Part shown: positions 1 through 64,000 of the stretch, piece after piece
Layout of the letters: each line of letters starts with the position of its first letter
Numbering within the stretch: the first letter of the stretch is position 1
NCBI RefSeq assembly: GCF_001306135.1
Contig: NZ_LGKP01000010.1
Coordinates: 1-64,000, forward strand
Source: Herpetosiphon geysericola
GTDB lineage: Bacteria > Chloroflexota > Chloroflexia > Chloroflexales > Herpetosiphonaceae
Reading direction: 5' to 3'
Length of the DNA: 64,000 bases
Program-made: the position numbers and the translations under genes
Notes under the pieces: model-generated
What the model was told of the DNA's origin: nothing
Databases searched by the model: none
What the model saw: only the letters and a program-made list of their open reading frames with translations

Positions 1-25
1 GAGCCAGGATCAAACTCGCCGACAA
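1..25 (-). rRNA. rrs: 16S ribosomal RNA, 5' end only
   Basis: The complement of bases 1-17 reads GAGTTTGATCCTGGCTC, the universally conserved block near the 5' end of bacterial 16S rRNA. The gene therefore runs leftward out of the window and only its first 20-odd bases are present. The exact mature 5' end (about 20-25) is estimated from the usual distance to this block. Three strong promoters lie upstream at 295-531. Confidence 0.93.
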
Positions 26-287
26 GTGACCGAAGTCACTGCGTGTGCTACTGATTTAGAGAGTGGTAGCACGGTCACTCTGTTGGTTGGTAGAATCCGA
101 CCAACGCATTGACGGTGACAAAAAAAAAGAAAATATTGATGCATGGAATGTGCTGCGGACGCAGCACCCATCAGTTGGAAAGGTGCAGTTTGGCGATAAA
201 AAATCCGCAGGTTTATTTTACGAACCAAACGGAAGTTTGTTGCCAGTTGTTTGATGTTTATCTCACATCGTTGCTATCAATTGATAG
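26..287 (-). other. rRNA operon leader with processing-type hairpins
   Basis: This stretch lies between the 16S gene and promoter P1 and would be transcribed as a leader of about 260 nt. It contains several short perfect inverted repeats: GTGAC/GTCAC at 26-39, GTGCTAC/GTAGCAC at 45-72 and GTGCTGCG/CGCAGCAC at 150-167. Such stems are typical of pre-16S leaders, where they are processed or take part in folding. No convincing protein gene is present; the small open frames overlap on both strands and lack ribosome binding sites. Confidence 0.6.
274..287. promoter_or_regulatory. 14-bp perfect palindrome at the P1 transcription start
   Basis: CTATCAATTGATAG is a perfect palindrome lying 8-21 bp downstream of the P1 -10 box, so it covers the expected start point and first transcribed bases. 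P2 and P3 lack it. It could be an operator for a DNA-binding protein or a short hairpin at the RNA 5' end; the sequence does not decide. Confidence 0.4.
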
Positions 288-294
288 CCCGTGA

Positions 295-323
295 AGTCTA
301 CCACATTCAATCGTTCTTGTCAA
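295..323 (-). promoter_or_regulatory. rRNA promoter P1 (nearest 16S)
   Basis: On the minus strand TTGACA (318-323) is followed after 17 bp by TAGACT (295-300), a near-consensus housekeeping promoter reading toward the 16S gene. It is the same -35/-10 pair as in P2 and P3. Confidence 0.75.
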
Positions 324-398
324 ACCCTTGCTTGTGGTCGATTTCATTCGGTTTATCGTGTCGTGACTTGTTATAAGTCATTCGTTGACAGCCCGTGA

Positions 399-427
399 AG
401 TCTACCACATTCAATCGTTCTTGTCAA
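399..427 (-). promoter_or_regulatory. rRNA promoter P2
   Basis: TTGACA (422-427, minus strand), 17-bp spacer, TAGACT (399-404). It is an exact copy of P1, 104 bp upstream, carried on a perfect tandem repeat. Confidence 0.75.
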
Positions 428-502
428 ACCCTTGCTTGTGGTCGATTTCATTCGGTTTATCGTGTCGTGACTTGTTATAAGTCATTCGTTGACAGCCCAT
501 GA

Positions 503-531
503 AGTCTACCGCAAAGTGGGTTGCTTGTCAA
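503..531 (-). promoter_or_regulatory. rRNA promoter P3
   Basis: TTGACA (526-531, minus strand), 17-bp spacer, TAGACT (503-508). The two hexamers, the spacer length and the 104-bp distance from P2 match P1/P2, but the spacer sequence and upstream DNA differ. The promoter core is therefore conserved although the repeat has diverged. Confidence 0.7.
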
Positions 532-536
532 ATTGG

Positions 537-564
537 TTGCAAAGGTAAGGTGATCGCCTATAAT
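537..564 (+). promoter_or_regulatory. possible promoter for the glycan locus
   Basis: TTGCAA (537-542), 16-bp spacer, TATAAT (559-564) precede the gene at 617. It starts back to back with rRNA promoter P3, so the region is a divergent promoter. The -10 is perfect, the -35 only fair. Confidence 0.45.
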
Positions 565-616
565 TGCTCAGGCAAAATCGAATACTACTTCTCTTTTAGT
601 AATAGAGTAACGACAT

Positions 617-2653
617 ATGCAATTGGCTGGTTTAAGGTTTTTTCAAAATCGATCATCATTATTTGAGTATCCATGGCGCACTTGGCTGGCTGCTATCAGC
701 GGGCTTGTGCTCTGGGCTTTGTTGATATTAACAATTAGCTATCAGTGGCAGGCTCGCACAACAATTACGCTTGGCGATTATTATGATCCACCGTTTCTGC
801 AGGGCAATTTCTCGCCTGGCGAAGTTAGTCAAGGCAATAATCGTTCGTTTCGCTGGACAACCGGCGATGCAACGATTGGCGTCCCATTAGCTGGCCGTGG
901 CAGTTGGACAACCAAAATCGATTTGTTGACTCAACATCCTGATTCAAGCCCAGTTAATGCAGTGCTTGATTTTGGCTCAAATGCAACTATTGCCTTACCA
1001 GATACCAATGAGACGCGAATTGTTCATGCCTTGATTCCAGCAAACGCAACGAGCAGCGGTAATGTGGCGCTTGGCTTGCGCTCAAATTTATATCAGGAAC
1101 AAACTGCAAGCGCTCGCACACTTGGGGTTGCAGTATTTAATGTTGAGCTTGCTTCAACGCAAAGTCGGCCATGGTTGCCACCATTATTAGCAGTGGTATT
1201 GCTGAGCCTTATTTTGCTTGGCATCGCCGCAAGCATTTTGCTGACGGGCATCAATTGGCCTTGGGCGGTTGGCTTAAGCGCAGCAATTGGGGTTGGCTTG
1301 GCTTTACCAGTGATGTTGGCACGTGTGCCACACACGTTTTGGCTGCCAAATTTGGCAGTTCTGGCAGGTTTGAGCGTTGGCTTAATTGCAGCCCTACGCA
1401 AAATCGTGCCTTGGTTGATGCGCAAAGGTGGCATCGAATTAGAGCCACATACATTAACGATCTTGCTTGGCTTGTTTTTATTTGGCTTTTGGATCAAGGC
1501 AGCTGGCCAAGTTTATCCTTATATGATAGCCATCGATATTCACTGGCATATGGAGCGGGTACGCTGGATTTTGGATGGACGCTTGGCTGAAATGTACAAG
1601 CCTGGTGCATTCAATGAGTCGGTAATGCCGGAAAAGGAATTTGGCAAAGAGCGGCCAATTATTCCGTATTCGCCGTTTTTTCATATTTTTGCCACCTCGT
1701 TTGCCTTGCTGCCCTTCCAGATGGAAACAACCGCCAAGATATTTAGCTCAATTATTGATTCGAGCTATATCTTTTTGATCTATTTCTTTGCGCGTTCGTT
1801 TGATTTTCCCCGGCGGGTTGGGTTGTTGGCAGCAGCATTCTATAACGTTGTGCCATTGACCTATTTACTGCACTCGTGGGGCAATGTGCCAACCACCTTT
1901 GGCATGTGGTGGACATTTATGAGCATTGCCTTCATCATTGGCGCTTGGGGCAAGCTTGATCAGCGCAAGGTTTGGTGGAGCTTCGCCGCACTTTTGACCG
2001 TCGCATTTTTGATGTACACGGTAATGGCGGTATTCTTGGGCTTGTTGCTGTGTATTTGGATGAGCTACATCGCCATTACCAAACGCAGCGAACGTCGTCA
2101 AGCGCGCTCGGTGATTACGGCCATGCTGGTCGGGGTGCTTGGCTCAACGATCGTTTATTATGGCTTGTATATTCCAGGTATCATCGAAAAGACGATTCCC
2201 TATTTCACCACAACCTTTACTGAAGGCCAAGAGGCGGTCGGCGCGATTCAATATCAGCCAACAGCCTACGATAACTTCCTCGCCTATCGCACCCGTTTAT
2301 GGAATCATGGCTTGATGATTCCATTCTTGTTGCTGCCATTTGCCTTGTGGGTCATTGCCCGCTTGCGCACGCGTCAGCCAGAAACGCGCTTGTGGATGGG
2401 TTCGATTTGGATGTGCGCGATGGTCACGGTTTCATTGCTATTTACGGTGATCGACCGCAACGTGCCGATGGTTGATAAACACATTATTTTCTTGATTCCT
2501 GTTTGGGCGATTTTGATGGCAATGTTGATGGATTTGGCGCTCAAACGTTGGCGTTGGAGCAGCATTATCTTTGGCTTGGCCTATCTTGGGTTGTTTGCTA
2601 TGTCGATTGAATTATGGACACGGCGGATTGCATCGGTGAAACAAATATGGTAG
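617..2653 (+). CDS. polytopic membrane protein, GT-C glycosyltransferase-like
   Basis: This 678-residue protein has one N-terminal membrane helix (about 25-45), an extracytoplasmic beta-rich stretch to about residue 185, then ten or more hydrophobic helices. A loop with the acidic/aromatic stretch IDIHWHMERVRW near residue 307 sits where GT-C enzymes (PMT/ArnT type, using polyprenyl-phosphate sugars) carry their catalytic Asp. That is position and character only, so the sugar and acceptor are unknown. It opens a run of co-directional glycan genes, and its stop overlaps the start of the next gene by 7 bp. The start ATG is the first in frame after a TATAAT box 53 bp upstream. Alternative: a membrane scaffold without transferase activity. 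Confidence 0.7.
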   Translation: MQLAGLRFFQNRSSLFEYPWRTWLAAISGLVLWALLILTISYQWQARTTITLGDYYDPPFLQGNFSPGEVSQGNNRSFRWTTGDATIGVPLAGRGSWTTKIDLLTQHPDSSPVNAVLDFGSNATIALPDTNETRIVHALIPANATSSGNVALGLRSNLYQEQTASARTLGVAVFNVELASTQSRPWLPPLLAVVLLSLILLGIAASILLTGINWPWAVGLSAAIGVGLALPVMLARVPHTFWLPNLAVLAGLSVGLIAALRKIVPWLMRKGGIELEPHTLTILLGLFLFGFWIKAAGQVYPYMIAIDIHWHMERVRWILDGRLAEMYKPGAFNESVMPEKEFGKERPIIPYSPFFHIFATSFALLPFQMETTAKIFSSIIDSSYIFLIYFFARSFDFPRRVGLLAAAFYNVVPLTYLLHSWGNVPTTFGMWWTFMSIAFIIGAWGKLDQRKVWWSFAALLTVAFLMYTVMAVFLGLLLCIWMSYIAITKRSERRQARSVITAMLVGVLGSTIVYYGLYIPGIIEKTIPYFTTTFTEGQEAVGAIQYQPTAYDNFLAYRTRLWNHGLMIPFLLLPFALWVIARLRTRQPETRLWMGSIWMCAMVTVSLLFTVIDRNVPMVDKHIIFLIPVWAILMAMLMDLALKRWRWSSIIFGLAYLGLFAMSIELWTRRIASVKQIW

Positions 2654-3486
2654 TTGATACGAATGAAACTCGTTTGATTGAGCAAATTGACCATTGGGTC
2701 AAGCCAATGAACTGGCGGCCAGATTATGCCTCGTGGCGCGAAAAACGCATCTGGCAAGAGCGCTACCAAGCTGAACGCTTAGCGTTGATCGAGCGGTTTG
2801 GCGGCGAGCTTGCTAACACCCGCATTTTGGAAATTAGCTGTGGCATGGGCGGCACGTTGGTAGCGTTGGCTCAAGCTGGTGCGCAACCAGTCGCAACTGA
2901 GTTCAACCGTGATTATTGCCAGATTAGCAAACTCCGCGCAGCGCGTTACGATCTCAATTTGCCAATTTTGAATGCAGTTGGCGAGGCCGTGCCGTTTGCT
3001 GATAATAGCTTTGATTTGGCAATTTGCTGGGATATTGTTGAGCATGTGCAAGATCCAGCAGCCATGTTGGCTGAGTTGCGGCGGGTGATTCGGCCTGGTG
3101 GTCGGGTTCTGCTCACCATCATCAATCGCTGGGCATGGCGCGACCCACACTATCATATTCGTGGCATCAATTGGCTGCCACGAACCTTGGCCGATCGTTT
3201 GGTAGCAAATCGACTCAAAACCAAACAAGCGATGGGCTTGCAAGATCGCCAGTGCCTAAGCGAAATGCACTATTACACGATGAACCAATTTCGCGATTTA
3301 GCTCAACACCATGGCTTCAAGGTTGCAGATATGGAAGCGCTGGATATTCAGCATGGCAGCAAACGCCGCGCCAAAGGTTTCAAAGGCAAGCTGCGCGATC
3401 TGGCGTATCGGCTTAAATTAGGCCTACCTGCCTATTATCTGTATCGTGATTGGGTCAAGGGAACCTACGAATTGGTGCTGTGGTAA
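2647..3486 (+). CDS. SAM-dependent class I methyltransferase
   Basis: A 279-residue cytoplasmic Rossmann methyltransferase. Motif I reads ILEISCGMGGT near residue 58. The acidic post-motif region and the stretch FDLAICWDIVEHV followed by RPGGRVLLTI are typical of the Methyltransf_11 family. The start at 2647 overlaps the preceding stop (ATGGTAG), which indicates translational coupling; a start 33 bp upstream would lie deeper in the previous gene. Among glycosyltransferases it probably methylates a sugar or lipid-linked glycan (O-methylation), but the substrate cannot be read from sequence. The C-terminal third is basic. Confidence 0.8.
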   Translation: MVVDTNETRLIEQIDHWVKPMNWRPDYASWREKRIWQERYQAERLALIERFGGELANTRILEISCGMGGTLVALAQAGAQPVATEFNRDYCQISKLRAARYDLNLPILNAVGEAVPFADNSFDLAICWDIVEHVQDPAAMLAELRRVIRPGGRVLLTIINRWAWRDPHYHIRGINWLPRTLADRLVANRLKTKQAMGLQDRQCLSEMHYYTMNQFRDLAQHHGFKVADMEALDIQHGSKRRAKGFKGKLRDLAYRLKLGLPAYYLYRDWVKGTYELVLW

Positions 3487-4598
3487 TGCATATTATTCAC
3501 TACAATCTTACTACCACCAGCAAAGTTGGCGGAGTTGAGAGTTTTGTCTGGGAATTGGCGCAGCAGCAAGTTCGGCTCGGTCATCGGGTGACGATTGTTG
3601 GTGGCAATGGCTCGATTAAACGGCCAATGCATGGCTTGCGGGTAATGACCTTTCCGTTTATTGCTCGCGAACGTTTGGCGTGGGGGCCGTTGCGGCGGGC
3701 CTATGCGTGGCGCAAATTGGCCGAACGCTTGTCGCTGTTGCCACGGGCTTGGCCAATTTTGAAAACTGCCGATTTGGTGCATATTCACAAGCCCTATGAT
3801 TTGGTCGTTGCCCCGTTGCTCAAGCGTCATGGCATTCCCACGGTTTATCATGGCCATGGCGAAGATTTTTTTCGCGGCGATGTGCAGCTGATGAACTCAG
3901 CAGCCGCGCTGCTTTCGTGCTCAAGTTACAATGCCCAAACCTTGCAGCAACATTATGGGCGAACAGCAACAGTGGTTTACAACGGCGTGGATCTTGAGCA
4001 TTTTCGGCCATTAGAGCCAGAGCTTCGTTTACGCCACGCAATTGCTGGCGACGCAAAATGGTTGCTAGTCCAACCTGGGCGGATGATGCCGTGGAAGGGT
4101 CAGCGCGATGCAATTACAGCCTTGAGTTTGCTCGATGAGCAGTATCATTTGGCCTTTTTGGGTGATGGCGAAACGCGCCAAGAACTGGCTGATTATGCGC
4201 AGTCATTGGGCATTGCTGATCGTATACACTTGCTTGGCACCATTGCCCACAGCGAATTGCCGCGCTATTTGGCTTGCGCCGATCTGGTGCTTGGCACAAG
4301 CTACACATCGGAGACATTTGGCATGGCCTTGGCCGAAGCCCAAGCCTGTGGTAAGGCGGTTGTGGCTTCGTCGTGGCGCGGCTATGATGATGTGGTGCAA
4401 GCTGGCAGCACTGGCGAGCGGTTTAAAGCCCAAGATCCTGCTGATTTGGCGCGGGTCATAGCCCAGCTTTGTGCCGATGATGGCTATCGTGAGCAACTAG
4501 CGCAGGCTGGCCGCCAACGAGTGCAACAGCTGTTTCCATGGTCGGCAATCGCCGAGCGGGTTGAAGCGGTGTATCAGAACATAGAGCATAGAACATAG
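3486..4598 (+). CDS. glycosyltransferase family 4
   Basis: A 370-residue GT-B retaining glycosyltransferase. The N-terminal half has the acceptor-side Rossmann fold (VGGVESFVWELAQQ, HIHKPYD, VYHGHGEDFF). The C-terminal half has the nucleotide-sugar side with PGRMMPWKG, a GDGE turn and the E-x7-E signature around SETFGMALAEA. The ATG at 3486 shares its A with the upstream TAA (TAATG), so the gene is translationally coupled to the methyltransferase. It likely adds one sugar to a lipid-linked surface glycan at the inner face of the membrane. The spacer after it is filled with dispersed repeats. Confidence 0.87.
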   Translation: MHIIHYNLTTTSKVGGVESFVWELAQQQVRLGHRVTIVGGNGSIKRPMHGLRVMTFPFIARERLAWGPLRRAYAWRKLAERLSLLPRAWPILKTADLVHIHKPYDLVVAPLLKRHGIPTVYHGHGEDFFRGDVQLMNSAAALLSCSSYNAQTLQQHYGRTATVVYNGVDLEHFRPLEPELRLRHAIAGDAKWLLVQPGRMMPWKGQRDAITALSLLDEQYHLAFLGDGETRQELADYAQSLGIADRIHLLGTIAHSELPRYLACADLVLGTSYTSETFGMALAEAQACGKAVVASSWRGYDDVVQAGSTGERFKAQDPADLARVIAQLCADDGYREQLAQAGRQRVQQLFPWSAIAERVEAVYQNIEHRT

Positions 4599-4991
4599 AA
4601 CATATAGCTACAGGCTTTTGGATATCGGAATGTTTTGTGGTAAGTGAAAAAGATTCTCGCTAGCCCAAAGCCTAGAGCCAATTTCCCTTCGCGTCCTTCG
4701 CGCTCTTCGCGGTTTCAATCCTTCATAACGAAGAGGCGCAGAGCGACCGAGGGGTCAGGGATCAGGGGTTAGGATCAAAGGCTAGATTTAACGCAGAGGG
4801 TTTATTGCTTTGGGCTTCGGGCGAGTAGGACATAATCCAAATAATCTGTGCCAATCTGTGGCTAAAGTAATACTCATTCGGGCAATTTATGGAACAGATA
4901 GCTTTCGCAGTTGTGGATTTTGGGTCTAGTTAGAGCCTAAACTCCGATCCCCAATCCCCGACAACCGATCCCTAACGAATACGGAATAACA
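4599..4991. repeat. intergenic mosaic of dispersed short repeats (block 1)
   Basis: No gene is visible in these 393 bases. They are a patchwork of short degenerate tandem phrases that recur elsewhere in the window: AGARCATAG (from about 4577), a 'TATAGGCTTTTGG' type, CTTCGCGNNCTTCGCG (4687-4716), AGAGGCGCAGAG (4732-4741), GGGGTCAGGGATCAGG (about 4752-4770), AATCTGTGCCAATCTGTGG (about 4842-4860) and GATCCCCAATCCCCGA (4953-4975). Confidence 0.8.
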
Positions 4992-6428
4992 ATGCAACGA
5001 TTTTTTGCAACGATCGATAAATATGCCAAAACGCTGCTCGCGACAATGATTGTGGGCTATGTAGCGGTTTTCGCGACCTTATCGTGCCTGAAACTGGCAT
5101 GGTTTCGCCAAGGCTTCGATATGGCGGGCAACGAGCAGACGATTTGGAATACCTTGCATGGCCGACCATTCCAAATTTCGGTGTTTGCCATGATGCGCTA
5201 CGATTTTGATGATGGCCCAGTTTTATTACAATTACCGTTAGCATTACTGTATGGCATTTATCAATCGCCATATACCTTATTAGTTTTACAATCGATTGCC
5301 TTAGGAATTGCTGCTTGGCCATTGTATTTGATTATTCGTGATCTTTTGCCAAAACCATGGCATGCCTTAGTTGTTGCAGCGATCTATTTATTACATCCCA
5401 CCACGCAGCATATCAATATGTATGAGTTTCAATTGCGCTCATTCATGATTCCATTCGCCTTGGCAGCATTGCTCTATTTGCGCCGCGAACGCTTAGGTTG
5501 GTATTGTTTATTCCTGTTTTTGATGATGTGTACCAAAACAGAGGCAGGTTTCACATTAATTGCCTTTGGTTTATATGCAGCGTGGCAACGCAAGCCTTGG
5601 AAATTCATTGCATTTCCGTTGGTGCTTGGGCCTGCGTGGGTTGCGGTTGCTTTGGGCGTAATCGTGCCAGCCTTCAGCGAGGGCGATTTTATTGCTGATA
5701 TTTATAGTTATGGCAGGCTTGGCAAAACTGTTGGCGATGTGATCACGACCATGCTGACCAACCCAGCCCTTGCCTTCAGCGTCATGACCGAGCCACCAAA
5801 ACTCAAATATTTGTGGCAATTGTTTGGGCTTGGCGGATTTTTGGCCTTGCTTAGCCCTACTTTATTGTTGGCCTTGCCAGTCTTGGCGCTCAACTTAATC
5901 TCGCCAAATGCTGTGCAATTTAGCCTCAATTATCAATATGGCTCGCTGGTGTATCCATTTTTGATTGTGGCATCAGTTGAGGGCTTGCTCAATCTCACCC
6001 GCTGGACGATTCGCAACCAACAATGGCGTGAGCGAGTCATCCATGGCGCAGTTTTGGGGCTTCTCGTAATTGGCATCATCGGCAATTTGACGCTTAACAA
6101 TGTGGTAAAAACAGCTTTGGGCAATCGCGAAAATCCTACGCGGGCGGCTGATGCGCGGGCAATTTTGGCCCAAGTTCCTGATGATGCAGCCGTAGCTGCC
6201 AGCACATTCCTTGCACCACACCTTGCCCAACGCCAAGAAATCTACTTCTTCCCAGGCAATAAATCGTATCCCGCTGAATATATCGAGCGCGCAGAGTATT
6301 TGGTCGTTGATCGGCGGCCACCAGGCAATAGCTCGGTTACGCGTGCTGCTCTCGATAAGTATTTGAATGATCCTGCGTGGGTTATTGTGGCCGAGGCTGG
6401 CGATTTTGCCTTGCTAAAACAGCAGTAA
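4992..6428 (+). CDS. DUF2079 family polytopic membrane protein
   Basis: A 478-residue protein of about ten membrane helices. The segment FDMAGNEQTIWNTLHGRPF near residue 38 is the diagnostic start of the DUF2079 family (usual form FDLGIFDQALW), and a downstream DDGP/H-rich loop fits the same family. DUF2079 proteins are distant GT-C relatives of unknown substrate. The C-terminal 100 residues form a soluble domain. The start at 4992 lacks a strong ribosome binding site; no better in-frame start is present. It sits inside the glycan locus but is isolated by repeat-rich spacers on both sides, so it may have its own promoter. Confidence 0.8.
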   Translation: MQRFFATIDKYAKTLLATMIVGYVAVFATLSCLKLAWFRQGFDMAGNEQTIWNTLHGRPFQISVFAMMRYDFDDGPVLLQLPLALLYGIYQSPYTLLVLQSIALGIAAWPLYLIIRDLLPKPWHALVVAAIYLLHPTTQHINMYEFQLRSFMIPFALAALLYLRRERLGWYCLFLFLMMCTKTEAGFTLIAFGLYAAWQRKPWKFIAFPLVLGPAWVAVALGVIVPAFSEGDFIADIYSYGRLGKTVGDVITTMLTNPALAFSVMTEPPKLKYLWQLFGLGGFLALLSPTLLLALPVLALNLISPNAVQFSLNYQYGSLVYPFLIVASVEGLLNLTRWTIRNQQWRERVIHGAVLGLLVIGIIGNLTLNNVVKTALGNRENPTRAADARAILAQVPDDAAVAASTFLAPHLAQRQEIYFFPGNKSYPAEYIERAEYLVVDRRPPGNSSVTRAALDKYLNDPAWVIVAEAGDFALLKQQ

Positions 6429-6438
6429 CCGAAACCAC

Positions 6439-6556
6439 GAAGAACACGAAGCGCACGAAGGAGATAACTATAGGTTTTTAGATTTTGTTTGAAATATGAA
6501 GAACACGAAGCGCACGAAGGAGATAACTATAGGTTTTTAGATTTTGTTTGAAATAT
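6439..6556. repeat. perfect 59-bp tandem duplication
   Basis: Two identical 59-bp units (6439-6497 and 6498-6556) lie between the DUF2079 gene and the next glycosyltransferase. Each combines an ACACGAAG-type phrase with a TATAGGTTTTTAG-type phrase of the dispersed families. The identity of the units suggests a recent slip or unequal-crossover event. More repeat phrases follow to about 6610. Confidence 0.85.
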
Positions 6557-6634
6557 AATGAAATGTTCCGATAGCCTATAGCCCATAGCCTTTGGTGCTC
6601 TGCGCCTCTGCATTAAAAGTTAAGGATTGGATAA

Positions 6635-7858
6635 ATGAAGATTTTGATCGTTGGCTTGGGTGGAGTAACCGCAACCTTTCGCAACTGGCCAGAGCGGATT
6701 GTGGCCTTGGGTTTGGCCCAACGTGGACATAATGTCCGCGCAATTGGCACCCATGATCCCAAACGGCCTGCTTTGGCTGCGCGCCACGAAATGATCGAGG
6801 GCGTGACAGTCCAGCGCGTGCGTTCGGGCTATGCGCCAAACCGCGAGTTGCAACAGGCCTTGGAGCAAGGCCCCAAGCCAGATCTGATTCATTTTATGCA
6901 TCCGCGCAATGTGCTAGCCGCCCAAACCAGTGATTGGGCCAAACGCCACAAGATTCCCACGGTTTATACCTGGTTGGGGCCGTATCACGATGCCTATTTG
7001 GTCGATGATCGCGAGCGGCCATTTGAAACGACGATCCACTATCAACGGCCAATTTGGATGAAGCAGCAATTTTGGCAACGCATCAAATCAGCCCGCTCAT
7101 GGCGAACCATGCGCGATCATCTGCGCAATTGGCGGTTGCACCGCCCGTTGTGGGATGCCGATCACCTGATTCCTTGCTCGCAATTTGAGGCCGATGAGCT
7201 GAAACGCATGGGCTTGCAACAAGATTCAAGCGTGATTCCGCTTTGGATCGATGATTCGGCGATTAGCACCACACCCGATAGCATGCCCGATTTGAATGTA
7301 AGCCGGCCTTGGATTTTATTTGTTGGCCAATTGACTCCGCGCAAAGGCTATGATTTGGCGCTGCGAGCGATGCCAGCAATGTTGCAGCAATACCCAAATG
7401 CCAATTTGCTGATGGTTTCTGGGATCAATCACGCTGAACGGGCTGAAGTTGAGCGCATAGCCCAAGATCTGAATATTCAGCAACAGATTCATTTTTTGGG
7501 TCGGGTTGATGACGCAACCTTGGTCAATCTCTTTCGGCATTGCGATGTATATCTCACGCCGACGCGCTACGAAGGCTTTGGCTTGACCTTGCTCGAAGCC
7601 ATGGCGGCTGGTGCGCCTTTGGTTGCTAGCGATATTCCAGTTGTTAATGAAATTGTTCGCCATGGCCAAAACGGCTTATTGGCAGGCTACAACAACCCTG
7701 AAGCCTTGGCAGCAGCGGCAAATTTGATTCTTGGTCAGCCGCGTTTGGCCGCCACGCTACGCGAAAATGGCCAGCAAACATGCGAGGTATGGTATAATCC
7801 GGCCCGATGGACGACCGCTTTAGAGCAGGTCTATACGCGAGTAATCAATGAGCACTAA
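6635..7858 (+). CDS. glycosyltransferase family 4
   Basis: A 407-residue GT-B glycosyltransferase. The N-terminal glycine loop ILIVGLGGVTATFRNWPERI binds on the acceptor side. The C-terminal donor domain shows VGQLTPRKGYD, FLGRV and the full E-x7-E signature region YEGFGLTLLEAMAAG. The ATG at 6635 follows AAGG at a usable distance. The gene overlaps the following methyltransferase by 11 bp, so the two are coupled. Probably cytoplasmic and peripheral, adding one sugar to a lipid-linked glycan. Confidence 0.87.
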   Translation: MKILIVGLGGVTATFRNWPERIVALGLAQRGHNVRAIGTHDPKRPALAARHEMIEGVTVQRVRSGYAPNRELQQALEQGPKPDLIHFMHPRNVLAAQTSDWAKRHKIPTVYTWLGPYHDAYLVDDRERPFETTIHYQRPIWMKQQFWQRIKSARSWRTMRDHLRNWRLHRPLWDADHLIPCSQFEADELKRMGLQQDSSVIPLWIDDSAISTTPDSMPDLNVSRPWILFVGQLTPRKGYDLALRAMPAMLQQYPNANLLMVSGINHAERAEVERIAQDLNIQQQIHFLGRVDDATLVNLFRHCDVYLTPTRYEGFGLTLLEAMAAGAPLVASDIPVVNEIVRHGQNGLLAGYNNPEALAAAANLILGQPRLAATLRENGQQTCEVWYNPARWTTALEQVYTRVINEH

Positions 7859-8516
7859 GATCGACGAAACTAGCTATTTTGCGCCGCAGGTCAGCAAATC
7901 CGACCGCAAAATTGCCGTGCAATATCGCCGCATGTTTGCCTTTGGCGGCTTGGTCAAGCGCTTACCAGCAGGGCCAGTGCTTGATGTTGGCTGTGGCGCT
8001 GGCCCAGGGTTGCGCTATATTCGCAGCCGTGGAGCCACCGCAATCGGCGCCGACCCCAGCATTTATGCCTTGCGCGAAGCGGCGAAACTGATTCAAGTCG
8101 ATCTGGTGCAGATGGATGCTGCGCCGCGATTTCCGTTTGCCGACCAAACCTTTGGCATGGTGCTCGCCAACGAAGTGATTGAGCATGTGCCGGATGGGGT
8201 AGAATTTTTGCTCGAATGCGCCCGAGTCCTCAAACCTGGCGGCATGGTCTTTTTGACGACGCCCAATCTTTGGGACATTCGGCGGGTTTTAGCACCCTTG
8301 GTTGGCAAAGTGTGGTCGGGCGATACCGACCCAACCCATATTAATTTGTATACCCCTTGGCGCTTGCGGCAAGATCTCAAGACCGCAGGCTTTCAGCAAC
8401 CACGGATCAAAACTGGCTTTAAACCAATTCGCTGGTTGCCACCACACCGCAACCCGCTTGCTATTCCCTACCCGCCATTGATCGGAAATGGGATGGTAGC
8501 CACTGGAGTACGTTAA
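7848..8516 (+). CDS. SAM-dependent class I methyltransferase
   Basis: A 222-residue Rossmann methyltransferase with motif I VLDVGCGAGPGLRYI near residue 44 and the later block ANEVIEHVPDG...VLKPGGMVFLTTPN. The ATG lies inside the 3' end of the glycosyltransferase gene, and its stop directly abuts the GTG of the flippase gene. Its position between a glycosyltransferase and a flippase suggests that it caps or decorates a glycan by methylation before export. The substrate is unknown. Confidence 0.82.
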   Translation: MSTKIDETSYFAPQVSKSDRKIAVQYRRMFAFGGLVKRLPAGPVLDVGCGAGPGLRYIRSRGATAIGADPSIYALREAAKLIQVDLVQMDAAPRFPFADQTFGMVLANEVIEHVPDGVEFLLECARVLKPGGMVFLTTPNLWDIRRVLAPLVGKVWSGDTDPTHINLYTPWRLRQDLKTAGFQQPRIKTGFKPIRWLPPHRNPLAIPYPPLIGNGMVATGVR

Positions 8517-10226
8517 GTGCAATCGAACAAACCGCAGCGGAGCCTCACCAGTGAGGTTTGGAGCGCAACGCTTTGGAATACGCTGCTGTTTCCAGCCCGC
8601 TTTTTAGTTGGCATCATCACAAGCGTCATTTACTACGGGCGGCTTGCACCTGAGCAGGTCGCTTTGATTTTTCTCTTGACAAGTTTGGCTGCCTCAATCG
8701 GCACCTACGCCGATCTTGGCATTGAGCGCAGCTTGCCGCGCTTCATCCCCGAAGTGGAAAAACGCCAAGGCCGCCAAGGCGTTTTACGCTTTCTGTGGCG
8801 CATGATTGGGCTTAAGCTGGCGATTATGGCGGTGCTGGTGCTCGGGCTGAATCTGCTGGCCCAACCCATGGGCAATTATCTCATCGAGCAGCAACGGCAA
8901 GAGATTGGCGAAATCGAAACCCAAATTAGCACGCTGCAACAGCAACCAACCACGCCCGATCAAGCGAGCAAACTCAGCAAACTGCAAAATCAACGCACTG
9001 GCACGCTTAGCGTGATTGATCAAATTGAGAGCCAAAGCCATTGGTATATGCTGGTGGTCAGCGCCTTGTTGATTTTGGGCGCACTATTTGATGTATTTAT
9101 GCAGTTTTTGACTGCCTACTTCAAACAACGGGCTTGGAATCTCATTACCCTCGTGACGACCTTGCTCCAGCCAATTTTGGTAACGATCTTCATTTTGCTG
9201 GGCTGGGGCATTACTGGGGTGTTGATTGGTTTAGTGCTCACGCCCTTGGTGAGCGTCTTGATGGCAGCGTGGCAAGCAATCCGCGCCAGCCGCGAACTTT
9301 CCAATACTGGCGATGGCGAGGCTGCTGACCCAGCCTTGCCCAAGCGTTTTGCCAAATTCGCCGCAGTCTCCTATTTAATGCAAATCACCACGTGGGTTTA
9401 TGATATTCAGTTTGTAACTTTGTTTACAGTGACGCAGCTTAGCCCGCGCGATGTAGCAATTTTGGCCTTTGCCTACAAATTTGCCAAAGATTACCTTGGC
9501 TATATTTGGATGCCGCTCAACGGCGTGATGACTCCGCTGCTATCGCGGATCAAATTGCGCCGCGATCCGCAATCGTTGCAAGATGCCCATGGCGGCTTAG
9601 CCCGCATGATTTGGCTGTTGATTGTGCCAGCAGGCGTGGGTTTAGCGCTCTTAACGCCGCGCATGGTGGCGGTGCTATATCCGCTCTACACCGATGCCAG
9701 CAGCTTGATTATTGTGTTTATCGCCTTTACGTTTGGAGAATCGTTGTTGAGCGTGCCGCACAATGTGTTGATGGTGTATGAGCAATATCGAGCGGTGATT
9801 ATTTCGCGCTTGTTTGCCTTTATCAGCGTGCCGTTGGTATTTTTGCTCTTGCCGCGTTATGGCATGTTGGGCGTGGCGATTGCGGTTGGGGCGGTGCGAG
9901 TTGCCACCCGCGTGATCACGCTCTATTATGGGTGGCGCAATTTGGGCTTGCAATTGCCATGGCGTTTTTGGCTGCGGGTTTGTGCTGCCAGCGCCAGTTT
10001 TGCAGTTGCCCTCTTTGGCTTGATGCAACTTTGGCCAATGCCTGAAGCTGCTGCTGGTTGGCAATCCAAAATGATCAATCTCTTGCCGCTGATGCTGTTT
10101 GCTGCAATTGGCGCAGGCTTATATTTGCTAACCTTGCGCTTGCTCGGCGGGCTTGATCCAGCTGAGCGTGAGCGTTTATTGAGCATGAAACTTCCATTCA
10201 AGGGCGTGCTTCGGCGCGTATTATAG
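8517..10226 (+). CDS. Wzx/MATE-type polysaccharide flippase with coiled-coil insert
   Basis: A 569-residue polytopic protein of the oligosaccharide flippase (MOP) superfamily, with 12-14 predicted helices. It would flip lipid-linked oligosaccharide across the membrane. The start is GTG 8517, immediately after the methyltransferase stop. It is longer than usual Wzx proteins (about 400-480). Part of the excess is a hydrophilic, Gln/Leu-rich insert at about residues 122-175 ([15 protein letters not shown] and following) that looks like a coiled-coil hairpin between two helices. This is the only export candidate in the locus; no Wzy polymerase or ABC exporter is visible. Confidence 0.82.
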
Positions 10227-10228
10227 CT

Positions 10229-12430
10229 ATGCAGCAATTTAAACGATATTTACCACTGGTGCTGATCGCCGTGAGCGCCATTATTTTTTTGCTTCCAGCC
10301 GCCCGACCAAGCATCAACGTGGCGATGGGCAGCGAAGGCGAGTTTTTGGTTGAAGGCCAAACCCAAAGCTTTCGCAATTTCTATGGCTTTAAAGAAGTTG
10401 AACGCACCGAGCAAGGCACCTTTCGCTGGACAGGAGGCCGAGGCAGCATTGCCTTTCCATATTGGGAAAACGTCGAGGCTCCGCTACAAATTCGCATGTT
10501 GATTTGCGGTTGCCGCACCGACGGCCAAACCATGCCCTTGACCGTGACGGTCAATCAGCAACGGCTGCTCAACCTTACGCTGAGCAATCAATGGCAATGG
10601 TATCAGGTGCAATTGCCAGCCAATCTGACCCACCCCGACCACGATATTCTGCTGGATTTGACTTCAGAAGAATGGCAAAGCCCTGATCAACGCACATTGG
10701 GCATCGTCGTTCAAAGCCTACAAATCGAGGCCTTGGCGGCAAAACCAACCCAATCGTTGTGGGCATGGCTTGGCTTGGCGTTTGGGCTAGGGCTGATGGT
10801 GCTGTGGGAAATACCGTTTGGCTTTGCTTGTGTGGTGTTTGGCCAATGGCTGCTAGGATTTTATGGCTATCAGCCCCAATTCTTGCCCAAAGGCTTTTTG
10901 CTGACGAGCTTGGTTTTTGCCAACGTGCTTGGTTGGCAGAGTTTGCGCAAGTTGCCACAGCTTTGGCGGTGGGTGGCGTTGCCAATCAGCAGCTTTTGGC
11001 TCGTTAGCAGCCCACAAATCCTTGGCTCGTGGATTTTGGACGATGCGTTTATTTCCTTTCGTTATGCAGCCAATTTGGCCAACGGCCATGGCTTGGTTTT
11101 TAATTTTGATGAGCGGGTCGAGGGCTTTACCAACTTTCTCTGGACGTTGCTTAGCAGCCTGACGATTAAACTTGGAGCCGACCCAATTTTGGTGACTCAT
11201 GCAACCAATTTGCTTTTGGGTATGGTGATTGTGTTGTTGAGCTTACACCTGGCGCATCGCTTGCATCAAAGTGCTTGGATGGCCTTGGCTGCGCCTTTGA
11301 TGTTGCTGAATTTGCCCTTGCTCTTGTATACCAGCTTGGGCAGTGGCATGGAAACCGCGCTGTTTTGCGCTGGTATTCTGGCTACGGTTTTGTTGGCAAT
11401 AAATCAGGCTTGGGTTTATGCAGCAATCACCACGACGCTGACGATTATGACCCGCCCTGATGGCATCCTGTTAGCGGGCATTATTGGCTTATTGGCAATT
11501 TGGCAAAGCTGGCGGGCCAAGCAATGGCAGCCGTTATTGCGCTATGCTGGCATGTTGAGCCTCACCTTTATTCCCTATTGGCTGGCGCGCTGGTGGTATT
11601 ATGGCTATCCATTGCCCAATACCTTTTATGCCAAAGTTGGCGGCACAGCCAAACAAGCAGAACGCGGGATCACCTATTTTATCGATTTCAATAGCAGCTA
11701 CTACTTGGGTTGGCTTGGTTTAGGGCTTGGCTTGGTTGCAAGTGGGCTGCGTTGGTATCGCAGCAAACAATTGCCGCTTTTGGCCATTCTAACTTGGGCG
11801 CTGGTTGGGTTGTACACCAGCTATACAATTAGCGTGGGCGGCGATTGGATGCCTGGCTATCGCTTTATGGTCGCAACCGTGCCTTGGTTTGCGCTGTTGG
11901 CCAGCTGGGGCATCAGCGAGCTGTGGCAGTATCGGCGCTGGCTTGGAGCGGGGGCAATTGTGGCAACCACTGGCTTGTTGCTGTTGTTGCTGCAACCATT
12001 GCGCCAAGATCGCCCCTTGATGATTGGCTCTGCTGCTTGGTACGAAACCGATGTAGTCAATCGCTATCGTGAAGTTGGCTTATGGATTAAAGATAGTACG
12101 CCAGCAGACATAACCCTAACTGTCACCGCAGCTGGCGCGATTCCCTATTATGCAGAACGGACAACAATCGATGCTCACGGCTTGACCGACCTGCATATTG
12201 CGCATATTCCGATTGATCCCAGTAAGGCTGGCAAACCTGGCCATGAAAAGCAAGACCCCGATTATGTGCTGCGTGAACGTAAGCCAAGCCTGATTCCATG
12301 GGTTGCAGCGCCGATGTTCACCAGCCATCCATTGTTTGAGCCAAACTATCGCCTGATCGAAGCAAGTGGCTCCGAAGGTCGGGGTATTCGCATGTTTGTT
12401 CGCCGCGATAGTGGCCTATTTGAGCAATAA
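10229..12430 (+). CDS. large GT-C-like membrane glycosyltransferase (AftB-like layout)
   Basis: A 733-residue protein. After one N-terminal helix comes an extracytoplasmic beta-rich domain (about 30-160), then a polytopic membrane region. The stretch [18 protein letters not shown]...[10 protein letters not shown] near residue 270 matches the first catalytic loop of GT-C enzymes such as mycobacterial AftB/PMT-type proteins, with a DD acidic pair. The C-terminal periplasmic tail has [19 protein letters not shown], a pattern shared by these proteins. It likely transfers a sugar from a polyprenyl-phosphate donor outside the membrane. It starts 2 bp after the flippase stop and ends 2 bp before the next gene, so the group is an operon. 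Confidence 0.8.
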
Positions 12431-12432
12431 CT

Positions 12433-14094
12433 ATGAATATTTCTGTTAAAGCAATCCGTGGTTTGATCATCACAGTTAGCGTTTTTGGCCTGCTCTTGCG
12501 GCTCATTTTCGCCTTGTTGCCCTTGCAAACCCATTTGCTGGTGCTCGAAGATGATGCGTGGATGGTTACGGCCATTGCCCGCAACTGGGCTATGGGCCAA
12601 GGCATTACTGCTGATGGCATCACCCCAACCAATGGCTTTCATCCGTTGTATCCCCTGACATTGGGCGCACTTCCCTATGTTGTAGCGCCGAATAATTTGG
12701 CCTTTGGCTTTACGGCCAATTTAGTCATTTGCGCCCTCTTGGCCAGCGCCGTGATGTGGCCATTGTGGCATTTGCTCAAACATTGGATGAACTGGCAAGC
12801 TGGGTTGTTTGGCTTGGTGTTGTATGCCTTAAACCCAACCCTCGTGCGGCTTACGGTCAACGGCATGGAAACCTCAATGGCTTTGTTGATGTGGGTCACG
12901 ACCTTGTTGGTTGCGGTCAAAATCAAGCCCGAGAAACTGAGCCATAATTTAGGCTTGGCTGGATTGACCGCCGCCATGATTCTGACCCGCTTGGATGGCG
13001 CGTTGTTGTTTGCTTCGATTGCAGCAGCTCGCCTGATTTGGGCCTTGCGGGCCAAGCGTTTGCGCAGCGAATTGCCAATGCTCACGACCTATGTTGGGGT
13101 GACATTCGGCTTGCTCGTGCCCTATTTCTGGCGCAATTTGACGGTCTTTGGCTCGTTCTCGCCAAGTAGTGGCAAAGCCTTGACCTACTTGCACAGCTAC
13201 GCCAACTCCTATGCAATCTCGAATGGCATCGATGGCTGGTATGTAAATAGCGCCATTTCGATGGAAGTGTTGGGCCGTTCGGTTGTCGGTGCGGCAATGT
13301 GGTTGGCGATTTTTGGCATTTTTGTGGGCTTGTGGGTTGGCCGCCAACTTTGGTTTGGCCTGCCGCTTTTGCTCTATCTGCCAATTCCCTTGGTGTACTA
13401 TGGCTATATGATGCAGCAAGACAATCCACGCCACTTTGTGCCCTGGTCGCTGGCAGTGATTATTTTGCTGGCCTGGGCTTTGGCGGCAATGCTGCAACGC
13501 TTGCCATCAATTAGCTATTTGGCGGTGCCAGCAATTATCGCTGGAGTGCTGATTGTGCAAACGCTCGATAGCTCGCAGTTTTGGCGCGAAAAAGAAACCG
13601 CGCCCAGCCAATCGCAGCCAACCATGTATCAAGCAGCCTTGTGGATGCGCGATAATTTGCCTAGCGATGCCTTGATTGGAGCCAAAAACTCGGGCATTTA
13701 TCAATATTATTCAGGCCATCATGTGCTCAATATCGATGGCAAGTTGAATAACGACATTCTCGCAGTCTACGATCAACGGCGCATGCTCGATTATTTACGC
13801 GAAAAAGGCGTGACCTATTTGATCGATCAAGAATCGACAATGGCCGATCATATTCAGTTTTATAGCTATCAATTTGGCGAACGGCCTGAGCACCGCGTGC
13901 CAACAACCCTCACCCAATTTAAAATCTATGGTCAATTGCTGCTCAGCAGTTTGGGCGTGGCCGATAAACCAGCGCTCGATCGGCGCGATGGCTTTGTGCC
14001 AAATCAGCCATTTAGTAGCATTACGACCGTGATTCAGCGCTTCCAACGCCCAAACGATAGCAATAATCCAATTGCCATCTTTGAACTTAATTAA
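12433..14094 (+). CDS. GT-C-like membrane glycosyltransferase
   Basis: A 553-residue polytopic protein. The first extracytoplasmic loop carries EDDAWMVTAIARNWAMGQG followed by TNGFHPLYP, the same acidic-pair arrangement as in the preceding gene, which suggests a related GT-C fold. About ten helices follow, then a soluble C-terminal domain (residues about 395-553) with KNSGIYQYYSGHHVLNIDG. Donor and acceptor are unknown. It lies in tight operon spacing between the AftB-like gene and the epimerase gene. Confidence 0.77.
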   Translation: MNISVKAIRGLIITVSVFGLLLRLIFALLPLQTHLLVLEDDAWMVTAIARNWAMGQGITADGITPTNGFHPLYPLTLGALPYVVAPNNLAFGFTANLVICALLASAVMWPLWHLLKHWMNWQAGLFGLVLYALNPTLVRLTVNGMETSMALLMWVTTLLVAVKIKPEKLSHNLGLAGLTAAMILTRLDGALLFASIAAARLIWALRAKRLRSELPMLTTYVGVTFGLLVPYFWRNLTVFGSFSPSSGKALTYLHSYANSYAISNGIDGWYVNSAISMEVLGRSVVGAAMWLAIFGIFVGLWVGRQLWFGLPLLLYLPIPLVYYGYMMQQDNPRHFVPWSLAVIILLAWALAAMLQRLPSISYLAVPAIIAGVLIVQTLDSSQFWREKETAPSQSQPTMYQAALWMRDNLPSDALIGAKNSGIYQYYSGHHVLNIDGKLNNDILAVYDQRRMLDYLREKGVTYLIDQESTMADHIQFYSYQFGERPEHRVPTTLTQFKIYGQLLLSSLGVADKPALDRRDGFVPNQPFSSITTVIQRFQRPNDSNNPIAIFELN

Positions 14095-14109
14095 CAAGGA
14101 TTTGCATCT

Positions 14110-15048
14110 ATGGCACGTTATTTGGTAACTGGTGGAGCAGGCTTTATTGGCTCGCATTTGGTCGATGCCCTGTTGCAACGCGGCGATAGCGTGCGGGTTT
14201 TCGATAATTTTTCAACTGGCTACGAGCATAATCTAGCCCATTGCATCAATGAAATTGAATTGGTGCGGGGCGATTTGCGTGATGCAGCGGCGGTTAGCCA
14301 AGCGGTGGCTGGCTGCGACGTGATTTTTCATGAAGGTGCCTTGCCCTCAGTACCACGCTCGGTCAGTGACCCGCTGACGACCGATGCGGTTAATACTGGC
14401 GGCTCGTTGCATATTTTGCAGGCAGCACGCGAGCATGGGGCGCGGCGGGTGGTGTTTGCAGCCTCATCGTCGGTCTATGGCGATACGCCAACCTTGCCCA
14501 AAGTTGAAAGCATGGCCATGAGTCCCAAATCGCCTTATGCGGTGAGCAAAATGGCTGCCGAAAGCTATTTGAAGGTTTTTCACCATGTCTATGGCTTAGA
14601 AACGGTTGGCTTGCGCTATTTCAACGTCTTTGGGCCGCGCCAAGACCCAACTTCGCAATATTCGGGTGTACTTGCCCGATTCATGACGCTGGCCTTGCAA
14701 GGCGAACCCTACACGATGAACGGCACGGGCAATCAATCGCGCGATTTTACCTATGTTGCGAATGTGGTGCAGGCCAATTTGCTTGCAGCGAGTGTGCCTG
14801 CTGCTGCTGGCAAGGTGTTTAACATTGCCTGTGGTGTGCGCGTCAGCCTCAACGAGATTGTGGCGCTACTCAATAAATTAGTTGGCAAAGAACTGCCTGT
14901 GATCTATGGCCCAGCCCGCACTGGTGATGTTGAACATTCGTTGGCCGATATTAGCGCCGCCCGTGAAGTATTAGGCTTTGAGCCAAGCATCGATATTGAA
15001 ACCGGCATTGCTCGCACGCTGGATTGGTATCGCACTCAGGGAGCCTAA
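14110..15048 (+). CDS. NAD-dependent sugar-nucleotide epimerase/dehydratase
   Basis: A 312-residue extended short-chain dehydrogenase. The NAD-binding loop GGAGFIGSHL starts near residue 8, and the active site has Ser in ASSSVYGD and the YAVSK (Y-x3-K) pair. The length and sequence fit the UDP-glucose/UDP-N-acetylglucosamine 4-epimerase branch (GalE/WbpP-like). It would supply a nucleotide sugar to the nearby glycosyltransferases. AAGGA lies 10 bp before the ATG. The exact substrate is not decided by these motifs; a dehydratase is the alternative. Confidence 0.85.
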   Translation: MARYLVTGGAGFIGSHLVDALLQRGDSVRVFDNFSTGYEHNLAHCINEIELVRGDLRDAAAVSQAVAGCDVIFHEGALPSVPRSVSDPLTTDAVNTGGSLHILQAAREHGARRVVFAASSSVYGDTPTLPKVESMAMSPKSPYAVSKMAAESYLKVFHHVYGLETVGLRYFNVFGPRQDPTSQYSGVLARFMTLALQGEPYTMNGTGNQSRDFTYVANVVQANLLAASVPAAAGKVFNIACGVRVSLNEIVALLNKLVGKELPVIYGPARTGDVEHSLADISAAREVLGFEPSIDIETGIARTLDWYRTQGA

Positions 15049-15053
15049 ATTCA

Positions 15054-16295
15054 ATGCGCATGCTCTACTTCACCACTGCCTACAACGCAGAATTGCTCGA
15101 TCGAGTGCATGAAGAATTTTTGTTACGCTGGCAAGAACTTGGGCATGAAGCTTGTATTTTGGTGCCCGACCCAAACCGCAAGCGTCAAAGCCGTTGGCTG
15201 GTTGAAGAAGGGGCGATTAAGGTCTATCGGCCAGCGGTGAGCATGCTGCGCAGCGATCGGGTGCTGAATAATATCGGGCGCCGCTTAACCGAATATAGCT
15301 ACTTTTTCAGCTTGCTACGCGATTATCTGCATTTTTTGCGTCAACACCCAGAAATCGAACTAATCCACGTTGAATCGGTCTATCCGTTGGGGGCGATTGC
15401 GGCCCTAGCTTCGTTGGTTGATCGCCGACCATTTGTGCCAACAATTCGTGGTGGCGACTTAATTGCTGATGATTCGATTAGCTATGGTTTTGCGCGCTAC
15501 AAACGGGTGCAAGCCTTGTTGAAACTGACCTTTGCGCGCGCGGCGGCAATTCGTTCAGTTTCGCCGAGCGCCAGCGCTATGGCCAAACAATTTGGCTGCC
15601 CTGAGCAAAAAATCATCACGATTGGGCGCAACATTCGTGACGAATACTTCGAGCGCGATCAGGCAGCCTTTCGAGCCGAAAGTCGCGCTTGGTTACGTCA
15701 ACACTACCCAGCAATCGCAGGTCGCAAAGTAATTGTCGCAGCAGGCCGTTTGTTACCAGTCAAAGGCTTTGACGATTTGATTCGGGCCATGGTTGGTTTA
15801 CCACAAGCTGTAGCATTGATTTGCGGGCCAAATCGGGTTGATGAAAAACTTGGCGATTATGGCGAATATTTAACGCAATTGGCCCAAAATTATGGCGTTG
15901 CTGATCGTATAATTTTAACTGGCGGCATTCCGCGTGAGCAAATGCCCCAATATTTTGCCGGCGCCGATGTGATGGCCGTGCCTTCAATTATTGAAGGTGG
16001 CAACCGCACAGTTTTGGAGGCAGCCACGCTGGGAGTGCCGTTTGTGGCAACGCGCAGTGCTGGCACCCCAGAGTTTTTTAGCGCCGCAGCGGGAATCAAC
16101 ATCGAGCCGCATCGGCCCGACCAACTGTGGGCTGGCTTAACGACAATCTTGACCGAACGCAGCGAACAAGCTCAAGCTCGGAGCATGCGTTGTCAACAAG
16201 AGGCCCAACAATTCTATTCGCCCCACGTAGCCCAACGTTTAGCAACCCTGTATGCAGCAATTTTAGCGAAATTGCCAATATCAGGGAACTTTTAG
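15054..16295 (+). CDS. glycosyltransferase family 4
   Basis: A 413-residue GT-B glycosyltransferase. The donor domain has AAGRLLPVKGFDDLIRAM, GPN, LTGGIPREQMP and the acidic signature region PSIIEGGNRTVLEAATLG. The ATG at 15054 sits 6 bp after the epimerase stop with GGGAG upstream; the longer TTG start at 15024 overlaps the epimerase and is less likely. A second ATG lies at 15060. It is the last gene of the first glycan operon; a 140-bp spacer with a promoter follows. Confidence 0.85.
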   Translation: MRMLYFTTAYNAELLDRVHEEFLLRWQELGHEACILVPDPNRKRQSRWLVEEGAIKVYRPAVSMLRSDRVLNNIGRRLTEYSYFFSLLRDYLHFLRQHPEIELIHVESVYPLGAIAALASLVDRRPFVPTIRGGDLIADDSISYGFARYKRVQALLKLTFARAAAIRSVSPSASAMAKQFGCPEQKIITIGRNIRDEYFERDQAAFRAESRAWLRQHYPAIAGRKVIVAAGRLLPVKGFDDLIRAMVGLPQAVALICGPNRVDEKLGDYGEYLTQLAQNYGVADRIILTGGIPREQMPQYFAGADVMAVPSIIEGGNRTVLEAATLGVPFVATRSAGTPEFFSAAAGINIEPHRPDQLWAGLTTILTERSEQAQARSMRCQQEAQQFYSPHVAQRLATLYAAILAKLPISGNF

Positions 16296-16337
16296 CTAAT
16301 CTTCATCTTTTAACCTACTGAGGACGTTGAATCTACG

Positions 16338-16367
16338 TTGACAGAATCAACAGCATCGTGCTACGCT
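16338..16367 (+). promoter_or_regulatory. promoter for lipoprotein/secreted protein pair
   Basis: TTGACA (16338-16343), 18-bp spacer, TACGCT (16362-16367) lie about 70 bp upstream of the lipoprotein start. The -35 is perfect and the -10 is fair. Confidence 0.45.
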
Positions 16368-16377
16368 CATGAACTGC

Positions 16378-16400
16378 AATACACCAATCAATGGTGTATT
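16378..16400. promoter_or_regulatory. 9-bp inverted repeat in the leader (operator or hairpin)
   Basis: AATACACCA and TGGTGTATT form a perfect inverted repeat with a 5-bp spacer. It lies just downstream of the proposed -10 box and 30 bp before the AGGAGG of the lipoprotein gene. It could bind a repressor or fold in the mRNA leader. Confidence 0.45.
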
Positions 16401-16436
16401 CATTCCAAACTCTCACCAGAACTTAGGAGGAGTTCA

Positions 16437-17192
16437 ATGCGACGAAATATTATGGGTTCCTTGTGTGGGCTAGTGTTGCTCACAACCACGTTGAGTGCTT
16501 GTGGCGCATATACCAGTGCTCAACAAGGGTCATTAGGCGAGCTACCAACCGCTCCGCCAGCGCCAACCTATGCGCCATTGCCAGCAGAGGTCGTTCCAGC
16601 AGCGCCCGCCATTGAAAATCCAAATAAGGCTCCTGAACTGTTTAGCAGCAGCTTTGACACTGACCTAAGCCAGTGGCAAGTGGTCGACGTTTGGATGAAC
16701 GCAACTGAAAAATCCAAATGGGAAGTTAAAGAAGGCCGGGTTGAGCAAGTAACTGGGCCAGAAGGCTGGCCAGCAGTTGCACCAACCGCCTTGGTGACTG
16801 GTGATAAAACTTGGAGCGACTATAGCATTACCGCCCAAGGCTACTCATGGGGCAACAGCGTCATGGGCTTGGTTGGACGGGTGAATGAAAATGGCTTTTA
16901 TGTTGTTGCAGTGCGCCCAGCGGGGGCCGAAGGTGGCAAAACCATCACCTTGCAACGCTACGACAGCAAAACCGAAATCTTTACCCAACTTGCAGCGATT
17001 AACGATAAAGGTTGGAGCTTGAAGCAATGGACAACCCTTGGATTGAGCTTTAAGGGCAAAACCATTACAGCTACCCTTGACGGAGTTCCTGTACTCGAAG
17101 CCCAAGATGATCAGTTCAGCAGCGGGCAAACCGGGGTTTATGGATTTGCCGAAGGAATGCTTACGTTTGATAATGTCATTGTTCAACAATAA
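16437..17192 (+). CDS. secreted lipoprotein with LamG/ConA-like domain
   Basis: A 251-residue protein. The signal peptide ends in the lipobox LSAC near residue 22, so it is anchored by a lipidated Cys. A Pro/Ala-rich linker to about residue 60 leads to a beta-sandwich-like domain of about 190 residues (FDTDLSQWQV ... FYVVAVRP ... GQTGVYGFAEGMLTFDNV). This resembles the concanavalin A-like/DUF1080 fold that binds or hydrolyses glycans; no catalytic acid pair is evident. The start at 16437 is set by a strong AGGAGGAG. It is cotranscribed with the large secreted protein 9 bp downstream and may bind the glycan made by this locus. Confidence 0.8.
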   Translation: MRRNIMGSLCGLVLLTTTLSACGAYTSAQQGSLGELPTAPPAPTYAPLPAEVVPAAPAIENPNKAPELFSSSFDTDLSQWQVVDVWMNATEKSKWEVKEGRVEQVTGPEGWPAVAPTALVTGDKTWSDYSITAQGYSWGNSVMGLVGRVNENGFYVVAVRPAGAEGGKTITLQRYDSKTEIFTQLAAINDKGWSLKQWTTLGLSFKGKTITATLDGVPVLEAQDDQFSSGQTGVYGFAEGMLTFDNVIVQQ

Positions 17193-17201
17193 GGATTCAC
17201 A

Positions 17202-19517
17202 ATGAAATCAATGACCTCGAAAAAATCCATAGGTTTACTTGGCATCTTAGTCGTAAGCCTATTTGCTTCGATGCTAACTGCCAAAACCCCGCCAGTTCAG
17301 GCTGCGCCAAACGCAGTTGGTTGGGGCACGGCCCAAGTTGTTGCTGCTGGTGCGCTCAAAAATTTGCACAGCGATGTTGCAATCGATAGCAATGGCAAAA
17401 CCCACATTACGTGGATTCGGCTTGCTGCCAGCACATCCGATGAATCGGAAGTGTTGTATACCAATAATGTGGGAGGCACATGGTTAACGCCTTATGTTGT
17501 CAGCGGTAGCGCTGGCCACGGCGCTGATCCATTTGTCTCATTGGCAGTTGAAGGCAATCGCGCCCACTTCATCTTTATCTCATTTAGCGGGCTTGCGGTT
17601 CACCGCTATGTTACTTTCTCTGGCAGCAGTGTTGTGCCAAGCGTGGCAACCAACCTCAGCTCAACCAAGAGCTCAACCCCAGAGATTATTGCTGATAAAA
17701 CTGGCCGTATTCATGCCTTCTGGGGCGATCGCCGCGCAGGCGCTACGGCGCAAATTGTACACCGAATTTGGGCCAATGGCTCATGGGAAGCAAACACCGG
17801 TCGGGTTGTGCGCAACGATGGAACCAACCAAAAATATCCGCGTGCGACCGCAACAGCCGATGGCAATATTCACATGACCTTCCTTGGCGAAAACAAGTTC
17901 CCATACCAAATTTTCAATGGCACCACCTGGGTTTCTGGTGGCAACCTTGATACTGGTAAAACCAAAATTGCTGCCTTGACCTCAAAGGGCAATACGGTTA
18001 TTGCAGTCTATACCTTGGCTCCAACCACGCACATTGTGTATTACAAACAAGGTACCAACGGCAATTGGAGCAATCGGGTGCAATTAAGTAGCGGCTCAAG
18101 CTACGATGAGTTTCCAGCTGTTACCTACAACGAGCAAACTGACCGCGTCTATGCAACTTGGTTGAGTGGGCCAGGCGATACCGCTCAAGCCTTGGTCGCC
18201 CAAGAAATCAATCCTGGCATTACCTTCAATGCAATTCAAAAGATTGATTCAGCCTTGGTTGGCCGTGCATGGCCGCAAATTGATACCCGGGGTGCACGGG
18301 TAACGGTTGTGTGGCACCATCGTACCGTCTCCAGCCAACCATTTAATGTCTATCGCATCGAAGGCAACACTGGCGGCTCCGACCAAATAACGCCTACGCC
18401 ATCGATTACGCCAACCCCAACCCAACCACCAGTTGGCTTTAGCTTGGTACGCAGTAGTGCTAGCCCAAGCACCAACCCTAACGTGACCTTGGCGATTTCC
18501 AACATGATTGGTAATCCCGATCAAATGCGGGTCAGCACCACAGCCTTTACTGCTCAATCAGCAGGTCCAAATTGGGAAGGGCTTAATACCAGCAAAGTTG
18601 TCAACACTGGAGCTGGCTCAAACTCGTGTTTGACAACTGTCTATGTACAGTTGCGCAATAGCAGCAATGGCCAAGTTTCGAATGTCCAGTCAGTAAGCGC
18701 CGTTATCGACACTGGGATTCAAAGCGTACCGCAAATCTATACCATGGAAACGGCTCCCAGTGCTCGCCCAGCCAATTTGACTGAAGCCCAAGTGCAGCCA
18801 TTCGCACCAGATCGGGTTTCGGAAAAATATACCCGCAATATGACCTTCGCCTATACAATTGCCCAAGAAACTGGCGGTTGTTCAGGCATTGCGCGGCATA
18901 AAGCAGGCCCATTTGCAGTCAACGGTTCAAGCTATCCCTATAGCGGCTTCTCTGCCTTCGATAGCTTTGTGACTGGCAACGATAGCAATGGCACAGGCTT
19001 CGAAGAGCAAACGGTTAATGCAACCGTGATTCTGACCGATACGCTTGGCATGCAAAGTGTCATCAGCAAGCAATTTACCTATGATGATGATGCTCCTGTC
19101 TTGAGCGCTGGCGGTAGCATCAGCTTGCCAAATGGTGCAACCACCAACGTCTCAGTTATTCCGTTGACGTTCACCGCAACCGTAACTGACGATGGCTATA
19201 TGAATAGCGCACCAGCAGATAAGCGCTATTGGGGCGTATGGGTCGTCGCAAGCACCAGCACCACCTTGCCAAGCCCGCAAGACTTCTTGCAATATGGCGA
19301 TGTGATTGGCTTGGAAGATGGCGCAACCAGCGTCGACTATGCGCGCTTGGTCAATGCCTTAACTGGCACATCAGCAGGCACCCGTTATGTTCACATCCGC
19401 TTCCTCGATGGAGCAGGCAACTACACCAGCAGCGGTTTGACTTCAGAGGCAATTACCTTGCAAGCAAACTACACTGGTTTGCCAAACTATCTCCCATGGG
19501 TTAGCAAAGCTCCGTAA
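17202..19517 (+). CDS. large secreted protein, propeller-like plus Ig-like region
   Basis: A 771-residue exported protein. The signal peptide (about 1-36) ends in VQAA. Residues about 40-390 contain repeated beta motifs (e.g. KTHITWIRL, GRIHAFWGDRRAG, NIHMTFLGE, RVYATWLSG) typical of sialidase/BNR-like six-bladed propellers. A Thr/Pro linker (ITPTPSITPTPTQPP, about 405) separates a C-terminal part with beta-sandwich, Ig-like character. No sialidase Asp-box is convincing, so enzymatic activity is not claimed. AAGGA precedes the ATG. A terminator follows directly. Confidence 0.78.
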   Translation: MKSMTSKKSIGLLGILVVSLFASMLTAKTPPVQAAPNAVGWGTAQVVAAGALKNLHSDVAIDSNGKTHITWIRLAASTSDESEVLYTNNVGGTWLTPYVVSGSAGHGADPFVSLAVEGNRAHFIFISFSGLAVHRYVTFSGSSVVPSVATNLSSTKSSTPEIIADKTGRIHAFWGDRRAGATAQIVHRIWANGSWEANTGRVVRNDGTNQKYPRATATADGNIHMTFLGENKFPYQIFNGTTWVSGGNLDTGKTKIAALTSKGNTVIAVYTLAPTTHIVYYKQGTNGNWSNRVQLSSGSSYDEFPAVTYNEQTDRVYATWLSGPGDTAQALVAQEINPGITFNAIQKIDSALVGRAWPQIDTRGARVTVVWHHRTVSSQPFNVYRIEGNTGGSDQITPTPSITPTPTQPPVGFSLVRSSASPSTNPNVTLAISNMIGNPDQMRVSTTAFTAQSAGPNWEGLNTSKVVNTGAGSNSCLTTVYVQLRNSSNGQVSNVQSVSAVIDTGIQSVPQIYTMETAPSARPANLTEAQVQPFAPDRVSEKYTRNMTFAYTIAQETGGCSGIARHKAGPFAVNGSSYPYSGFSAFDSFVTGNDSNGTGFEEQTVNATVILTDTLGMQSVISKQFTYDDDAPVLSAGGSISLPNGATTNVSVIPLTFTATVTDDGYMNSAPADKRYWGVWVVASTSTTLPSPQDFLQYGDVIGLEDGATSVDYARLVNALTGTSAGTRYVHIRFLDGAGNYTSSGLTSEAITLQANYTGLPNYLPWVSKAP

Positions 19518-19527
19518 ATCACACCAG

Positions 19528-19560
19528 CAGGGGCAGCCAATGGCTGTCCCTGTTTTGTTT
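19528..19560 (+). terminator. intrinsic terminator
   Basis: A 10-bp stem (AGGGGCAGCC/GGCTGTCCCT, one wobble) with a 3-nt loop is followed by TGTTTTGTTT. It ends the lipoprotein/secreted-protein unit. Confidence 0.75.
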
Positions 19561-19752
19561 AAGAACCACCACCCAACCACCTCAAAGCTTACACAGATCG
19601 CCAAACCTCAGCTTGATTGCGCAAAGTGCGCCACATTTGATCAATAGTGGTACTATTAGCCTGCTTCACGCAAGCTTGATGCTGGCGGAGCACGTTGATC
19701 ATGACGTTTTTCTGCTATTGAGCTATCACATGTATAGCTTTGTAAATGACAT

Positions 19753-20955
19753 ATGCGAATTGCTTATATTGCTTATCCAACCAGTTTGATGCTGGCCTCA
19801 GCCAATGCGATTCAAACTTGGACAACGTTACGCGAATTGCGCCAGCAAGCGCCCAATACGTTGATTATTATCCCGCGCTGGTTGCGTGAACCAAGCCGCT
19901 TCAAAGAGGTCGGAGCAATCCACTTGCAACGTCCAGCAATCGGCAAGCTTTCACGCTTTAAAAAATCGACCTTGTGGTATTACGCTGAGCGCAGTGTGTT
20001 TGCCGCCATGACTGCCGCCGTGGTTGCAGCCCAACGCTGGCGCGGCGAGCCAATCGATGTGGTCTATGTGCGCGAGGTGATTGCCGCTGGCTGGTGGGCC
20101 ACAATTTGGGGGCCGTTGCTCAAGATTCCAGTTATCTACGAGGCCCATGATCTCGAAAGCTGGAACCCTTCGCGAGCCAAAGAAACATGGGTCCAGCCAG
20201 TGCTCAATTTGCTCGATCGCTTGACGCTTGGGCGTAGCGCCGCTGTAGCTTCATTGACCGATGATTTTCGCCAATTGTTGGCGCGTTTGGGCTGGCGCAA
20301 ATCAAGCGATGTGGCCGTCATTCCCGATGCCTTCGATGATTCGCTGTATCAGCCAGCAGATCGCCAACAAGCTCGGGCACAACTTGGGCTGGATGCAACA
20401 GCACCCTTGATTGTCTATGCAGGCATGACTTTCTCCTACCGTGGGCTTGATCGCTTGATTGCGGCCTTTGCTAAGGTACGCCAAACCTTGCCCAATGCTC
20501 AATTGTTGTTCATTGGTGGGCGGCCAGCAGAAATTGCCCAATTCAGTCAGCAGGCCAACGAATTGGGACTGGGCGCAAGTGTACGGTTTCTCGGCGCACT
20601 GCCACAAAAGGCAACTCCAGCCTATTTACACGCCGCCGATGTTTTGGTTATTCCCGATACGGTGACTGATGTAACCGCCTCGCCACTCAAATTATTTGAA
20701 TATTTGGCGGTCGAGCGGGCAGTTGTTTTGCCTAATATTCCAGCCTTGCGCGAAATTTTGCCTGAACAGATCGGCTATTATTTTGAGCGCGGCAATACCC
20801 AAGCCCTAGAGCAAGCCTTGACCGCAGCCTTGACCGATGAGCAGCGCCCGGAGCGCGAGCAAGCAGGCCGCCAATGTGTGCAAGACCACACCTACAAGGC
20901 ACGAGCAGGCAGAATCAAAGCCTTATGTCAGCAGATTAGCCAAACAATGAACTAG
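19753..20955 (+). CDS. glycosyltransferase family 4
   Basis: A 400-residue GT-B glycosyltransferase. The N-terminal domain has VYVREVIAAGWWATIWG and VIYEAHDLESW. The donor domain has VYAGMTFSYRGLDRLI, FIGGRPAE and VIPDTVTDVTASPLKLFEYLAVER, where the E of SPLKLFEYLA occupies the usual acidic signature position. It begins a second glycan sub-operon after a 190-bp spacer in which I see no clear promoter. The next gene starts 33 bp downstream. Confidence 0.86.
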   Translation: MRIAYIAYPTSLMLASANAIQTWTTLRELRQQAPNTLIIIPRWLREPSRFKEVGAIHLQRPAIGKLSRFKKSTLWYYAERSVFAAMTAAVVAAQRWRGEPIDVVYVREVIAAGWWATIWGPLLKIPVIYEAHDLESWNPSRAKETWVQPVLNLLDRLTLGRSAAVASLTDDFRQLLARLGWRKSSDVAVIPDAFDDSLYQPADRQQARAQLGLDATAPLIVYAGMTFSYRGLDRLIAAFAKVRQTLPNAQLLFIGGRPAEIAQFSQQANELGLGASVRFLGALPQKATPAYLHAADVLVIPDTVTDVTASPLKLFEYLAVERAVVLPNIPALREILPEQIGYYFERGNTQALEQALTAALTDEQRPEREQAGRQCVQDHTYKARAGRIKALCQQISQTMN

Positions 20956-20987
20956 CATTATTGCTATTTACACATGATAAGGATTGT

Positions 20988-21767
20988 ATGCATCCCTTAG
21001 ATCAACTTGTTGAAGAGTATGGGCAGACGATGCCCGCCGAGGCCAAGCCAGCCTATTTTCGCTTGCATCGCTACCGTTTTCGGGCCTTGCTGCGCGCCTT
21101 GCCAGCAGCCCCAGCCCGCATCCTCGAAATTGGCACAACCCCTGGGACGTTTACCGGCATTTTGCGCCAAGCAGGCTACCAAGTTGCAGGCATCGATCTG
21201 TTTCCCCAAGATCGGGCGGAGCTTTGGCAAAAACTGAATGTTGAAGTTAAGTTTTGCAACCTTGACGAGCAGCCAATTCCCTATGCCGATGGCGAATTTG
21301 ATGCGGTTGTGTTTTCCGAGGTGATTGAGCACCTTGCTGGCTCGCCGCTCAAGCCACTGGCCGAAATGCTGCGCGTGCTCAAGCCTGGTGGCCGCGTGAT
21401 CATCTCCACGCCCAATCAGTTTTATTTCAAAAGCCGCATGAAAACCGTTGGCGATGTGCTGTTAGCTCGCCCATTTGAATCATTCAAGGAATTTACGCGC
21501 TCGATGCAGCTCGATGGGCCGCAGCGCTACTACAATCATAGCCGCCTCTACACGATGGCCGAATTACGTTGGATGCTTGAAAAGGCTGGTTTCAACGTGG
21601 TCAAGGAATTTTTTGGCGATGCTTGGGAGCGGGTCGGCATCGAAAAAGGCCGGATCTTGCGTCACCCATTGCGGGTTGCGACCAAAGCTGGTTTGTGGCT
21701 GCTGACCAGCCTACGGCCTGAATGGCGTTCGATGCTGCTGATCGTTGGCACAAAGCCCACCAATTGA
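20988..21767 (+). CDS. SAM-dependent class I methyltransferase
   Basis: A 259-residue methyltransferase. Motif I reads RILEIGTTPGTFTGIL near residue 45, then AVVFSEVIEHLAGS and RVLKPGGRVIISTPN. The start at 20988 follows AAGGA; an upstream TTG has no ribosome binding site. Unlike the other two methyltransferases of the locus, the SAM loop is GTTPGT instead of GCG-G, a variation seen in sugar/lipid methyltransferases. It is probably cotranscribed with the flanking glycosyltransferase and membrane protein. Confidence 0.82.
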   Translation: MHPLDQLVEEYGQTMPAEAKPAYFRLHRYRFRALLRALPAAPARILEIGTTPGTFTGILRQAGYQVAGIDLFPQDRAELWQKLNVEVKFCNLDEQPIPYADGEFDAVVFSEVIEHLAGSPLKPLAEMLRVLKPGGRVIISTPNQFYFKSRMKTVGDVLLARPFESFKEFTRSMQLDGPQRYYNHSRLYTMAELRWMLEKAGFNVVKEFFGDAWERVGIEKGRILRHPLRVATKAGLWLLTSLRPEWRSMLLIVGTKPTN

Positions 21768-21783
21768 GGACCAAGGCCCACCT

Positions 21784-23199
21784 ATGAAGCGTCTTTTATC
21801 CCAAGCTGGGCCAGTGGTCATTGTGGCACTCTGGCTGGCCTTGCTGCCAATTAGTTTATTTCGGCTGTATGCTACCGACGAAGTGCAATACTTTGCCTAT
21901 TTGCGCTCAGTCTATTTCGATGGCGATTTGGATTTTGCCAACGAATATGGCTATTTTGCCGATCTCGGTATACAAAAAGGTGATCCTGCGGTCTATAACG
22001 CACTGCTCAAAGATCGTTCAAGTGATCCGCCGCTCAACCCAACCACGGGCTTATATCGCAACGTTGCGCCTGTTGGCTCGGCCATATTATGGTCGCCGTG
22101 GTATGTCGTAAGCGATGGGTTGGTTGGCCTCGGCGTGTTCGGCGACGTGCCGCGCGATGGATTTAGCCAGCCCTATATTATTGCGGTCTGTTTGGCCTCT
22201 GCCTGCTATACGCTCTTTGGCTTATTGCTTTCCTATCGTTTGGCGCGGCGTTGGGTCGGCATGTGGGCAGCCACAATTGCCACATTAAGCATCTGGCTGG
22301 CCTCGCCACTGATCTGGTACACCTATATTCAGGTGCCGTGGTCGCATGGCGCTGGCTTTGCGATGGTAGCCTTGTTTATCACCATGTGGCTTGGCCCTGC
22401 CAATCAGTCCTTGCAAAACCAACAATCGCAGCGTTCATGGCTACGTTGGCTGAGCTTGGCGATTGTTGGCGGCTTGATGACGCTCACTCGCGAGCAGCTT
22501 GGGCTATTTTTGCTCTTGCCTGCGGTCGAAGGCCTGATTGCCTATGCCAGCCTAATTCGCCAAGGCCAATGGCCACAAGTACGCCAACTGTTGGCCAAGC
22601 ACGTCTTTTTTGTGGTGATATTTGCCCTAACATTAATGCCCCAGCTGATCAGCTACAACATTTTGTATGGACAGCCCAAGCCATCGGGCACGGTTTCGGG
22701 CAAATTAAACATCATCAGCTATAAATTTTTCCATACCCTTTTCGACCCACGGCGCGGGGCGTTTATCTGGCATCCGCTGCTGTTGGTTGGCTTGGCGGGC
22801 TTAATTTGGCTCTGGCGCAAGGATCGGCTGATCGCTGGCTTGCTTGGATTAGGTTTGTTTGCTCAAATCTATTTAAATGGCGCGTTTGGCTCGACATGGC
22901 ACTTGCAAGGCTCATTTGGCTTTCGCCGCTTGATCGAATGCACACCAATTTTTATTCTTGGTTTGGCCTTATTGATTGAACGCATTCGCTGGCCCAAGGC
23001 AGCAATTGCCACGCTCGCGCTAATATTTATTTTCTGGAATGGTGGCTTAATCTTCCAAGCAGCAACTGATCGCGAGATTCGCGGGCCAGGTTTGCGTTGG
23101 AGCACAATGCTGGCCGATCAGCTTAAAGTGCCGCAATTGGTTTGGCAAAAAGCCGACCAACTACTATTCAATCGCTGCGAAGTCGTTAAAAACTGCTAA
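21784..23199 (+). CDS. polytopic membrane protein, GT-C-like
   Basis: A 471-residue protein with about ten membrane helices. The first loop holds YATDEVQYFAYLRSVYFDGDLDF, again an acidic pair near the start of a GT-C-like membrane domain, but with the family's detail less clear than in the genes at 10229 and 12433. It closes the glycan locus. The ATG at 21784 lies 17 bp after the methyltransferase stop. Substrate unknown. Confidence 0.72.
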   Translation: MKRLLSQAGPVVIVALWLALLPISLFRLYATDEVQYFAYLRSVYFDGDLDFANEYGYFADLGIQKGDPAVYNALLKDRSSDPPLNPTTGLYRNVAPVGSAILWSPWYVVSDGLVGLGVFGDVPRDGFSQPYIIAVCLASACYTLFGLLLSYRLARRWVGMWAATIATLSIWLASPLIWYTYIQVPWSHGAGFAMVALFITMWLGPANQSLQNQQSQRSWLRWLSLAIVGGLMTLTREQLGLFLLLPAVEGLIAYASLIRQGQWPQVRQLLAKHVFFVVIFALTLMPQLISYNILYGQPKPSGTVSGKLNIISYKFFHTLFDPRRGAFIWHPLLLVGLAGLIWLWRKDRLIAGLLGLGLFAQIYLNGAFGSTWHLQGSFGFRRLIECTPIFILGLALLIERIRWPKAAIATLALIFIFWNGGLIFQAATDREIRGPGLRWSTMLADQLKVPQLVWQKADQLLFNRCEVVKNC

Positions 23200-23290
23200 C
23201 ATCAGGTCGTGATGGGATTCAGTCACGCCACGCTTAGCATATGATACTATCCCAATACCAGATATTTATTCGCAAGTGGGAGCCATACCG

Positions 23291-24316
23291 ATGGAACAAT
23301 ATCGTGTTCCGACCGACCAAGTGCAATTTTCTTGGCGGCGTTTAGATCGCTTTCAAAAATGGGCGATGATTACCACAATTGCTACCTATTTCTTGATTTT
23401 TGTGGGTGGAATTGTGCGGGCCTCAGGTGCAGGCTTGGGCTGCCCCGATTGGCCAAAATGCTTTGGCTATTGGATTCCGCCTGCTAGCGCAGACATGATT
23501 GCCCAGCATGGCTTCGATGCGAGCCAATTCAACCCAACCTTGATGTGGATCGAATATATCAACCGTTTGATTGGGATGTTGATTGGCTTCTTCTTGTTGA
23601 TCACCACCTACCTGATGTTGCGCCACTACCGCAAATCCAAACGGGTGTTTTGGTCGATTCTTGGCGCATTGGCCTTGACCTTGTTCCAAGGCTGGCTTGG
23701 CGGCAAAGTCGTGCACCTCGAACTCGAAGGCTGGATCGTGACTTTGCACATGGTTTTGGCTTTGGTGATTGTGGGCTTGTTGTTGTATGCAACGGTTTGT
23801 GCCTTCTTCCCCAATGGGCGGCCAATCGCCAATGTGCCAGCCGATCGCCGCACCGTAGCACGCTGGGGCCAAGTCTTGGTTGGCTTTGGCTTGGTGCAAT
23901 TGACCTTAGGGGCATTGGTACGCGGCCATATCGACGATGTTAGCTCAAAGATGAACATTCCGCGCAGCGATTGGGTCTCGCAGGTGGGCATCACCGACCC
24001 ATTGCATCGCACTGGAGCACTGATTTTTACCATTGCAATTTTGGCTGCGACCTATGCAATTGTGCATAATCGCAACTTGCACCCATGGATTCATCGTACC
24101 GCTTGGATTGCCAGCGGTTTGGTGTTGACCCAAGTTGCAGCGGGCATCGGCTTGGCCTATGGGGCTTTGCCACCACCGTTGCAAGCAATTCACCTGATTG
24201 TTGGCTCGCTGCTGATTGGCTGCTTGATGACCTTGGTCTTACTGGCTTATCGCTTGCCCGTAAACGCAAAAACAAGCAACGAAGCCTTTGTACAAGTGGC
24301 CGAAGCCAGTCATTAA
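23291..24316 (+). CDS. ctaA: heme A synthase
   Basis: A 341-residue CtaA/COX15 protein. It oxidises the C8 methyl of heme O to a formyl group, giving heme A for aa3-type oxidases, in the cytoplasmic membrane. Eight helices are predicted. The hallmark VRASGAGLGCPDWPKCFG near residue 45 contains the extracellular Cys pair; haem-ligand His residues are visible in LHMVLALV, DPLHRTGAL and AIHLIVGS. The first ligand position reads EYINRLIG, with Asn instead of the His of the Bacillus type; this variant is also found in actinobacterial CtaA. The start at 23291 has GGGAG upstream. No oxidase genes are adjacent. Confidence 0.92.
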   Translation: MEQYRVPTDQVQFSWRRLDRFQKWAMITTIATYFLIFVGGIVRASGAGLGCPDWPKCFGYWIPPASADMIAQHGFDASQFNPTLMWIEYINRLIGMLIGFFLLITTYLMLRHYRKSKRVFWSILGALALTLFQGWLGGKVVHLELEGWIVTLHMVLALVIVGLLLYATVCAFFPNGRPIANVPADRRTVARWGQVLVGFGLVQLTLGALVRGHIDDVSSKMNIPRSDWVSQVGITDPLHRTGALIFTIAILAATYAIVHNRNLHPWIHRTAWIASGLVLTQVAAGIGLAYGALPPPLQAIHLIVGSLLIGCLMTLVLLAYRLPVNAKTSNEAFVQVAEASH

Positions 24317-24336
24317 CCTAAAATATTGGTGATTCA

Positions 24337-24364
24337 AAGGCACGCTTCGGCGTGTCTTTTTTGG
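24337..24364 (+). terminator. intrinsic terminator with UUCG tetraloop
   Basis: A 9-bp stem AAGGCACGC/GCGTGTCTT (one wobble) closed by TTCG is followed by a T-run. It terminates ctaA. Confidence 0.8.
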
Positions 24365-24515
24365 AGCCTGCTTTATCATCAGAACCACATAATGGACTAT
24401 TGAGCCTGCTGGCATATCGCTTGCCTGTAAGCTCACATATAATTAAGCATTTGCCCAAGTTAATTGCAACCCTGGGACGCTTCGGCGGGTTTATTGGGCA
24501 TGATGGAGGATGTTG

Positions 24516-25190
24516 ATGCAAGATTTACGCGCCAAAGCCGAGCTAGTCTATCGCGAGTTAGTTGCGTTGCATGGCTTTCAGCAACTTGTGCCCCGCCGCG
24601 AACCGATGCATGAACTCATTTCGACGATGCTTTCGCACCAAACCACCGAGGCCAACGAAGAGCGCGGCTACCAAAATCTGCGCGCAACCTTCCCAACCTG
24701 GGAAGCGGTGATTGCAGCACCAGTCGAAGCCGTAGCCGAAGCGATTAAGCCCGCCAATTATGCTCCAGCCAAAGCCAAAAATATCCAAGCAGCCTTGGCC
24801 ACAATTTTGGCCGAGCGCGGCGAAATATCAATCGATTTTCTGGCTGAGCGTTCGACTGAAGAAGGCATGGCTTGGCTCACCTTGTTGCGCGGCGTTGGCC
24901 CCAAAACTGCCTCATTGGTGCTGCTATTTTGTTTTAGCAAACCGATTTTGCCCGTCGATACCCATGTGCATCGCGTGAGCCAGCGCTTGGGCTTGGTCAA
25001 TGCCAAAACGCCCACCGAAGCTCACGAAATTCTTTGGGAAATGCTGCCCCACGATGCAGAATGGCTGTTTAATTATCACGTTGCGCTATTACGCCATGGC
25101 CAACGCATCTGTTTATTCAAAAACCCACGTTGCAACCAATGCCCGCTCACCGAGCACTGTTTGTGGTATGCGGCTCATCGGGCCGAGTAA
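24516..25190 (+). CDS. nth: endonuclease III-like DNA glycosylase/AP lyase
   Basis: A 224-residue HhH-GPD protein of base excision repair that removes oxidised pyrimidines. The helix-hairpin-helix reads LLRGVGPKTASLVLLF, followed by PVDTHVHRVSQRLGL with the catalytic Asp; the usual catalytic Lys lies within the HhH (GPKTA). The C-terminal 4Fe-4S loop is C-x6-C-x2-C-x5-C (CLFKNPRCNQCPLTEHC). GGAGG at 24505 favours the ATG at 24516 over 24510. Its 3' end overlaps the convergent fic gene by 44 bp. Confidence 0.9.
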   Translation: MQDLRAKAELVYRELVALHGFQQLVPRREPMHELISTMLSHQTTEANEERGYQNLRATFPTWEAVIAAPVEAVAEAIKPANYAPAKAKNIQAALATILAERGEISIDFLAERSTEEGMAWLTLLRGVGPKTASLVLLFCFSKPILPVDTHVHRVSQRLGLVNAKTPTEAHEILWEMLPHDAEWLFNYHVALLRHGQRICLFKNPRCNQCPLTEHCLWYAAHRAE

Positions 25191-26229
25191 TGTTGCGCCA
25201 ACGGGCACTTGGCCCACGCCCAAGCGGCTCGACGCGCCCAGCAGCTTTTTCTGCTTGCAAAATTTTGCGAATTAAATCGCGGCTCACATGTGGGCAGGCC
25301 TCCTCAAGATCTTTGATCGAAAAATCACGCTGAAATGTAGCAATTGTGTGCAATACCAAGTTTGTCTTAGCGCCATGGGCATTTAGTTGATTATCGGTAC
25401 GAAGCTCAAACTCACGATAAGCGGCGGTTAAAATCCCTAGAAAATATTCAGTCCACGGCAAGAGATTATGTTGAGCATCGTGCCAACCCTGCGAAGAACG
25501 ATATAAAGTATCATAATATGATTCTTTGGTATCTTCGATGAGCTTTTCAAGACTAATATAACGGCCAACTTCATAGCCAGCCTGATACAAGAGCAATAAT
25601 GTTAGCAAGCGAGCCATGCGTCCATTGCCATCTTGAAATGGATGGATACAGAGGAAATCTAAAATAAATGCTGGAATCAATAACAATGGCTCAATTTCTT
25701 CACGCTGGCATTCTTGCTTGAATAAACTAACCAAATGCTGCATCGCGTGGTCGGTCGCATAGGCTGCTACAGGTTGAAAGCGCACAAATTGTTGACCATC
25801 AGTACGAGTTTCAGAAATTGTATTATCAACGCGCTTCCAATAGCCACCACCACTAGGCAGATAACGAAACATATCACGGTGTAATTGCAGAATAATATTC
25901 GAGGTTAAATCAATATCTGCATGATTGATGTGGATCGTATTCAGCACGTCGCGATAGCCCAAAATCTCCTGTTCAGAGCGATTGTTGGGCATGGTTTTTT
26001 GCTCAACCAAAGCCTTAATCCGATCCAAAGGCACGGTAATACCTTCGATCCGATTCGATGATTCGGTACTTTGAATTAGGGCATTTTGCCATAAGTTATG
26101 TAACACTTGCGGTTGTCGCTGACGATAAAGTCCTTCCATACCTTTATATTCACGAATCCGCCCAATACTCCGAATAAGCCCATGAGAAACATTGAAACCA
26201 GCTAGAAATTGATCCTCAAACGATTTCAT
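25147..26229 (-). CDS. Fic/DOC family protein (class II-type inhibitory motif)
   Basis: A 360-residue Fic enzyme. The catalytic loop HPFQDGNGR lies near residues 198-206 and is intact (H-P-F-x-D-G-N-G-R), so AMP or another NMP could be transferred to a protein hydroxyl. An inhibitory helix motif S-N-R-I-E-G near residue 60 fits the class II pattern, in which the antitoxin-like helix is part of the same chain; no separate antitoxin gene is present. The C-terminal ~70 residues look like a winged helix (FSIKDLEEACPHVSRDLIRKIL), as in many Fic_N-Fic-HTH proteins. GGAGT favours the second ATG (26229). The upstream DNA is AT-rich and highly repetitive. Target unknown. Confidence 0.88.
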   Translation of the reverse strand: MKSFEDQFLAGFNVSHGLIRSIGRIREYKGMEGLYRQRQPQVLHNLWQNALIQSTESSNRIEGITVPLDRIKALVEQKTMPNNRSEQEILGYRDVLNTIHINHADIDLTSNIILQLHRDMFRYLPSGGGYWKRVDNTISETRTDGQQFVRFQPVAAYATDHAMQHLVSLFKQECQREEIEPLLLIPAFILDFLCIHPFQDGNGRMARLLTLLLLYQAGYEVGRYISLEKLIEDTKESYYDTLYRSSQGWHDAQHNLLPWTEYFLGILTAAYREFELRTDNQLNAHGAKTNLVLHTIATFQRDFSIKDLEEACPHVSRDLIRKILQAEKAAGRVEPLGRGPSARWRNITRPDEPHTTNSAR

Positions 26230-26268
26230 CATTACTCCAAATCGATCAATTGGAGCTTATTGTAGCAT

Positions 26269-26447
26269 AAATAGGTAATATAATTAAGATTATATATGTA
26301 TAAATATCATACTTTTACCTATATATAAGCTACTTTACCTTTATAATTTGGCCTTTGGTTGCGCTTGGTGAGATAAATCAAAACCTTTATATAGGTAAAA
26401 GGAGCAATCTTTTACCTATATATAAGCTACTTTACCTATATAATTCC
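26269..26447. repeat. AT-rich regulatory region with six TTTACCT-type sites
   Basis: A 36-37-bp direct repeat with one mismatch occurs at 26312-26347 and 26409-26444, 97 bp apart. Each copy holds two TTTACCT cores about 20 bp apart. Two more copies in the opposite orientation (ATAGGTAA) lie at 26271-26278 and 26391-26398. The stretch is far richer in A+T than its neighbours. It lies upstream of fic (minus) and downstream of the hydrolase terminator. The pattern fits cooperative binding of a transcription factor, possibly the Fic protein's own winged helix. Confidence 0.7.
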
Positions 26448-26450
26448 TAC

Positions 26451-26485
26451 AAAAAGCCCCTCTCCTGCTAAGCAAGCGAGGGGCT
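26451..26485 (-). terminator. intrinsic terminator of the nicotinamidase-like gene
   Basis: Minus strand: AGCCCCTC stem paired with GAGGGGCT around a 15-nt loop, followed by TTTTTG. It resembles hairpins at 50101 and 50806. Confidence 0.8.
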
Positions 26486-26501
26486 GAGAAAATGTAAAGC
26501 C

Positions 26502-27203
26502 TTATTTCAGGGCTTTGACGACTTCCACGCCATTGGCGGCCATGTGATGCAACGAGAAGACATGGTGGAAATCGCCAGGATGAGCATATAAGCCAAGCTC
26601 GCTGGCCACTTCGAGCGGCGTGTCGTAGGTATCAACACATTCGGCGGGCAAGACCACGCGGCGCTGGACGTTGCGCGCATTGGCATCCAAGCGCAGGAAC
26701 ATTGCCAATTGATAGACACATAAATCCGAGCAATCGCCAGTCACGATGTAGGTGTCAACTTCGGGATGCTCAGCAACCCACGCTGGAAAGCCTGTGCTCA
26801 AAGCGGCGCTCAACGAGTTCTTTTCGAAAATCGTAAAGCTATCGGCAAATGGCAAGGCCCGCAATTCCGGCGCGGTGTCGGCTTCGCTGGTGCCGCGCAA
26901 ACAGTGCACTGGAAACGCGCCGAATTCTACTGCATCTGCTGGATGCGCATCTTGCGGCAAGATGAAATGGCGCACGCCACCAGCATGAGCGGTTTTGAAC
27001 AGCTCGGCAATTGGCGCAACGATGCTTTGTACCCGTGGGCTGGATAACGCGCCATCGGTACAAAACCCCACAATAATATCCACACAGGTCACCGCCACCC
27101 GATCTGCGCCATCAACTAATAAATCGTCGAGTGGCAATTCGGGCAAGTTGGCGTACCAGTTATCCAAATATTCCAAAAATCCTTGGCTGTTGTTCGCAAG
27201 CAT
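26502..27203 (-). CDS. isochorismatase-family cysteine hydrolase, nicotinamidase-like
   Basis: A 233-residue alpha/beta cysteine hydrolase. The triad is visible: Asp in VDIIVGFC, Lys in FEKNSL and Cys in TGDCSDLCVYQ. A metal-site D-x-H (QDAHP) followed by FPVHC is specific to nicotinamidase-like members. It would hydrolyse nicotinamide to nicotinate for NAD salvage. Support comes from the neighbours: NAD synthetase and an NrtR regulator lie upstream on the same strand. GGGAG precedes the ATG at 27203. The usual pncA is slightly shorter, so another amide substrate is possible. Confidence 0.8.
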   Translation of the reverse strand: MLANNSQGFLEYLDNWYANLPELPLDDLLVDGADRVAVTCVDIIVGFCTDGALSSPRVQSIVAPIAELFKTAHAGGVRHFILPQDAHPADAVEFGAFPVHCLRGTSEADTAPELRALPFADSFTIFEKNSLSAALSTGFPAWVAEHPEVDTYIVTGDCSDLCVYQLAMFLRLDANARNVQRRVVLPAECVDTYDTPLEVASELGLYAHPGDFHHVFSLHHMAANGVEVVKALK

Positions 27204-27217
27204 GGAAACTCCCTTTG

Positions 27218-27295
27218 TAAGGATGAAGGATGAGGGATGAATTATGAATTGTGAGCTTAACTATTTCATCCTTCATCCTTCATCCTTCATAATTT
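27218..27295. repeat. 23-bp inverted repeat of the GGATGAA family
   Basis: Degenerate GGATGAA heptads at 27218-27240 are nearly perfectly complementary (22 of 23) to TTCATCC heptads at 27265-27287, with a short spacer. The element fills the whole gap between the hydrolase and nadE genes. It may act as an mRNA hairpin separating them; a T-run is absent. Related phrases occur at 41945 and 48512. Confidence 0.7.
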
Positions 27296-29164
27296 CTAAT
27301 AATCGACTGGCCGCAAGTAATATTCGCCGATGGCGGTGCTGGAGAGCATGGCGGTGCTGGGCAAATGGCGTTTCCAGTGAGTTGTATTGACTCGCCGTTG
27401 CACAATTGCCACTTCATCTGCATTAAAGCCGCGTGCAACCAATTGCTCAGGTCGATAGCCACTCAGCAAATAGGCCAACACCCGATCAGCCTTACGATAC
27501 GAGATGCCAAAATCATCTTCGTCGGTTTGGCCAACCACCAGATCGGCGGAAGCTGGCTTATGCACAATCACATCTGGGACACCGATGGCTGAAGCCAATT
27601 CCCAAACTTGGGTTTTGAATAAATCACCCAAAGGATTGACTGGTGGCGCATCGTCGGCGTGCCACGTGTAATAGCCAAATAAACGCTCGGTTTTGTTGCC
27701 AGTGCCAATTGGAATACAACCAAGTTTCTGCGATTGATCAAACAGCACGATCATACGGGTGCGAGCCATCACATTGCCGCGTCGCCGACCATCAGCATCT
27801 GGCTCGAAGGCCAAATAGCCATCAACTGCATTGGTAATTTCGATGGTGCGCTGCTGAATGCCCAAATCATCAATCACCAACTGAGCGTGATCTAAGCTGT
27901 CCGACGATGAAGTGCGATAGGGCATGCGCACGGCCAGCACATTCTCTGGGCCAAACGCCTTGGCACACAGATAAGTGGTTAAAGCCGAATCCACGCCGCC
28001 TGATAGCCCAATCACAACTTGTTTGAAGCCACGTCGAAAGCCAACTTCATCGCGCAGAAACTCAATCAGCCAATGAAGCGTAAGTTCGGGATTGATGCGC
28101 AATGGCTCGTCGCTATTTGGGTCGAAGCGCGGCGCAGCAATAATTGGGAAGCTTTGCTCGCTCACCGTTGCTTTGGCGCGCTTTTCGCCTTCGCTATCGA
28201 TGGTATGTTTGTGCGAGCTAGCATCGCTCAGCCCTTGCGAATCGCTGGAAAGCGCAGTATCCCATGTGCTTTGGCGCTTTTTGCCTTCGCTGGCAGCGCT
28301 GACATCGCGCAAAATAAAGGGCAAGCGTTCTTCCAAATCAGCTAACAAAGGCAGGTCAGCGCGCGCCAAGGTCAAATCGCTCAGATCAATATCGACCAGC
28401 AGCACTGCTTCCGACCACAAGGGAGCGCGCGCGCGTTCATCGGAGCGCGGCCCAACCACAACCGAGCCGCCAGCAAAGCCTTTGCCGCCTTCGAAGCCGA
28501 CAATTTGGCAAACTGCCAAATACACGCCATGCTCACCAGCAATCTCACGAATCCGATCATCCCAACGAGCGAGGTTGCTTGGGCGATCTTCGTTGGAGCC
28601 ACGAGCTGGCGAGGCGCTAACGACATATAGCATTTGCGCCCCATCGAGCGCAGCCACTGTGCCGCTCAGCGAGTGCCATGCATCCTCGCAAATCAAGATT
28701 GCAACCCGCCCGAAGCGCGTATCGAAAGCGGCAATTTCGCGGCCAGCCTCGACAAACCGTGCTTCATCAAACACGCCATAGGTTGGCAAAAACATCTTGC
28801 GATGCACATGGCGAATGCCTGCCAAGGTGCTATCGCTGCCAAGTGTGGCATACAAAGCGCTATTGTAAAAACGTTCGCGCCAGCGTTCATAAAAACCAAT
28901 CACAATATCGAGCGCAGGAGCATCGGCGCCACAAGCAGCCAAATAGGTTTGTTGCAAATCGTGAAACAGCTGGCCTGCGGTCAGAGCTTGTTCGCGCACG
29001 CCGCCTTCAAGAAAATAGCCAGTTAAGGCAGTTTCCGGCAACATCAGCACATCTGGTCGGCGCTCGTTGCTGCCAAATTGGGCGAATAATTCGCCAAGCC
29101 GCACTAAATTCGCGGCATAATGCCCCTTGCGTGGGCGAAATTGAGCTAAAGCTAAAGTATACAT
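27296..29164 (-). CDS. nadE: glutamine-dependent NAD+ synthetase
   Basis: A 622-residue two-domain enzyme that amidates nicotinate adenine dinucleotide to NAD+ using glutamine. The N-terminal nitrilase domain (1-290) has Glu in LPETALTGY, Lys in HRKMFLPTYG and Cys in ILICEDAWHS. The C-terminal synthetase domain (about 365-622) has the ATP PP-loop SGGVDSALTTYLC and GTGNKTERLFGYYT. A Ser-rich hydrophilic linker of about 60 residues (about 290-350) joins them, longer than I would expect. AGGGG sets the ATG at 29164 over a GTG two codons upstream. Confidence 0.93.
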   Translation of the reverse strand: MYTLALAQFRPRKGHYAANLVRLGELFAQFGSNERRPDVLMLPETALTGYFLEGGVREQALTAGQLFHDLQQTYLAACGADAPALDIVIGFYERWRERFYNSALYATLGSDSTLAGIRHVHRKMFLPTYGVFDEARFVEAGREIAAFDTRFGRVAILICEDAWHSLSGTVAALDGAQMLYVVSASPARGSNEDRPSNLARWDDRIREIAGEHGVYLAVCQIVGFEGGKGFAGGSVVVGPRSDERARAPLWSEAVLLVDIDLSDLTLARADLPLLADLEERLPFILRDVSAASEGKKRQSTWDTALSSDSQGLSDASSHKHTIDSEGEKRAKATVSEQSFPIIAAPRFDPNSDEPLRINPELTLHWLIEFLRDEVGFRRGFKQVVIGLSGGVDSALTTYLCAKAFGPENVLAVRMPYRTSSSDSLDHAQLVIDDLGIQQRTIEITNAVDGYLAFEPDADGRRRGNVMARTRMIVLFDQSQKLGCIPIGTGNKTERLFGYYTWHADDAPPVNPLGDLFKTQVWELASAIGVPDVIVHKPASADLVVGQTDEDDFGISYRKADRVLAYLLSGYRPEQLVARGFNADEVAIVQRRVNTTHWKRHLPSTAMLSSTAIGEYYLRPVDY

Positions 29165-29177
29165 AAACACCCCTAGT

Positions 29178-29254
29178 CAAGTTAGAAAGCAAAAGTCAGA
29201 AGGCAAAATAATGCAGGTTTAGAGCATTTTGACTTTTGAATTTTGCCCTTTGAC
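29178..29254. repeat. dispersed repeat of the AAAGGCAAAAGGC family, with inverted arms
   Basis: Between nadE and nrtR lie phrases such as CAAAAGTCAGAAGGCAAAA and TTTTGACTTTTGAATTTTGCC, whose CAAAAGTCA and TGACTTTTG cores are complementary. The same family occurs at 46518-46675 and near 41985. Confidence 0.65.
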
Positions 29255-29977
29255 CTATTGTTCGTCCTTCTTTTTTGCTTCGCGATAGCGAAAAACAAAA
29301 TCGCCTTCGATGCGTGAATCGCGGAAACGATAGAGCCGAGCTGGCCGCCCGCGACTATTGAGCAATTTTCCAGTATCTTCGAGCAAATCCGAATCACGCA
29401 GCTTGCGATAGAAATTAGCTTTATCGAGCTTCTCGCCCAAAATTTCTTCATAAATCCGTTTGAGCTTGGGCAAGCTAAATTCCTTGGGTAGCAATTGAAA
29501 GGCCAAGGTGGTATATTCAAGCTTCGAGCGCAAACGATCGATTGCAAAGCGCAAAATCTTTTCGTGGTCGAAGGCTAGATCCTTGGGCAATTCATCGACT
29601 GGAAACCAGCGCACTGCATTCGATTCGTCGGAAACTTGCAGCGCTTGTTCTTCGGTGCGAATTAAGGCAAAATAGGCCACGCTAATCACGCGGGTGCGCG
29701 GATCGCGCCCAGGCTCGCCAAAGGTATACAGCTGCTCCATATACACGTCGTGGACACCAGTTTCTTCTTCCAACTCGCGCCGAGCAGCCATTTCCAACGA
29801 TTCATCCATGTTGACAAAGCCACCAGGGATGGCCCAATGGTCGGCGTATGGCCAGTGTTTGCGCTGCACCATCAGCACATGCAAGCGCCCGCTGCGTAAG
29901 CCAAATATCACCACGTCGACCGTTACAGAAGGCCGCTCGTATTTTGTCGCATCGTAGTTTTCAGCAGTTTCGGTCAT
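29255..29977 (-). CDS. nrtR: NrtR-type NUDIX transcriptional regulator of NAD metabolism
   Basis: A 240-residue protein. The N-terminal NUDIX domain has the box GGFVNMDESLEMAARRELEE with EETGV, and binds ADP-ribose in this family. The C-terminal winged helix begins with YTTLAFQLLPKEFSLPKLKRIY and LDKANFYRKLRD, the NrtR signature. NrtR represses NAD biosynthesis/salvage genes and is released by ADP-ribose; the downstream nadE and nicotinamidase-like genes fit this regulon. AGGAGC sets the start at 29977; a longer open frame to 30037 crosses the operator. Confidence 0.88.
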   Translation of the reverse strand: MTETAENYDATKYERPSVTVDVVIFGLRSGRLHVLMVQRKHWPYADHWAIPGGFVNMDESLEMAARRELEEETGVHDVYMEQLYTFGEPGRDPRTRVISVAYFALIRTEEQALQVSDESNAVRWFPVDELPKDLAFDHEKILRFAIDRLRSKLEYTTLAFQLLPKEFSLPKLKRIYEEILGEKLDKANFYRKLRDSDLLEDTGKLLNSRGRPARLYRFRDSRIEGDFVFRYREAKKKDEQ

Positions 29978-29991
29978 AGCTGCTCCTAATA

Positions 29992-30006
29992 GTGTTATTA
30001 TGACAC
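29992..30006. promoter_or_regulatory. probable NrtR operator
   Basis: GTGTTATTATGACAC is a near-perfect palindrome (GTGT-n-AT-n-AT-n-ACAC) 15 bp upstream of the nrtR start, overlapping its ribosome-binding region upstream boundary. Location and symmetry fit autoregulation by NrtR. No equally good copy is visible upstream of nadE, so the three genes may be read as one unit. Confidence 0.6.
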
Positions 30007-30047
30007 AAAGTATAAACATGAATGGAGCAGTTGTCAATAGGGATTAT

Positions 30048-30255
30048 GAGAACATAGAACATAGAGCATAGAGCATATAAATTTTTATGGTTAACAATGA
30101 AGCAAGTAAAGCAAGCAATATTTGCGCTTAGCACTGTAACATTTTCGATAGCCAATAGCCTGAAGCATAACCTTATGTTCTATGTTCTATGCTCTATGCT
30201 CTTTTTACCGATCCCTGCCCCCTGATCCCCAATCCCCAACTACCAATCCCCGGCT
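30048..30255. repeat. intergenic mosaic (block 2) with inverted AGARCAT arrays
   Basis: AGARCATAG units at 30050-30078 face a reverse-complement array at 30175-30202, matching at about 24 of 28 positions. Between them is a 'GATAGCCAATAGCC' phrase. After them come GATCCCC/AATCCCC heptads to 30253. No gene or RNA is recognised before the hpf promoter. Confidence 0.75.
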
Positions 30256-30278
30256 TTTACAATCGGATGTTGGTTCTA

Positions 30279-30307
30279 TTGCGTTCACTTCATGGCCATA
30301 GTACAAT
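30279..30307 (+). promoter_or_regulatory. promoter of the hpf leader
   Basis: TTGCGT (30279-30284), 17-bp spacer, TACAAT (30302-30307). It is the best promoter upstream of hpf and implies a leader of about 340 nt. Confidence 0.5.
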
Positions 30308-30313
30308 ACTGGC

Positions 30314-30654
30314 AACTGCTCCAAGTGAGCTGCATTCTCACACAATCAATTGCCCAAGCCCATAAGCTTGTGGTTGGTCGCAGAGAATGACGCTGGTGAA
30401 CAAATTGGGTGCTGGTTATAAGCACCGCACATGCGCAGCACTTGGATCGTGAACGTTCAATGCACTTCAGCATTGAGAACTGGTTAAATCTCCTCGCCCT
30501 TTGGTTTGCAATGGGGCTTTGATGCGGGTTGAGGATTATGCGTAACAGCAGCAGCCAATTGAAGAACGTTCCACTAGGAGCAGCCCTTTGCCAGCTTCTT
30601 ACCTTGCTTGGGTAAGAAGCTGGTGCACTTTAGGTTTTTTTAAGGAGGCGTACC
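30314..30654 (+). ncRNA. long structured 5' leader of hpf (candidate RNA element)
   Basis: About 340 nt without a plausible gene separate the promoter from hpf. Several helices can be drawn: CATTCTC with GAGAATG enclosing a CAAGC/GCTTG hairpin (about 30332-30392), TCAATGC/GCATTGA (about 30460-30480), and a perfect 13-bp hairpin at 30591-30623 closed by a 7-nt loop. A T7 run then leads straight into AAGGAGG. Long conserved RNAs (raiA motif) are known upstream of hpf/raiA in other phyla; homology is not established here. The hairpin plus T-run could also attenuate transcription. Confidence 0.4.
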
Positions 30655-31215
30655 GTGGAATGGAACATTAAGAGCCGTAATATTAAGCTACACGATGCGC
30701 AAAAAGCATTTATCCAAGAAAAATTAGGCAAATTAGAACGCTACCTTGACGGAATTAACGATTGGAAAGTGGAATGCCGTTTTGAAACATTGCGAGGTAG
30801 CGGCGAAACATATACCGTCCAAGTAACGTTGTTGGCCGACCACGGAATTATCTTACGGGCCGAAGAAAATGATCGCGAGCTGTATCCAGCGGTCGAAGCA
30901 GTGCACGATAATTTGCAGCGCCAAATTCGCCGCTTCAAGGAAAAACATTATCGCCGTGGCAAATTGCGCCGCTCAGCTGGCGAAATGATTGCCGCTCCGC
31001 TGCCAGAATTGCCCGACGATGCAGAACAAGCAGAAGAACGCCAAATTATTCGGGCCAAGGATGTAACCTTGCGCCCAATGTTTAGCGATGAAGCCATTGA
31101 ACAAATGGAATTGCTGGGCCACTCGTTCTTTGTGTTCCGCGATGCTGAAACCGAAAAAATCCAAGTTGTTTATCGCCGTAACGATGGCAATTATGGCCTG
31201 ATTATGCCGCGCTAA
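30655..31215 (+). CDS. hpf: ribosome hibernation promoting factor, long form
   Basis: A 186-residue cytoplasmic protein. Residues 1-100 are the HPF/YfiA ribosome-binding domain (NIKLHDAQKAFIQEKLGKLERY, then a basic RRFKEKHYRR). Residues about 125-186 are the C-terminal dimerisation domain of long HPF (KDVTLRPMFSDEAIEQMELLGHSFFVFRD). Long HPF makes 100S ribosome dimers in stationary phase. The start is GTG, set by a perfect AAGGAGG. The long leader suggests post-transcriptional control. A strong terminator follows. Confidence 0.93.
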   Translation: MEWNIKSRNIKLHDAQKAFIQEKLGKLERYLDGINDWKVECRFETLRGSGETYTVQVTLLADHGIILRAEENDRELYPAVEAVHDNLQRQIRRFKEKHYRRGKLRRSAGEMIAAPLPELPDDAEQAEERQIIRAKDVTLRPMFSDEAIEQMELLGHSFFVFRDAETEKIQVVYRRNDGNYGLIMPR

Positions 31216-31230
31216 ATCGCCTTCTTGCAG

Positions 31231-31267
31231 CAGGGATCACATGCATGTGTGATCCCTGTTTTGCTTT
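31231..31267 (+). terminator. intrinsic terminator of hpf
   Basis: A perfect 11-bp stem CAGGGATCACA/TGTGATCCCTG with a short loop is followed by TTTTGCTTT. Confidence 0.85.
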
Positions 31268-31311
31268 AATCAGGCATAATGCAAGAGCCTTGATTTTTGT
31301 GGAGTGTGCTA

Positions 31312-31815
31312 ATGATTTTCTATTTTGTGCGCCATGGAATTGCCGAAGATTGGGCCGAAAGTGGCCTTGATCAGGATCGGCGCTTAACCGAGCGCGGTCG
31401 CAAACGCATTCGCCAATGTGCCCAAGCTTTGCGCTTGCTGGAAATCAAACCAGATCTGATTTTTAGTAGCCCCTTGCCGCGCGCCGCCGAAACCGCCAGC
31501 ATTATTGCAGAAGCGCTTAGCACTGACCCACCAGTGCACAAAGAGCAATTGCAGCCCGATGCCGCCAATAGCGATTTTATCGCCGAATGCCTTAACGCCA
31601 ATTGTTCAAGCCTCATGATTGTTGGTCATCAGCCGAATCTTAGCGAGTATGTGGCGCAGCTTGCAGGCTACGGCAGCAACCTGATTTTCAAAAAAGGCAC
31701 GGTTTGCCGAGTTGAGATGCAGGGCGAGCATGGCCAAATTAGTTGGCTGCTCCCGCCAAAAGTGCTGATTGCGCTGGCCGATGTGCGCCAAGCGAAACAA
31801 AAAAATAAGCATTAA
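31312..31815 (+). CDS. sixA: SixA-type phosphohistidine phosphatase
   Basis: A 167-residue histidine phosphatase (branch 1). The phosphate-accepting His lies in FYFVRHGIAED at the N terminus, the second Arg/His pair in SSPLPRAAETA and VGHQPNLSEYV. The size and the lack of an insertion domain fit SixA, which dephosphorylates phospho-His in proteins. The start at 31312 follows GGAG; the longer frame has no ribosome binding site. It is separated from hpf by a terminator, so it is independent. Confidence 0.85.
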   Translation: MIFYFVRHGIAEDWAESGLDQDRRLTERGRKRIRQCAQALRLLEIKPDLIFSSPLPRAAETASIIAEALSTDPPVHKEQLQPDAANSDFIAECLNANCSSLMIVGHQPNLSEYVAQLAGYGSNLIFKKGTVCRVEMQGEHGQISWLLPPKVLIALADVRQAKQKNKH

Positions 31816-31878
31816 CAGCGCATTTTCAGCAAAATAACAGTTTGTAAGCCAACTACAAGCCTGTTGAGAGCAACGTTT

Positions 31879-31909
31879 CATCGTTATCAGCGACCTAGTT
31901 GCGTATACT
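31879..31909 (+). promoter_or_regulatory. promoter shared by the three secreted paralogues, copy 1
   Basis: CATCGT (31879-31884), 19 bp, TATACT (31904-31909), followed after about 20 bp by AGGAGG. The same two hexamers and the same 19-bp gap precede the two downstream paralogues. Confidence 0.55.
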
Positions 31910-31939
31910 CACGCCTATAGTTATCTAGGAGGAATATTG

Positions 31940-33892
31940 ATGAAACGTTGGATTCTCTTGTTCGTTGTTCTTGTTGGTTTAGCGTTACCCCAAGCGAGTT
32001 ATGCCGCCGAACAGCAATGTTTCGCGCAAACTGGCTTTTGTATCGAAGGTCGCTTTCTACAATATTGGCAGCAAAACGGCGGCTTGCCAGTCTTTGGCTA
32101 TCCATTAAGCAAAGCAGAAGATCGCTACAATCAGGATAGTCAACAAAGCTTTTTGACCCAGCAGTTTGAGCGTGCTCGCTTTGAGTTGCACCCTGAGCTT
32201 GTAGCGCCCTATGATGTGTTGCTCGGACGGCTTGGCGATGATTTGCTGCGTTACCGCAATCTCGATAGCTCAATGTTACCGCGTGAGACCGGTTCCAAAG
32301 CCGATTGTTTGTGGTTTGAAACCACTGGGCACAATGTTTGTAATCAGGCCAATGGCTTGGGCTTTATGCGCTACTGGCAAAGCAATGGCTTGAACGACCC
32401 CAAACTCGATAGCTTTGGCCGTTCGTTGCAATTGTTTGGCTACCCGCTAACTGATGTGCAAATGGAAACCAACGCCAACGGCGATACAGTGCTGACCCAA
32501 CATTTCGAGCGCGCCCGCTTCGAATGGCATCCTAACCAACCTGATCAATTCAAAGTGCTGCTTGGTTTGGTAGGCAAAGAATCACAACAATTGCGCTATG
32601 GCGAAGGCTCAAACCCCAGCAACCTCACGATGATCGATAGCCGAGTATTTTTCACTGCCGATGATGGCGTGCATGGCCAAGAGTTGTGGGTCAGCGATGG
32701 CAGCGATGCAGGCACGCGCATGGTCAAAGATATTCGGCCAACGGGATCAAGCAATCCCTATCGATTAACCGCCGCGCTTGGCCAAGTGTTTTTTGTAATT
32801 ACAACTGATGCTAACGACCAATTATGGGTCAGCGATGGCACTGAAATTGGCACCAAACTGGTTTATTCTTTTATGCGTCCAGCAGTCGAACAACCAGCAA
32901 TCGTTGATATTGCAGCAGTTGCTGGCGGGGTCATTGTTTTGGGCAATAGCCTTGAAACTGGCATTGAGCCATGGTTCAGCAATGGCAGCAGCGCTGGCAC
33001 CTATCTGATTCGCGATATCAACCCAGGTCCAGCTGGCTCGGAAATTAAAGTTGAGACCTGTTGTAATTATTATTTTGCTGCGGAATTCACCTCTATGTCC
33101 AATGGGCTGGTGTTTATGGCCAACACTGGCAGCGTTGGCAACCAATTATGGCTCAGCGATGGCAGCATCCAAAACACACGCCAAATTAGCAACTTTGCAG
33201 CAAATAATGAATTTGTGGCCGAACTCGAACGCTTGAATAATCAGCAGATTGTTGCAGCAATTCAGCAACCTGAGGTTATTCAAATTGTGCAGATCGATCT
33301 GGCGACTGGCAAGCAGAGCCAACTCACCAGCCATGCCCGATTTTACCTTGGCACGCGATTAATCGTTTCGGCACATAATCTGGTCAATATTGGCAACAAG
33401 GTTTATTACCACGTGGTTGATGAGCTTAATTCAACCCTCTGGCAAGTTGATGCCCAAACAGGTGCAAGCCAAATCAATGTAGCTGGCTATCTGCTTAAAA
33501 ATATCATTAGCGATCCCAACCAAAGCCAATTGCATCTGCAATTGCTGAATGCTGATCGCAGCGAGGCTGGCTTGTGGGCGTGGGATGGCGCGAAGCTGCA
33601 ACAACGCAGTGGGCTTAATGTTCAACAACTACGGATTAATGGCCAACGTATTTTTGGGATTAGCGGCGAACAATCACCCTACCGCGTGTATGCCAACACA
33701 TCCAACAACCAAACGCTGGCCTACGTTGGCTCGGGCTTTCATCGATTGGCCAATAGCCCAGCGTTTGCCCAAGTAAGCCGCTTTAGCACCAATCAAGGCA
33801 TCTTCTTGGCCTTGCCAAGCTTGGCTCATGGCGTAGAGCTATGGTATAGCGATGGCAGCACATTGCGCATGGTCAAAGATATTCGCCCATAA
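31940..33892 (+). CDS. secreted ELWxxDGT-repeat protein, paralogue 1
   Basis: A 650-residue exported protein. The signal peptide (1-23) ends in SYAA. Two related modules follow (about 30-110 and 120-215), each with FLQYWQQNGGLPVFGYPL, then QFERARFELHP and LGRLG; the second opens with TGHNVCNQ. They are LGFP-like in layout. From residue 220 come at least five propeller strands of the ELWxSDGT type (ELWVSDGSDAGT, QLWVSDGTEIGT, EPWFSNGSSAGT, QLWLSDGS, final ELWYSDGS...KDIRP), probably a beta-propeller closed by the C terminus. The start at 31940 is set by AGGAGG. Likely a surface or matrix binding protein; no catalytic site is seen. Confidence 0.85.
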   Translation: MKRWILLFVVLVGLALPQASYAAEQQCFAQTGFCIEGRFLQYWQQNGGLPVFGYPLSKAEDRYNQDSQQSFLTQQFERARFELHPELVAPYDVLLGRLGDDLLRYRNLDSSMLPRETGSKADCLWFETTGHNVCNQANGLGFMRYWQSNGLNDPKLDSFGRSLQLFGYPLTDVQMETNANGDTVLTQHFERARFEWHPNQPDQFKVLLGLVGKESQQLRYGEGSNPSNLTMIDSRVFFTADDGVHGQELWVSDGSDAGTRMVKDIRPTGSSNPYRLTAALGQVFFVITTDANDQLWVSDGTEIGTKLVYSFMRPAVEQPAIVDIAAVAGGVIVLGNSLETGIEPWFSNGSSAGTYLIRDINPGPAGSEIKVETCCNYYFAAEFTSMSNGLVFMANTGSVGNQLWLSDGSIQNTRQISNFAANNEFVAELERLNNQQIVAAIQQPEVIQIVQIDLATGKQSQLTSHARFYLGTRLIVSAHNLVNIGNKVYYHVVDELNSTLWQVDAQTGASQINVAGYLLKNIISDPNQSQLHLQLLNADRSEAGLWAWDGAKLQQRSGLNVQQLRINGQRIFGISGEQSPYRVYANTSNNQTLAYVGSGFHRLANSPAFAQVSRFSTNQGIFLALPSLAHGVELWYSDGSTLRMVKDIRP

Positions 33893-33910
33893 CGATCAGC
33901 ACTTAAAAAT

Positions 33911-33944
33911 AAACTCCACTTGGAACACCAAAGTGGAGTTTTTG
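33911..33944 (+). terminator. terminator of paralogue 1
   Basis: AAACTCCACTTGG pairs with CCAAGTGGAGTTT (one bulged A in this copy) around the loop AACA, followed by TTTTTG-type Ts. About 50 bases around the gene end and terminator are identical to paralogue 2 except for the loop. Confidence 0.85.
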
Positions 33945-34005
33945 TTTGCCAATCAGCCTCGTTTCAGCTTGTAAGCAAATTCGCAGTCGTTTCGCAGCAA
34001 AACAT

Positions 34006-34036
34006 CATCGTTATTAGTAAAAGGGCTTTCTATACT
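34006..34036 (+). promoter_or_regulatory. promoter shared by the three secreted paralogues, copy 2
   Basis: CATCGT (34006-34011), 19 bp, TATACT (34031-34036), about 20 bp upstream of GGAGG. Confidence 0.55.
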
Positions 34037-34062
34037 CTACGTATCGATGTAGTGGAGGAACT

Positions 34063-35973
34063 ATGATGAAACGCTGGATACTGTTGGTAAGTATTATCGC
34101 AAGTTTGGCACTCCCACAAGCTAGCCATGCCGCCGAACTGCAATGTTTCGAGCAAACCGGCTTTTGCACTGACGGACGGTTTTTGGAGTATTGGCGGCAA
34201 AATGGTGGCTTGGAGGTCTTTGGCTATCCGTTGACCACAATCGACCTTGTATACAATAATGATAGCAGGCAGCACTTTCTAACTCAGCAATTCGAGCGTG
34301 CCCGCTTTGAGTTTCACCCCGAATTAGCCGCGCCCTACGATATGTTACTCGGGCGGCTGGGCGATGATCTGCTGCGCTATCGCAATCTTGATAGTGCATT
34401 GTTGCCACGCGAAACTGGGCCGCAACAAGGCTGTTTGTGGTTTGAAACGACTGGCCACAATGTCTGCAATCAAGCCAATGAGCTGGGCTTTATGGCCTAT
34501 TGGCAAAATCATGGTCTCAACGATCCCAAGCTCGATAGCTTTGGTCGTTCGTTGCAATTATTTGGCTATCCATTGACCGAGCCAGCGCTCGAAACCAATG
34601 CCAATGGCGAAACCGTGCTAACCCAACATTTTGAGCGCGCGCGCTTCGAATGGCATCCCAACCAGCCCGATCAATTCAAAGTGCTGCTTGGCTTGGTGGG
34701 CAAAGAATCACAGCAATTGGTCTATGGCGAAGGTTCCAATCCTAGTCACCTGACGATGATCGATTCGCATGTATTTTTCACTGCTGACGATGGTGTGCAT
34801 GGCCAAGAGTTGTGGATAAGCGATGGCAGCGAAGTAGGCACACGCATGGTCAAAGATATTGTGGCAGGAGTCGAAGCGACGTGGCCAACTCAATTAGAGC
34901 CTGCCAATCATGGCGTATTTTTTGTTGTCACTCAGCAAACAGCAGATCAATTGTGGTTTAGCGATGGTACTGAACTAGGGACGCGGATTGTTAAAGAGTT
35001 TGAAGCCAACGCCAAACTTACCAACTTTAAAACCTTGGGCAATGGAGTTATTTTTTGGGCCGATGACGGCGTGCATGGCATCGAACCATGGTATAGCAAC
35101 GGCACTGAAGCGGGAACCTATATGCTGCGCGATCTCAACCCTGGCAGCGAAGCTTCAGCTATTTCCGATGGCTATATAAGTTATTGGATCGATTATGCCC
35201 CGATTGATGAGGGCATGGCCTTCATTGCCTACGACAGCCAAAATGGCGCCCAGATCTGGTGGACGAACGGCGAAAGGAAAGGGACACGCCTCGTCAGCCG
35301 CTTGCCTAAATCGTTTGGGCGCTTCGAGTTAGAACGCTTGGACGACTTGCATCTGATTGCAACCTCAGGCTATTTGGACTATGAGCTGGGAGTATGGAAT
35401 ATTAACCTTGCCAACGGCGATCCTCAATTTTTGGCCAGCTACCCGATGATTGCCACCACCCGCAACCCAAACCCAGTTAGCCAATTAACCGCGGTTGGCG
35501 GAATGGTGTATTACCTGAGCAAAACCCAAAATGGCGAGCTGAGTTTATGGCGCACCAATGGCGAGCCAGCCCAAACAAGCCAAATCGATCTGCAGGGCTA
35601 TCAAATTGAAAGGCTGGTAGCCTCAAGCGAGCAATTGTATTTAGCGCTGAGCACAGCTGAATTTGGGCAGGTTGGCTGGTGGTATTTTGATCCTCAAAAT
35701 ACATTAACTCAATTAACCCATTTACCGTTAAGCTTGCAGGCTACTGAGAATCGAGTGTTTGGCTGGGAATCGCTGCCTGCTGGCCTGCGGCTGCATAGCA
35801 ATAACGGACGCAATCAGCCACTGAGCTATCGTGGCTCGGTGATGGGCAAAGGCACAACCTTCCCCTATTCAACCAACGAACATTTTTTTGACCTTAGCGA
35901 TTTTCAGCATGGTAAGGAACTTTGGTATAGCGATGGCAATACGCTGCGCATGGTCAAAGATATTCGCCCATAA
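34063..35973 (+). CDS. secreted ELWxxDGT-repeat protein, paralogue 2
   Basis: A 636-residue paralogue of the preceding gene with the same plan: signal peptide ending in SHAA, two FER-RFE-HP modules (FLEYWRQNGGLEVFGYPL; TGHNVCNQ ... QHFERARFEWHPNQP), then six ELWxSDGT-type blades (ELWISDGSEVGT, QLWFSDGTELGT, EPWYSNGTEAGT, QIWWTNGERKGT, SLWRTNGE, final ELWYSDGN). The module region is nearly identical to paralogue 1 whereas the propeller has diverged, which suggests that the propeller face carries specificity. Start at 34063 or the adjacent ATG at 34066, both after GGAGG. Confidence 0.85.
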   Translation: MMKRWILLVSIIASLALPQASHAAELQCFEQTGFCTDGRFLEYWRQNGGLEVFGYPLTTIDLVYNNDSRQHFLTQQFERARFEFHPELAAPYDMLLGRLGDDLLRYRNLDSALLPRETGPQQGCLWFETTGHNVCNQANELGFMAYWQNHGLNDPKLDSFGRSLQLFGYPLTEPALETNANGETVLTQHFERARFEWHPNQPDQFKVLLGLVGKESQQLVYGEGSNPSHLTMIDSHVFFTADDGVHGQELWISDGSEVGTRMVKDIVAGVEATWPTQLEPANHGVFFVVTQQTADQLWFSDGTELGTRIVKEFEANAKLTNFKTLGNGVIFWADDGVHGIEPWYSNGTEAGTYMLRDLNPGSEASAISDGYISYWIDYAPIDEGMAFIAYDSQNGAQIWWTNGERKGTRLVSRLPKSFGRFELERLDDLHLIATSGYLDYELGVWNINLANGDPQFLASYPMIATTRNPNPVSQLTAVGGMVYYLSKTQNGELSLWRTNGEPAQTSQIDLQGYQIERLVASSEQLYLALSTAEFGQVGWWYFDPQNTLTQLTHLPLSLQATENRVFGWESLPAGLRLHSNNGRNQPLSYRGSVMGKGTTFPYSTNEHFFDLSDFQHGKELWYSDGNTLRMVKDIRP

Positions 35974-35991
35974 CGATCAGCACTTAAAAAT

Positions 35992-36025
35992 AAACTCCAC
36001 TTGGTGTTCCAAGTGGAGTTTTTGT
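35992..36025 (+). terminator. terminator of paralogue 2
   Basis: A perfect 13-bp stem AAACTCCACTTGG/CCAAGTGGAGTTT around the loop TGTT, followed by TTTG. The loop is the reverse complement of the AACA loop in the paralogue 1 terminator. Confidence 0.85.
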
Positions 36026-36096
36026 TTGCCAATCAGCCAAATTTCAGCTTAAAGCCACTTTATAAGTTGATTCACAGACGCTTGCCACATACCATT

Positions 36097-36127
36097 CATC
36101 GTACAAAACCATGCCAATCGCTATACT
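36097..36127 (+). promoter_or_regulatory. promoter shared by the three secreted paralogues, copy 3
   Basis: CATCGT (36097-36102), 19 bp, TATACT (36122-36127), about 20 bp upstream of GGAGG. Confidence 0.55.
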
Positions 36128-36157
36128 AAAACCCATAGATGTATTGGAGGAATAGTG

Positions 36158-38086
36158 ATGAAATATTGGATTATTTTGAGTTTGATCGTTGCCAGTTTGG
36201 CCTTGCCTCAAGCAAGCTACGCCGCCGAAGCGCAATGCTTTGCGCAAACTGGCTTTTGTATCGAAGGGCGTTTTTTGGAGTATTGGCAGCAAAATGGCGG
36301 CTTACCTGTCTTTGGCTATCCGTTGAGTATTGCAGAAGATGCCTACAATTACGATAGTAATGAATTTTTCCTGACTCAGCACTTTGAACGGGCGCGTTTT
36401 GAATTGCACCCTGAGTTTACAGCGCCCTACGATGTGCTACTGGGGCGGCTTGGCGATGATTTGCTGCGCTATCGCAACATTGATAGCGCCATGCTGCCGC
36501 GCGAAACTGGGCCGCAACAAGGCTGCTTGTGGTTTGAAACCACTGGTCACAATGTTTGTAATCAAGCTAATGGCTTGGGCTTTATGGCCTATTGGCAAAA
36601 TCATGGCCTGAACGACCCCAAGCTCGATAGCTTTGGCCGTTCGTTGCAATTATTTGGCTATCCGTTAACCGATGTTAAAACAGAAACCAACGCCAATGGC
36701 GATACGGTGCTGACCCAACATTTCGAGCGCGCTCGTTTTGAGTGGCATCCCAATCAGCCTGATCAATTCAAAGTGTTGCTTGGTTTGGTGGGCAAAGAAG
36801 CGCAACAGGCACAGGGTGGTGAGAGTTCGTGGCCATATGAATTAACGTTGGTCAATGACACGCTCTTCTTTACTGCTGAGGATGGGATTCATGGCCGTGA
36901 GCTATGGGCGAGTGATGGCAGCGAAAACGGCACGCGCTTAGTTAAAGATATTGAGCCTGGAGCAGAATCCAGCTGGCCGTATCAACTTGCTGCTGGCAAG
37001 CATGGCCTGTTCTTCCTACGCTATGCCAATGATAACTACGAACTATGGTTTAGCGATGGCAGCGAGGCAGGAACCCGTTTGCTAAAACAGCTTGCAGGTA
37101 GCAATACCTATATGACCAACCTAATAGCCTTGGGCGATGGAATACTCTTTTTTGCCAACGATGGCATAAGCGGAGTTGAGCCATGGTATAGCGATGGCAC
37201 AGCAGCAGGCACGCAGCTGTTGCGCGACATCAACCCTGGTGCAGGCCACTCGAACGTAGAAACCGGCTATAGCTATTTTTGGAGTGAATACACGCCTATG
37301 GCTGGAGGTATGGCCTTCTTAGCCCGCAACGAGCAGGCTGGAGCACAAGTGTGGTGGACTGATGGTAGCGAGGCTGGCACGCGCCAGATCAGCAATTTTG
37401 CTGGTGATAGCCACAACGTTTTTGAAATAGAGCCGTTGGATGCAAACCATGTGATTGTCGCTGCAAGTAATGAAGGCACATTTGGCATGTGGAATGTTAA
37501 TATCAGCACTGGCGAGCAGCATGTGCTGGCAACCTACCCTTGGATTAATGGCAGTATTCGCAACCCATTACCAGCATCACAACTGACCAAGGTGAATAAC
37601 GAAGTGTATTACCAAGTCTATACCCAAGGAGTTGGCACCAACCTATGGCGCACCAATGGTCAACCGCAACAAACCAGCCAACAAAACCTGAATGGCATGA
37701 CGCCATATCGCTTGCTGAGCGCCAATAACCAACTTTTACTTCAACTCTACAACGAGATAGAACCAACTGGTTGGTGGCGCTTCAACTCGGCTACTGGCTT
37801 AACTCAATTCACGCCACTCGACTTGATTCTAGAGGATACGGGCAATGGCTTGATTGGCTGGCACTTGTTCAACCTTGGAACTAGGGTTTATCGCAGTGAT
37901 GCCGATTATCAAGCCATGAGCTACCAAGGCTCATTGATGAGCATGAGTGGCACAACATTCGACGCAACGAAACGGGCTACAAATGCCAAACGCAGCTTCT
38001 TTACGTTGTTCGATCAACAACATGGTGGCGAAATTTGGGTTAGCGATGGCCAAGGTTTGCGCTTGGTCAAAGACATTCGGCGCTAA
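36158..38086 (+). CDS. secreted ELWxxDGT-repeat protein, paralogue 3
   Basis: A 642-residue paralogue with signal peptide ending in SYAA, two FER-RFE-HP modules and six propeller-type strands (ELWASDGSENGT, ELWFSDGSEAGT, EPWYSDGTAAGT, QVWWTDGSEAGT, NLWRTNGQ, final EIWVSDGQ...KDIRR). The start at 36158 follows GGAGG; a GTG one codon earlier is also possible. It differs from the first two in its 3' flank, which has an unrelated terminator, so it marks the edge of the duplicated array. Confidence 0.85.
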   Translation: MKYWIILSLIVASLALPQASYAAEAQCFAQTGFCIEGRFLEYWQQNGGLPVFGYPLSIAEDAYNYDSNEFFLTQHFERARFELHPEFTAPYDVLLGRLGDDLLRYRNIDSAMLPRETGPQQGCLWFETTGHNVCNQANGLGFMAYWQNHGLNDPKLDSFGRSLQLFGYPLTDVKTETNANGDTVLTQHFERARFEWHPNQPDQFKVLLGLVGKEAQQAQGGESSWPYELTLVNDTLFFTAEDGIHGRELWASDGSENGTRLVKDIEPGAESSWPYQLAAGKHGLFFLRYANDNYELWFSDGSEAGTRLLKQLAGSNTYMTNLIALGDGILFFANDGISGVEPWYSDGTAAGTQLLRDINPGAGHSNVETGYSYFWSEYTPMAGGMAFLARNEQAGAQVWWTDGSEAGTRQISNFAGDSHNVFEIEPLDANHVIVAASNEGTFGMWNVNISTGEQHVLATYPWINGSIRNPLPASQLTKVNNEVYYQVYTQGVGTNLWRTNGQPQQTSQQNLNGMTPYRLLSANNQLLLQLYNEIEPTGWWRFNSATGLTQFTPLDLILEDTGNGLIGWHLFNLGTRVYRSDADYQAMSYQGSLMSMSGTTFDATKRATNAKRSFFTLFDQQHGGEIWVSDGQGLRLVKDIRR

Positions 38087-38093
38087 TCGATGC

Positions 38094-38129
38094 AGTGGCG
38101 CAACTTTCTCAGTTGCGCCACTTTGCTTA
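38094..38129 (+). terminator. terminator of paralogue 3
   Basis: A perfect 12-bp stem AGTGGCGCAACT/AGTTGCGCCACT with a 5-nt loop, then TTGCTTATTT. It lies between two convergent genes and overlaps the 3' edge of the ATP-grasp gene. Confidence 0.75.
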
Positions 38130-39023
38130 TTTCGCCACAGCTTCAAGTTTGGCTTTGAGCTGGCTCCATAGTTCAAGCGCTTGCACTTGACTCAAGCCTG
38201 AAAACTGTCCATCGCCAACTTCAATCACAATCCAATCGCCATTGATAAGTTGGCCAATATCAACAGCAATAAATGGCGTGCCAACCCGCCGAGCAGCTTC
38301 GCAGGCTAAATTCTTGACGCTAGCAAGCTCGGCAGCATTCAGTGCAAATTCCTCACTTGGTACATCCCAATAGAAGCCATAGGCCAAAACTTGATTTTGA
38401 TATACAAAGACCCGATATTCGCGACCTAAGGGAAAGGCCTGATAATGGCTTTCAAGCATGCGCAACTGAACTAAGCGGCGCAAAATAACCCGCCCGCGCG
38501 CTTGGGCTGGTTGGCTCAAGAGTTGGGCGCTTAGGCGCTCAAGTTCGGCGCTGGTCGTTGCCACACACGCTTGCCAACCTTGCTCCTTATTCGATTTGAT
38601 TGCGCCTTTGACGAAGATCGGCCAGCCCAAGCGATCTTCTGCTGCGGCTAATTGCCCAAGCTCAGTAATGACACAACTTAATGGCGTTAGCTCGTCAAGC
38701 AAGGGGTAGAAACGATCGAATTCCATGGCAGTTTGATACTGTTCTGGGGTGTTGATGAGCCAAATATTGCGGGTTGTAGCCGCGTGATAGAGCGCAGCGT
38801 AATGCTCAGGCTTGGGAATATAACCAACCCAAATTCCGGTTTGTGGCTGCTCAAACACTGGCACATAGGCCAGCACAGCCTCAAAATCTGCCCATTGCTC
38901 AGGTTCGGGCGGTAGCGCATAAACCCGCAAGCCAAGCATGCGGGCGGTTTCAGTAATTCGGTTGAGTTCGCGCGCATTGACAGTGTGCTGTTGGACGGTT
39001 GCTTCACTCAGAACAACCAACAT
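38127..39023 (-). CDS. ATP-grasp domain protein (DUF4343-like)
   Basis: A 298-residue protein. The central part has the ATP-grasp lysine strand WPIFVKGAIKSNKEQGW, and the C-terminal part has REYRVFV, TPFIAVDIGQL and DWIVIEVGDGQFSGL, where the acidic and Asn/Gln residues bind Mg-ATP. Such enzymes ligate carboxylates to amines through acyl-phosphates. The substrate is unknown. It starts 10 bp after the GNAT gene, so the two are an operon; together they may modify the same small molecule or peptide. Confidence 0.75.
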   Translation of the reverse strand: MLVVLSEATVQQHTVNARELNRITETARMLGLRVYALPPEPEQWADFEAVLAYVPVFEQPQTGIWVGYIPKPEHYAALYHAATTRNIWLINTPEQYQTAMEFDRFYPLLDELTPLSCVITELGQLAAAEDRLGWPIFVKGAIKSNKEQGWQACVATTSAELERLSAQLLSQPAQARGRVILRRLVQLRMLESHYQAFPLGREYRVFVYQNQVLAYGFYWDVPSEEFALNAAELASVKNLACEAARRVGTPFIAVDIGQLINGDWIVIEVGDGQFSGLSQVQALELWSQLKAKLEAVAK

Positions 39024-39033
39024 CGCTGCTCCT

Positions 39034-39441
39034 TTATGCCTTCTCTAGCCATTGACCAATCACCTGCGACATACCGGTAGTTTCTTCTTCGAAGCCCAAT
39101 CGATGATAGAACGTTTGCTGATCGTCGGTAAATAAACAAACGTGTTGACCTTGCAAATCAGCCAAAATCTGCTTGACCAAACTGCTCGCAATACCTTGGC
39201 GGCGGTAATCGCTCTGCGTCCAGACATCGACGATATAGGCGTTGCATACGCCATCGGATAATGCACGCGCCTTGCCGATAATCCGTTCGCCATCGAGCGC
39301 AAAACAGACGCTATAGCTGGCAGCAAACGAACGTTGATATTGCTCTGGCGTGCGCCCATTATCAAAATTATCAGCACCAAGCTCAGTTTTTAATCTGGCC
39401 CAATCGATGGCTTCTAAATCACGCTTGTAGTAAATTGGCAT
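39034..39441 (-). CDS. GNAT family N-acetyltransferase
   Basis: A 135-residue acetyltransferase. The acetyl-CoA loop is in VDVWTQSDYRRQGIASSLVKQIL (R-x-x-G-I-A) near residue 80, followed by VCLFTDDQQTFYHRLGFEE, the usual C-terminal strand-helix. It fits the small AAC/GNA1-like GNATs that acetylate amines. The substrate is unknown. It is the first gene of the pair with the ATP-grasp gene. Confidence 0.82.
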   Translation of the reverse strand: MPIYYKRDLEAIDWARLKTELGADNFDNGRTPEQYQRSFAASYSVCFALDGERIIGKARALSDGVCNAYIVDVWTQSDYRRQGIASSLVKQILADLQGQHVCLFTDDQQTFYHRLGFEEETTGMSQVIGQWLEKA

Positions 39442-39791
39442 AGCACTCCCTCATCGAAGAACATAGAGCATAGAGCATAGAGCATAAGCGAAGTTCAGAG
39501 ATCGGTCTCGGGAACGGGGGTTGGAATTTGTGGGGCAAAAAAGGCTATAGGCTTTTGGCTATTGGGGCAATCAATCGGTGGTTCAATCTTGCAATGAGCG
39601 ATGTTTAACGCAGAGGCGCAGAGAATGTGAGGGGTCAGAGGGTAGAGATCAGAGGCTAGTGGCGGGATGATTCAAAATACTAACCCCTAAACCCTGCTAC
39701 CAGATACCCGACCCCTGATCCCTTGCCCTTCGTGCTCTTCGTGGTTTCGTTATTTGCGTCTTGGGTTTCTATGTTCTATGCTCTATGTTCT
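39442..39791. repeat. intergenic mosaic (block 3)
   Basis: No gene is seen in these 350 bases. They hold AGAGCATAG arrays (39459-39485) and their reverse complement (39768-39790), a TATAGGCTTTTGGCTATTGG phrase (about 39545), AACGCAGAGGCGCAGAG (39605-39621), GGGGTCAGAGG and GACCCCTGATCCC phrases, and CTTCGTGCTCTTCGTGG (about 39728-39750). Confidence 0.8.
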
Positions 39792-41780
39792 TTACGGATA
39801 CTGCGACCAGCCTTGGTAGAGTTGACGGCCAAGCAGGCCTAGCTGAATTTCGTAGGCACTGCCAGCCAGCTCAGGATGATGCTCGAAGCGATTACGCTCG
39901 AAATATTGCACCAAAAAGCCTTTGCCTTGGGCCTCGTCGTATTCCCAAAATGCTTCGCTGACTGGAAAACCATACAAAGCAATCCCGCCATTTTGCTCCC
40001 AATACGCTTTGAAGGGATAGCACAAACTATGGCCAGTTTCGACGAAATAACTACATTCAGCAGGTGGATTTTGGGCTGGCGGCAGGCTGCGCCAATCAAC
40101 GCCGCTACGTTCGAGCGAACGCACTCCCAACAAACTGAGTTGCACCCGAAATTCAGGCTGGTTATTGGGGTGTAATTCAAAGCGGTTACGCTCAAAATAT
40201 TGCACAATCGTTGGCATGCGGCCTGGGCCTGGCTCGGTCAATTCGTCAGTTAATGGCAAGCCAAAGCGAGCCAAACCGCCATTTTGCTCCCAATAACTCA
40301 GGAAGCCACCAAGGATTGTATGCGGGGTTTCGTCGAAACTACGGCCTTCGCCGCTGTAGCCGCCATATTCAACCCAAATTGGCATCCCACGCTGATCGGG
40401 CTGAATTTTGACCGTGCCCGTGTCGGTGTTAACAACGCGCAGCAGAGTTCCATCATACGCCCGCACTTGCACATGCTTGCAAGCGCAATTGATTTCGAGG
40501 TAAGGCGGCGATTGAGCTTCGTGAACCCACCACAAAATATCAACTGAGCGATCGCCATTGCTCCAATGTTGCCAACCAAGCCCACCATCGTAGGGCAACG
40601 CATAATTTGCTTGCCAACTCAAGCCGCCCAAATTATGGGTCAGATGATAGTAGGCGCTATAGCTCGGCTTTCGAATCCGTTGATCATCAAAATTGAGCGG
40701 GTAGGTCCGCCGCAACATGCCAAAGTGAAATTGATTTTCAGTTGGGTCGTTGATCGGGCGGGTGTAATTCACATTATCGCCAGTATCGTTGCGGAAATCG
40801 TACCAAAAAATTTTCTCAACGCCTGGGTGGGTCATCGCCAGCAGATAGAAGCGTTGCAGCCATGCAGCTTGTTCAGCTTCATCAACAATTCCATCGCTTT
40901 CTGTCGACCAACCAACCTCGGTATACCAAATTGGCTTGCTGCCAAATTGGGCTAGCAGGGCATCGATTTCGGCGGCCTGTTCGCGATAGGTCTGAGTGCG
41001 ATCGCGGCGCAATACCGGAACTTCGGGCGCATCTGGGCGGTAGGGGTGCAGGCCTAAAATATCAAACATCGGCCAAGCGCCAAGCTTATACAACCGTTGC
41101 AGATAATCGGGCGTGTCGTAGGCAAATTCGGGAATTTCGCTCCAAATATCGGCGACACCACCCAAGACAATTTTGGCCTCAGGGTCAGCGGCGCGAATTG
41201 CAGCGCTCGCAGTTTGCAGCACGCGCACAAAATCATCAACGTTGTAGAGGCCGCTTTCATAGCCCGATGGCACCAAATTTGGCTCGTTCCAAACTTCCCA
41301 ATATTTGATCTGGCCACGCTCACGGCCATAGCGGGCGACCGTTGCATACACATAATCGCCCCAATCGCTCAACCATTCTTCTGGATGCGGATTGCGGCCT
41401 TTGAACCAAGCGGGATTATAATCGAGCAAGCCCAAAACGTTGATGCCAGCTTCGGCCTGTAACTGAATTGCCCGATCATAATTGTAGAATTTTGAGCTAT
41501 CGCCATCCCAGCGAAAGGGGCCATCTGGCTCAAACTGAACCTGATCCCACCAAATTTCTTCGCGATTCCACTGAACACCAGCTTCGCGCATCAACCGAAT
41601 CATGGTCGGCATTTCATCGGCGCGCACGCGGTTGCCCAATGAGACCACCATGCCAAATGGCGTTGTTTTATCACCCCATGGAATCTCGGCAGCAGCGGCG
41701 GGAGTAGCGGGGTTGGCCAGCAAAAACGGTGTGACGACGAGCACCAGCGCCAGCACCAGAGGGAGCAAGCGTTTGTGCAT
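39792..41780 (-). CDS. secreted GH-A clan glycoside hydrolase with two FER-RFE-HP modules
   Basis: A 662-residue exported enzyme. The signal peptide (about 1-32) ends in AAAA. Residues 35-385 form a TIM-barrel of clan GH-A: the acid/base Glu is in KYWEVWNEPN (about 165) and the nucleophile Glu in PIWYTEVGWST (about 290). Family GH39 or a GH5-like branch is likely; the substrate is not readable. A beta-rich segment follows to about 480, then two modules (FLSYWEQNGGLARFGLPL ... QYFERNRFELHP and AYWEQNGGIALYGFPV ... QYFERNRFEHHP) of the type found in the ELWxxDGT proteins. The modules probably anchor or target both protein types. AAGGG lies upstream of the ATG. Confidence 0.83.
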   Translation of the reverse strand: MHKRLLPLVLALVLVVTPFLLANPATPAAAAEIPWGDKTTPFGMVVSLGNRVRADEMPTMIRLMREAGVQWNREEIWWDQVQFEPDGPFRWDGDSSKFYNYDRAIQLQAEAGINVLGLLDYNPAWFKGRNPHPEEWLSDWGDYVYATVARYGRERGQIKYWEVWNEPNLVPSGYESGLYNVDDFVRVLQTASAAIRAADPEAKIVLGGVADIWSEIPEFAYDTPDYLQRLYKLGAWPMFDILGLHPYRPDAPEVPVLRRDRTQTYREQAAEIDALLAQFGSKPIWYTEVGWSTESDGIVDEAEQAAWLQRFYLLAMTHPGVEKIFWYDFRNDTGDNVNYTRPINDPTENQFHFGMLRRTYPLNFDDQRIRKPSYSAYYHLTHNLGGLSWQANYALPYDGGLGWQHWSNGDRSVDILWWVHEAQSPPYLEINCACKHVQVRAYDGTLLRVVNTDTGTVKIQPDQRGMPIWVEYGGYSGEGRSFDETPHTILGGFLSYWEQNGGLARFGLPLTDELTEPGPGRMPTIVQYFERNRFELHPNNQPEFRVQLSLLGVRSLERSGVDWRSLPPAQNPPAECSYFVETGHSLCYPFKAYWEQNGGIALYGFPVSEAFWEYDEAQGKGFLVQYFERNRFEHHPELAGSAYEIQLGLLGRQLYQGWSQYP

Positions 41781-41869
41781 TGCAGTTTATCCCTTGTACA
41801 ATCCATTGTTCATCTCAACGTTGCGTAGTGTACCATGCTTACCTTGGTTTGCTGCTGATAAAAAGCTGA

Positions 41870-42250
41870 AAAGTTATCAAAGAACATAGAACAGAGAGCA
41901 TAGAACATAGTAGAGGTTGGGATTTTAACGCAGAGGCGCAGAGCTAACGAAGGATGAAGGATGAGGGATGAGGGATGAAACGCAAAAGGCAAAATAAGAA
42001 CATAGAACATAATTTTGATCTATGAAGGATTATGGGCTATTAGAACAATAATCAAGCTAATCTGGGCAATCTGTGGCTAAAATAAAGGATGAGGGATAAA
42101 GGGTCTAGGGTTCAGGGATCAGGCTCTTGGCTTTGGGAACAATAATCAAGCTAATCTGGGCAATCTTTGGCTAAAAAACTTAACCTTCGCGCTCTTCGCG
42201 TTCTTCGTGGTTTCCGTTCTTCGTGCTCTTCGTGTCCTTCGTGGATCAAA
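41870..42250. repeat. intergenic mosaic (block 4)
   Basis: The spacer upstream of the glycosidase has no gene. It contains AGAACATAG arrays (41880-41910, 41997-42011), AACGCAGAGGCGCAGAG (41926-41942), GAAGGATGAGGGATGA heptads (41945-41978), two near-identical copies of a stretch beginning AACAATAATCAAGCTAATC (42044 and about 42138), and a long CTTCGCG/CTTCGTG run (42184-42242). Confidence 0.8.
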
Positions 42251-42252
42251 AA

Positions 42253-42618
42253 TTACGGCTCACTATAGCCCACAACCGCCAGCTCTGCTTGCTTGGGATC
42301 ACTGCTGAAAATCAGGGTTGCGTTTTGCTCAGCATGGCCGGGCAACAGATCAAGCGTAACATTGCTTTGCTGATCATCTAAACTGCCAACTATTTCAACC
42401 GCTGCTGCTGCTTGATCGCCATCGTTGCGCACGGTTATTTCAAGATAAAACTGCTCGCCAACTTGGCGCACTTCGCCCATTGCAAGGCTAAATTGGGCTG
42501 GTTCGTCGCCTTCGGTGGCCCACAGCCAGCCAATCATGCCAACCAAACAGCTCAATAACAGAATTGAAATAATTAGCGAAACCCATTCGGCGGTTGTACG
42601 TGCTTGGCGTTTTTTCAT
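42253..42618 (-). CDS. TIGR02588 family membrane-anchored protein
   Basis: A 121-residue protein with one N-terminal membrane helix (about 12-35) and a small extracytoplasmic beta domain (about 45-121) resembling the TIGR02588 family of unknown function. Its start overlaps the stop of the next gene (ATGA), and TIGR02588 genes are usually paired with TIGR02587, as here. Function unknown. Confidence 0.75.
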   Translation of the reverse strand: MKKRQARTTAEWVSLIISILLLSCLVGMIGWLWATEGDEPAQFSLAMGEVRQVGEQFYLEITVRNDGDQAAAAVEIVGSLDDQQSNVTLDLLPGHAEQNATLIFSSDPKQAELAVVGYSEP

Positions 42619-43442
42619 ACGGCTAACCTCCCTGCCGCGCCGCCAACCGTGGCAGGCAATCCCAAAACAATCGTGTAATCGATAATTTGCGCCAATGAGG
42701 TGCTGGCATCAATTTGGTTAAACACCCGCAACGTAACTAAGGCAAACACCAGCGAGATGATGTATGAAGCAATCGTTTCGCTAAGCGGCGATTGAAACAA
42801 GCCCCGATCCTGTTTACGTTGCTGATGGTCGCCAAACTCAGCTTGAAACACAATCACATACGAAATGAGCAATGAGGCCGCCATAATTAGCCAGAGCCAC
42901 CATGGCGGCAACGAGGCGGCAATCACCCCAACTTCATCAGTTGGCGCAATCGAAAGCCCAACCACAGTCGCGCCAAGCATCGTCCCGCCTGCATCAACCA
43001 AGGTCGCATGCCAAAAACTTTGCTGCTCAACTTGCGCTTCATCATCATCTTCGCGCCGCAACAAGCCATTGGCCATGCCTACGCCAATGGCGCAGGGCAT
43101 GGTTTCCAAAATAACTTTGCCCAAAATCACATCATAGGCCAGATCAAAACTGACGCGCCGTAACACAATAAGGCTAAAACAGGCCACTAACGCACCCAGC
43201 GCCAAGGCTTCGATGCTATCGGCGAGCGAACGGCTCCAGGTTTCATCGCTATTGCGTCGAAAGCCAGTTGCCCGATTGAGCGCCACCAACGCGATATAGG
43301 TTAGGCCAAGATACAACAACATATGCAACGGCGTAAGATCGCTGCCAATATCCCACACTTCCATCGTGTAGAGCAACGGAATGCCAAACAAAAACGCGCC
43401 AGCTATTCCATTGAGTAAATCATCAAACTCACGCCGCCACAT
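42615..43442 (-). CDS. TIGR02587 family integral membrane protein
   Basis: A 275-residue protein with about seven membrane helices. FLFGIPLLYTMEVWDIG near residue 18 is characteristic of TIGR02587, a family of unknown function. A GxxxG-rich central helix set and a short acidic cytoplasmic loop (REDDDEAQ) are present. It lies 9 bp downstream of the ThyX-like gene and overlaps its TIGR02588 partner by 4 bp, so all three form one operon. Confidence 0.78.
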   Translation of the reverse strand: MWRREFDDLLNGIAGAFLFGIPLLYTMEVWDIGSDLTPLHMLLYLGLTYIALVALNRATGFRRNSDETWSRSLADSIEALALGALVACFSLIVLRRVSFDLAYDVILGKVILETMPCAIGVGMANGLLRREDDDEAQVEQQSFWHATLVDAGGTMLGATVVGLSIAPTDEVGVIAASLPPWWLWLIMAASLLISYVIVFQAEFGDHQQRKQDRGLFQSPLSETIASYIISLVFALVTLRVFNQIDASTSLAQIIDYTIVLGLPATVGGAAGRLAV

Positions 43443-43451
43443 ACTTGATTC

Positions 43452-45068
43452 CTATCGTTGACGCTCGGCCAATTTTTGGTCGAGGCGTTGTTCTGCTGCC
43501 AAACGCTCCAAGGCATGCTCGCCCAAATCGACAAATTGCATGCCTTCGATCAGGCTTGGATGGACTTTTTGCAAGGCTAAGTACATCTGTTGGGCAATCG
43601 CGCGATAGCTTGGGTGGCCTTGCGGCGCGGCGCGTAGCTCAATTAAATGGTAGGCTTCGCGCAAATTCAAGCGAAAACGCCAACGAATGCGATAGGCAAA
43701 CGGCACCAGATATTGGGCTGCTTCAGGCAAATCGGCCTCGATGGTTTGTACTGCTGCTGCCGCTTGATCGAGCGCCGTGCAATAGGCCTCGGCAACGCCA
43801 GCGGCCTCAAGCTCAGGCGCAACTGCATAGCCATGCACCACGCTATAGCGCTGACGCTCTTGGGTCAAAATCCGATGGCGCTGCAAATCGCGATAAGCGC
43901 CAATATCAGCCAGAAAATCAAAGGTATAGTAGGTTTCTTCGAAGGCGCGGCCTGGGCGATGGAAACGCGAGCCACGTTCGCCAACGTAGGCGCGCAGAAT
44001 CGCAATCCGCTGATCAGTTGGCAAATTTCGTGCCCAGCCTTGCAGGCTTTCCAAGGGCTGGTTGCTGTGCGGATAGAGAATCGCTGCCACAACTTTGGCC
44101 TCTGCATCAGGATCAAATTCAACTAAAGTGACGCTTTGCTGATTGGAACTAGCTAGAATTTCGGGTCTAAACGCTGCGCCTGATTGACGCATTGTGGCGA
44201 GATACTGGCTGTAGGCAGCGCCACGCGCAGTTTTGGCGCGTTTCACAAATGAAGGAATGAGTTGATCAAGCTCATGTTGCAAATTAACGCCAACATTGCG
44301 TACCTCGCTATGCTCAGAGCTAGCTAGTTTGGTCAGCAAATATTCATACGCCCGACCGTTGCCGAACAAGCCAACATTGGTGAGCGTGGCCATTGGCAGC
44401 AATCCACGCAATAAATCAAGCGCTTTGGCCCGCGTGGCGCTAGCATAGGCTCGTTCGCTGGTTTTGGCATCGCGTGGCGTAGCGCTTTGGACCCACGCTT
44501 GCACAGGATCGATCAAATTGCGATAGGTATCGAATAGACGATCAAGGGTTTGTTCATAGAGCGTGGCGTGGGATGATTGCATAATTTCCGCCACCCGATA
44601 ATAGCGATATTTGCCAGCCACTTGGCGATCGAATGGTACATAGCGCGTCGATTTCTCCAGCGGATCAAGGCCCAAGCGACTATCTTCGAGCGCTTTGGCG
44701 ACGATATTGCTCACGCCTTCGCAAGCCACGTGCGCTCCGCCCAATTCGGCAACCGAATCGTCACCATAGCCGAGCAACACCCGTTCGTAGAAAGCTTCGG
44801 CCTGTTTGGTTGCCACCAATTGATCGTTGCCATTGCTGGCGGCATGGCCCACAATCGCCTGAAACCCAGCCTCTGGCGCTTGAATAAATTCATCAAACAA
44901 CATGCGGCGCAAGCTCTTATCGCTACGGCTGTAGCGCGAGAACAAGGCACCTTTGACAACTTCTGGGAGGTTGCGCAAGCCAAAAATTGGCTGATCGAGG
45001 TTGGTGACAAACGGTGCTAGAATCGCCTGTTCTTCAGCGGTAAATGTATCGCCCCAAGGGTCGTGCAT
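43452..45068 (-). CDS. tandem-domain ThyX-like flavoprotein
   Basis: A 538-residue protein that is two ThyX-like halves in one chain. The C-terminal half has the flavin/dUMP motif QRHRILTQERQRYS and LNLREAYHLIELRAAP. The N-terminal half keeps the fold landmarks (ELGGAHVACEGVSN, KSTRYV, EHSEVRN) but lacks the RHR motif. Classic ThyX is about 220-250 residues and acts as a homotetramer making dTMP from dUMP with FADH2. Here one subunit may be structural, as in a pseudo-homodimer. Thymidylate synthesis is the family guess but not proven. The start at 45068 is set by TGGAGA. It heads an operon with TIGR02587/TIGR02588. Confidence 0.78.
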   Translation of the reverse strand: MHDPWGDTFTAEEQAILAPFVTNLDQPIFGLRNLPEVVKGALFSRYSRSDKSLRRMLFDEFIQAPEAGFQAIVGHAASNGNDQLVATKQAEAFYERVLLGYGDDSVAELGGAHVACEGVSNIVAKALEDSRLGLDPLEKSTRYVPFDRQVAGKYRYYRVAEIMQSSHATLYEQTLDRLFDTYRNLIDPVQAWVQSATPRDAKTSERAYASATRAKALDLLRGLLPMATLTNVGLFGNGRAYEYLLTKLASSEHSEVRNVGVNLQHELDQLIPSFVKRAKTARGAAYSQYLATMRQSGAAFRPEILASSNQQSVTLVEFDPDAEAKVVAAILYPHSNQPLESLQGWARNLPTDQRIAILRAYVGERGSRFHRPGRAFEETYYTFDFLADIGAYRDLQRHRILTQERQRYSVVHGYAVAPELEAAGVAEAYCTALDQAAAAVQTIEADLPEAAQYLVPFAYRIRWRFRLNLREAYHLIELRAAPQGHPSYRAIAQQMYLALQKVHPSLIEGMQFVDLGEHALERLAAEQRLDQKLAERQR

Positions 45069-45436
45069 AAGAATTCTCCAGTAGATTATTTGTTTCATTC
45101 AAACTTGGCTATTTTATCCTGAGATGGGAGAGTTGATTCCGAGGATAGCTACTAGGGTGGATAGATCAAGATGGTTTTGATGTGGTTTAAGTGGCTATTA
45201 TGAGGATTTTAAGTGATGCAAGTATTAATTCACCACCCTTCCGTCCCTCCGCTGGAGGGAGACGCAGGGGTTTTCAGCCCCTGCACCCCCTAATATTTGT
45301 CTGCTGGATTGTTATTATGGTTCTGTTTCCCATGCTTCGTGCAATTCGTGCAATTCGTGGCGAAAAGAATCCAGCCTTCGTGATCTTCGCGTCCTTCGCG
45401 GTTTCATCCTTCGGGTAACTTCGTGACCTTCGTGGA
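45069..45436. repeat. intergenic spacer with a hairpin repeat and mosaic phrases
   Basis: No gene is seen. 45231-45290 is a C-rich element with two nested hairpins (CCTCC/GGAGG and GCAGGGG/CCCCTGC); a related copy lies at 48307-48364. It is followed by GTGCAATTCGTGCAATTCGTGG (in two parts from 45338) and CTTCGCG/CTTCGTG phrases (45377-45440). Confidence 0.75.
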
Positions 45437-46501
45437 TCAATCTCGTGGCGGCTGATCGACTTTGGGGCGTTTTTCGTGTTTTTTGCGCAGCACAGCGGTC
45501 ACTTCCGAGCGATTATGGAACAGTTGGCGGGCACCAATCACCCAATAGGCGGTGCGCAAAATACTCAGCGAGTGATAGGCAATTTGGGCGCTGTGTTCGT
45601 GGGGCAATTTGAGCGTCACCACCGCCAAGCCATCGTTGGTCAAGGCATTGGCAGCATCAACCATCAGCCACGCCGAATCGCGAGCATCAATCCGCATATC
45701 ATTGACGATCACGGTAAAACGCTCTTGGGTTGGCAAAAAGCGTTGGGCCAAGGTTTGTAAATGGCGCACACCTTGATCGTAGCGCAAGCTGGGGTGCAAA
45801 TCGGCTGGGTCAATCGCGACAACTGGCAAGCCAGCACGGCGCAAAATCCGCGTCCAGCCGCCAGGTGCAGCCCCCAAATCCAAGGCTTGGCCATGATCAG
45901 GCCAATCGATATTGAATAAGGCTTGGGCTTCGAGCAACTTAAATTCAGCACGACTTAATTGGCCTTGTTCGCGAGCAAAGCGATGTGCACCACCAGCCCA
46001 TGCAGAGCGATTGAATTCAACGCTCGAAACGCCGAGATAGGCCCGATCCATGCTCAAGGCAACCGAAAGCACACCCTGTGGGTTGCGCACATCCAAGGGC
46101 AAGCCGCTCACTTGCGAAACAGCTTCTGCCAAGGCTTGGTTGATTTCAAAACGAGTTAATTTCACATGCTCATCAAGCAAGCGGGTTTGCACCGCAAACG
46201 GTTTGCGAGCTGGCAAATGCGGCGCAAGATTCAACGCCACTTGAGTCAAGCGCTCCAAATCATCGGGCGTGCCTTCGAGCACGACTTCGCGATGAACTGG
46301 CGCAATATGGCGGATAAAAACTGCTGGCCGTTTGGCCAAGGTTGCTTGCCATTCAGCTAAAGGCTGCTCTAGCTCAACCAAGGCGACCTCAGGTGCAAGC
46401 CGCTGAACAGCAATTCCAAATTTGCCAAAACGAATTTCTTCTATGGCTGCCTCAAGCATTTCAGGCGCAGCACTAATTAACACACGATAGGTATCAAGCA
46501 C
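45437..46501 (-). CDS. RlmM/FtsJ-like rRNA 2'-O-methyltransferase
   Basis: A 354-residue protein. The N-terminal ~190 residues include a THUMP-like region (EVALVELEQPLAEW..., ISAAPEMLE). The C-terminal RrmJ/FtsJ fold has ALDLGAAPGGWTRILRRAG, an Asp in VVAIDPADL, a central NDMRID and the catalytic Lys in VVTLKLP, giving the K-D-K-type layout. The architecture matches RlmM, which methylates a 23S rRNA cytidine 2'-OH. The GTG at 46501 follows GGGGA; the upstream TTG frame reads into repeat DNA and is less likely. Confidence 0.72.
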   Translation of the reverse strand: MLDTYRVLISAAPEMLEAAIEEIRFGKFGIAVQRLAPEVALVELEQPLAEWQATLAKRPAVFIRHIAPVHREVVLEGTPDDLERLTQVALNLAPHLPARKPFAVQTRLLDEHVKLTRFEINQALAEAVSQVSGLPLDVRNPQGVLSVALSMDRAYLGVSSVEFNRSAWAGGAHRFAREQGQLSRAEFKLLEAQALFNIDWPDHGQALDLGAAPGGWTRILRRAGLPVVAIDPADLHPSLRYDQGVRHLQTLAQRFLPTQERFTVIVNDMRIDARDSAWLMVDAANALTNDGLAVVTLKLPHEHSAQIAYHSLSILRTAYWVIGARQLFHNRSEVTAVLRKKHEKRPKVDQPPRD

Positions 46502-46514
46502 AAAAAAGTCCCCT

Positions 46515-46674
46515 AGAAAGGCAAAAGGCAAAAGGCAAAGGGCAAAAATTACGTGTTGCAGCCCAGCCTATTTCGCCTACATACCTTGATACATTAATTC
46601 CAAAGCATTCTAAATCCAGAAATACAGCGGCGTATCGATAAACTATTTTGATTTTTGCCTTCTGAATTCTGACT
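46515..46674. repeat. AAAGGCAAAAGGC family repeat block
   Basis: Both ends of this spacer hold phrases of one family: GGCAAAAGGCAAAAGGC (46521-46540) and TTTTTGCCTTCTGAATTCTGAC (in two parts, about 46651-46672). No gene is seen between them. Confidence 0.65.
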
Positions 46675-47766
46675 TTAATAAAGGTTTATCGGGCTGGTTG
46701 GCGATGGAATTGCTGCCAATTGGCCACAGGCGGCGGCAATTTCAACTCCGCGTTCAACCCGCACCGTACACGAAATGCCTGCCGCTTGCACCACCCGCTG
46801 AAATGCCGTTACTCGCTCGCGATGCGAACGCGTCAAGGGCGTACCAGGTATCGGATTCCACGGAATCAAATTGACATGGCAGAGCATGCCCTTGACCAAA
46901 CTAGCCAGTTGGGCCGCAAGCTCAGGCGTATCGTTTTTATCGTCGAGCAGCACATATTCAAACGACACTCGGCGATGCGTTTTATCGGTGTAATAGCGAA
47001 TCGAATCCATCAAATCGCTAATATCAAAGCGATCGTTGACTGGCATAAGTTCGCTGCGCAATTGATCGTTGGGCGCGTGCAACGAAACTGCCAAATTAAC
47101 TTGCAAGGCTTCGTCGGCCAATTGGCGAATGCCTTTGACCAAGCCCACCGTCGAAACCGTCATATTGCGCGCACCAAGATTAAAGCCCTGTTTATCGTTG
47201 AGCCGCTCAACCGCCGCCCACCAGCGGTCGTAATTGGCAAATGGCTCACCCATGCCCATAAACACCAAGTTGGTGATATGGTCGGGCACTGGCCCGCCAT
47301 GGCGTTTGGCAATCGCAGCGCCTTCAGTGCGCAGATAGCGCTCGAAATACAGCACCTGCTCCATAATCTCGCCACTGGAGATATTGCGCAACAAGCCTAG
47401 CTTGCCAGTAGCGCAAAAAACGCAGCCCATGGCACAACCAGCTTGGGTCGAAACACAAATTGTCGCCCGATCAGGCGGGTAGATCATCAGCACGGTTTCA
47501 ATCACCGCATTGCCTGGACAACGCCAAAGCACTTTGCGGGTCAAGCCATCGTCAGTCGTTTGTTCGCGCACCAATTCAAGACCGCCAATTTGAAATTTGG
47601 CCGCCAATTGTTCGCGCAAAGCCGCCGATAAATCGGTCATGGCAGCAAAATCGTTGGCTAATTTTTTATATAAATGGGCATAAATTTGGCGCGCGCGAAA
47701 GGCTGGTTGGCCTAGTTCAGTCAATTGCGCAGTCAAGCCCTGCAAATCAAGATCGTAAATATTCAT
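46675..47766 (-). CDS. rlmN: dual-specificity 23S rRNA/tRNA adenine C2 methyltransferase
   Basis: A 363-residue radical SAM enzyme that methylates A2503 of 23S rRNA and A37 of tRNAs. The cluster motif C-x3-C-x2-C is in [29 protein letters not shown] block and the C-terminal methyl-carrier Cys in [13 protein letters not shown] are present. GAGGAA sets the start at 47766; an 11-codon longer frame lacks a ribosome binding site. Confidence 0.94.
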
Positions 47767-48689
47767 GGGTTCCTCGTTTGTTACGCCCCATGATACCATC
47801 TTTCTTTATCGTGGGGATCGGGTTGAGGCACGAAGAACACGAAGGGCACGAAGGACGGAAACCGCGAAGGGCGCGAAGATCACGAAGGCTGGATTCTTTT
47901 CGCCACAGATTCCACAGATTTGTTTGATTATGTTCTTCTTAGCCACGAATTGCACGAATTGCACGAATACTCATTCTTTAGCCACAGATTCCACAGATTT
48001 GTTTGATTCTTCTGTTCGATCCAATCCGCGTTCTGTTTTGCCATGGCATTTTCTGTCCCCTCATCCCTGAATCCTGACCCCTCACATCCCTCTGCGCTTC
48101 TGCGTTAAATTGCTCCACGAATTGCATGAAGATTATTTTTTTGCCACAGATTGGCACAGATTATTTTGATTATTCATTTACCATCGCTAAAAGCCCATAG
48201 CCTATAGCCTGATCCCCGACCCCTGATCCCCAAACCCTATGCTCTATGTTCTATGCTCTATGTTCTATGTGTAATGGTTTATCACATTAACCACCATCGT
48301 TCTTTTCCACCCTTCCGTCCCGCCAGCGGGAAACGCAGGGGGCTTTAATCCCCCTGCACCCCCTCAAGGACAATCCGCGACCAAACGGCATCCATTGATG
48401 ACCCTGCGGATGCGTGGTGGACAGCGAAAACCGACCCTCGATGGGGGTGGATTGCGGTAATCCGCTGGTTGCCAACGCAATGAACCAATACATCTATGCT
48501 CTATGTTCTTTCATCCCTCATAATTCATCCTTCATCCTTTACCCAGCCATATCGTATAATAGCGCTACGCCTAACTTAATTCTATTTCCCCATCTTGAAG
48601 CCTACGGCAGCCTGCTGGATGGAGCTTTCTTGGGCATGGCCAGCATTTGCCGGGCGTGCATTGTTGGCTTGATTCAAAGGAGTTGACCT
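47767..48689. repeat. long intergenic mosaic (block 5)
   Basis: These 920 bases contain no convincing gene. From left to right: ACGAAGAACACGAAGGGC-type runs (47831-47890), CCACAGATTCCACAGATT (about 47903), GCACGAATTGCACGAATTGC (about 47945), a second CCACAGATT pair (about 47983), GACCCCTCA and CTTCTGCGTTAA phrases, CCACAGATTGGCACAGATT (about 48141), GCCCATAGCCTATAGCC (about 48192), ATCCCC heptads, TTCTATGCTCTATG arrays (48237-48272), the hairpin element (48307-48364) and TCATCCTTCATCC heptads (48512-48540). TATAAT at 48555-48560 may serve the permease gene. Confidence 0.75.
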
Positions 48690-50087
48690 GTGGCACGCAG
48701 CACTTCGCGGCCTGACGCTGGCTTGGCAGGCTTTTTTCGCTTTGCCGAACGTGGAACCAACCTTCGCACTGAAATTCTGGCGGGCGTTACCACCTTTTTC
48801 GTGATGGCCTACATTATTTTTGTCAATCCCTCGATTTTATCGAGCGGGCCGTTGGCTGAGGCTGGCCCGCCATTCAACGCAACGCTCACTGCTACCTGTT
48901 TGGTTTCAGCATTAATGTGTATTGCGATGGGCTTATTTACCAATTATCCTTTTGCCCTCGCCCCCGGCCTTGGCTTGAATGCAGTCGTCGCCTTTCAATT
49001 AATTCTGACCATGGGGTTGCCATGGCAAGCGGCCATGGGTGTAGTTGTGCTCGAAGGCTTGTTAATCACAGCCTTGGTCCTAACCGGCTTTCGCCAAGCG
49101 GTGATGCATGCGATTCCGCTTTCGCAAAAACGCGCGATTAGCGTGGGCATCGGTTTGTTTATTCTCTTCATTGGCTTGAATAACGCTGGCATTGTGCAAC
49201 GTGGCGCGGGCACGCCCATGGCCTTGGGCAATTTCACCACCTTTTCAATTTTGCTGACCGTCTTAGGCTTGTTTTTGACCCTAATTTTGATGGCGCGCAA
49301 AGTTAAAGCAGCCTTGCTGATCGGCATTTTGGCCACCACGATCATCGGCGTTGTCAGCCATTATGCTTTTGGCGCTGATGTAAGTGCTCAGGCAGGCGTG
49401 CAAGGTGCCTTCCCCACCGAACTAGCCCGCCCAAGTTTCGAAACCATCGGCCAAGGCATCAATTTTGATGTGTTTAAATTAGCTGGAGTGCTTTCAGCGG
49501 TCTTGGTGATTTTCTCACTGATGCTCTCGGATTTCTTCGACACGATGGGCACAATCATTGGTGTTGGCGAACAGGCAGGCTTTGTCAAAGCAGACGGCGA
49601 TTTGCCCAACTCAAATCGGGTGTTGATAGTCGATTCAGTTGCGGCAGTTGCTGGCGGCGTGTTCGGCACTTCATCAGTCACCACCTACATCGAAAGCGCG
49701 GCGGGCGTTGGCGAGGGCGGGCGTACTGGCCTCACCGCAGTGGTCACTGGGATTTTGTTCCTGCTGAGCATTCTGATCGCGCCATTTGCGGGCATTGTGC
49801 CAAGCGAAGCAACCGCGCCAGCCTTGATTATCGTGGGCTTTTTGATGTGCGGCGGCATTCGCGAGATTGATTTTGGCGAGCTTGAAGAGGGCTTTCCCGC
49901 CTTGCTGACCATGACGATTATGCCATTTAGCTATAGCATCACCAATGGCATTGGCGCAGGCTTTATCAGCTATGTGGTGCTGAAGTTGGCCTTGGGCAAA
50001 GCCAAGCAAATTCATCCCTTGCTCTGGATCGTCGCCGTATCGTTCTTGGTTTACTTCCTGTTGCCCTTGATCGAAGCGAAGATTTAG
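48690..50087 (+). CDS. NCS2 family purine permease, AzgA/PbuG branch
   Basis: A 465-residue transporter with about 13 helices. The N terminus GFFRFAERGTNLRTEILAG followed by TTFFVMAYIIFVNPSILS is diagnostic for the AzgA-like branch, which imports adenine, guanine and hypoxanthine with protons. FDTMGTIIGVGEQAG and a late TTYIESAAGVGEGGRTGL segment form the substrate-site half-helices. GTG start with AAAGGAG 7 bp upstream. It stands alone behind a repeat-rich spacer. Confidence 0.88.
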   Translation: MARSTSRPDAGLAGFFRFAERGTNLRTEILAGVTTFFVMAYIIFVNPSILSSGPLAEAGPPFNATLTATCLVSALMCIAMGLFTNYPFALAPGLGLNAVVAFQLILTMGLPWQAAMGVVVLEGLLITALVLTGFRQAVMHAIPLSQKRAISVGIGLFILFIGLNNAGIVQRGAGTPMALGNFTTFSILLTVLGLFLTLILMARKVKAALLIGILATTIIGVVSHYAFGADVSAQAGVQGAFPTELARPSFETIGQGINFDVFKLAGVLSAVLVIFSLMLSDFFDTMGTIIGVGEQAGFVKADGDLPNSNRVLIVDSVAAVAGGVFGTSSVTTYIESAAGVGEGGRTGLTAVVTGILFLLSILIAPFAGIVPSEATAPALIIVGFLMCGGIREIDFGELEEGFPALLTMTIMPFSYSITNGIGAGFISYVVLKLALGKAKQIHPLLWIVAVSFLVYFLLPLIEAKI

Positions 50088-50100
50088 TTTGAAACAACAA

Positions 50101-50129
50101 GCCCCTCGCTCATAAATTGGGCGAGGGGC
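50101..50129. terminator. hairpin after the permease gene
   Basis: GCCCCTCGC/GCGAGGGGC stem with an 11-nt loop. There is no clean T-run on either side, so termination is uncertain. A near-identical copy lies at 50806-50833. Confidence 0.5.
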
Positions 50130-50246
50130 GAATACCCTTAAACTGCTAGATAACTGCTGCGATTCTGCATCATGCGCCACTTGCTCATTGATATCCTCTT
50201 GGTAGTCATTTCTCATCTGTGAACCATAGAATAAGGAGAAGCAACC

Positions 50247-50795
50247 ATGCGCAAATTGTGCAGTATTTTGATATTACTGCTGATGATCGGCTGTGGTTCA
50301 CAACCACCACAAACCTTGCCATTTACCCGCTTAGCAGACCTTGATGACTCACAAGTCGGATTTGATGATTATCCTTATGCTGAAGCAGTGTTAAATCTCC
50401 GTATGACCCAAACTGCTGGCCAGCAAACCCGCTTGCTTGAAGAACTGCCGAAACGGAAAGAGCCCTTTATTGATCGGCAAGCAATTCAGGCTGTGAATAC
50501 GAAAACAATGCTTATCCTTACGGTTTTCACCTTACCCTATATTGAAAGGGGACGCTGGGTCAAGATCAATGAGGTCCAGCGTGATCAACAAACCCTCACA
50601 ATTAAGGTTGAGTATCATACCCCGACACCAGGCCAATATCTTACTGGTGGCGCAACGGTGATGTCGATTAGCAGTATCGCGCTTGATCGGGCGTTGTTGC
50701 CACCAGCTGATAGCTTAATCACGATTCGGGTGATCGATCAGCACCAAACCGAGTGGATTCGACAGGTCTATGAGTTAAAGCCAATTATTGAGTAA
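50247..50795 (+). CDS. small lipoprotein of unknown function
   Basis: A 182-residue protein with a lipoprotein signal peptide; the lipobox LMIGC places the lipidated Cys near residue 16. The rest is soluble and beta-rich, with no family I recognise. AAGGAG precedes the ATG. The gene is flanked on both sides by almost identical 28-bp hairpins (50101 and 50806), which gives it the look of a cassette. Confidence 0.75.
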   Translation: MRKLCSILILLLMIGCGSQPPQTLPFTRLADLDDSQVGFDDYPYAEAVLNLRMTQTAGQQTRLLEELPKRKEPFIDRQAIQAVNTKTMLILTVFTLPYIERGRWVKINEVQRDQQTLTIKVEYHTPTPGQYLTGGATVMSISSIALDRALLPPADSLITIRVIDQHQTEWIRQVYELKPIIE

Positions 50796-50798
50796 AAC

Positions 50799-50833
50799 TA
50801 AAAAAGCCCCTCGCTCACAAATTGGGCGAGGGG
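50799..50833 (-). terminator. intrinsic terminator of the REC-REC-GGDEF gene
   Basis: Minus strand: CCCCTCGCC stem, 10-nt loop, GCGAGGGGC, then TTTTTT. Read in the plus direction the same hairpin follows the lipoprotein gene but has a weak T-run. Confidence 0.8.
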
Positions 50834-50849
50834 TTAGGTCTAGGGAGTT

Positions 50850-52511
50850 TTAGCTCGCTACTTTCACAGTCGCTTGATCGCCAGTTTCAATCAAATAGAC
50901 GCTGCCTTTATGCGCCTTGGCTCGCTTTTTCACATCGGCGGCCAAATCGCCAAACTCGGCAAAGTGAGTAATCTGGTGATTGAGGCTCGAAACGACGCCA
51001 ATCGAGATGCTTACAAACGGAAATTGCTTGGGATTGCCCTCGCGATCGTTTTGGCGAATAAAGCCGCGTTGGCGCGATTCAATGTCGTAATACAGCGGCG
51101 CAAGCTGATCAAACTCACGAATGATCGATTCGCAGATCGCCGCCACATTATCGGGATGGGCCAGAAACACAAAATCATCGCCGCCAATATGGCCCACAAA
51201 ATCGCCAGCCGCTCCCGAACGCTCGACCGCGCCAGTGATAATTCGCGCAGTTTGGTGGATAATCGCATCGCCTTTGAGAAAGCCATATTGATCGTTGTAG
51301 GCTTTGAAGTGGTCAAGGTCGCAGTAGCCCACCACAAACGGCTGTTTGCGATCCAAGCGAGCGGCAATCGCCCGTTCAATCGCCCGATTGCCTGGTAGCA
51401 TCGTCGATGGGTTGGCGTTGCCTTCGACTTCGCGGCGGCGTAGCGAGGCACTGATTCGCGCTAGCAATTCGTTCCAATCAAAGGGCTTGGTAATATAATC
51501 GTCTGCGCCAAGTTGAAAGCCACGTACTTTTTCTTCGGGCTTGCCCAGCGCTGAAACCAGCATCAACGGCGTGGTGGCAGTTTGGGTGCGTTCGCGTAGT
51601 TGGCGCAGCACCGTCCAGCCATCAATATCAGGCAACATCAAATCGAGCATAATCAAATCGAAGGGCTGGCGCATGGCTAAACGCAAGCCTTCCTCGCCGC
51701 TAGTGGTAACGGTAATCGAATAGCCAGCATTCGACAAGCCTTGGCTGACAACTTGCTGAATTTCTTGATCATCTTCGATAACCAAAAGCTCGGCGATGGT
51801 TTTCTTGCGGCTTTTGATCACCAACTCGCTGACCATAATTGGCAAGCGATCCAAGGCTTCGTCTTTGCGAATAATTTGCAGCCGTGGGTCAAGCTCTAGT
51901 TTTTCGGTTTGGGTCGCTTCCAAACCAGTGTAAATAATAATTGGAATATGCTTGGTTTCAGGGTCTTCGCCCAACACAAAGGCCACTTGTTCGCCATTGA
52001 GGTGCGGCAACATGAGATCGAGAATAATCGCGACTGGTTGATAGGCCCGCGCCAGATCTAAGCCCGCCATGCCATCGGGCGCAGTAACCACGTTATAGCC
52101 CGATTGCGTCAAGCGAGCCGAAACCACAGCCCGATAGGTCTGCGAATCTTCAATCAACAAAACACATGGCTTGCTTGTGTCGATGTCTGGGGGATATTTG
52201 GGCAAGGCCGAATTTGCCACTTCTGCAGGCGCGTGGTTTGCTTGCTGCGGGCGTTGAGCCAGCACCTCATCAGGGATAATGACCTGAATACCCGTTGCAT
52301 GGTCAAACATATATTCTTGCAACACATCAATTGCGCTGCCCAAGCGGGTTGCAGAGCGATTGAGCAAGCCCATCACTTCGGCAATTTGGGCCGAATTGGC
52401 GTTGGTTTCGGCTAAATAACGTTCAAGCAAGGCCAAACCTGCATTCAAGGTGGTGAGCGGCGTTGCAAAACGGTGAACAAAACGAGAACGGCGTTCGTAG
52501 CTATCCATACA
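50850..52511 (-). CDS. HisKA-like/REC-REC-GGDEF signalling protein
   Basis: A 553-residue cytoplasmic protein. Residues about 8-60 look like a lone dimerisation helix pair with FVHRFATPLTTL (H-box-like), with no ATPase domain. Two receiver domains follow: about 120-230 (acceptor Asp in IILDLMLPHLNG) and 248-365 (Asp in IMLDLMLPDIDG, Lys in ITKPFDW). The C-terminal diguanylate cyclase domain has DLDHFKAYND and GGDDF in place of GGDEF. The inhibitory RxxD site five residues before is absent (AAGD), so product feedback is probably lost. GGAGA sets the start at 52511. It lies 22 bp after the membrane sensor gene and probably acts with it. Confidence 0.82.
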   Translation of the reverse strand, partial: CMDSYERRSRFVHRFATPLTTLNAGLALLERYLAETNANSAQIAEVMGLLNRSATRLGSAIDVLQEYMFDHATGIQVIIPDEVLAQRPQQANHAPAEVANSALPKYPPDIDTSKPCVLLIEDSQTYRAVVSARLTQSGYNVVTAPDGMAGLDLARAYQPVAIILDLMLPHLNGEQVAFVLGEDPETKHIPIIIYTGLEATQTEKLELDPRLQIIRKDEALDRLPIMVSELVIKSRKKTIAELLVIEDDQEIQQVVSQGLSNAGYSITVTTSGEEGLRLAMRQPFDLIMLDLMLPDIDGWTVLRQLRERTQTATTPLMLVSALGKPEEKVRGFQLGADDYITKPFDWNELLARISASLRRREVEGNANPSTMLPGNRAIERAIAARLDRKQPFVVGYCDLDHFKAYNDQYGFLKGDAIIHQTARIITGAVERSGAAGDFVGHIGGDDFVFLAHPDNVAAICESIIREFDQLAPLYYDIESRQRGFIRQNDREGNPKQFPFVSISIGVVSSLNHQITHFAEFGDLAADVKKRAKAHKGSVYLIETGDQATVKVAS

Positions 52512-52533
52512 GGTATCTCCAGATGCCTTGCGC

Positions 52534-54471
52534 TTAGGGACGTTGTCGCTCAACCGAGCCGGAAGGGCGATCGCCTTGGTCTTCCATCAGCGCCAACTGA
52601 CGTGCCACTTCTTCCACCGCCACCCGTTGTTTTCGATAAAAATCCGATTCGCTCATTGCGAGCTTATCTATAATCTCGCGAATCCGTAAGCCTTTGAGAA
52701 AGCGTAACTCTAAAATATTGTAAATCATCCATTCGGGCGCAGAAGGATCAAGTTGATCTTCAGGCCGAATGTTTTCGATCGCTTGGCGCAACACGCCTTG
52801 TAAGGCGCGGGTTGGGCTGCCACCTTGGGTATTAAGCAATTGACGCACCGTCCGCAAATCGAGCAATGGGCTATCGCTCAGTTTCGGCCCGCCCCAATAG
52901 TGCGAAAGCGCATCTTTCACCAATTGGGGAAACTCAGGGTGCAACGCCACATCAGCAATCGCATCGGCCATTTCCGAAGCTGGCGTTTCAATTTCGCTGG
53001 TTAATTGTAACAGCGAAGCACTCTGCGGGGCTAGCCCACGCAACGAGCTAAATAGATTTTGCTGCAATTGCATATGCGTCAGCGCCAATTCCATCTGATG
53101 CGCCAAGGTTGCGATTAATTGGCGGGTTGGGATGGTCAGCTGTTCTGGTTTGCAGCCAATCCCAATTGCACCCAGTAATTCCTGCTGGCTATTGTACAAT
53201 GGCAACAAGCAAAACCCATCGTGAATGCTAAAATCCTCAACCTCGGGCATGCGATCGTTGCGAAAAGCGCCATGCGGCAAGCTTTGCAATAGCTCGCTAA
53301 TATTATTGACATTCAAAAACTGTTTGATCGTGCGGCGCGGGCCACACGAGGCTTGAACTGTAAATTGATCCTCATTGGGAGCCAGCACAAAGCCCGATTC
53401 AACCCGCAACGAGCCGCAAACGGCCACCAAGGTATTTTCGAGCAATTGGCGTAAATCTTGGCGCGTAAAAGCCCGCTCCTCGAAACGCCGCATCCAGCGC
53501 ACTTCATCACTATCTTGGCGATAAATCAAAGTATCGACGGTTGGCCGAATTCGCCCAATAAAAATTGGCATCACCACCGTCATCAACATAACCCCAAAGA
53601 TCGTGATCGTTGCGCGCGGCAAGCCTGTTGCAGCACTCAGTGGCTCGACCGACTGCAAACAGATAATCAAGGCCACGCCAACGACTGGCCCATATAAAAT
53701 GTATCTTAAGAAATTATACTTAACTAAGCGATCGGGAACAATCACCCCATGGAAAGCAACGCTATAGGTCATGAGGGTCATCATCACTCCTACGCCGGTT
53801 GTGCTTGCACCCAGTAGCATCAACGACAGCCAGGATGGCACAACCTTAGTATTGGCAGCGATGATTAAATAGGGAAACACCCCCAAAAAGGGCGCTAAAA
53901 AAGAAGTACTTAAATACCATAAGCGCCGTCGATTGGCGGGCGTGATCGAGCGGCGATGGGCTTGGCGAATACACCACACGCCCAATAGACACACCGCCAC
54001 AAAATAGCTAATAAAAAACCAAAACAGCGGCCCTTTGCCAAAGCCAACATACGGCTGACTGGGCACATCGATCACCAAAAGATTGCTGGTGAGTGCTACC
54101 AACCAAAAGCCAACGCTAAATGTATAGAATAATGGTAAAAGCACTCGCGTCCACATACGTGGATCACCAGTGCTGCGCAGCAGCGATTCAGCAAAGTGGT
54201 AGTAGGCCGCAGGCACAAGGCTAATTCCTGCCCATTGAATGCGCCAAAGTACATGGCGAGTAGCCTCAGTTTGCGCTTGACGTTGCAGAATTGCGCCCCC
54301 AAGCACAATCATCAAGCCAACGATCAGCAAACAAAATGAACGAGCTACCCCATTGCGCCAATTGTGCAGGGCAATATAGGCAAATAACGAAAAACCTACG
54401 ACCACAATTGCTGCTAGCGTTAGGTCATTGGCTGCTAGCAAAAAATTAGTCCACGAAAACGCCGCCACCAT
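52534..54471 (-). CDS. membrane sensor with GAF-like domain and C-terminal HTH, no kinase domain
   Basis: A 645-residue protein. About eight N-terminal helices (10-300) resemble the 7TM sensor regions of histidine kinases. Residues about 325-480 form a GAF-like domain (AVCGSLRVESGFVLAP ... LLPLYNSQQELLGAIGIG). The C terminus (about 555-645) has a helix-turn-helix of the sigma-region-4 type (ELRFLKGLRIREIIDKLAMSESDFYRKQR). No HisKA or HATPase domain is seen. It may be a membrane-bound transcription factor, or it may pass a signal to the REC-REC-GGDEF protein encoded 22 bp downstream. AGGT lies just before the ATG. Confidence 0.78.
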   Translation of the reverse strand: MVAAFSWTNFLLAANDLTLAAIVVVGFSLFAYIALHNWRNGVARSFCLLIVGLMIVLGGAILQRQAQTEATRHVLWRIQWAGISLVPAAYYHFAESLLRSTGDPRMWTRVLLPLFYTFSVGFWLVALTSNLLVIDVPSQPYVGFGKGPLFWFFISYFVAVCLLGVWCIRQAHRRSITPANRRRLWYLSTSFLAPFLGVFPYLIIAANTKVVPSWLSLMLLGASTTGVGVMMTLMTYSVAFHGVIVPDRLVKYNFLRYILYGPVVGVALIICLQSVEPLSAATGLPRATITIFGVMLMTVVMPIFIGRIRPTVDTLIYRQDSDEVRWMRRFEERAFTRQDLRQLLENTLVAVCGSLRVESGFVLAPNEDQFTVQASCGPRRTIKQFLNVNNISELLQSLPHGAFRNDRMPEVEDFSIHDGFCLLPLYNSQQELLGAIGIGCKPEQLTIPTRQLIATLAHQMELALTHMQLQQNLFSSLRGLAPQSASLLQLTSEIETPASEMADAIADVALHPEFPQLVKDALSHYWGGPKLSDSPLLDLRTVRQLLNTQGGSPTRALQGVLRQAIENIRPEDQLDPSAPEWMIYNILELRFLKGLRIREIIDKLAMSESDFYRKQRVAVEEVARQLALMEDQGDRPSGSVERQRP

Positions 54472-54565
54472 ACCTAAATTTCCTAGCGATTGAGAATGTA
54501 GTTTGCGAACTGTGGCCGCAGCACTGCCGCCAACTTGAATTATAGCATGGCGCGACCAGCCGTTT

Positions 54566-54853
54566 CTAAAGCACTAATTTGATTGCCGCCAGCCATGCCA
54601 CAATTCCCGCAATCAGACCTACGCCTAAAAGCAAGTTTCGGTTGCGGGTTGATTCAGGCGTGTTCGATTGCATCACGCTAAAGCAACTGAAGCTAATGCC
54701 AGCGCCAAGCAGCATCAGGCCCGTCCAGAGATCGCCAAAGATGCTTAACAACAAGCCAGCCAAGGCCAAAATCGCTCCCAAAATGATCAATAGTTTTGAG
54801 CCAAACAACTTACCTGGCGCATCATTGGGGTTGCCATAGGGTGTTAGTGGCAT
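54566..54853 (-). CDS. small membrane protein
   Basis: A 95-residue protein with about three hydrophobic segments (KLLIILGAILALAGLLLSIFG, LMLLGAGISFSCF, LLLGVGLIAGIVAWLAA). No known family is recognised. AGGAGA sets the ATG at 54853; a longer frame to 54880 is possible but has no site. It stands alone between the sensor and NUDIX genes. Confidence 0.7.
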   Translation of the reverse strand: MPLTPYGNPNDAPGKLFGSKLLIILGAILALAGLLLSIFGDLWTGLMLLGAGISFSCFSVMQSNTPESTRNRNLLLGVGLIAGIVAWLAAIKLVL

Positions 54854-54924
54854 AGGTATTCTCCTGCATGCAACAAGCACGGGGTAAGCCGTGCCTGTTG
54901 TGTTTTGATTAAATTATTCCTGCA

Positions 54925-55446
54925 TTAAGCTTGCCAAGCAATCCGCAGTTGATTGTGCTCGTCGTAGGAATAATGAGCAAAAAATGGCGGGTCATGCGGC
55001 TGCATGCTCAACACTTTTGGCAACAGAATCGCCAAATCATCAACTAAATCGCTGGTTGGCAGTTGGTCTGCCGCGTGCCATTCCAACGCGCCTTCGATGC
55101 TCGGCACAAAGTTTTGCTCGCTGGCTTCGGCAGTCCACACCGCCATCACAATGCCCACCTCAGCGCCGCTATCGATATGCACAATCCCAGCAAGCCGGGG
55201 CGTGGCAACCGTCAAGCCAGTTTCTTCGTGCACCTCGCGCAACGTCGCGCTCAGAAAATCTTCGTTGCGCTCGATATGGCCGCCAACGCCGTTTAAGCGA
55301 TTGGGCCATACTCGCTTGGTGGGAGCGCCGCGCAACAGCAATACTTGGCGCTCGGCTCCGCTGCCATAGGTTACAAAACACAGCGTCCGTGGAATCGCCT
55401 GCCAACGATGCAAATTGTTGTTAATCCCTTGATCTTCACGCCCCAT
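54925..55446 (-). CDS. NUDIX hydrolase
   Basis: A 173-residue protein. The NUDIX box G-x5-E-x7-REV-x-EETGL reads GGHIERNEDFLSATLREVHE plus ETGL near residue 55-77. It would hydrolyse a nucleoside diphosphate linked to another group; the substrate is not indicated. It starts 6 bp after the Ser/Thr kinase gene's stop, so they are one operon, and a second NUDIX gene lies on the other side of the kinase. Confidence 0.82.
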   Translation of the reverse strand: MGREDQGINNNLHRWQAIPRTLCFVTYGSGAERQVLLLRGAPTKRVWPNRLNGVGGHIERNEDFLSATLREVHEETGLTVATPRLAGIVHIDSGAEVGIVMAVWTAEASEQNFVPSIEGALEWHAADQLPTSDLVDDLAILLPKVLSMQPHDPPFFAHYSYDEHNQLRIAWQA

Positions 55447-55451
55447 AATGC

Positions 55452-57116
55452 TTACCTCGGTATTGCCCCAGGGCCACGCACTTTGGCCATGCCCATTACG
55501 GCTTCAGCTAAATTCGCGTCGAGTTTATAGGCTTTTTCGTAGGCTTGCAAGGCATCGTTGTTTTTGCGCAGATCAAAGAAGGCTTGGCCTTTGCCACACC
55601 ATGCTTGGGCATCGCGTGGATTGACCTTCAAGGCTTGATCAAAGTAGTACAAGGCTTGCTTGGCTTGATTTAATTCGAGCGAGGCATAGCCCATACTCCG
55701 CCAAGTAATTGGATCATTTGGGTCGAGCTTGGAAGCATATTCGTAGGCTTGAAAGGCCTCTTTGGGCAAGGCCAATGCACTATAGACGCGGCCACGGCCC
55801 AGCCATGCTCGCCGCTCTTTTTTATCCAAGTTCAAGGCCAAATCATAATCTTCCAAGGCTTCGCGCAGTTGATACAAATATTCGTGCGATTCGCCTGAAA
55901 GCCAGTGTAGGCGCACTTCTTCATCACGCGTTGGATAGAGCGTCAAAGCATGTTCGTAGCTTTTGAGTGCATCGTTGTAGGCCAACAAGGCCACTTGGCA
56001 CATTCCCAAATTGAGCCAATAGGTTGCGCGCGCACTTTCTAGCTCGGTGGCTTGGCGAAAGCATTTGAGCGCAGCACTATATTCGTGCAACGACATATGC
56101 ACAATGCCCTTGGCATTCAGATCAGCGGCTTGGGTTTCGACGCTAATCGTCACGGTTGGGCGGGCCAGTTCTTCGCCCAAGTGATATTTGCGCAGCCACT
56201 GCAAATCATGTTCAAGTTCATCGAACGATTGGTAGCGGTCGTTGGCTTTTTTGGCCAAACAGCGCAAAATCACGTGGTCGCAACCGCGGCGCAAATCGGG
56301 CCGTACTTCCGAAGGTGTTGGCGGTGGCACGTTGCAATGCAAATGGGTCAATTCAGCAACCGTCGGCGCTTTGAAGGGCAAATCGCCAATCATCATCTCA
56401 TATAGCATCACGCCCATTGCATAAATATCGCTGGTTGTGCCTAACGGTGTGCCTGGCGCACGTTGCTCTGGCGACATGTACGGTTGCGAGCCACCAAACA
56501 AATCGCTGGCATGGGTCACAATTTTGCTGTCGTTATGCTGCGAATCGTGGCCCCAGCGCACTTTATTCGAAACGCTGGCACCTTGGGCCAAGCCAAAGTC
56601 GGTCACTTTGGCAATGCCTTCTGGCGTAACCATCACATTATCGGGCTTGAGATCGCGGTGAATCAAATTACAACGATCGTAGGCATATTGCATGCCCCAG
56701 CAAATTTGGATGGCAAAATCGAGAATATGTTTAAAGCGCAAGCGGCCACGGCGCATCATCTCGCGCAGCGAAACTCCAGGTACAAACTCCATAACGATAT
56801 GCGGACGGCCTGCAATCGTCACAATTCTGGTTGCTTCGACAACGTTTGGATGCGAACCAAGCCGCATCCAAACTTCGGCCTCACGGGTGAAATTGGCAAT
56901 TGCACTATCGACCCATGTGAATTTTGCTTGAAACGTTTTCATGGCCACGGTCTGCTCCGAACGCAAATCGCGGGCAATGTAAACCAAGCCCATAAAACCT
57001 TTGCGCACATTGCGCACCAAGTAGCGTTGGTCGATGATATCGCCAACTTTAAACTCTACGCCCTTTAAATTATCGGCATCATCAGAGCGCGAGAGGAGCT
57101 TATCGAGAATGGCCAC
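55452..57116 (-). CDS. Ser/Thr protein kinase with C-terminal TPR array
   Basis: A 554-residue cytoplasmic protein. The Hanks-type kinase domain (about 30-295) has the Lys in VAMKTF, catalytic loop HRDLKPDNVM, DFG and MSPEQRAPG. The glycine loop reads VRKGFMGLVY, lacking the first Gly of GxGxxG. Residues about 330-545 form at least six TPR repeats (e.g. YWLNLGMCQVALLAYNDALKSYE, AWCGKGQAFFDLRKNNDALQ), which should bind a partner protein. There is no transmembrane helix, unlike PknB. GTG start with GAGG. Confidence 0.88.
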   Translation of the reverse strand: MAILDKLLSRSDDADNLKGVEFKVGDIIDQRYLVRNVRKGFMGLVYIARDLRSEQTVAMKTFQAKFTWVDSAIANFTREAEVWMRLGSHPNVVEATRIVTIAGRPHIVMEFVPGVSLREMMRRGRLRFKHILDFAIQICWGMQYAYDRCNLIHRDLKPDNVMVTPEGIAKVTDFGLAQGASVSNKVRWGHDSQHNDSKIVTHASDLFGGSQPYMSPEQRAPGTPLGTTSDIYAMGVMLYEMMIGDLPFKAPTVAELTHLHCNVPPPTPSEVRPDLRRGCDHVILRCLAKKANDRYQSFDELEHDLQWLRKYHLGEELARPTVTISVETQAADLNAKGIVHMSLHEYSAALKCFRQATELESARATYWLNLGMCQVALLAYNDALKSYEHALTLYPTRDEEVRLHWLSGESHEYLYQLREALEDYDLALNLDKKERRAWLGRGRVYSALALPKEAFQAYEYASKLDPNDPITWRSMGYASLELNQAKQALYYFDQALKVNPRDAQAWCGKGQAFFDLRKNNDALQAYEKAYKLDANLAEAVMGMAKVRGPGAIPR

Positions 57117-57124
57117 AGCTCACC

Positions 57125-57586
57125 TCATTGATTGTGATTTGGTTGATGGTCGCCGACTGAAGCTGAACGTTGTTCGCGTAGAATCGCTGCTGGTTGATTG
57201 CTCAAGGCATCGAGCACTCGCTCACGATGTTTTGGCAGAAATTGTTCGGTAGGCAAGGATTCTGGGGCAAACCACTGATGTTCCGCAGATTCCTCGGTTG
57301 TTTGGAGTTCCCCGCCAAGCACATTGCACTCAAAGGTTAGCACGACTTCATGCTTTTGGGGCTTGGAATAGACCCCAACCAGCCGATTTACGGCAACCTC
57401 TAAGCCTGTTTCTTCGCGCACCTCACGAATAATGCCCTCGCTGACACTTTCGTGGGCTTCAACCCCGCCACCTGGCAAATTCCACCAGCCGCTATCAGCC
57501 CGTCGTGAAAGCAACACTGCACCATTGGAATTAAAAATAAGCGCAAATGCCGCTACCCGATGGCTCGGTGGATGGATCTTGGTCAT
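57125..57586 (-). CDS. NUDIX hydrolase
   Basis: A 153-residue protein with a clear box GGGVEAHESVSEGIIREVREETGL near residues 40-63 (given in parts: GGGVEAHES, REVREETGL). MutT-like in size. AGGAG sets the ATG at 57586. It lies 8 bp upstream of the kinase gene and starts the NUDIX-kinase-NUDIX operon. Substrate unknown. Confidence 0.82.
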   Translation of the reverse strand: MTKIHPPSHRVAAFALIFNSNGAVLLSRRADSGWWNLPGGGVEAHESVSEGIIREVREETGLEVAVNRLVGVYSKPQKHEVVLTFECNVLGGELQTTEESAEHQWFAPESLPTEQFLPKHRERVLDALSNQPAAILREQRSASVGDHQPNHNQ

Positions 57587-57706
57587 CGTTGACGCTCCTA
57601 AAAACGAAAAATGAATAATAGTCGTCGCAGACCAAAGCAAAAGAATATCCAATGCTCTAAACATTGGCTTAACACTATCATAACGTGGTGATCAAGAGGG
57701 GCAAGA

Positions 57707-58912
57707 TTAAGCCTTTGGTTGTTGATCAAGACTTTTGGCTAATAGCATGCCTTGTAGTAGGATCGTCGCATCGGCGGCCCGCCGTTGACGGCTCAATGCT
57801 TGAATCGATTCTAATAAGGCTGCATTAGCATCGTTTTGTGCTTGCACAATTGGCACAACAAAATCACGAGTGGCCAAACGTAATAGGCCGTTGCGAATTG
57901 CCCCCAACCACGGTCGCCGCGCTGGAATCGGCGCTGGTGCAACATTCACTTTAGCACGAAGTTGGCGTTCAATCCATTGCAATTCGGTTTCGCCACCGTC
58001 GGCAGTTTCATCAGGAAAAATATCAAGTTCGCTGATCACCGGCTGCGATTCATGGTTTAAAAAGGCTGATTGATAGGCCAAATAGGCAATCTTCAGCGCT
58101 TGAATCTCATCGTCGCTCGCACAAGCGCGAATATGGCCCATCTCGGCAGGGAGCCAAGTGCGCATCAGCCAAGTATTGTTGAAATATTTAAAAAGGTAGC
58201 GCAAGCGATTGAAATGATAGAGCTGCAAATAAACAGCGCTACGATGGCCCACGCTTGAGCCTTCAATATGGGTTGCAACTGCGCGCGGCGTATATAAAAT
58301 ATCCAGCCCTGCCCGGCGCAGGCGGGTGCAAAAATCAACTTCTTCATAATAGGCGGGGTAGAATTGCTCATCCAGCCCGTCGAGGCTTTCCCAGGTACTG
58401 CGCCGACACGCAAAGGCCGCGCCAGTCACATAATCGACGGTTTCTAGGGCGTCATATTGGCCTTGATCGTGCTCGCCGACTCCCCGATGATGGCCCAAAC
58501 CCCATGGCAAGCGCAAAACGCCACCTGCATGCTGAAGCGTGATTCCATCGCGATAGAGTAACTTGCCGCCAACCGCGCCAATATTTGGCCAGCGTTCCAA
58601 GGGCGCAATCAGTTGTTCAAGCCAAGCGGGCTGCACAATTAAATCGGGATTAGCCAGCACAATATATTCAGCAGAGGTTAATCGAGCGCCTTGGTTGCAG
58701 CCGCCTGCAAAGCCCAAATTAGCTCCGGTTTGCACAAAGCGCACTTGGGGAAATTGGCTTTTGACGATTTTGGCGGTTTCATCACGCGAGGCGTTATCGA
58801 CCACTACCAATTCGCTGGGCGCAGGATCAAGCGCCAACAACGAGTTGAGGCAATCGCCAATATAGCGAGCGTGGTTGTAGGTTACAACAATAATTGCAGC
58901 ATCAATCGTCAC
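57707..58912 (-). CDS. glycosyltransferase family 2, WbbL-like
   Basis: A 401-residue GT-A enzyme. The nucleotide-binding segment is IIVVTYNHARYIGDCL with VVVDNASRD, the metal-binding acidic motif lies in YIVLANPDLIV (variant of D-x-D), and the acceptor region has TGAAFACRRSTWESLDGLDEQF and YYEEVDFCTRLRRAG with the catalytic-side ED/EE. This pattern is typical of rhamnosyltransferases of the WbbL type. GAGG sets the GTG start at 58912; a longer frame to 59011 overlaps the mevalonate kinase gene. It may act with the glycan locus elsewhere. Confidence 0.83.
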   Translation of the reverse strand: MTIDAAIIVVTYNHARYIGDCLNSLLALDPAPSELVVVDNASRDETAKIVKSQFPQVRFVQTGANLGFAGGCNQGARLTSAEYIVLANPDLIVQPAWLEQLIAPLERWPNIGAVGGKLLYRDGITLQHAGGVLRLPWGLGHHRGVGEHDQGQYDALETVDYVTGAAFACRRSTWESLDGLDEQFYPAYYEEVDFCTRLRRAGLDILYTPRAVATHIEGSSVGHRSAVYLQLYHFNRLRYLFKYFNNTWLMRTWLPAEMGHIRACASDDEIQALKIAYLAYQSAFLNHESQPVISELDIFPDETADGGETELQWIERQLRAKVNVAPAPIPARRPWLGAIRNGLLRLATRDFVVPIVQAQNDANAALLESIQALSRQRRAADATILLQGMLLAKSLDQQPKA

Positions 58913-58922
58913 AGAAGCAACC

Positions 58923-59864
58923 TCATCGCTTTGAATCCGTTGGTAGCAAGCTGGTTTGCCAGGTTTGAACAGCGCCAGCCGCTCGCAGCTGTTGTTGAAC
59001 ATGGCTGGCACGCTCAGCGGAAACGAGCGCTAGCATAATTCCACCCCAGCCAGCGCCCGACATTTTTGCACCCCAAGCCCCAGCTTCAAGTGCGGCCTGC
59101 ACCAATTGATCAAGTTTGGAGCAAGAAACGCCGAGCGTTTGGAGTAATTGATGATTTTGGCTCAGCAATTGACCAAATGCTGGGCCAGCGTTGCTCGCGA
59201 GCGCTGCTTGAATTTGCCGCACTAGGCTGCCAATTGCCGCAAACTGAACATTATATGGCTCTTGATCGGCCAACCAGCGCTGGCGCAAATCGCCGACAAC
59301 CGCTTTAGTTTCGCTAGCGATGCCACTATCGGCGACCACAAAATGCCATTGCTTGCCCACCGCTAACGGCGCAATCAGTGGCTCGCCATGGGCTTGGCGC
59401 TGAAACAGAATTGGCTGTTCGTAGGCAACGACCGTATTATCAATGCCTGAGGGCGTGCCATGAAAGGCTTTTTCGCTCTGATACACCAAATCTGAGATAA
59501 CATGGGCTGCAAGCTGCTGGCCCGCCTGTTCGGCCAAGGCACGCACCAAGGCTGCACCAACCGCCGCGCCACTGCCCATGCCACTAGCAATTGGAATGCT
59601 GGAGCTGATCGTCAAGCGCAAATCAGGCTCTGGCAATTGCAAATAATCTAAGGTACGCTGAGCCAAATCGCTGAGCGGCGCAGTTGCCCGCAAACGCCAA
59701 ACCAAGCCCAAATCGGGCGCGTGCACGGTCATGCCAGCGCCAGAAGGAGCTGGTTCGGCGACGACGCTCGCTCGTAGGGCGGCAATCGGTATAGCTAAAG
59801 CAGGTTGAGCATACACCACGGCATGCTCGCCCGCTAAAATAAGTTTTCCTGGCGCACTATTCAT
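58923..59864 (-). CDS. mvk: mevalonate kinase
   Basis: A 313-residue GHMP-family kinase that phosphorylates mevalonate in isoprenoid synthesis. It has the N-terminal KLILAGEHAVVYAQPALA and the GHMP motif PIASGMGSGAAVGAALV near residue 92. The C-terminal KMSGAGWGGIMLAL is the third GHMP motif. The presence of this enzyme supports a mevalonate route in the host, as in several Chloroflexota. It would supply polyprenol carriers for the glycan locus. Other pathway genes are not in the window. Confidence 0.88.
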   Translation of the reverse strand: MNSAPGKLILAGEHAVVYAQPALAIPIAALRASVVAEPAPSGAGMTVHAPDLGLVWRLRATAPLSDLAQRTLDYLQLPEPDLRLTISSSIPIASGMGSGAAVGAALVRALAEQAGQQLAAHVISDLVYQSEKAFHGTPSGIDNTVVAYEQPILFQRQAHGEPLIAPLAVGKQWHFVVADSGIASETKAVVGDLRQRWLADQEPYNVQFAAIGSLVRQIQAALASNAGPAFGQLLSQNHQLLQTLGVSCSKLDQLVQAALEAGAWGAKMSGAGWGGIMLALVSAERASHVQQQLRAAGAVQTWQTSLLPTDSKR

Positions 59865-59898
59865 CGCGAGTATTATAGATCGAATATCTTAATATGCT

Positions 59899-59928
59899 GC
59901 GTGGCCTAATTAATCAATTAGGCCACGC
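59899..59928. other. perfect 13-bp stem-loop
   Basis: GCGTGGCCTAATT/AATTAGGCCACGC with a 4-nt loop lies between the small membrane protein gene and mvk. There is no T-run on either side. It could be a factor-independent terminator without Us, a mRNA stability element or a protein-binding site. Confidence 0.5.
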
Positions 59929-59938
59929 CAAAGTCAGC

Positions 59939-60097
59939 TTAATCCCACAAGAAATAACGCCCTGCTTGATAAATCATCCCCACGGCGGTCAAAATGACCG
60001 CCACATACCAAGGCACATCGAGAAACATCATGCCAACAACTAAGACCAAAAATAAAACCGCATAGATAATCAGCCAATTGCGAAAACCCTTGGACAT
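59939..60097 (-). CDS. 52-residue membrane protein
   Basis: A short protein (MSKGFRNWLIIYAVLF...) with two predicted hydrophobic segments (about 7-24 and 28-42). The ATG at 60097 follows AGGAG by 8 bp; another ATG two codons earlier is too close. No family is recognised. It is the kind of small gene that an automatic length cutoff could miss. Confidence 0.65.
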   Translation of the reverse strand: MSKGFRNWLIIYAVLFLVLVVGMMFLDVPWYVAVILTAVGMIYQAGRYFLWD

Positions 60098-60446
60098 AGC
60101 CATAACTCCTACACACAACAAAACGTAGCTCGATTGAACGTGTGCAAATCGTAATATGCACGTTTGTGGACATCGATTTAGTACATGGTACGCATAGCAG
60201 ACGTAGAATGCAAACAGAAGCTGGATTTGGCTGATCCAAGCTTGATTGACAACCCTAGTGCTCATGCACGCTGGGAAACATACTTGGCTAATGGCCAGTG
60301 TAAAGCATTTTTCCTACAGTTGCGAGGCTAAATCTGTTAGCAAACAGCTTAACCACAAAACCACGAAGCCTGAACATTAAAGCGACAACAAAAAGCGTAG
60401 GCTACCGTGAGGGTAACCTACGCCGTAACCAGAACCAAGCAGCTGA
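60098..60446. other. intergenic spacer upstream of the small membrane protein
   Basis: No gene is seen in this 349-base stretch. It holds an imperfect palindrome around AACGTG...GCACGTT (60137-60168), upstream of the 52-residue gene and a possible operator, a short CCACGAAG phrase of the dispersed family (about 60357) and the RND terminator near its right end. Confidence 0.5.
60388..60423 (-). terminator. intrinsic terminator of the RND transporter gene
   Basis: Minus strand: GCGTAGGTTACC stem, 5-nt loop, GGTAGCCTACGC, then TTTTTGTTG. Strong and well placed 24 bp after the stop codon. Confidence 0.85.
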
Positions 60447-63400
60447 TTAAGCGGCTTCGGCTTCGCTGGTTTCACTGTGGCCGTGCTTATCGCCAAAGCC
60501 AAAGCGTTTTTTGAGGCTTTCAACCAAGCTATAGACAACTGGCACAACCAGCAAGGTCAAGAAGGTCGAGGTGAACAAGCCACCAATCACTGCAATCCCA
60601 AGGTCTGCGCCAATAAAGCCACCTTCTTTGAGGCCCAAGGCCAATGGCAGCAAGGCAACCATGGTCGCGATTGCGGTCATCAAGATTGGCCGCAAGCGCA
60701 CACGAGCTGCTTGAACCAACGATTCGTAGACTGGCTTGCCTTCTTCACGATATTGTTCAACCAACTCAATCAACACGATTGCATTGGTCACCACAATCCC
60801 AATCAAGAGCAAGACCCCAATCATGGTGGTGATGCCCAGTGGCTTGCCAGTGAGGAACAACGAGGTCAAGACCCCGATAATCGCCAATGGCAACGAGAAG
60901 AGAATGATCAACGGGTTCATCAATGAGCCAAACGAGAGCACCATCACCAAATACACCAAGATAACGGCCACGCCCAAGGCGAGGAACATATCGTTGAAGG
61001 TGTCGGTTTGTGATTGAGCTTGGGCACCAGCTTGGATGATCACGCCTTCGGGCAAGCCAATGTTATCGCGAATTTCAGCCTCGACCGCAGCTTGGGTCGA
61101 GAAGGTATCATCGCTGGTAAATTGACCTGAAATCGAGGTGGCGCGGTCGCCGTTGATCCGGACGATGCTGCTTGCACCAGGCACTTCGCTAATGGTTGCA
61201 ACTTGCGAAAGTGGCACGGTGTTGATTGTGCCAACTTCGAGCGCGCGCAATTTTTCAGCATCCAAGGCCGCAGGATCAACTTGTACATAAATATCAAGCG
61301 GTTTGTTGGTGCCATCCAATTGCACAGTCCCTGCGTTTTCGCCAGTAAGCATTGCCCGAATTTGCAAAGCGATTTGGGCTGTGCTGGTGCCGCTGTTGAT
61401 TGCCTTGGCAGGATCAACTGCAACTTCAAGTTCTGGCTGAACTTCGGCCAAGCTGCTCTTGACGTTGGCAATATCGAAGCGATCGCTGGCTAAGTTGCCA
61501 CCAATTGTCGCCATAATTTTGTCATTGGCTTCGCGCAGTTTGTTAATATCCGAGCTAACCAAGGTGATGTCGAGGCCAGCATTGCCAGGGCCGCCGCCTT
61601 GCGAAACAACTTCGGCAGTTACCGATTCAAGCCCAGCAACGCCTTTGATTTGGGTTTCTAGTTCTTTGGCGAAGGCAGCTGGGTCGGTTACTTTGTCGTT
61701 GTCAATCGTCAAGCTGAAACGGGCGCTATCAGGAGCGCTGGCACCACCAGATTGATCGCGATTGCGGTTTGCACCACTAGCGCTCCCAATCACGGTTTGA
61801 ATATCGCGCACTTTACCTTGTTCACGTTGCACCAACAACAATTTTTCAATTTCATCGGCCTTAGCAACGGTAGTGTTCAAGTCGGTGCCCGATGGCGTAT
61901 TGATTTGGATTGAAATCAACTTTTCGCTGCTATCAGGCAAGAAGGTGAATTTCAAGAAATTGACGAAACCAAAGCTACCCAGCAACAAGGCAAATGCAAT
62001 TACCAACGTCCAAGCGCGGTTGCGCAAAGCCCACAACAAGGCTGGAGTGTAAGCGCGTTGCATCCAAGTGTTTTCTGGCTCTTCTTTGGTTTGGCGAATA
62101 AACAGATAAGCCAAGAGTGGCACAATCGTAATCGCTACAATCAACGAAGCCAACAAGGCGTAGGTTACGGTCAAAGCGAAGGGCAAGAAGAACTTCGAGA
62201 CGATCCCGCCGACCAAGCCCAATGGCAAGAACACACAGACGGTGGTCAAGGTCGATGAGGTAATGGCGCCAGCAACTTCCTTGGTGCCTTCGATCACCGC
62301 TTCGCGGCGATTCGCACCTTTATTCAAGTAGCGATAGATGTTTTCCAACACCACAATCGAGTCGTCGACCACCCGTCCGACCGCCACAGTCAGACCGCCC
62401 AAGGTCATCACGTTGAGCGAGAAGCCTTGCAAACGCATCAGAATCAAGGCCACCATAATTGAAAGTGGAATTGAAACTGCGGTTACCAAGGTCGTGCGCA
62501 ACGAACGCAAGAACAAGAAGATCACCACAATTGCCACAACTGCGCCAATTGCGCCTTCGGTCAACACAGCGCTGACCGCTTGGTTAATTGGGGTGGCTTG
62601 TTCGCTGACGATTTGAATCGTCAAACTACCATCGTTGAACTTGGCGAATTCAGCTTCAACAGCTTCGACAATTTCAACCGTGTTGCCAGTGGTATCTTTT
62701 GAAATTTCCAAGCCCAAGCTGGCTTGACCGTTGGTGCGGGTTACGGTGCTGCCGCCAACTGCGCCAACTTCAACCGTCGCCACATCTTTCAAGCGAATCA
62801 GCAATGCTTCAGGCACGCCAGTGCTGCCAGCAGCATCGGGATTGTTGAGCTTTTGCGCCAAGGCTGCTTGGCTTTCTGCTGAAAGCAAGGCAGTGATTTC
62901 AGGCGTAAAGGCTGATAAGAATTGAGCTGGAATTTGCTCAATTAACTCTGGCGTAATTTGATCAGGGCTGGTAATGCCAAAGGCCGCAAATTCTGCTGGC
63001 AAGGCACTTGCGCCATTCCCTGGCGCAGGTGTAGGCGCAGGAGCAGCAGCCACAGCTTCAGCTAAAGCAGTTTGGCTGGCTTCAGGCAAAGCCAAGGCCA
63101 AGTTGACTGGGAATTGAGCCAAACCAGCAACTGGCAATTGGCTAATCACGGCAGGCGTAATTTGATCGGGGCTGGTAATGCCAAAGGCCGCAAATTCTGC
63201 TGGCACTTCAGCTTCTGGCAAGCGTTCAGCCAACGCAGCTTGGCTATCATCGCTCAAGGCCAAGGCCAATGGCAAGGTGATTTGGCTCAATCCAGCAGCA
63301 GGAAATTGGTCAATTACTGCTGGCGTAATTTGATCGGGGCTAGTAATACCAAAGCCTTGCAACGCCGCCGGAATCAAACTGGTTGTAACTGGTTGGTTTG

Positions 63401-64000
63401 GGGCTTGGGTTGGTTTTGGTGTTGCCGCAGCAGTTGGTTGAGCAGCTGCGCCACCAAAACCACCAGTTGCACCACCAAAACCACCGCTGGCTCCGACACT
63501 TAAATCAACGCCCTTGATGCCAACCACGACATTTTCAATTTCGTTGGTTGAGCTATATTTGTGGGTGATCCGCAAAGGCAACGAACGGCCTTCGTCGGTA
63601 ATTGTCCCAACTGGAAAGACCAAGTTATTGGCTTGCAAGAATTGGACAACTTGGGCTTGGGTTAAGTTGTTGGCCGCCATTTTCTCAGGGTTAAGCGTGA
63701 CCAAAACTTTTTCTTGCTCGCCGCCGGTTACCGCCACGTTGTTTACGCCAGGAATGGCCGACAAGGCTGGAACCAGCTCGCCATCGACTTTGGCTTGTAC
63801 GTCGCTTAAGTTTGCGCCGCTGACACTGGCCACGACAATTGGCAACGAATTGAAGTTAAACGTACCAATCGTTGGTTTTTGAGCGTTCTCTGGTAAGCTC
63901 AACGAGCTGATTTTCTCTTGAACTTCAACTTTGGCATCTTTGGGGTCAACATCAACATCAAAGGTCAAAATGGTAAAAGCAAAGCTTTCTGACGATGTTG
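60447..64000 (-). CDS. RND efflux pump permease with triplicated porter-domain insertion (partial)
   Basis: The gene continues past the window edge; 1184 codons are present and the N-terminal helix and start are missing. HAE1/AcrB-type landmarks are clear: VGRVVDDSIVVLENIYR (the membrane Asp pair), LKFTFLPDS after TM7, and C-terminal AIATMVALLPLALG. Between ENVVVGIKGV and LIRLKDVATVEVG a large insert is found (62790-63500): a Gly/Pro/Thr-rich stretch followed by three ~55-70-residue repeats with FGITSPDQITP and SQAALAE cores. Normal pumps pass directly between these two points. The family exports drugs or lipids by proton antiport; no membrane-fusion or outer-membrane partner is visible here. 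A terminator follows. Confidence 0.9.
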   Translation of the reverse strand, partial: TSSESFAFTILTFDVDVDPKDAKVEVQEKISSLSLPENAQKPTIGTFNFNSLPIVVASVSGANLSDVQAKVDGELVPALSAIPGVNNVAVTGGEQEKVLVTLNPEKMAANNLTQAQVVQFLQANNLVFPVGTITDEGRSLPLRITHKYSSTNEIENVVVGIKGVDLSVGASGGFGGATGGFGGAAAQPTAAATPKPTQAPNQPVTTSLIPAALQGFGITSPDQITPAVIDQFPAAGLSQITLPLALALSDDSQAALAERLPEAEVPAEFAAFGITSPDQITPAVISQLPVAGLAQFPVNLALALPEASQTALAEAVAAAPAPTPAPGNGASALPAEFAAFGITSPDQITPELIEQIPAQFLSAFTPEITALLSAESQAALAQKLNNPDAAGSTGVPEALLIRLKDVATVEVGAVGGSTVTRTNGQASLGLEISKDTTGNTVEIVEAVEAEFAKFNDGSLTIQIVSEQATPINQAVSAVLTEGAIGAVVAIVVIFLFLRSLRTTLVTAVSIPLSIMVALILMRLQGFSLNVMTLGGLTVAVGRVVDDSIVVLENIYRYLNKGANRREAVIEGTKEVAGAITSSTLTTVCVFLPLGLVGGIVSKFFLPFALTVTYALLASLIVAITIVPLLAYLFIRQTKEEPENTWMQRAYTPALLWALRNRAWTLVIAFALLLGSFGFVNFLKFTFLPDSSEKLISIQINTPSGTDLNTTVAKADEIEKLLLVQREQGKVRDIQTVIGSASGANRNRDQSGGASAPDSARFSLTIDNDKVTDPAAFAKELETQIKGVAGLESVTAEVVSQGGGPGNAGLDITLVSSDINKLREANDKIMATIGGNLASDRFDIANVKSSLAEVQPELEVAVDPAKAINSGTSTAQIALQIRAMLTGENAGTVQLDGTNKPLDIYVQVDPAALDAEKLRALEVGTINTVPLSQVATISEVPGASSIVRINGDRATSISGQFTSDDTFSTQAAVEAEIRDNIGLPEGVIIQAGAQAQSQTDTFNDMFLALGVAVILVYLVMVLSFGSLMNPLIILFSLPLAIIGVLTSLFLTGKPLGITTMIGVLLLIGIVVTNAIVLIELVEQYREEGKPVYESLVQAARVRLRPILMTAIATMVALLPLALGLKEGGFIGADLGIAVIGGLFTSTFLTLLVVPVVYSLVESLKKRFGFGDKHGHSETSEAEAA
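62790..63500 (-). repeat. triplicated repeat inside the RND gene
   Basis: Three DNA-level copies of the stretch encoding FGITSPDQITP lie at about 62939-63001, 63144-63206 and 63309-63356, in the same frame and with 205- and 165-bp spacing. A Gly-rich and Pro/Thr-rich segment (63410-63500) precedes them in the protein. The third bases differ between copies, so the triplication is not recent. Confidence 0.85.

Follow-up and report, generated by a model that had tools for sequence, protein, structure and literature searches.

A three-repeat insert mapped by alignment to the β1 docking-hairpin tip of an AcrB-type RND permease of Herpetosiphon

SwrC/YerP-type proteins are RND pumps of Gram-positive bacteria, cells without an outer membrane. 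The working of an RND pump in such cells is poorly described, and the exit and docking hairpins of AcrB have been read through TolC and AcrA. Reviews depict a short, vertical, outward-pointing hairpin on each of the DN and DC subdomains (PMC4403515). The AcrB β1 hairpin cross-links to TolC G147, and a docking model consistent with cross-linking puts its residue D256 near the interface with TolC (PMC2292822). In the proton relay, the substitution K940A abolishes proton transport and efflux and leaves AcrB inactive in E. coli (PMC4359379).

The window analyzed here comprises bases 1-64000 of contig 14 (64,000 nucleotides) of a Herpetosiphon genome related to, among others, Herpetosiphon aurantiacus and H. 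giganteus. At its end, on the minus strand, lie residues 84-1266 of an AcrB-type RND permease (60447..64000; ACR_tran E 3.3e-213). The gene runs on to C14:64247, so residues 1-83 fall beyond the window, and the whole ORF (C14:60447-64247, equivalent to L012:4448-8248, minus strand) is one open frame of 1266 aa. Its full-length match to PF00873 (ACR_tran) reaches 710.8 bits against a curated cut-off of 28 and consists of two stretches, split at profile positions 246/252 with about 235 extra residues between them; among NCBIfam multidrug efflux RND permease subfamilies the best match is RND_permease_2, at 592 bits under a cut-off of 1250. The proton-relay aspartates D628/D629 (62361..62366, minus strand; AcrB D407/D408) are kept, as is the counterpart of R971, and comparison with AcrB places T1154 (60786..60788, minus strand) at the K940 position. 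The AcrB relay set is thus incomplete, and because of this substitution the pump is filed as a divergent relative rather than a canonical AcrB. The long intersubunit hairpin segment (43 residues) is present; in L063-L067, from two small-genome Chloroflexota families (f10, f28), about 22 residues of this AcrB DN hairpin are missing. Upstream of the pump and divergent from it, past the window end, lies a MarR-family regulator (C14:64389-64907, plus strand; L012:8390-8908), and a small divergent gene is similarly placed at Herpetosiphon loci and at L019.

A preliminary description of this stretch, made from the sequence alone, had noticed that some 240 residues interrupt the pump at 62790-63500. 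The interruption is real, amounting to about 235 residues within the open frame, and its exact limits are 62805..63509 (minus strand; residues 247-481), where the profile match breaks off at position 246 and resumes at 252. The porter domain, to which the insert had been assigned, proved to be the wrong location and is ruled out by alignment to AcrB. The incoming strand EIENVVVGIKG (residues 236-246; 63510..63542, minus strand) aligns to AcrB 245-253 and the outgoing strand LIRLKDVATVEVG (residues 483-495; 62763..62801, minus strand) to AcrB VLLRDVAKI, and the insert takes the place of the E. coli AcrB tip NQDG (N254-G257), including D256. By this alignment the insert maps to the tip of the β1 hairpin of DN, the funnel or docking domain (AcrB ~252-259), at the pump exit.

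From its start the insert comprises a Gly/Ala/Pro/Thr-rich tether of 43 residues (residues 247-289; 63381..63509), predicted to be disordered, and three repeats, all on the minus strand: repeat 1 (residues 292-346; 63210..63374), repeat 2 with its linker (residues 347-407; 63027..63209) and repeat 3 (residues 416-475; 62823..63002). A search with a repeat HMM, as proposed in the preliminary description, returned precisely these three units, each about 55-65 residues long and with E < 1e-27 (93.4, 90.3 and 104.9 bits, respectively), although the model was trained on sequences of the insert family itself. The pattern read earlier as three copies of FGITSPDQITP, a leucine-rich middle and SQAALAE holds, its last element in the form (S)QxALAe, with a divergent third copy (FTPEITALLSAESQAALA). 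The insert is hydrophobic and anionic in composition; in the Herpetosiphon repeats Trp and Tyr are absent, and only 2 residues are basic versus 19 acidic.

An AlphaFold2 prediction made with six family members shows short helices, roughly five to each unit and the last of them longer, at pLDDT ~75-85, and a tether with pLDDT < 50 over model residues 1-52. A 535-residue model of the porter half gives the repeats pLDDT 75-87, the remainder being poor and the placement of the insert not readable (pTM 0.29); both predictions were made from shallow alignments of 6 and 7 rows. A short-helix solenoid on a flexible, disordered tether is a fair description of the insert as predicted, in keeping with the small helical repeats first suggested. 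Their likening to HEAT/ARM/PPR repeats gained no support: no structure match identifies such repeats, and Pfam gave none of these in the insert, the single match being irrelevant (E 0.52). No known domain was found in the insert in Pfam or NCBIfam, LysM (PF01476) included, and no PDB fold match was convincing (Foldseek E 2.3 and VIA Z 3.6 at best). FliG, MgtE, mesothelin and a PUF chain were rejected as structure matches, all with E > 2 and VIA Z <= 3.6. The short-helix solenoid of mesothelin bears a weak structural likeness to the repeats (VIA Z 3.6), and HeliScrew4 (PDB 9zem), with its SPEKIAALTPEQ-type repeat, a weak sequence likeness to the insert profile (E 0.0036); neither likeness is significant enough to establish homology.

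The surroundings of the pump differ from those of a tripartite system. No ORF for a membrane fusion protein was found at the pump locus, the genome yielded no match to OEP/TolC (PF02321), and its sole HlyD_D23 match adjoins MacB-type ABC genes; neither the linked fusion protein nor the outer membrane factor that characterize AcrAB-TolC was therefore detected. This supports the earlier remark that the organism lacks a classical outer membrane, its phylum being described as monoderm and one member of the Herpetosiphonaceae being reported without LPS synthesis and outer-membrane proteins (PMC7511795).

The explanation favored here, which we would place just short of an even chance, is a monoderm RND pump with no adaptor, in which the docking hairpin, being free, bears an outward crown facing the wall and holding or spacing the mouth of the pump. 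An HAE-1-like exporter would appear to run in a monoderm cell without a membrane-fusion protein or an outer-membrane duct. The β1 hairpin, which in AcrB points outward and touches TolC, would here be opened at its tip by the tether and the three-repeat solenoid; should the pump form trimers as AcrB does, three such modules would crown the outer side of the funnel mouth. The crown would most likely hold or space the mouth within the thick cell wall and keep the exit open, serving there as adaptor and duct do in Gram-negatives. Several observations underlie this reading: the site, its conservation and the selection on it, a genome with no detectable duct family and the lack of an adaptor gene beside the pump. 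Another Chloroflexota pump, L051, has a LysM domain within its tip insert (E 8.6e-8, above cut-off), which in general terms speaks for a role facing the envelope; the tip insert of L050 has a sub-threshold LysM match. Since the Herpetosiphon repeats are acidic and devoid of Trp and Tyr, a role as spacer or in protein contact is likelier than sugar binding, and judging from this composition direct binding of sugar or anionic polymers by the repeats seems unlikely.

The main rival supposes that a β1 tip released from docking TolC or an adaptor is merely a permissive surface loop, gathering repeats and low-complexity sequence of little function. We consider such tolerated expansion rather unlikely, and the evolution of the insert speaks on both sides of it. 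The insert is kept at the same place in eight of the nine Herpetosiphonaceae genomes searched, as the preliminary description would have it, the remaining genome being 75% complete; the relatives' inserts are 66-94% identical to that of the window. Across Herpetosiphon species pairs dN/dS is 0.09-0.27 in the repeats versus 0.04-0.09 in the pump core. The repeats are under purifying selection, looser than on the rest of the pump, and change accumulates 2-3 times faster in the insert than in the core, a difference that agrees with tolerance and counts against a crown. Tolerance sits less well with the strength of that selection, with the GIT/ITP/LALAL/AL motifs, which are invariant in three Herpetosiphonaceae genera, and with a solenoid predicted to fold. 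An assembly artefact or chance repeat is ruled out because eight genomes share the insert and synonymous change dominates. Synonymous divergence to H. giganteus is higher in the insert (0.37) than in the core (0.19) of the same gene. A mobile or widespread domain was likewise rejected: the repeat has a single match in the window's genome, and no clear relatives of the insert were found outside Herpetosiphonaceae in 301 Chloroflexota, where two matches were weak (E 0.003 and 0.007). A genome-wide scan covering named genomes yielded only 6 loci.

Tip length was also surveyed in Chloroflexota, Actinomycetota, Bacillota and E. coli, over 71 RND pumps or 66 once near-identical Herpetosiphon rows were dropped, and the outcome is similarly double-edged. 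At least 20 extra residues occur at the β1 tip in 23 of the 66 pumps, and gains of at least 20 residues in at least three pumps are seen at three places alone, namely the β1 tip (23/65), the inter-half linker and the C-terminal tail. The pseudo-symmetric β2 tip (AcrB D795) varies from -5 to +3 in pumps that align there. The β1 tip is accordingly the only exoplasmic insertion hotspot in these alignments, and the absence of comparable growth at an equally exposed β2 tip counts against tolerance. On the other side, the tip inserts of other monoderm pumps are mostly Gly/Ala/Ser/Pro-rich and of low complexity, varying widely in sequence and length, a pattern better suited to tolerance than to a common function. 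Mostly diderm plasmid pumps gave single-piece matches with no visible extra length across the tip. In two Actinomycetota pumps (L132:3371-6847, plus strand; L133:191-3760, minus strand) the tip inserts are Lys/Gln/Met-rich, 130-164 residues long and possibly coiled coil. A literature search on RND pumps with LysM or docking-domain insertions returned nothing relevant.

Adaptor linkage was compared with tip length in the same set. Where a membrane-fusion gene shares the locus (14 pumps), the tip departs from AcrB by -4 to +5 residues in 13 cases and by +33 in one, versus -5 to +264 in the 52 pumps without an adaptor at the locus (Mann-Whitney p 0.0013, not phylogeny-corrected, with most of the 14 in one clade). 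Short tips where adaptor genes are nearby speak for the crown and are equally compatible with tolerated expansion; the association is phylogenetically confounded, and this weighs against the crown as well. Three Chloroflexota pumps of one family (f58), L192:4900-10563, L193:3755-8851 and L191:4520-9433 (all plus strand), combine RND and HlyD-like parts in a single frame of 1637-1887 aa, and these fusions have AcrB-length tips.

Repeat similarity beyond the family is a further point against mere tolerance. In the sister Chloroflexota pump L052 (L052:3309-7541, minus strand) most of DN (profile 182-268) gives way to about 460 residues in which LTPE-type repeats abound. With the Herpetosiphon repeat model these outscore every one of 2000 shuffles; for L050 the homology is only marginal, since 5 and 12 shuffles in 1000 match or beat its score. 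A tree computed with the tips cut out unites Herpetosiphonaceae, L050 and L052 in one group (SH-aLRT 99, by a quick method), from which a repeat-bearing tip may be ancestral there.

In the preliminary description the repeats would dock a partner, here taken as a separate protein of the envelope that stands in for the membrane fusion protein; we judge this improbable. Solenoid repeats often bind proteins, and the insert occupies the AcrB docking site in a pump with no adjoining adaptor gene; however, the MarR regulator aside, no conserved partner gene was identified adjoining the pump, and the repeat was found just once in the window's genome. Least probable is a substrate-handling lid or collar that, at the funnel mouth, captures or gates a particular product of large size or lipidic nature. 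The position at the exit and the hydrophobic, anionic character would suit it, but no substrate-naming biosynthetic neighborhood was seen at the loci inspected.

At the K940 position 27 of the 28 long-tip pumps (among the 71), that of the window included, carry Thr, Ser or Ala, with D407/D408 kept; where an adaptor gene is nearby (14 pumps) the residue is Lys in 12, Arg in one and Asn in one. In these alignments, loss of K940 sets the adaptor-less pumps apart as a distinct group, and they may be viewed as natural counterparts of AcrB K940A. It is tempting to propose, as a possibility that falls well short of probable, that adaptor-less monoderm RND pumps form a distinct, uncharacterized class in which the β1 hairpin mounts varied envelope-facing modules (short-helix repeats, LysM, Lys/Gln-rich segments, low-complexity tethers), K940 is lost, and exit and energy coupling are unlike those of AcrB.

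Compared with AcrB/MexB-type HAE-1 permeases (PF00873), the pump is alike along its whole length outside the insert, which is flanked by the DN hairpin strands, and shares with them the relay residues D407/D408 and R971; it differs in the 235-residue β1 tip insert, in Thr for K940 and in having no adaptor or TolC alongside. SwrC/YerP-type pumps, as generally described, are likewise RND permeases in cells without an outer membrane, and two Bacillaceae pumps (L109 and L110) have tips of +13 and -2 residues without a repeat domain. Also comparable is the LysM-bearing L051, with an extra domain at the identical hairpin tip and, again, no adaptor gene nearby, although this domain is LysM instead of a short-helix repeat and the pump sits elsewhere in the pump tree. 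A docking hairpin replaced in this way, by repeats in Herpetosiphon and by LysM in one relative, makes the question of how RND pumps work without an outer membrane directly testable through a single surface module.
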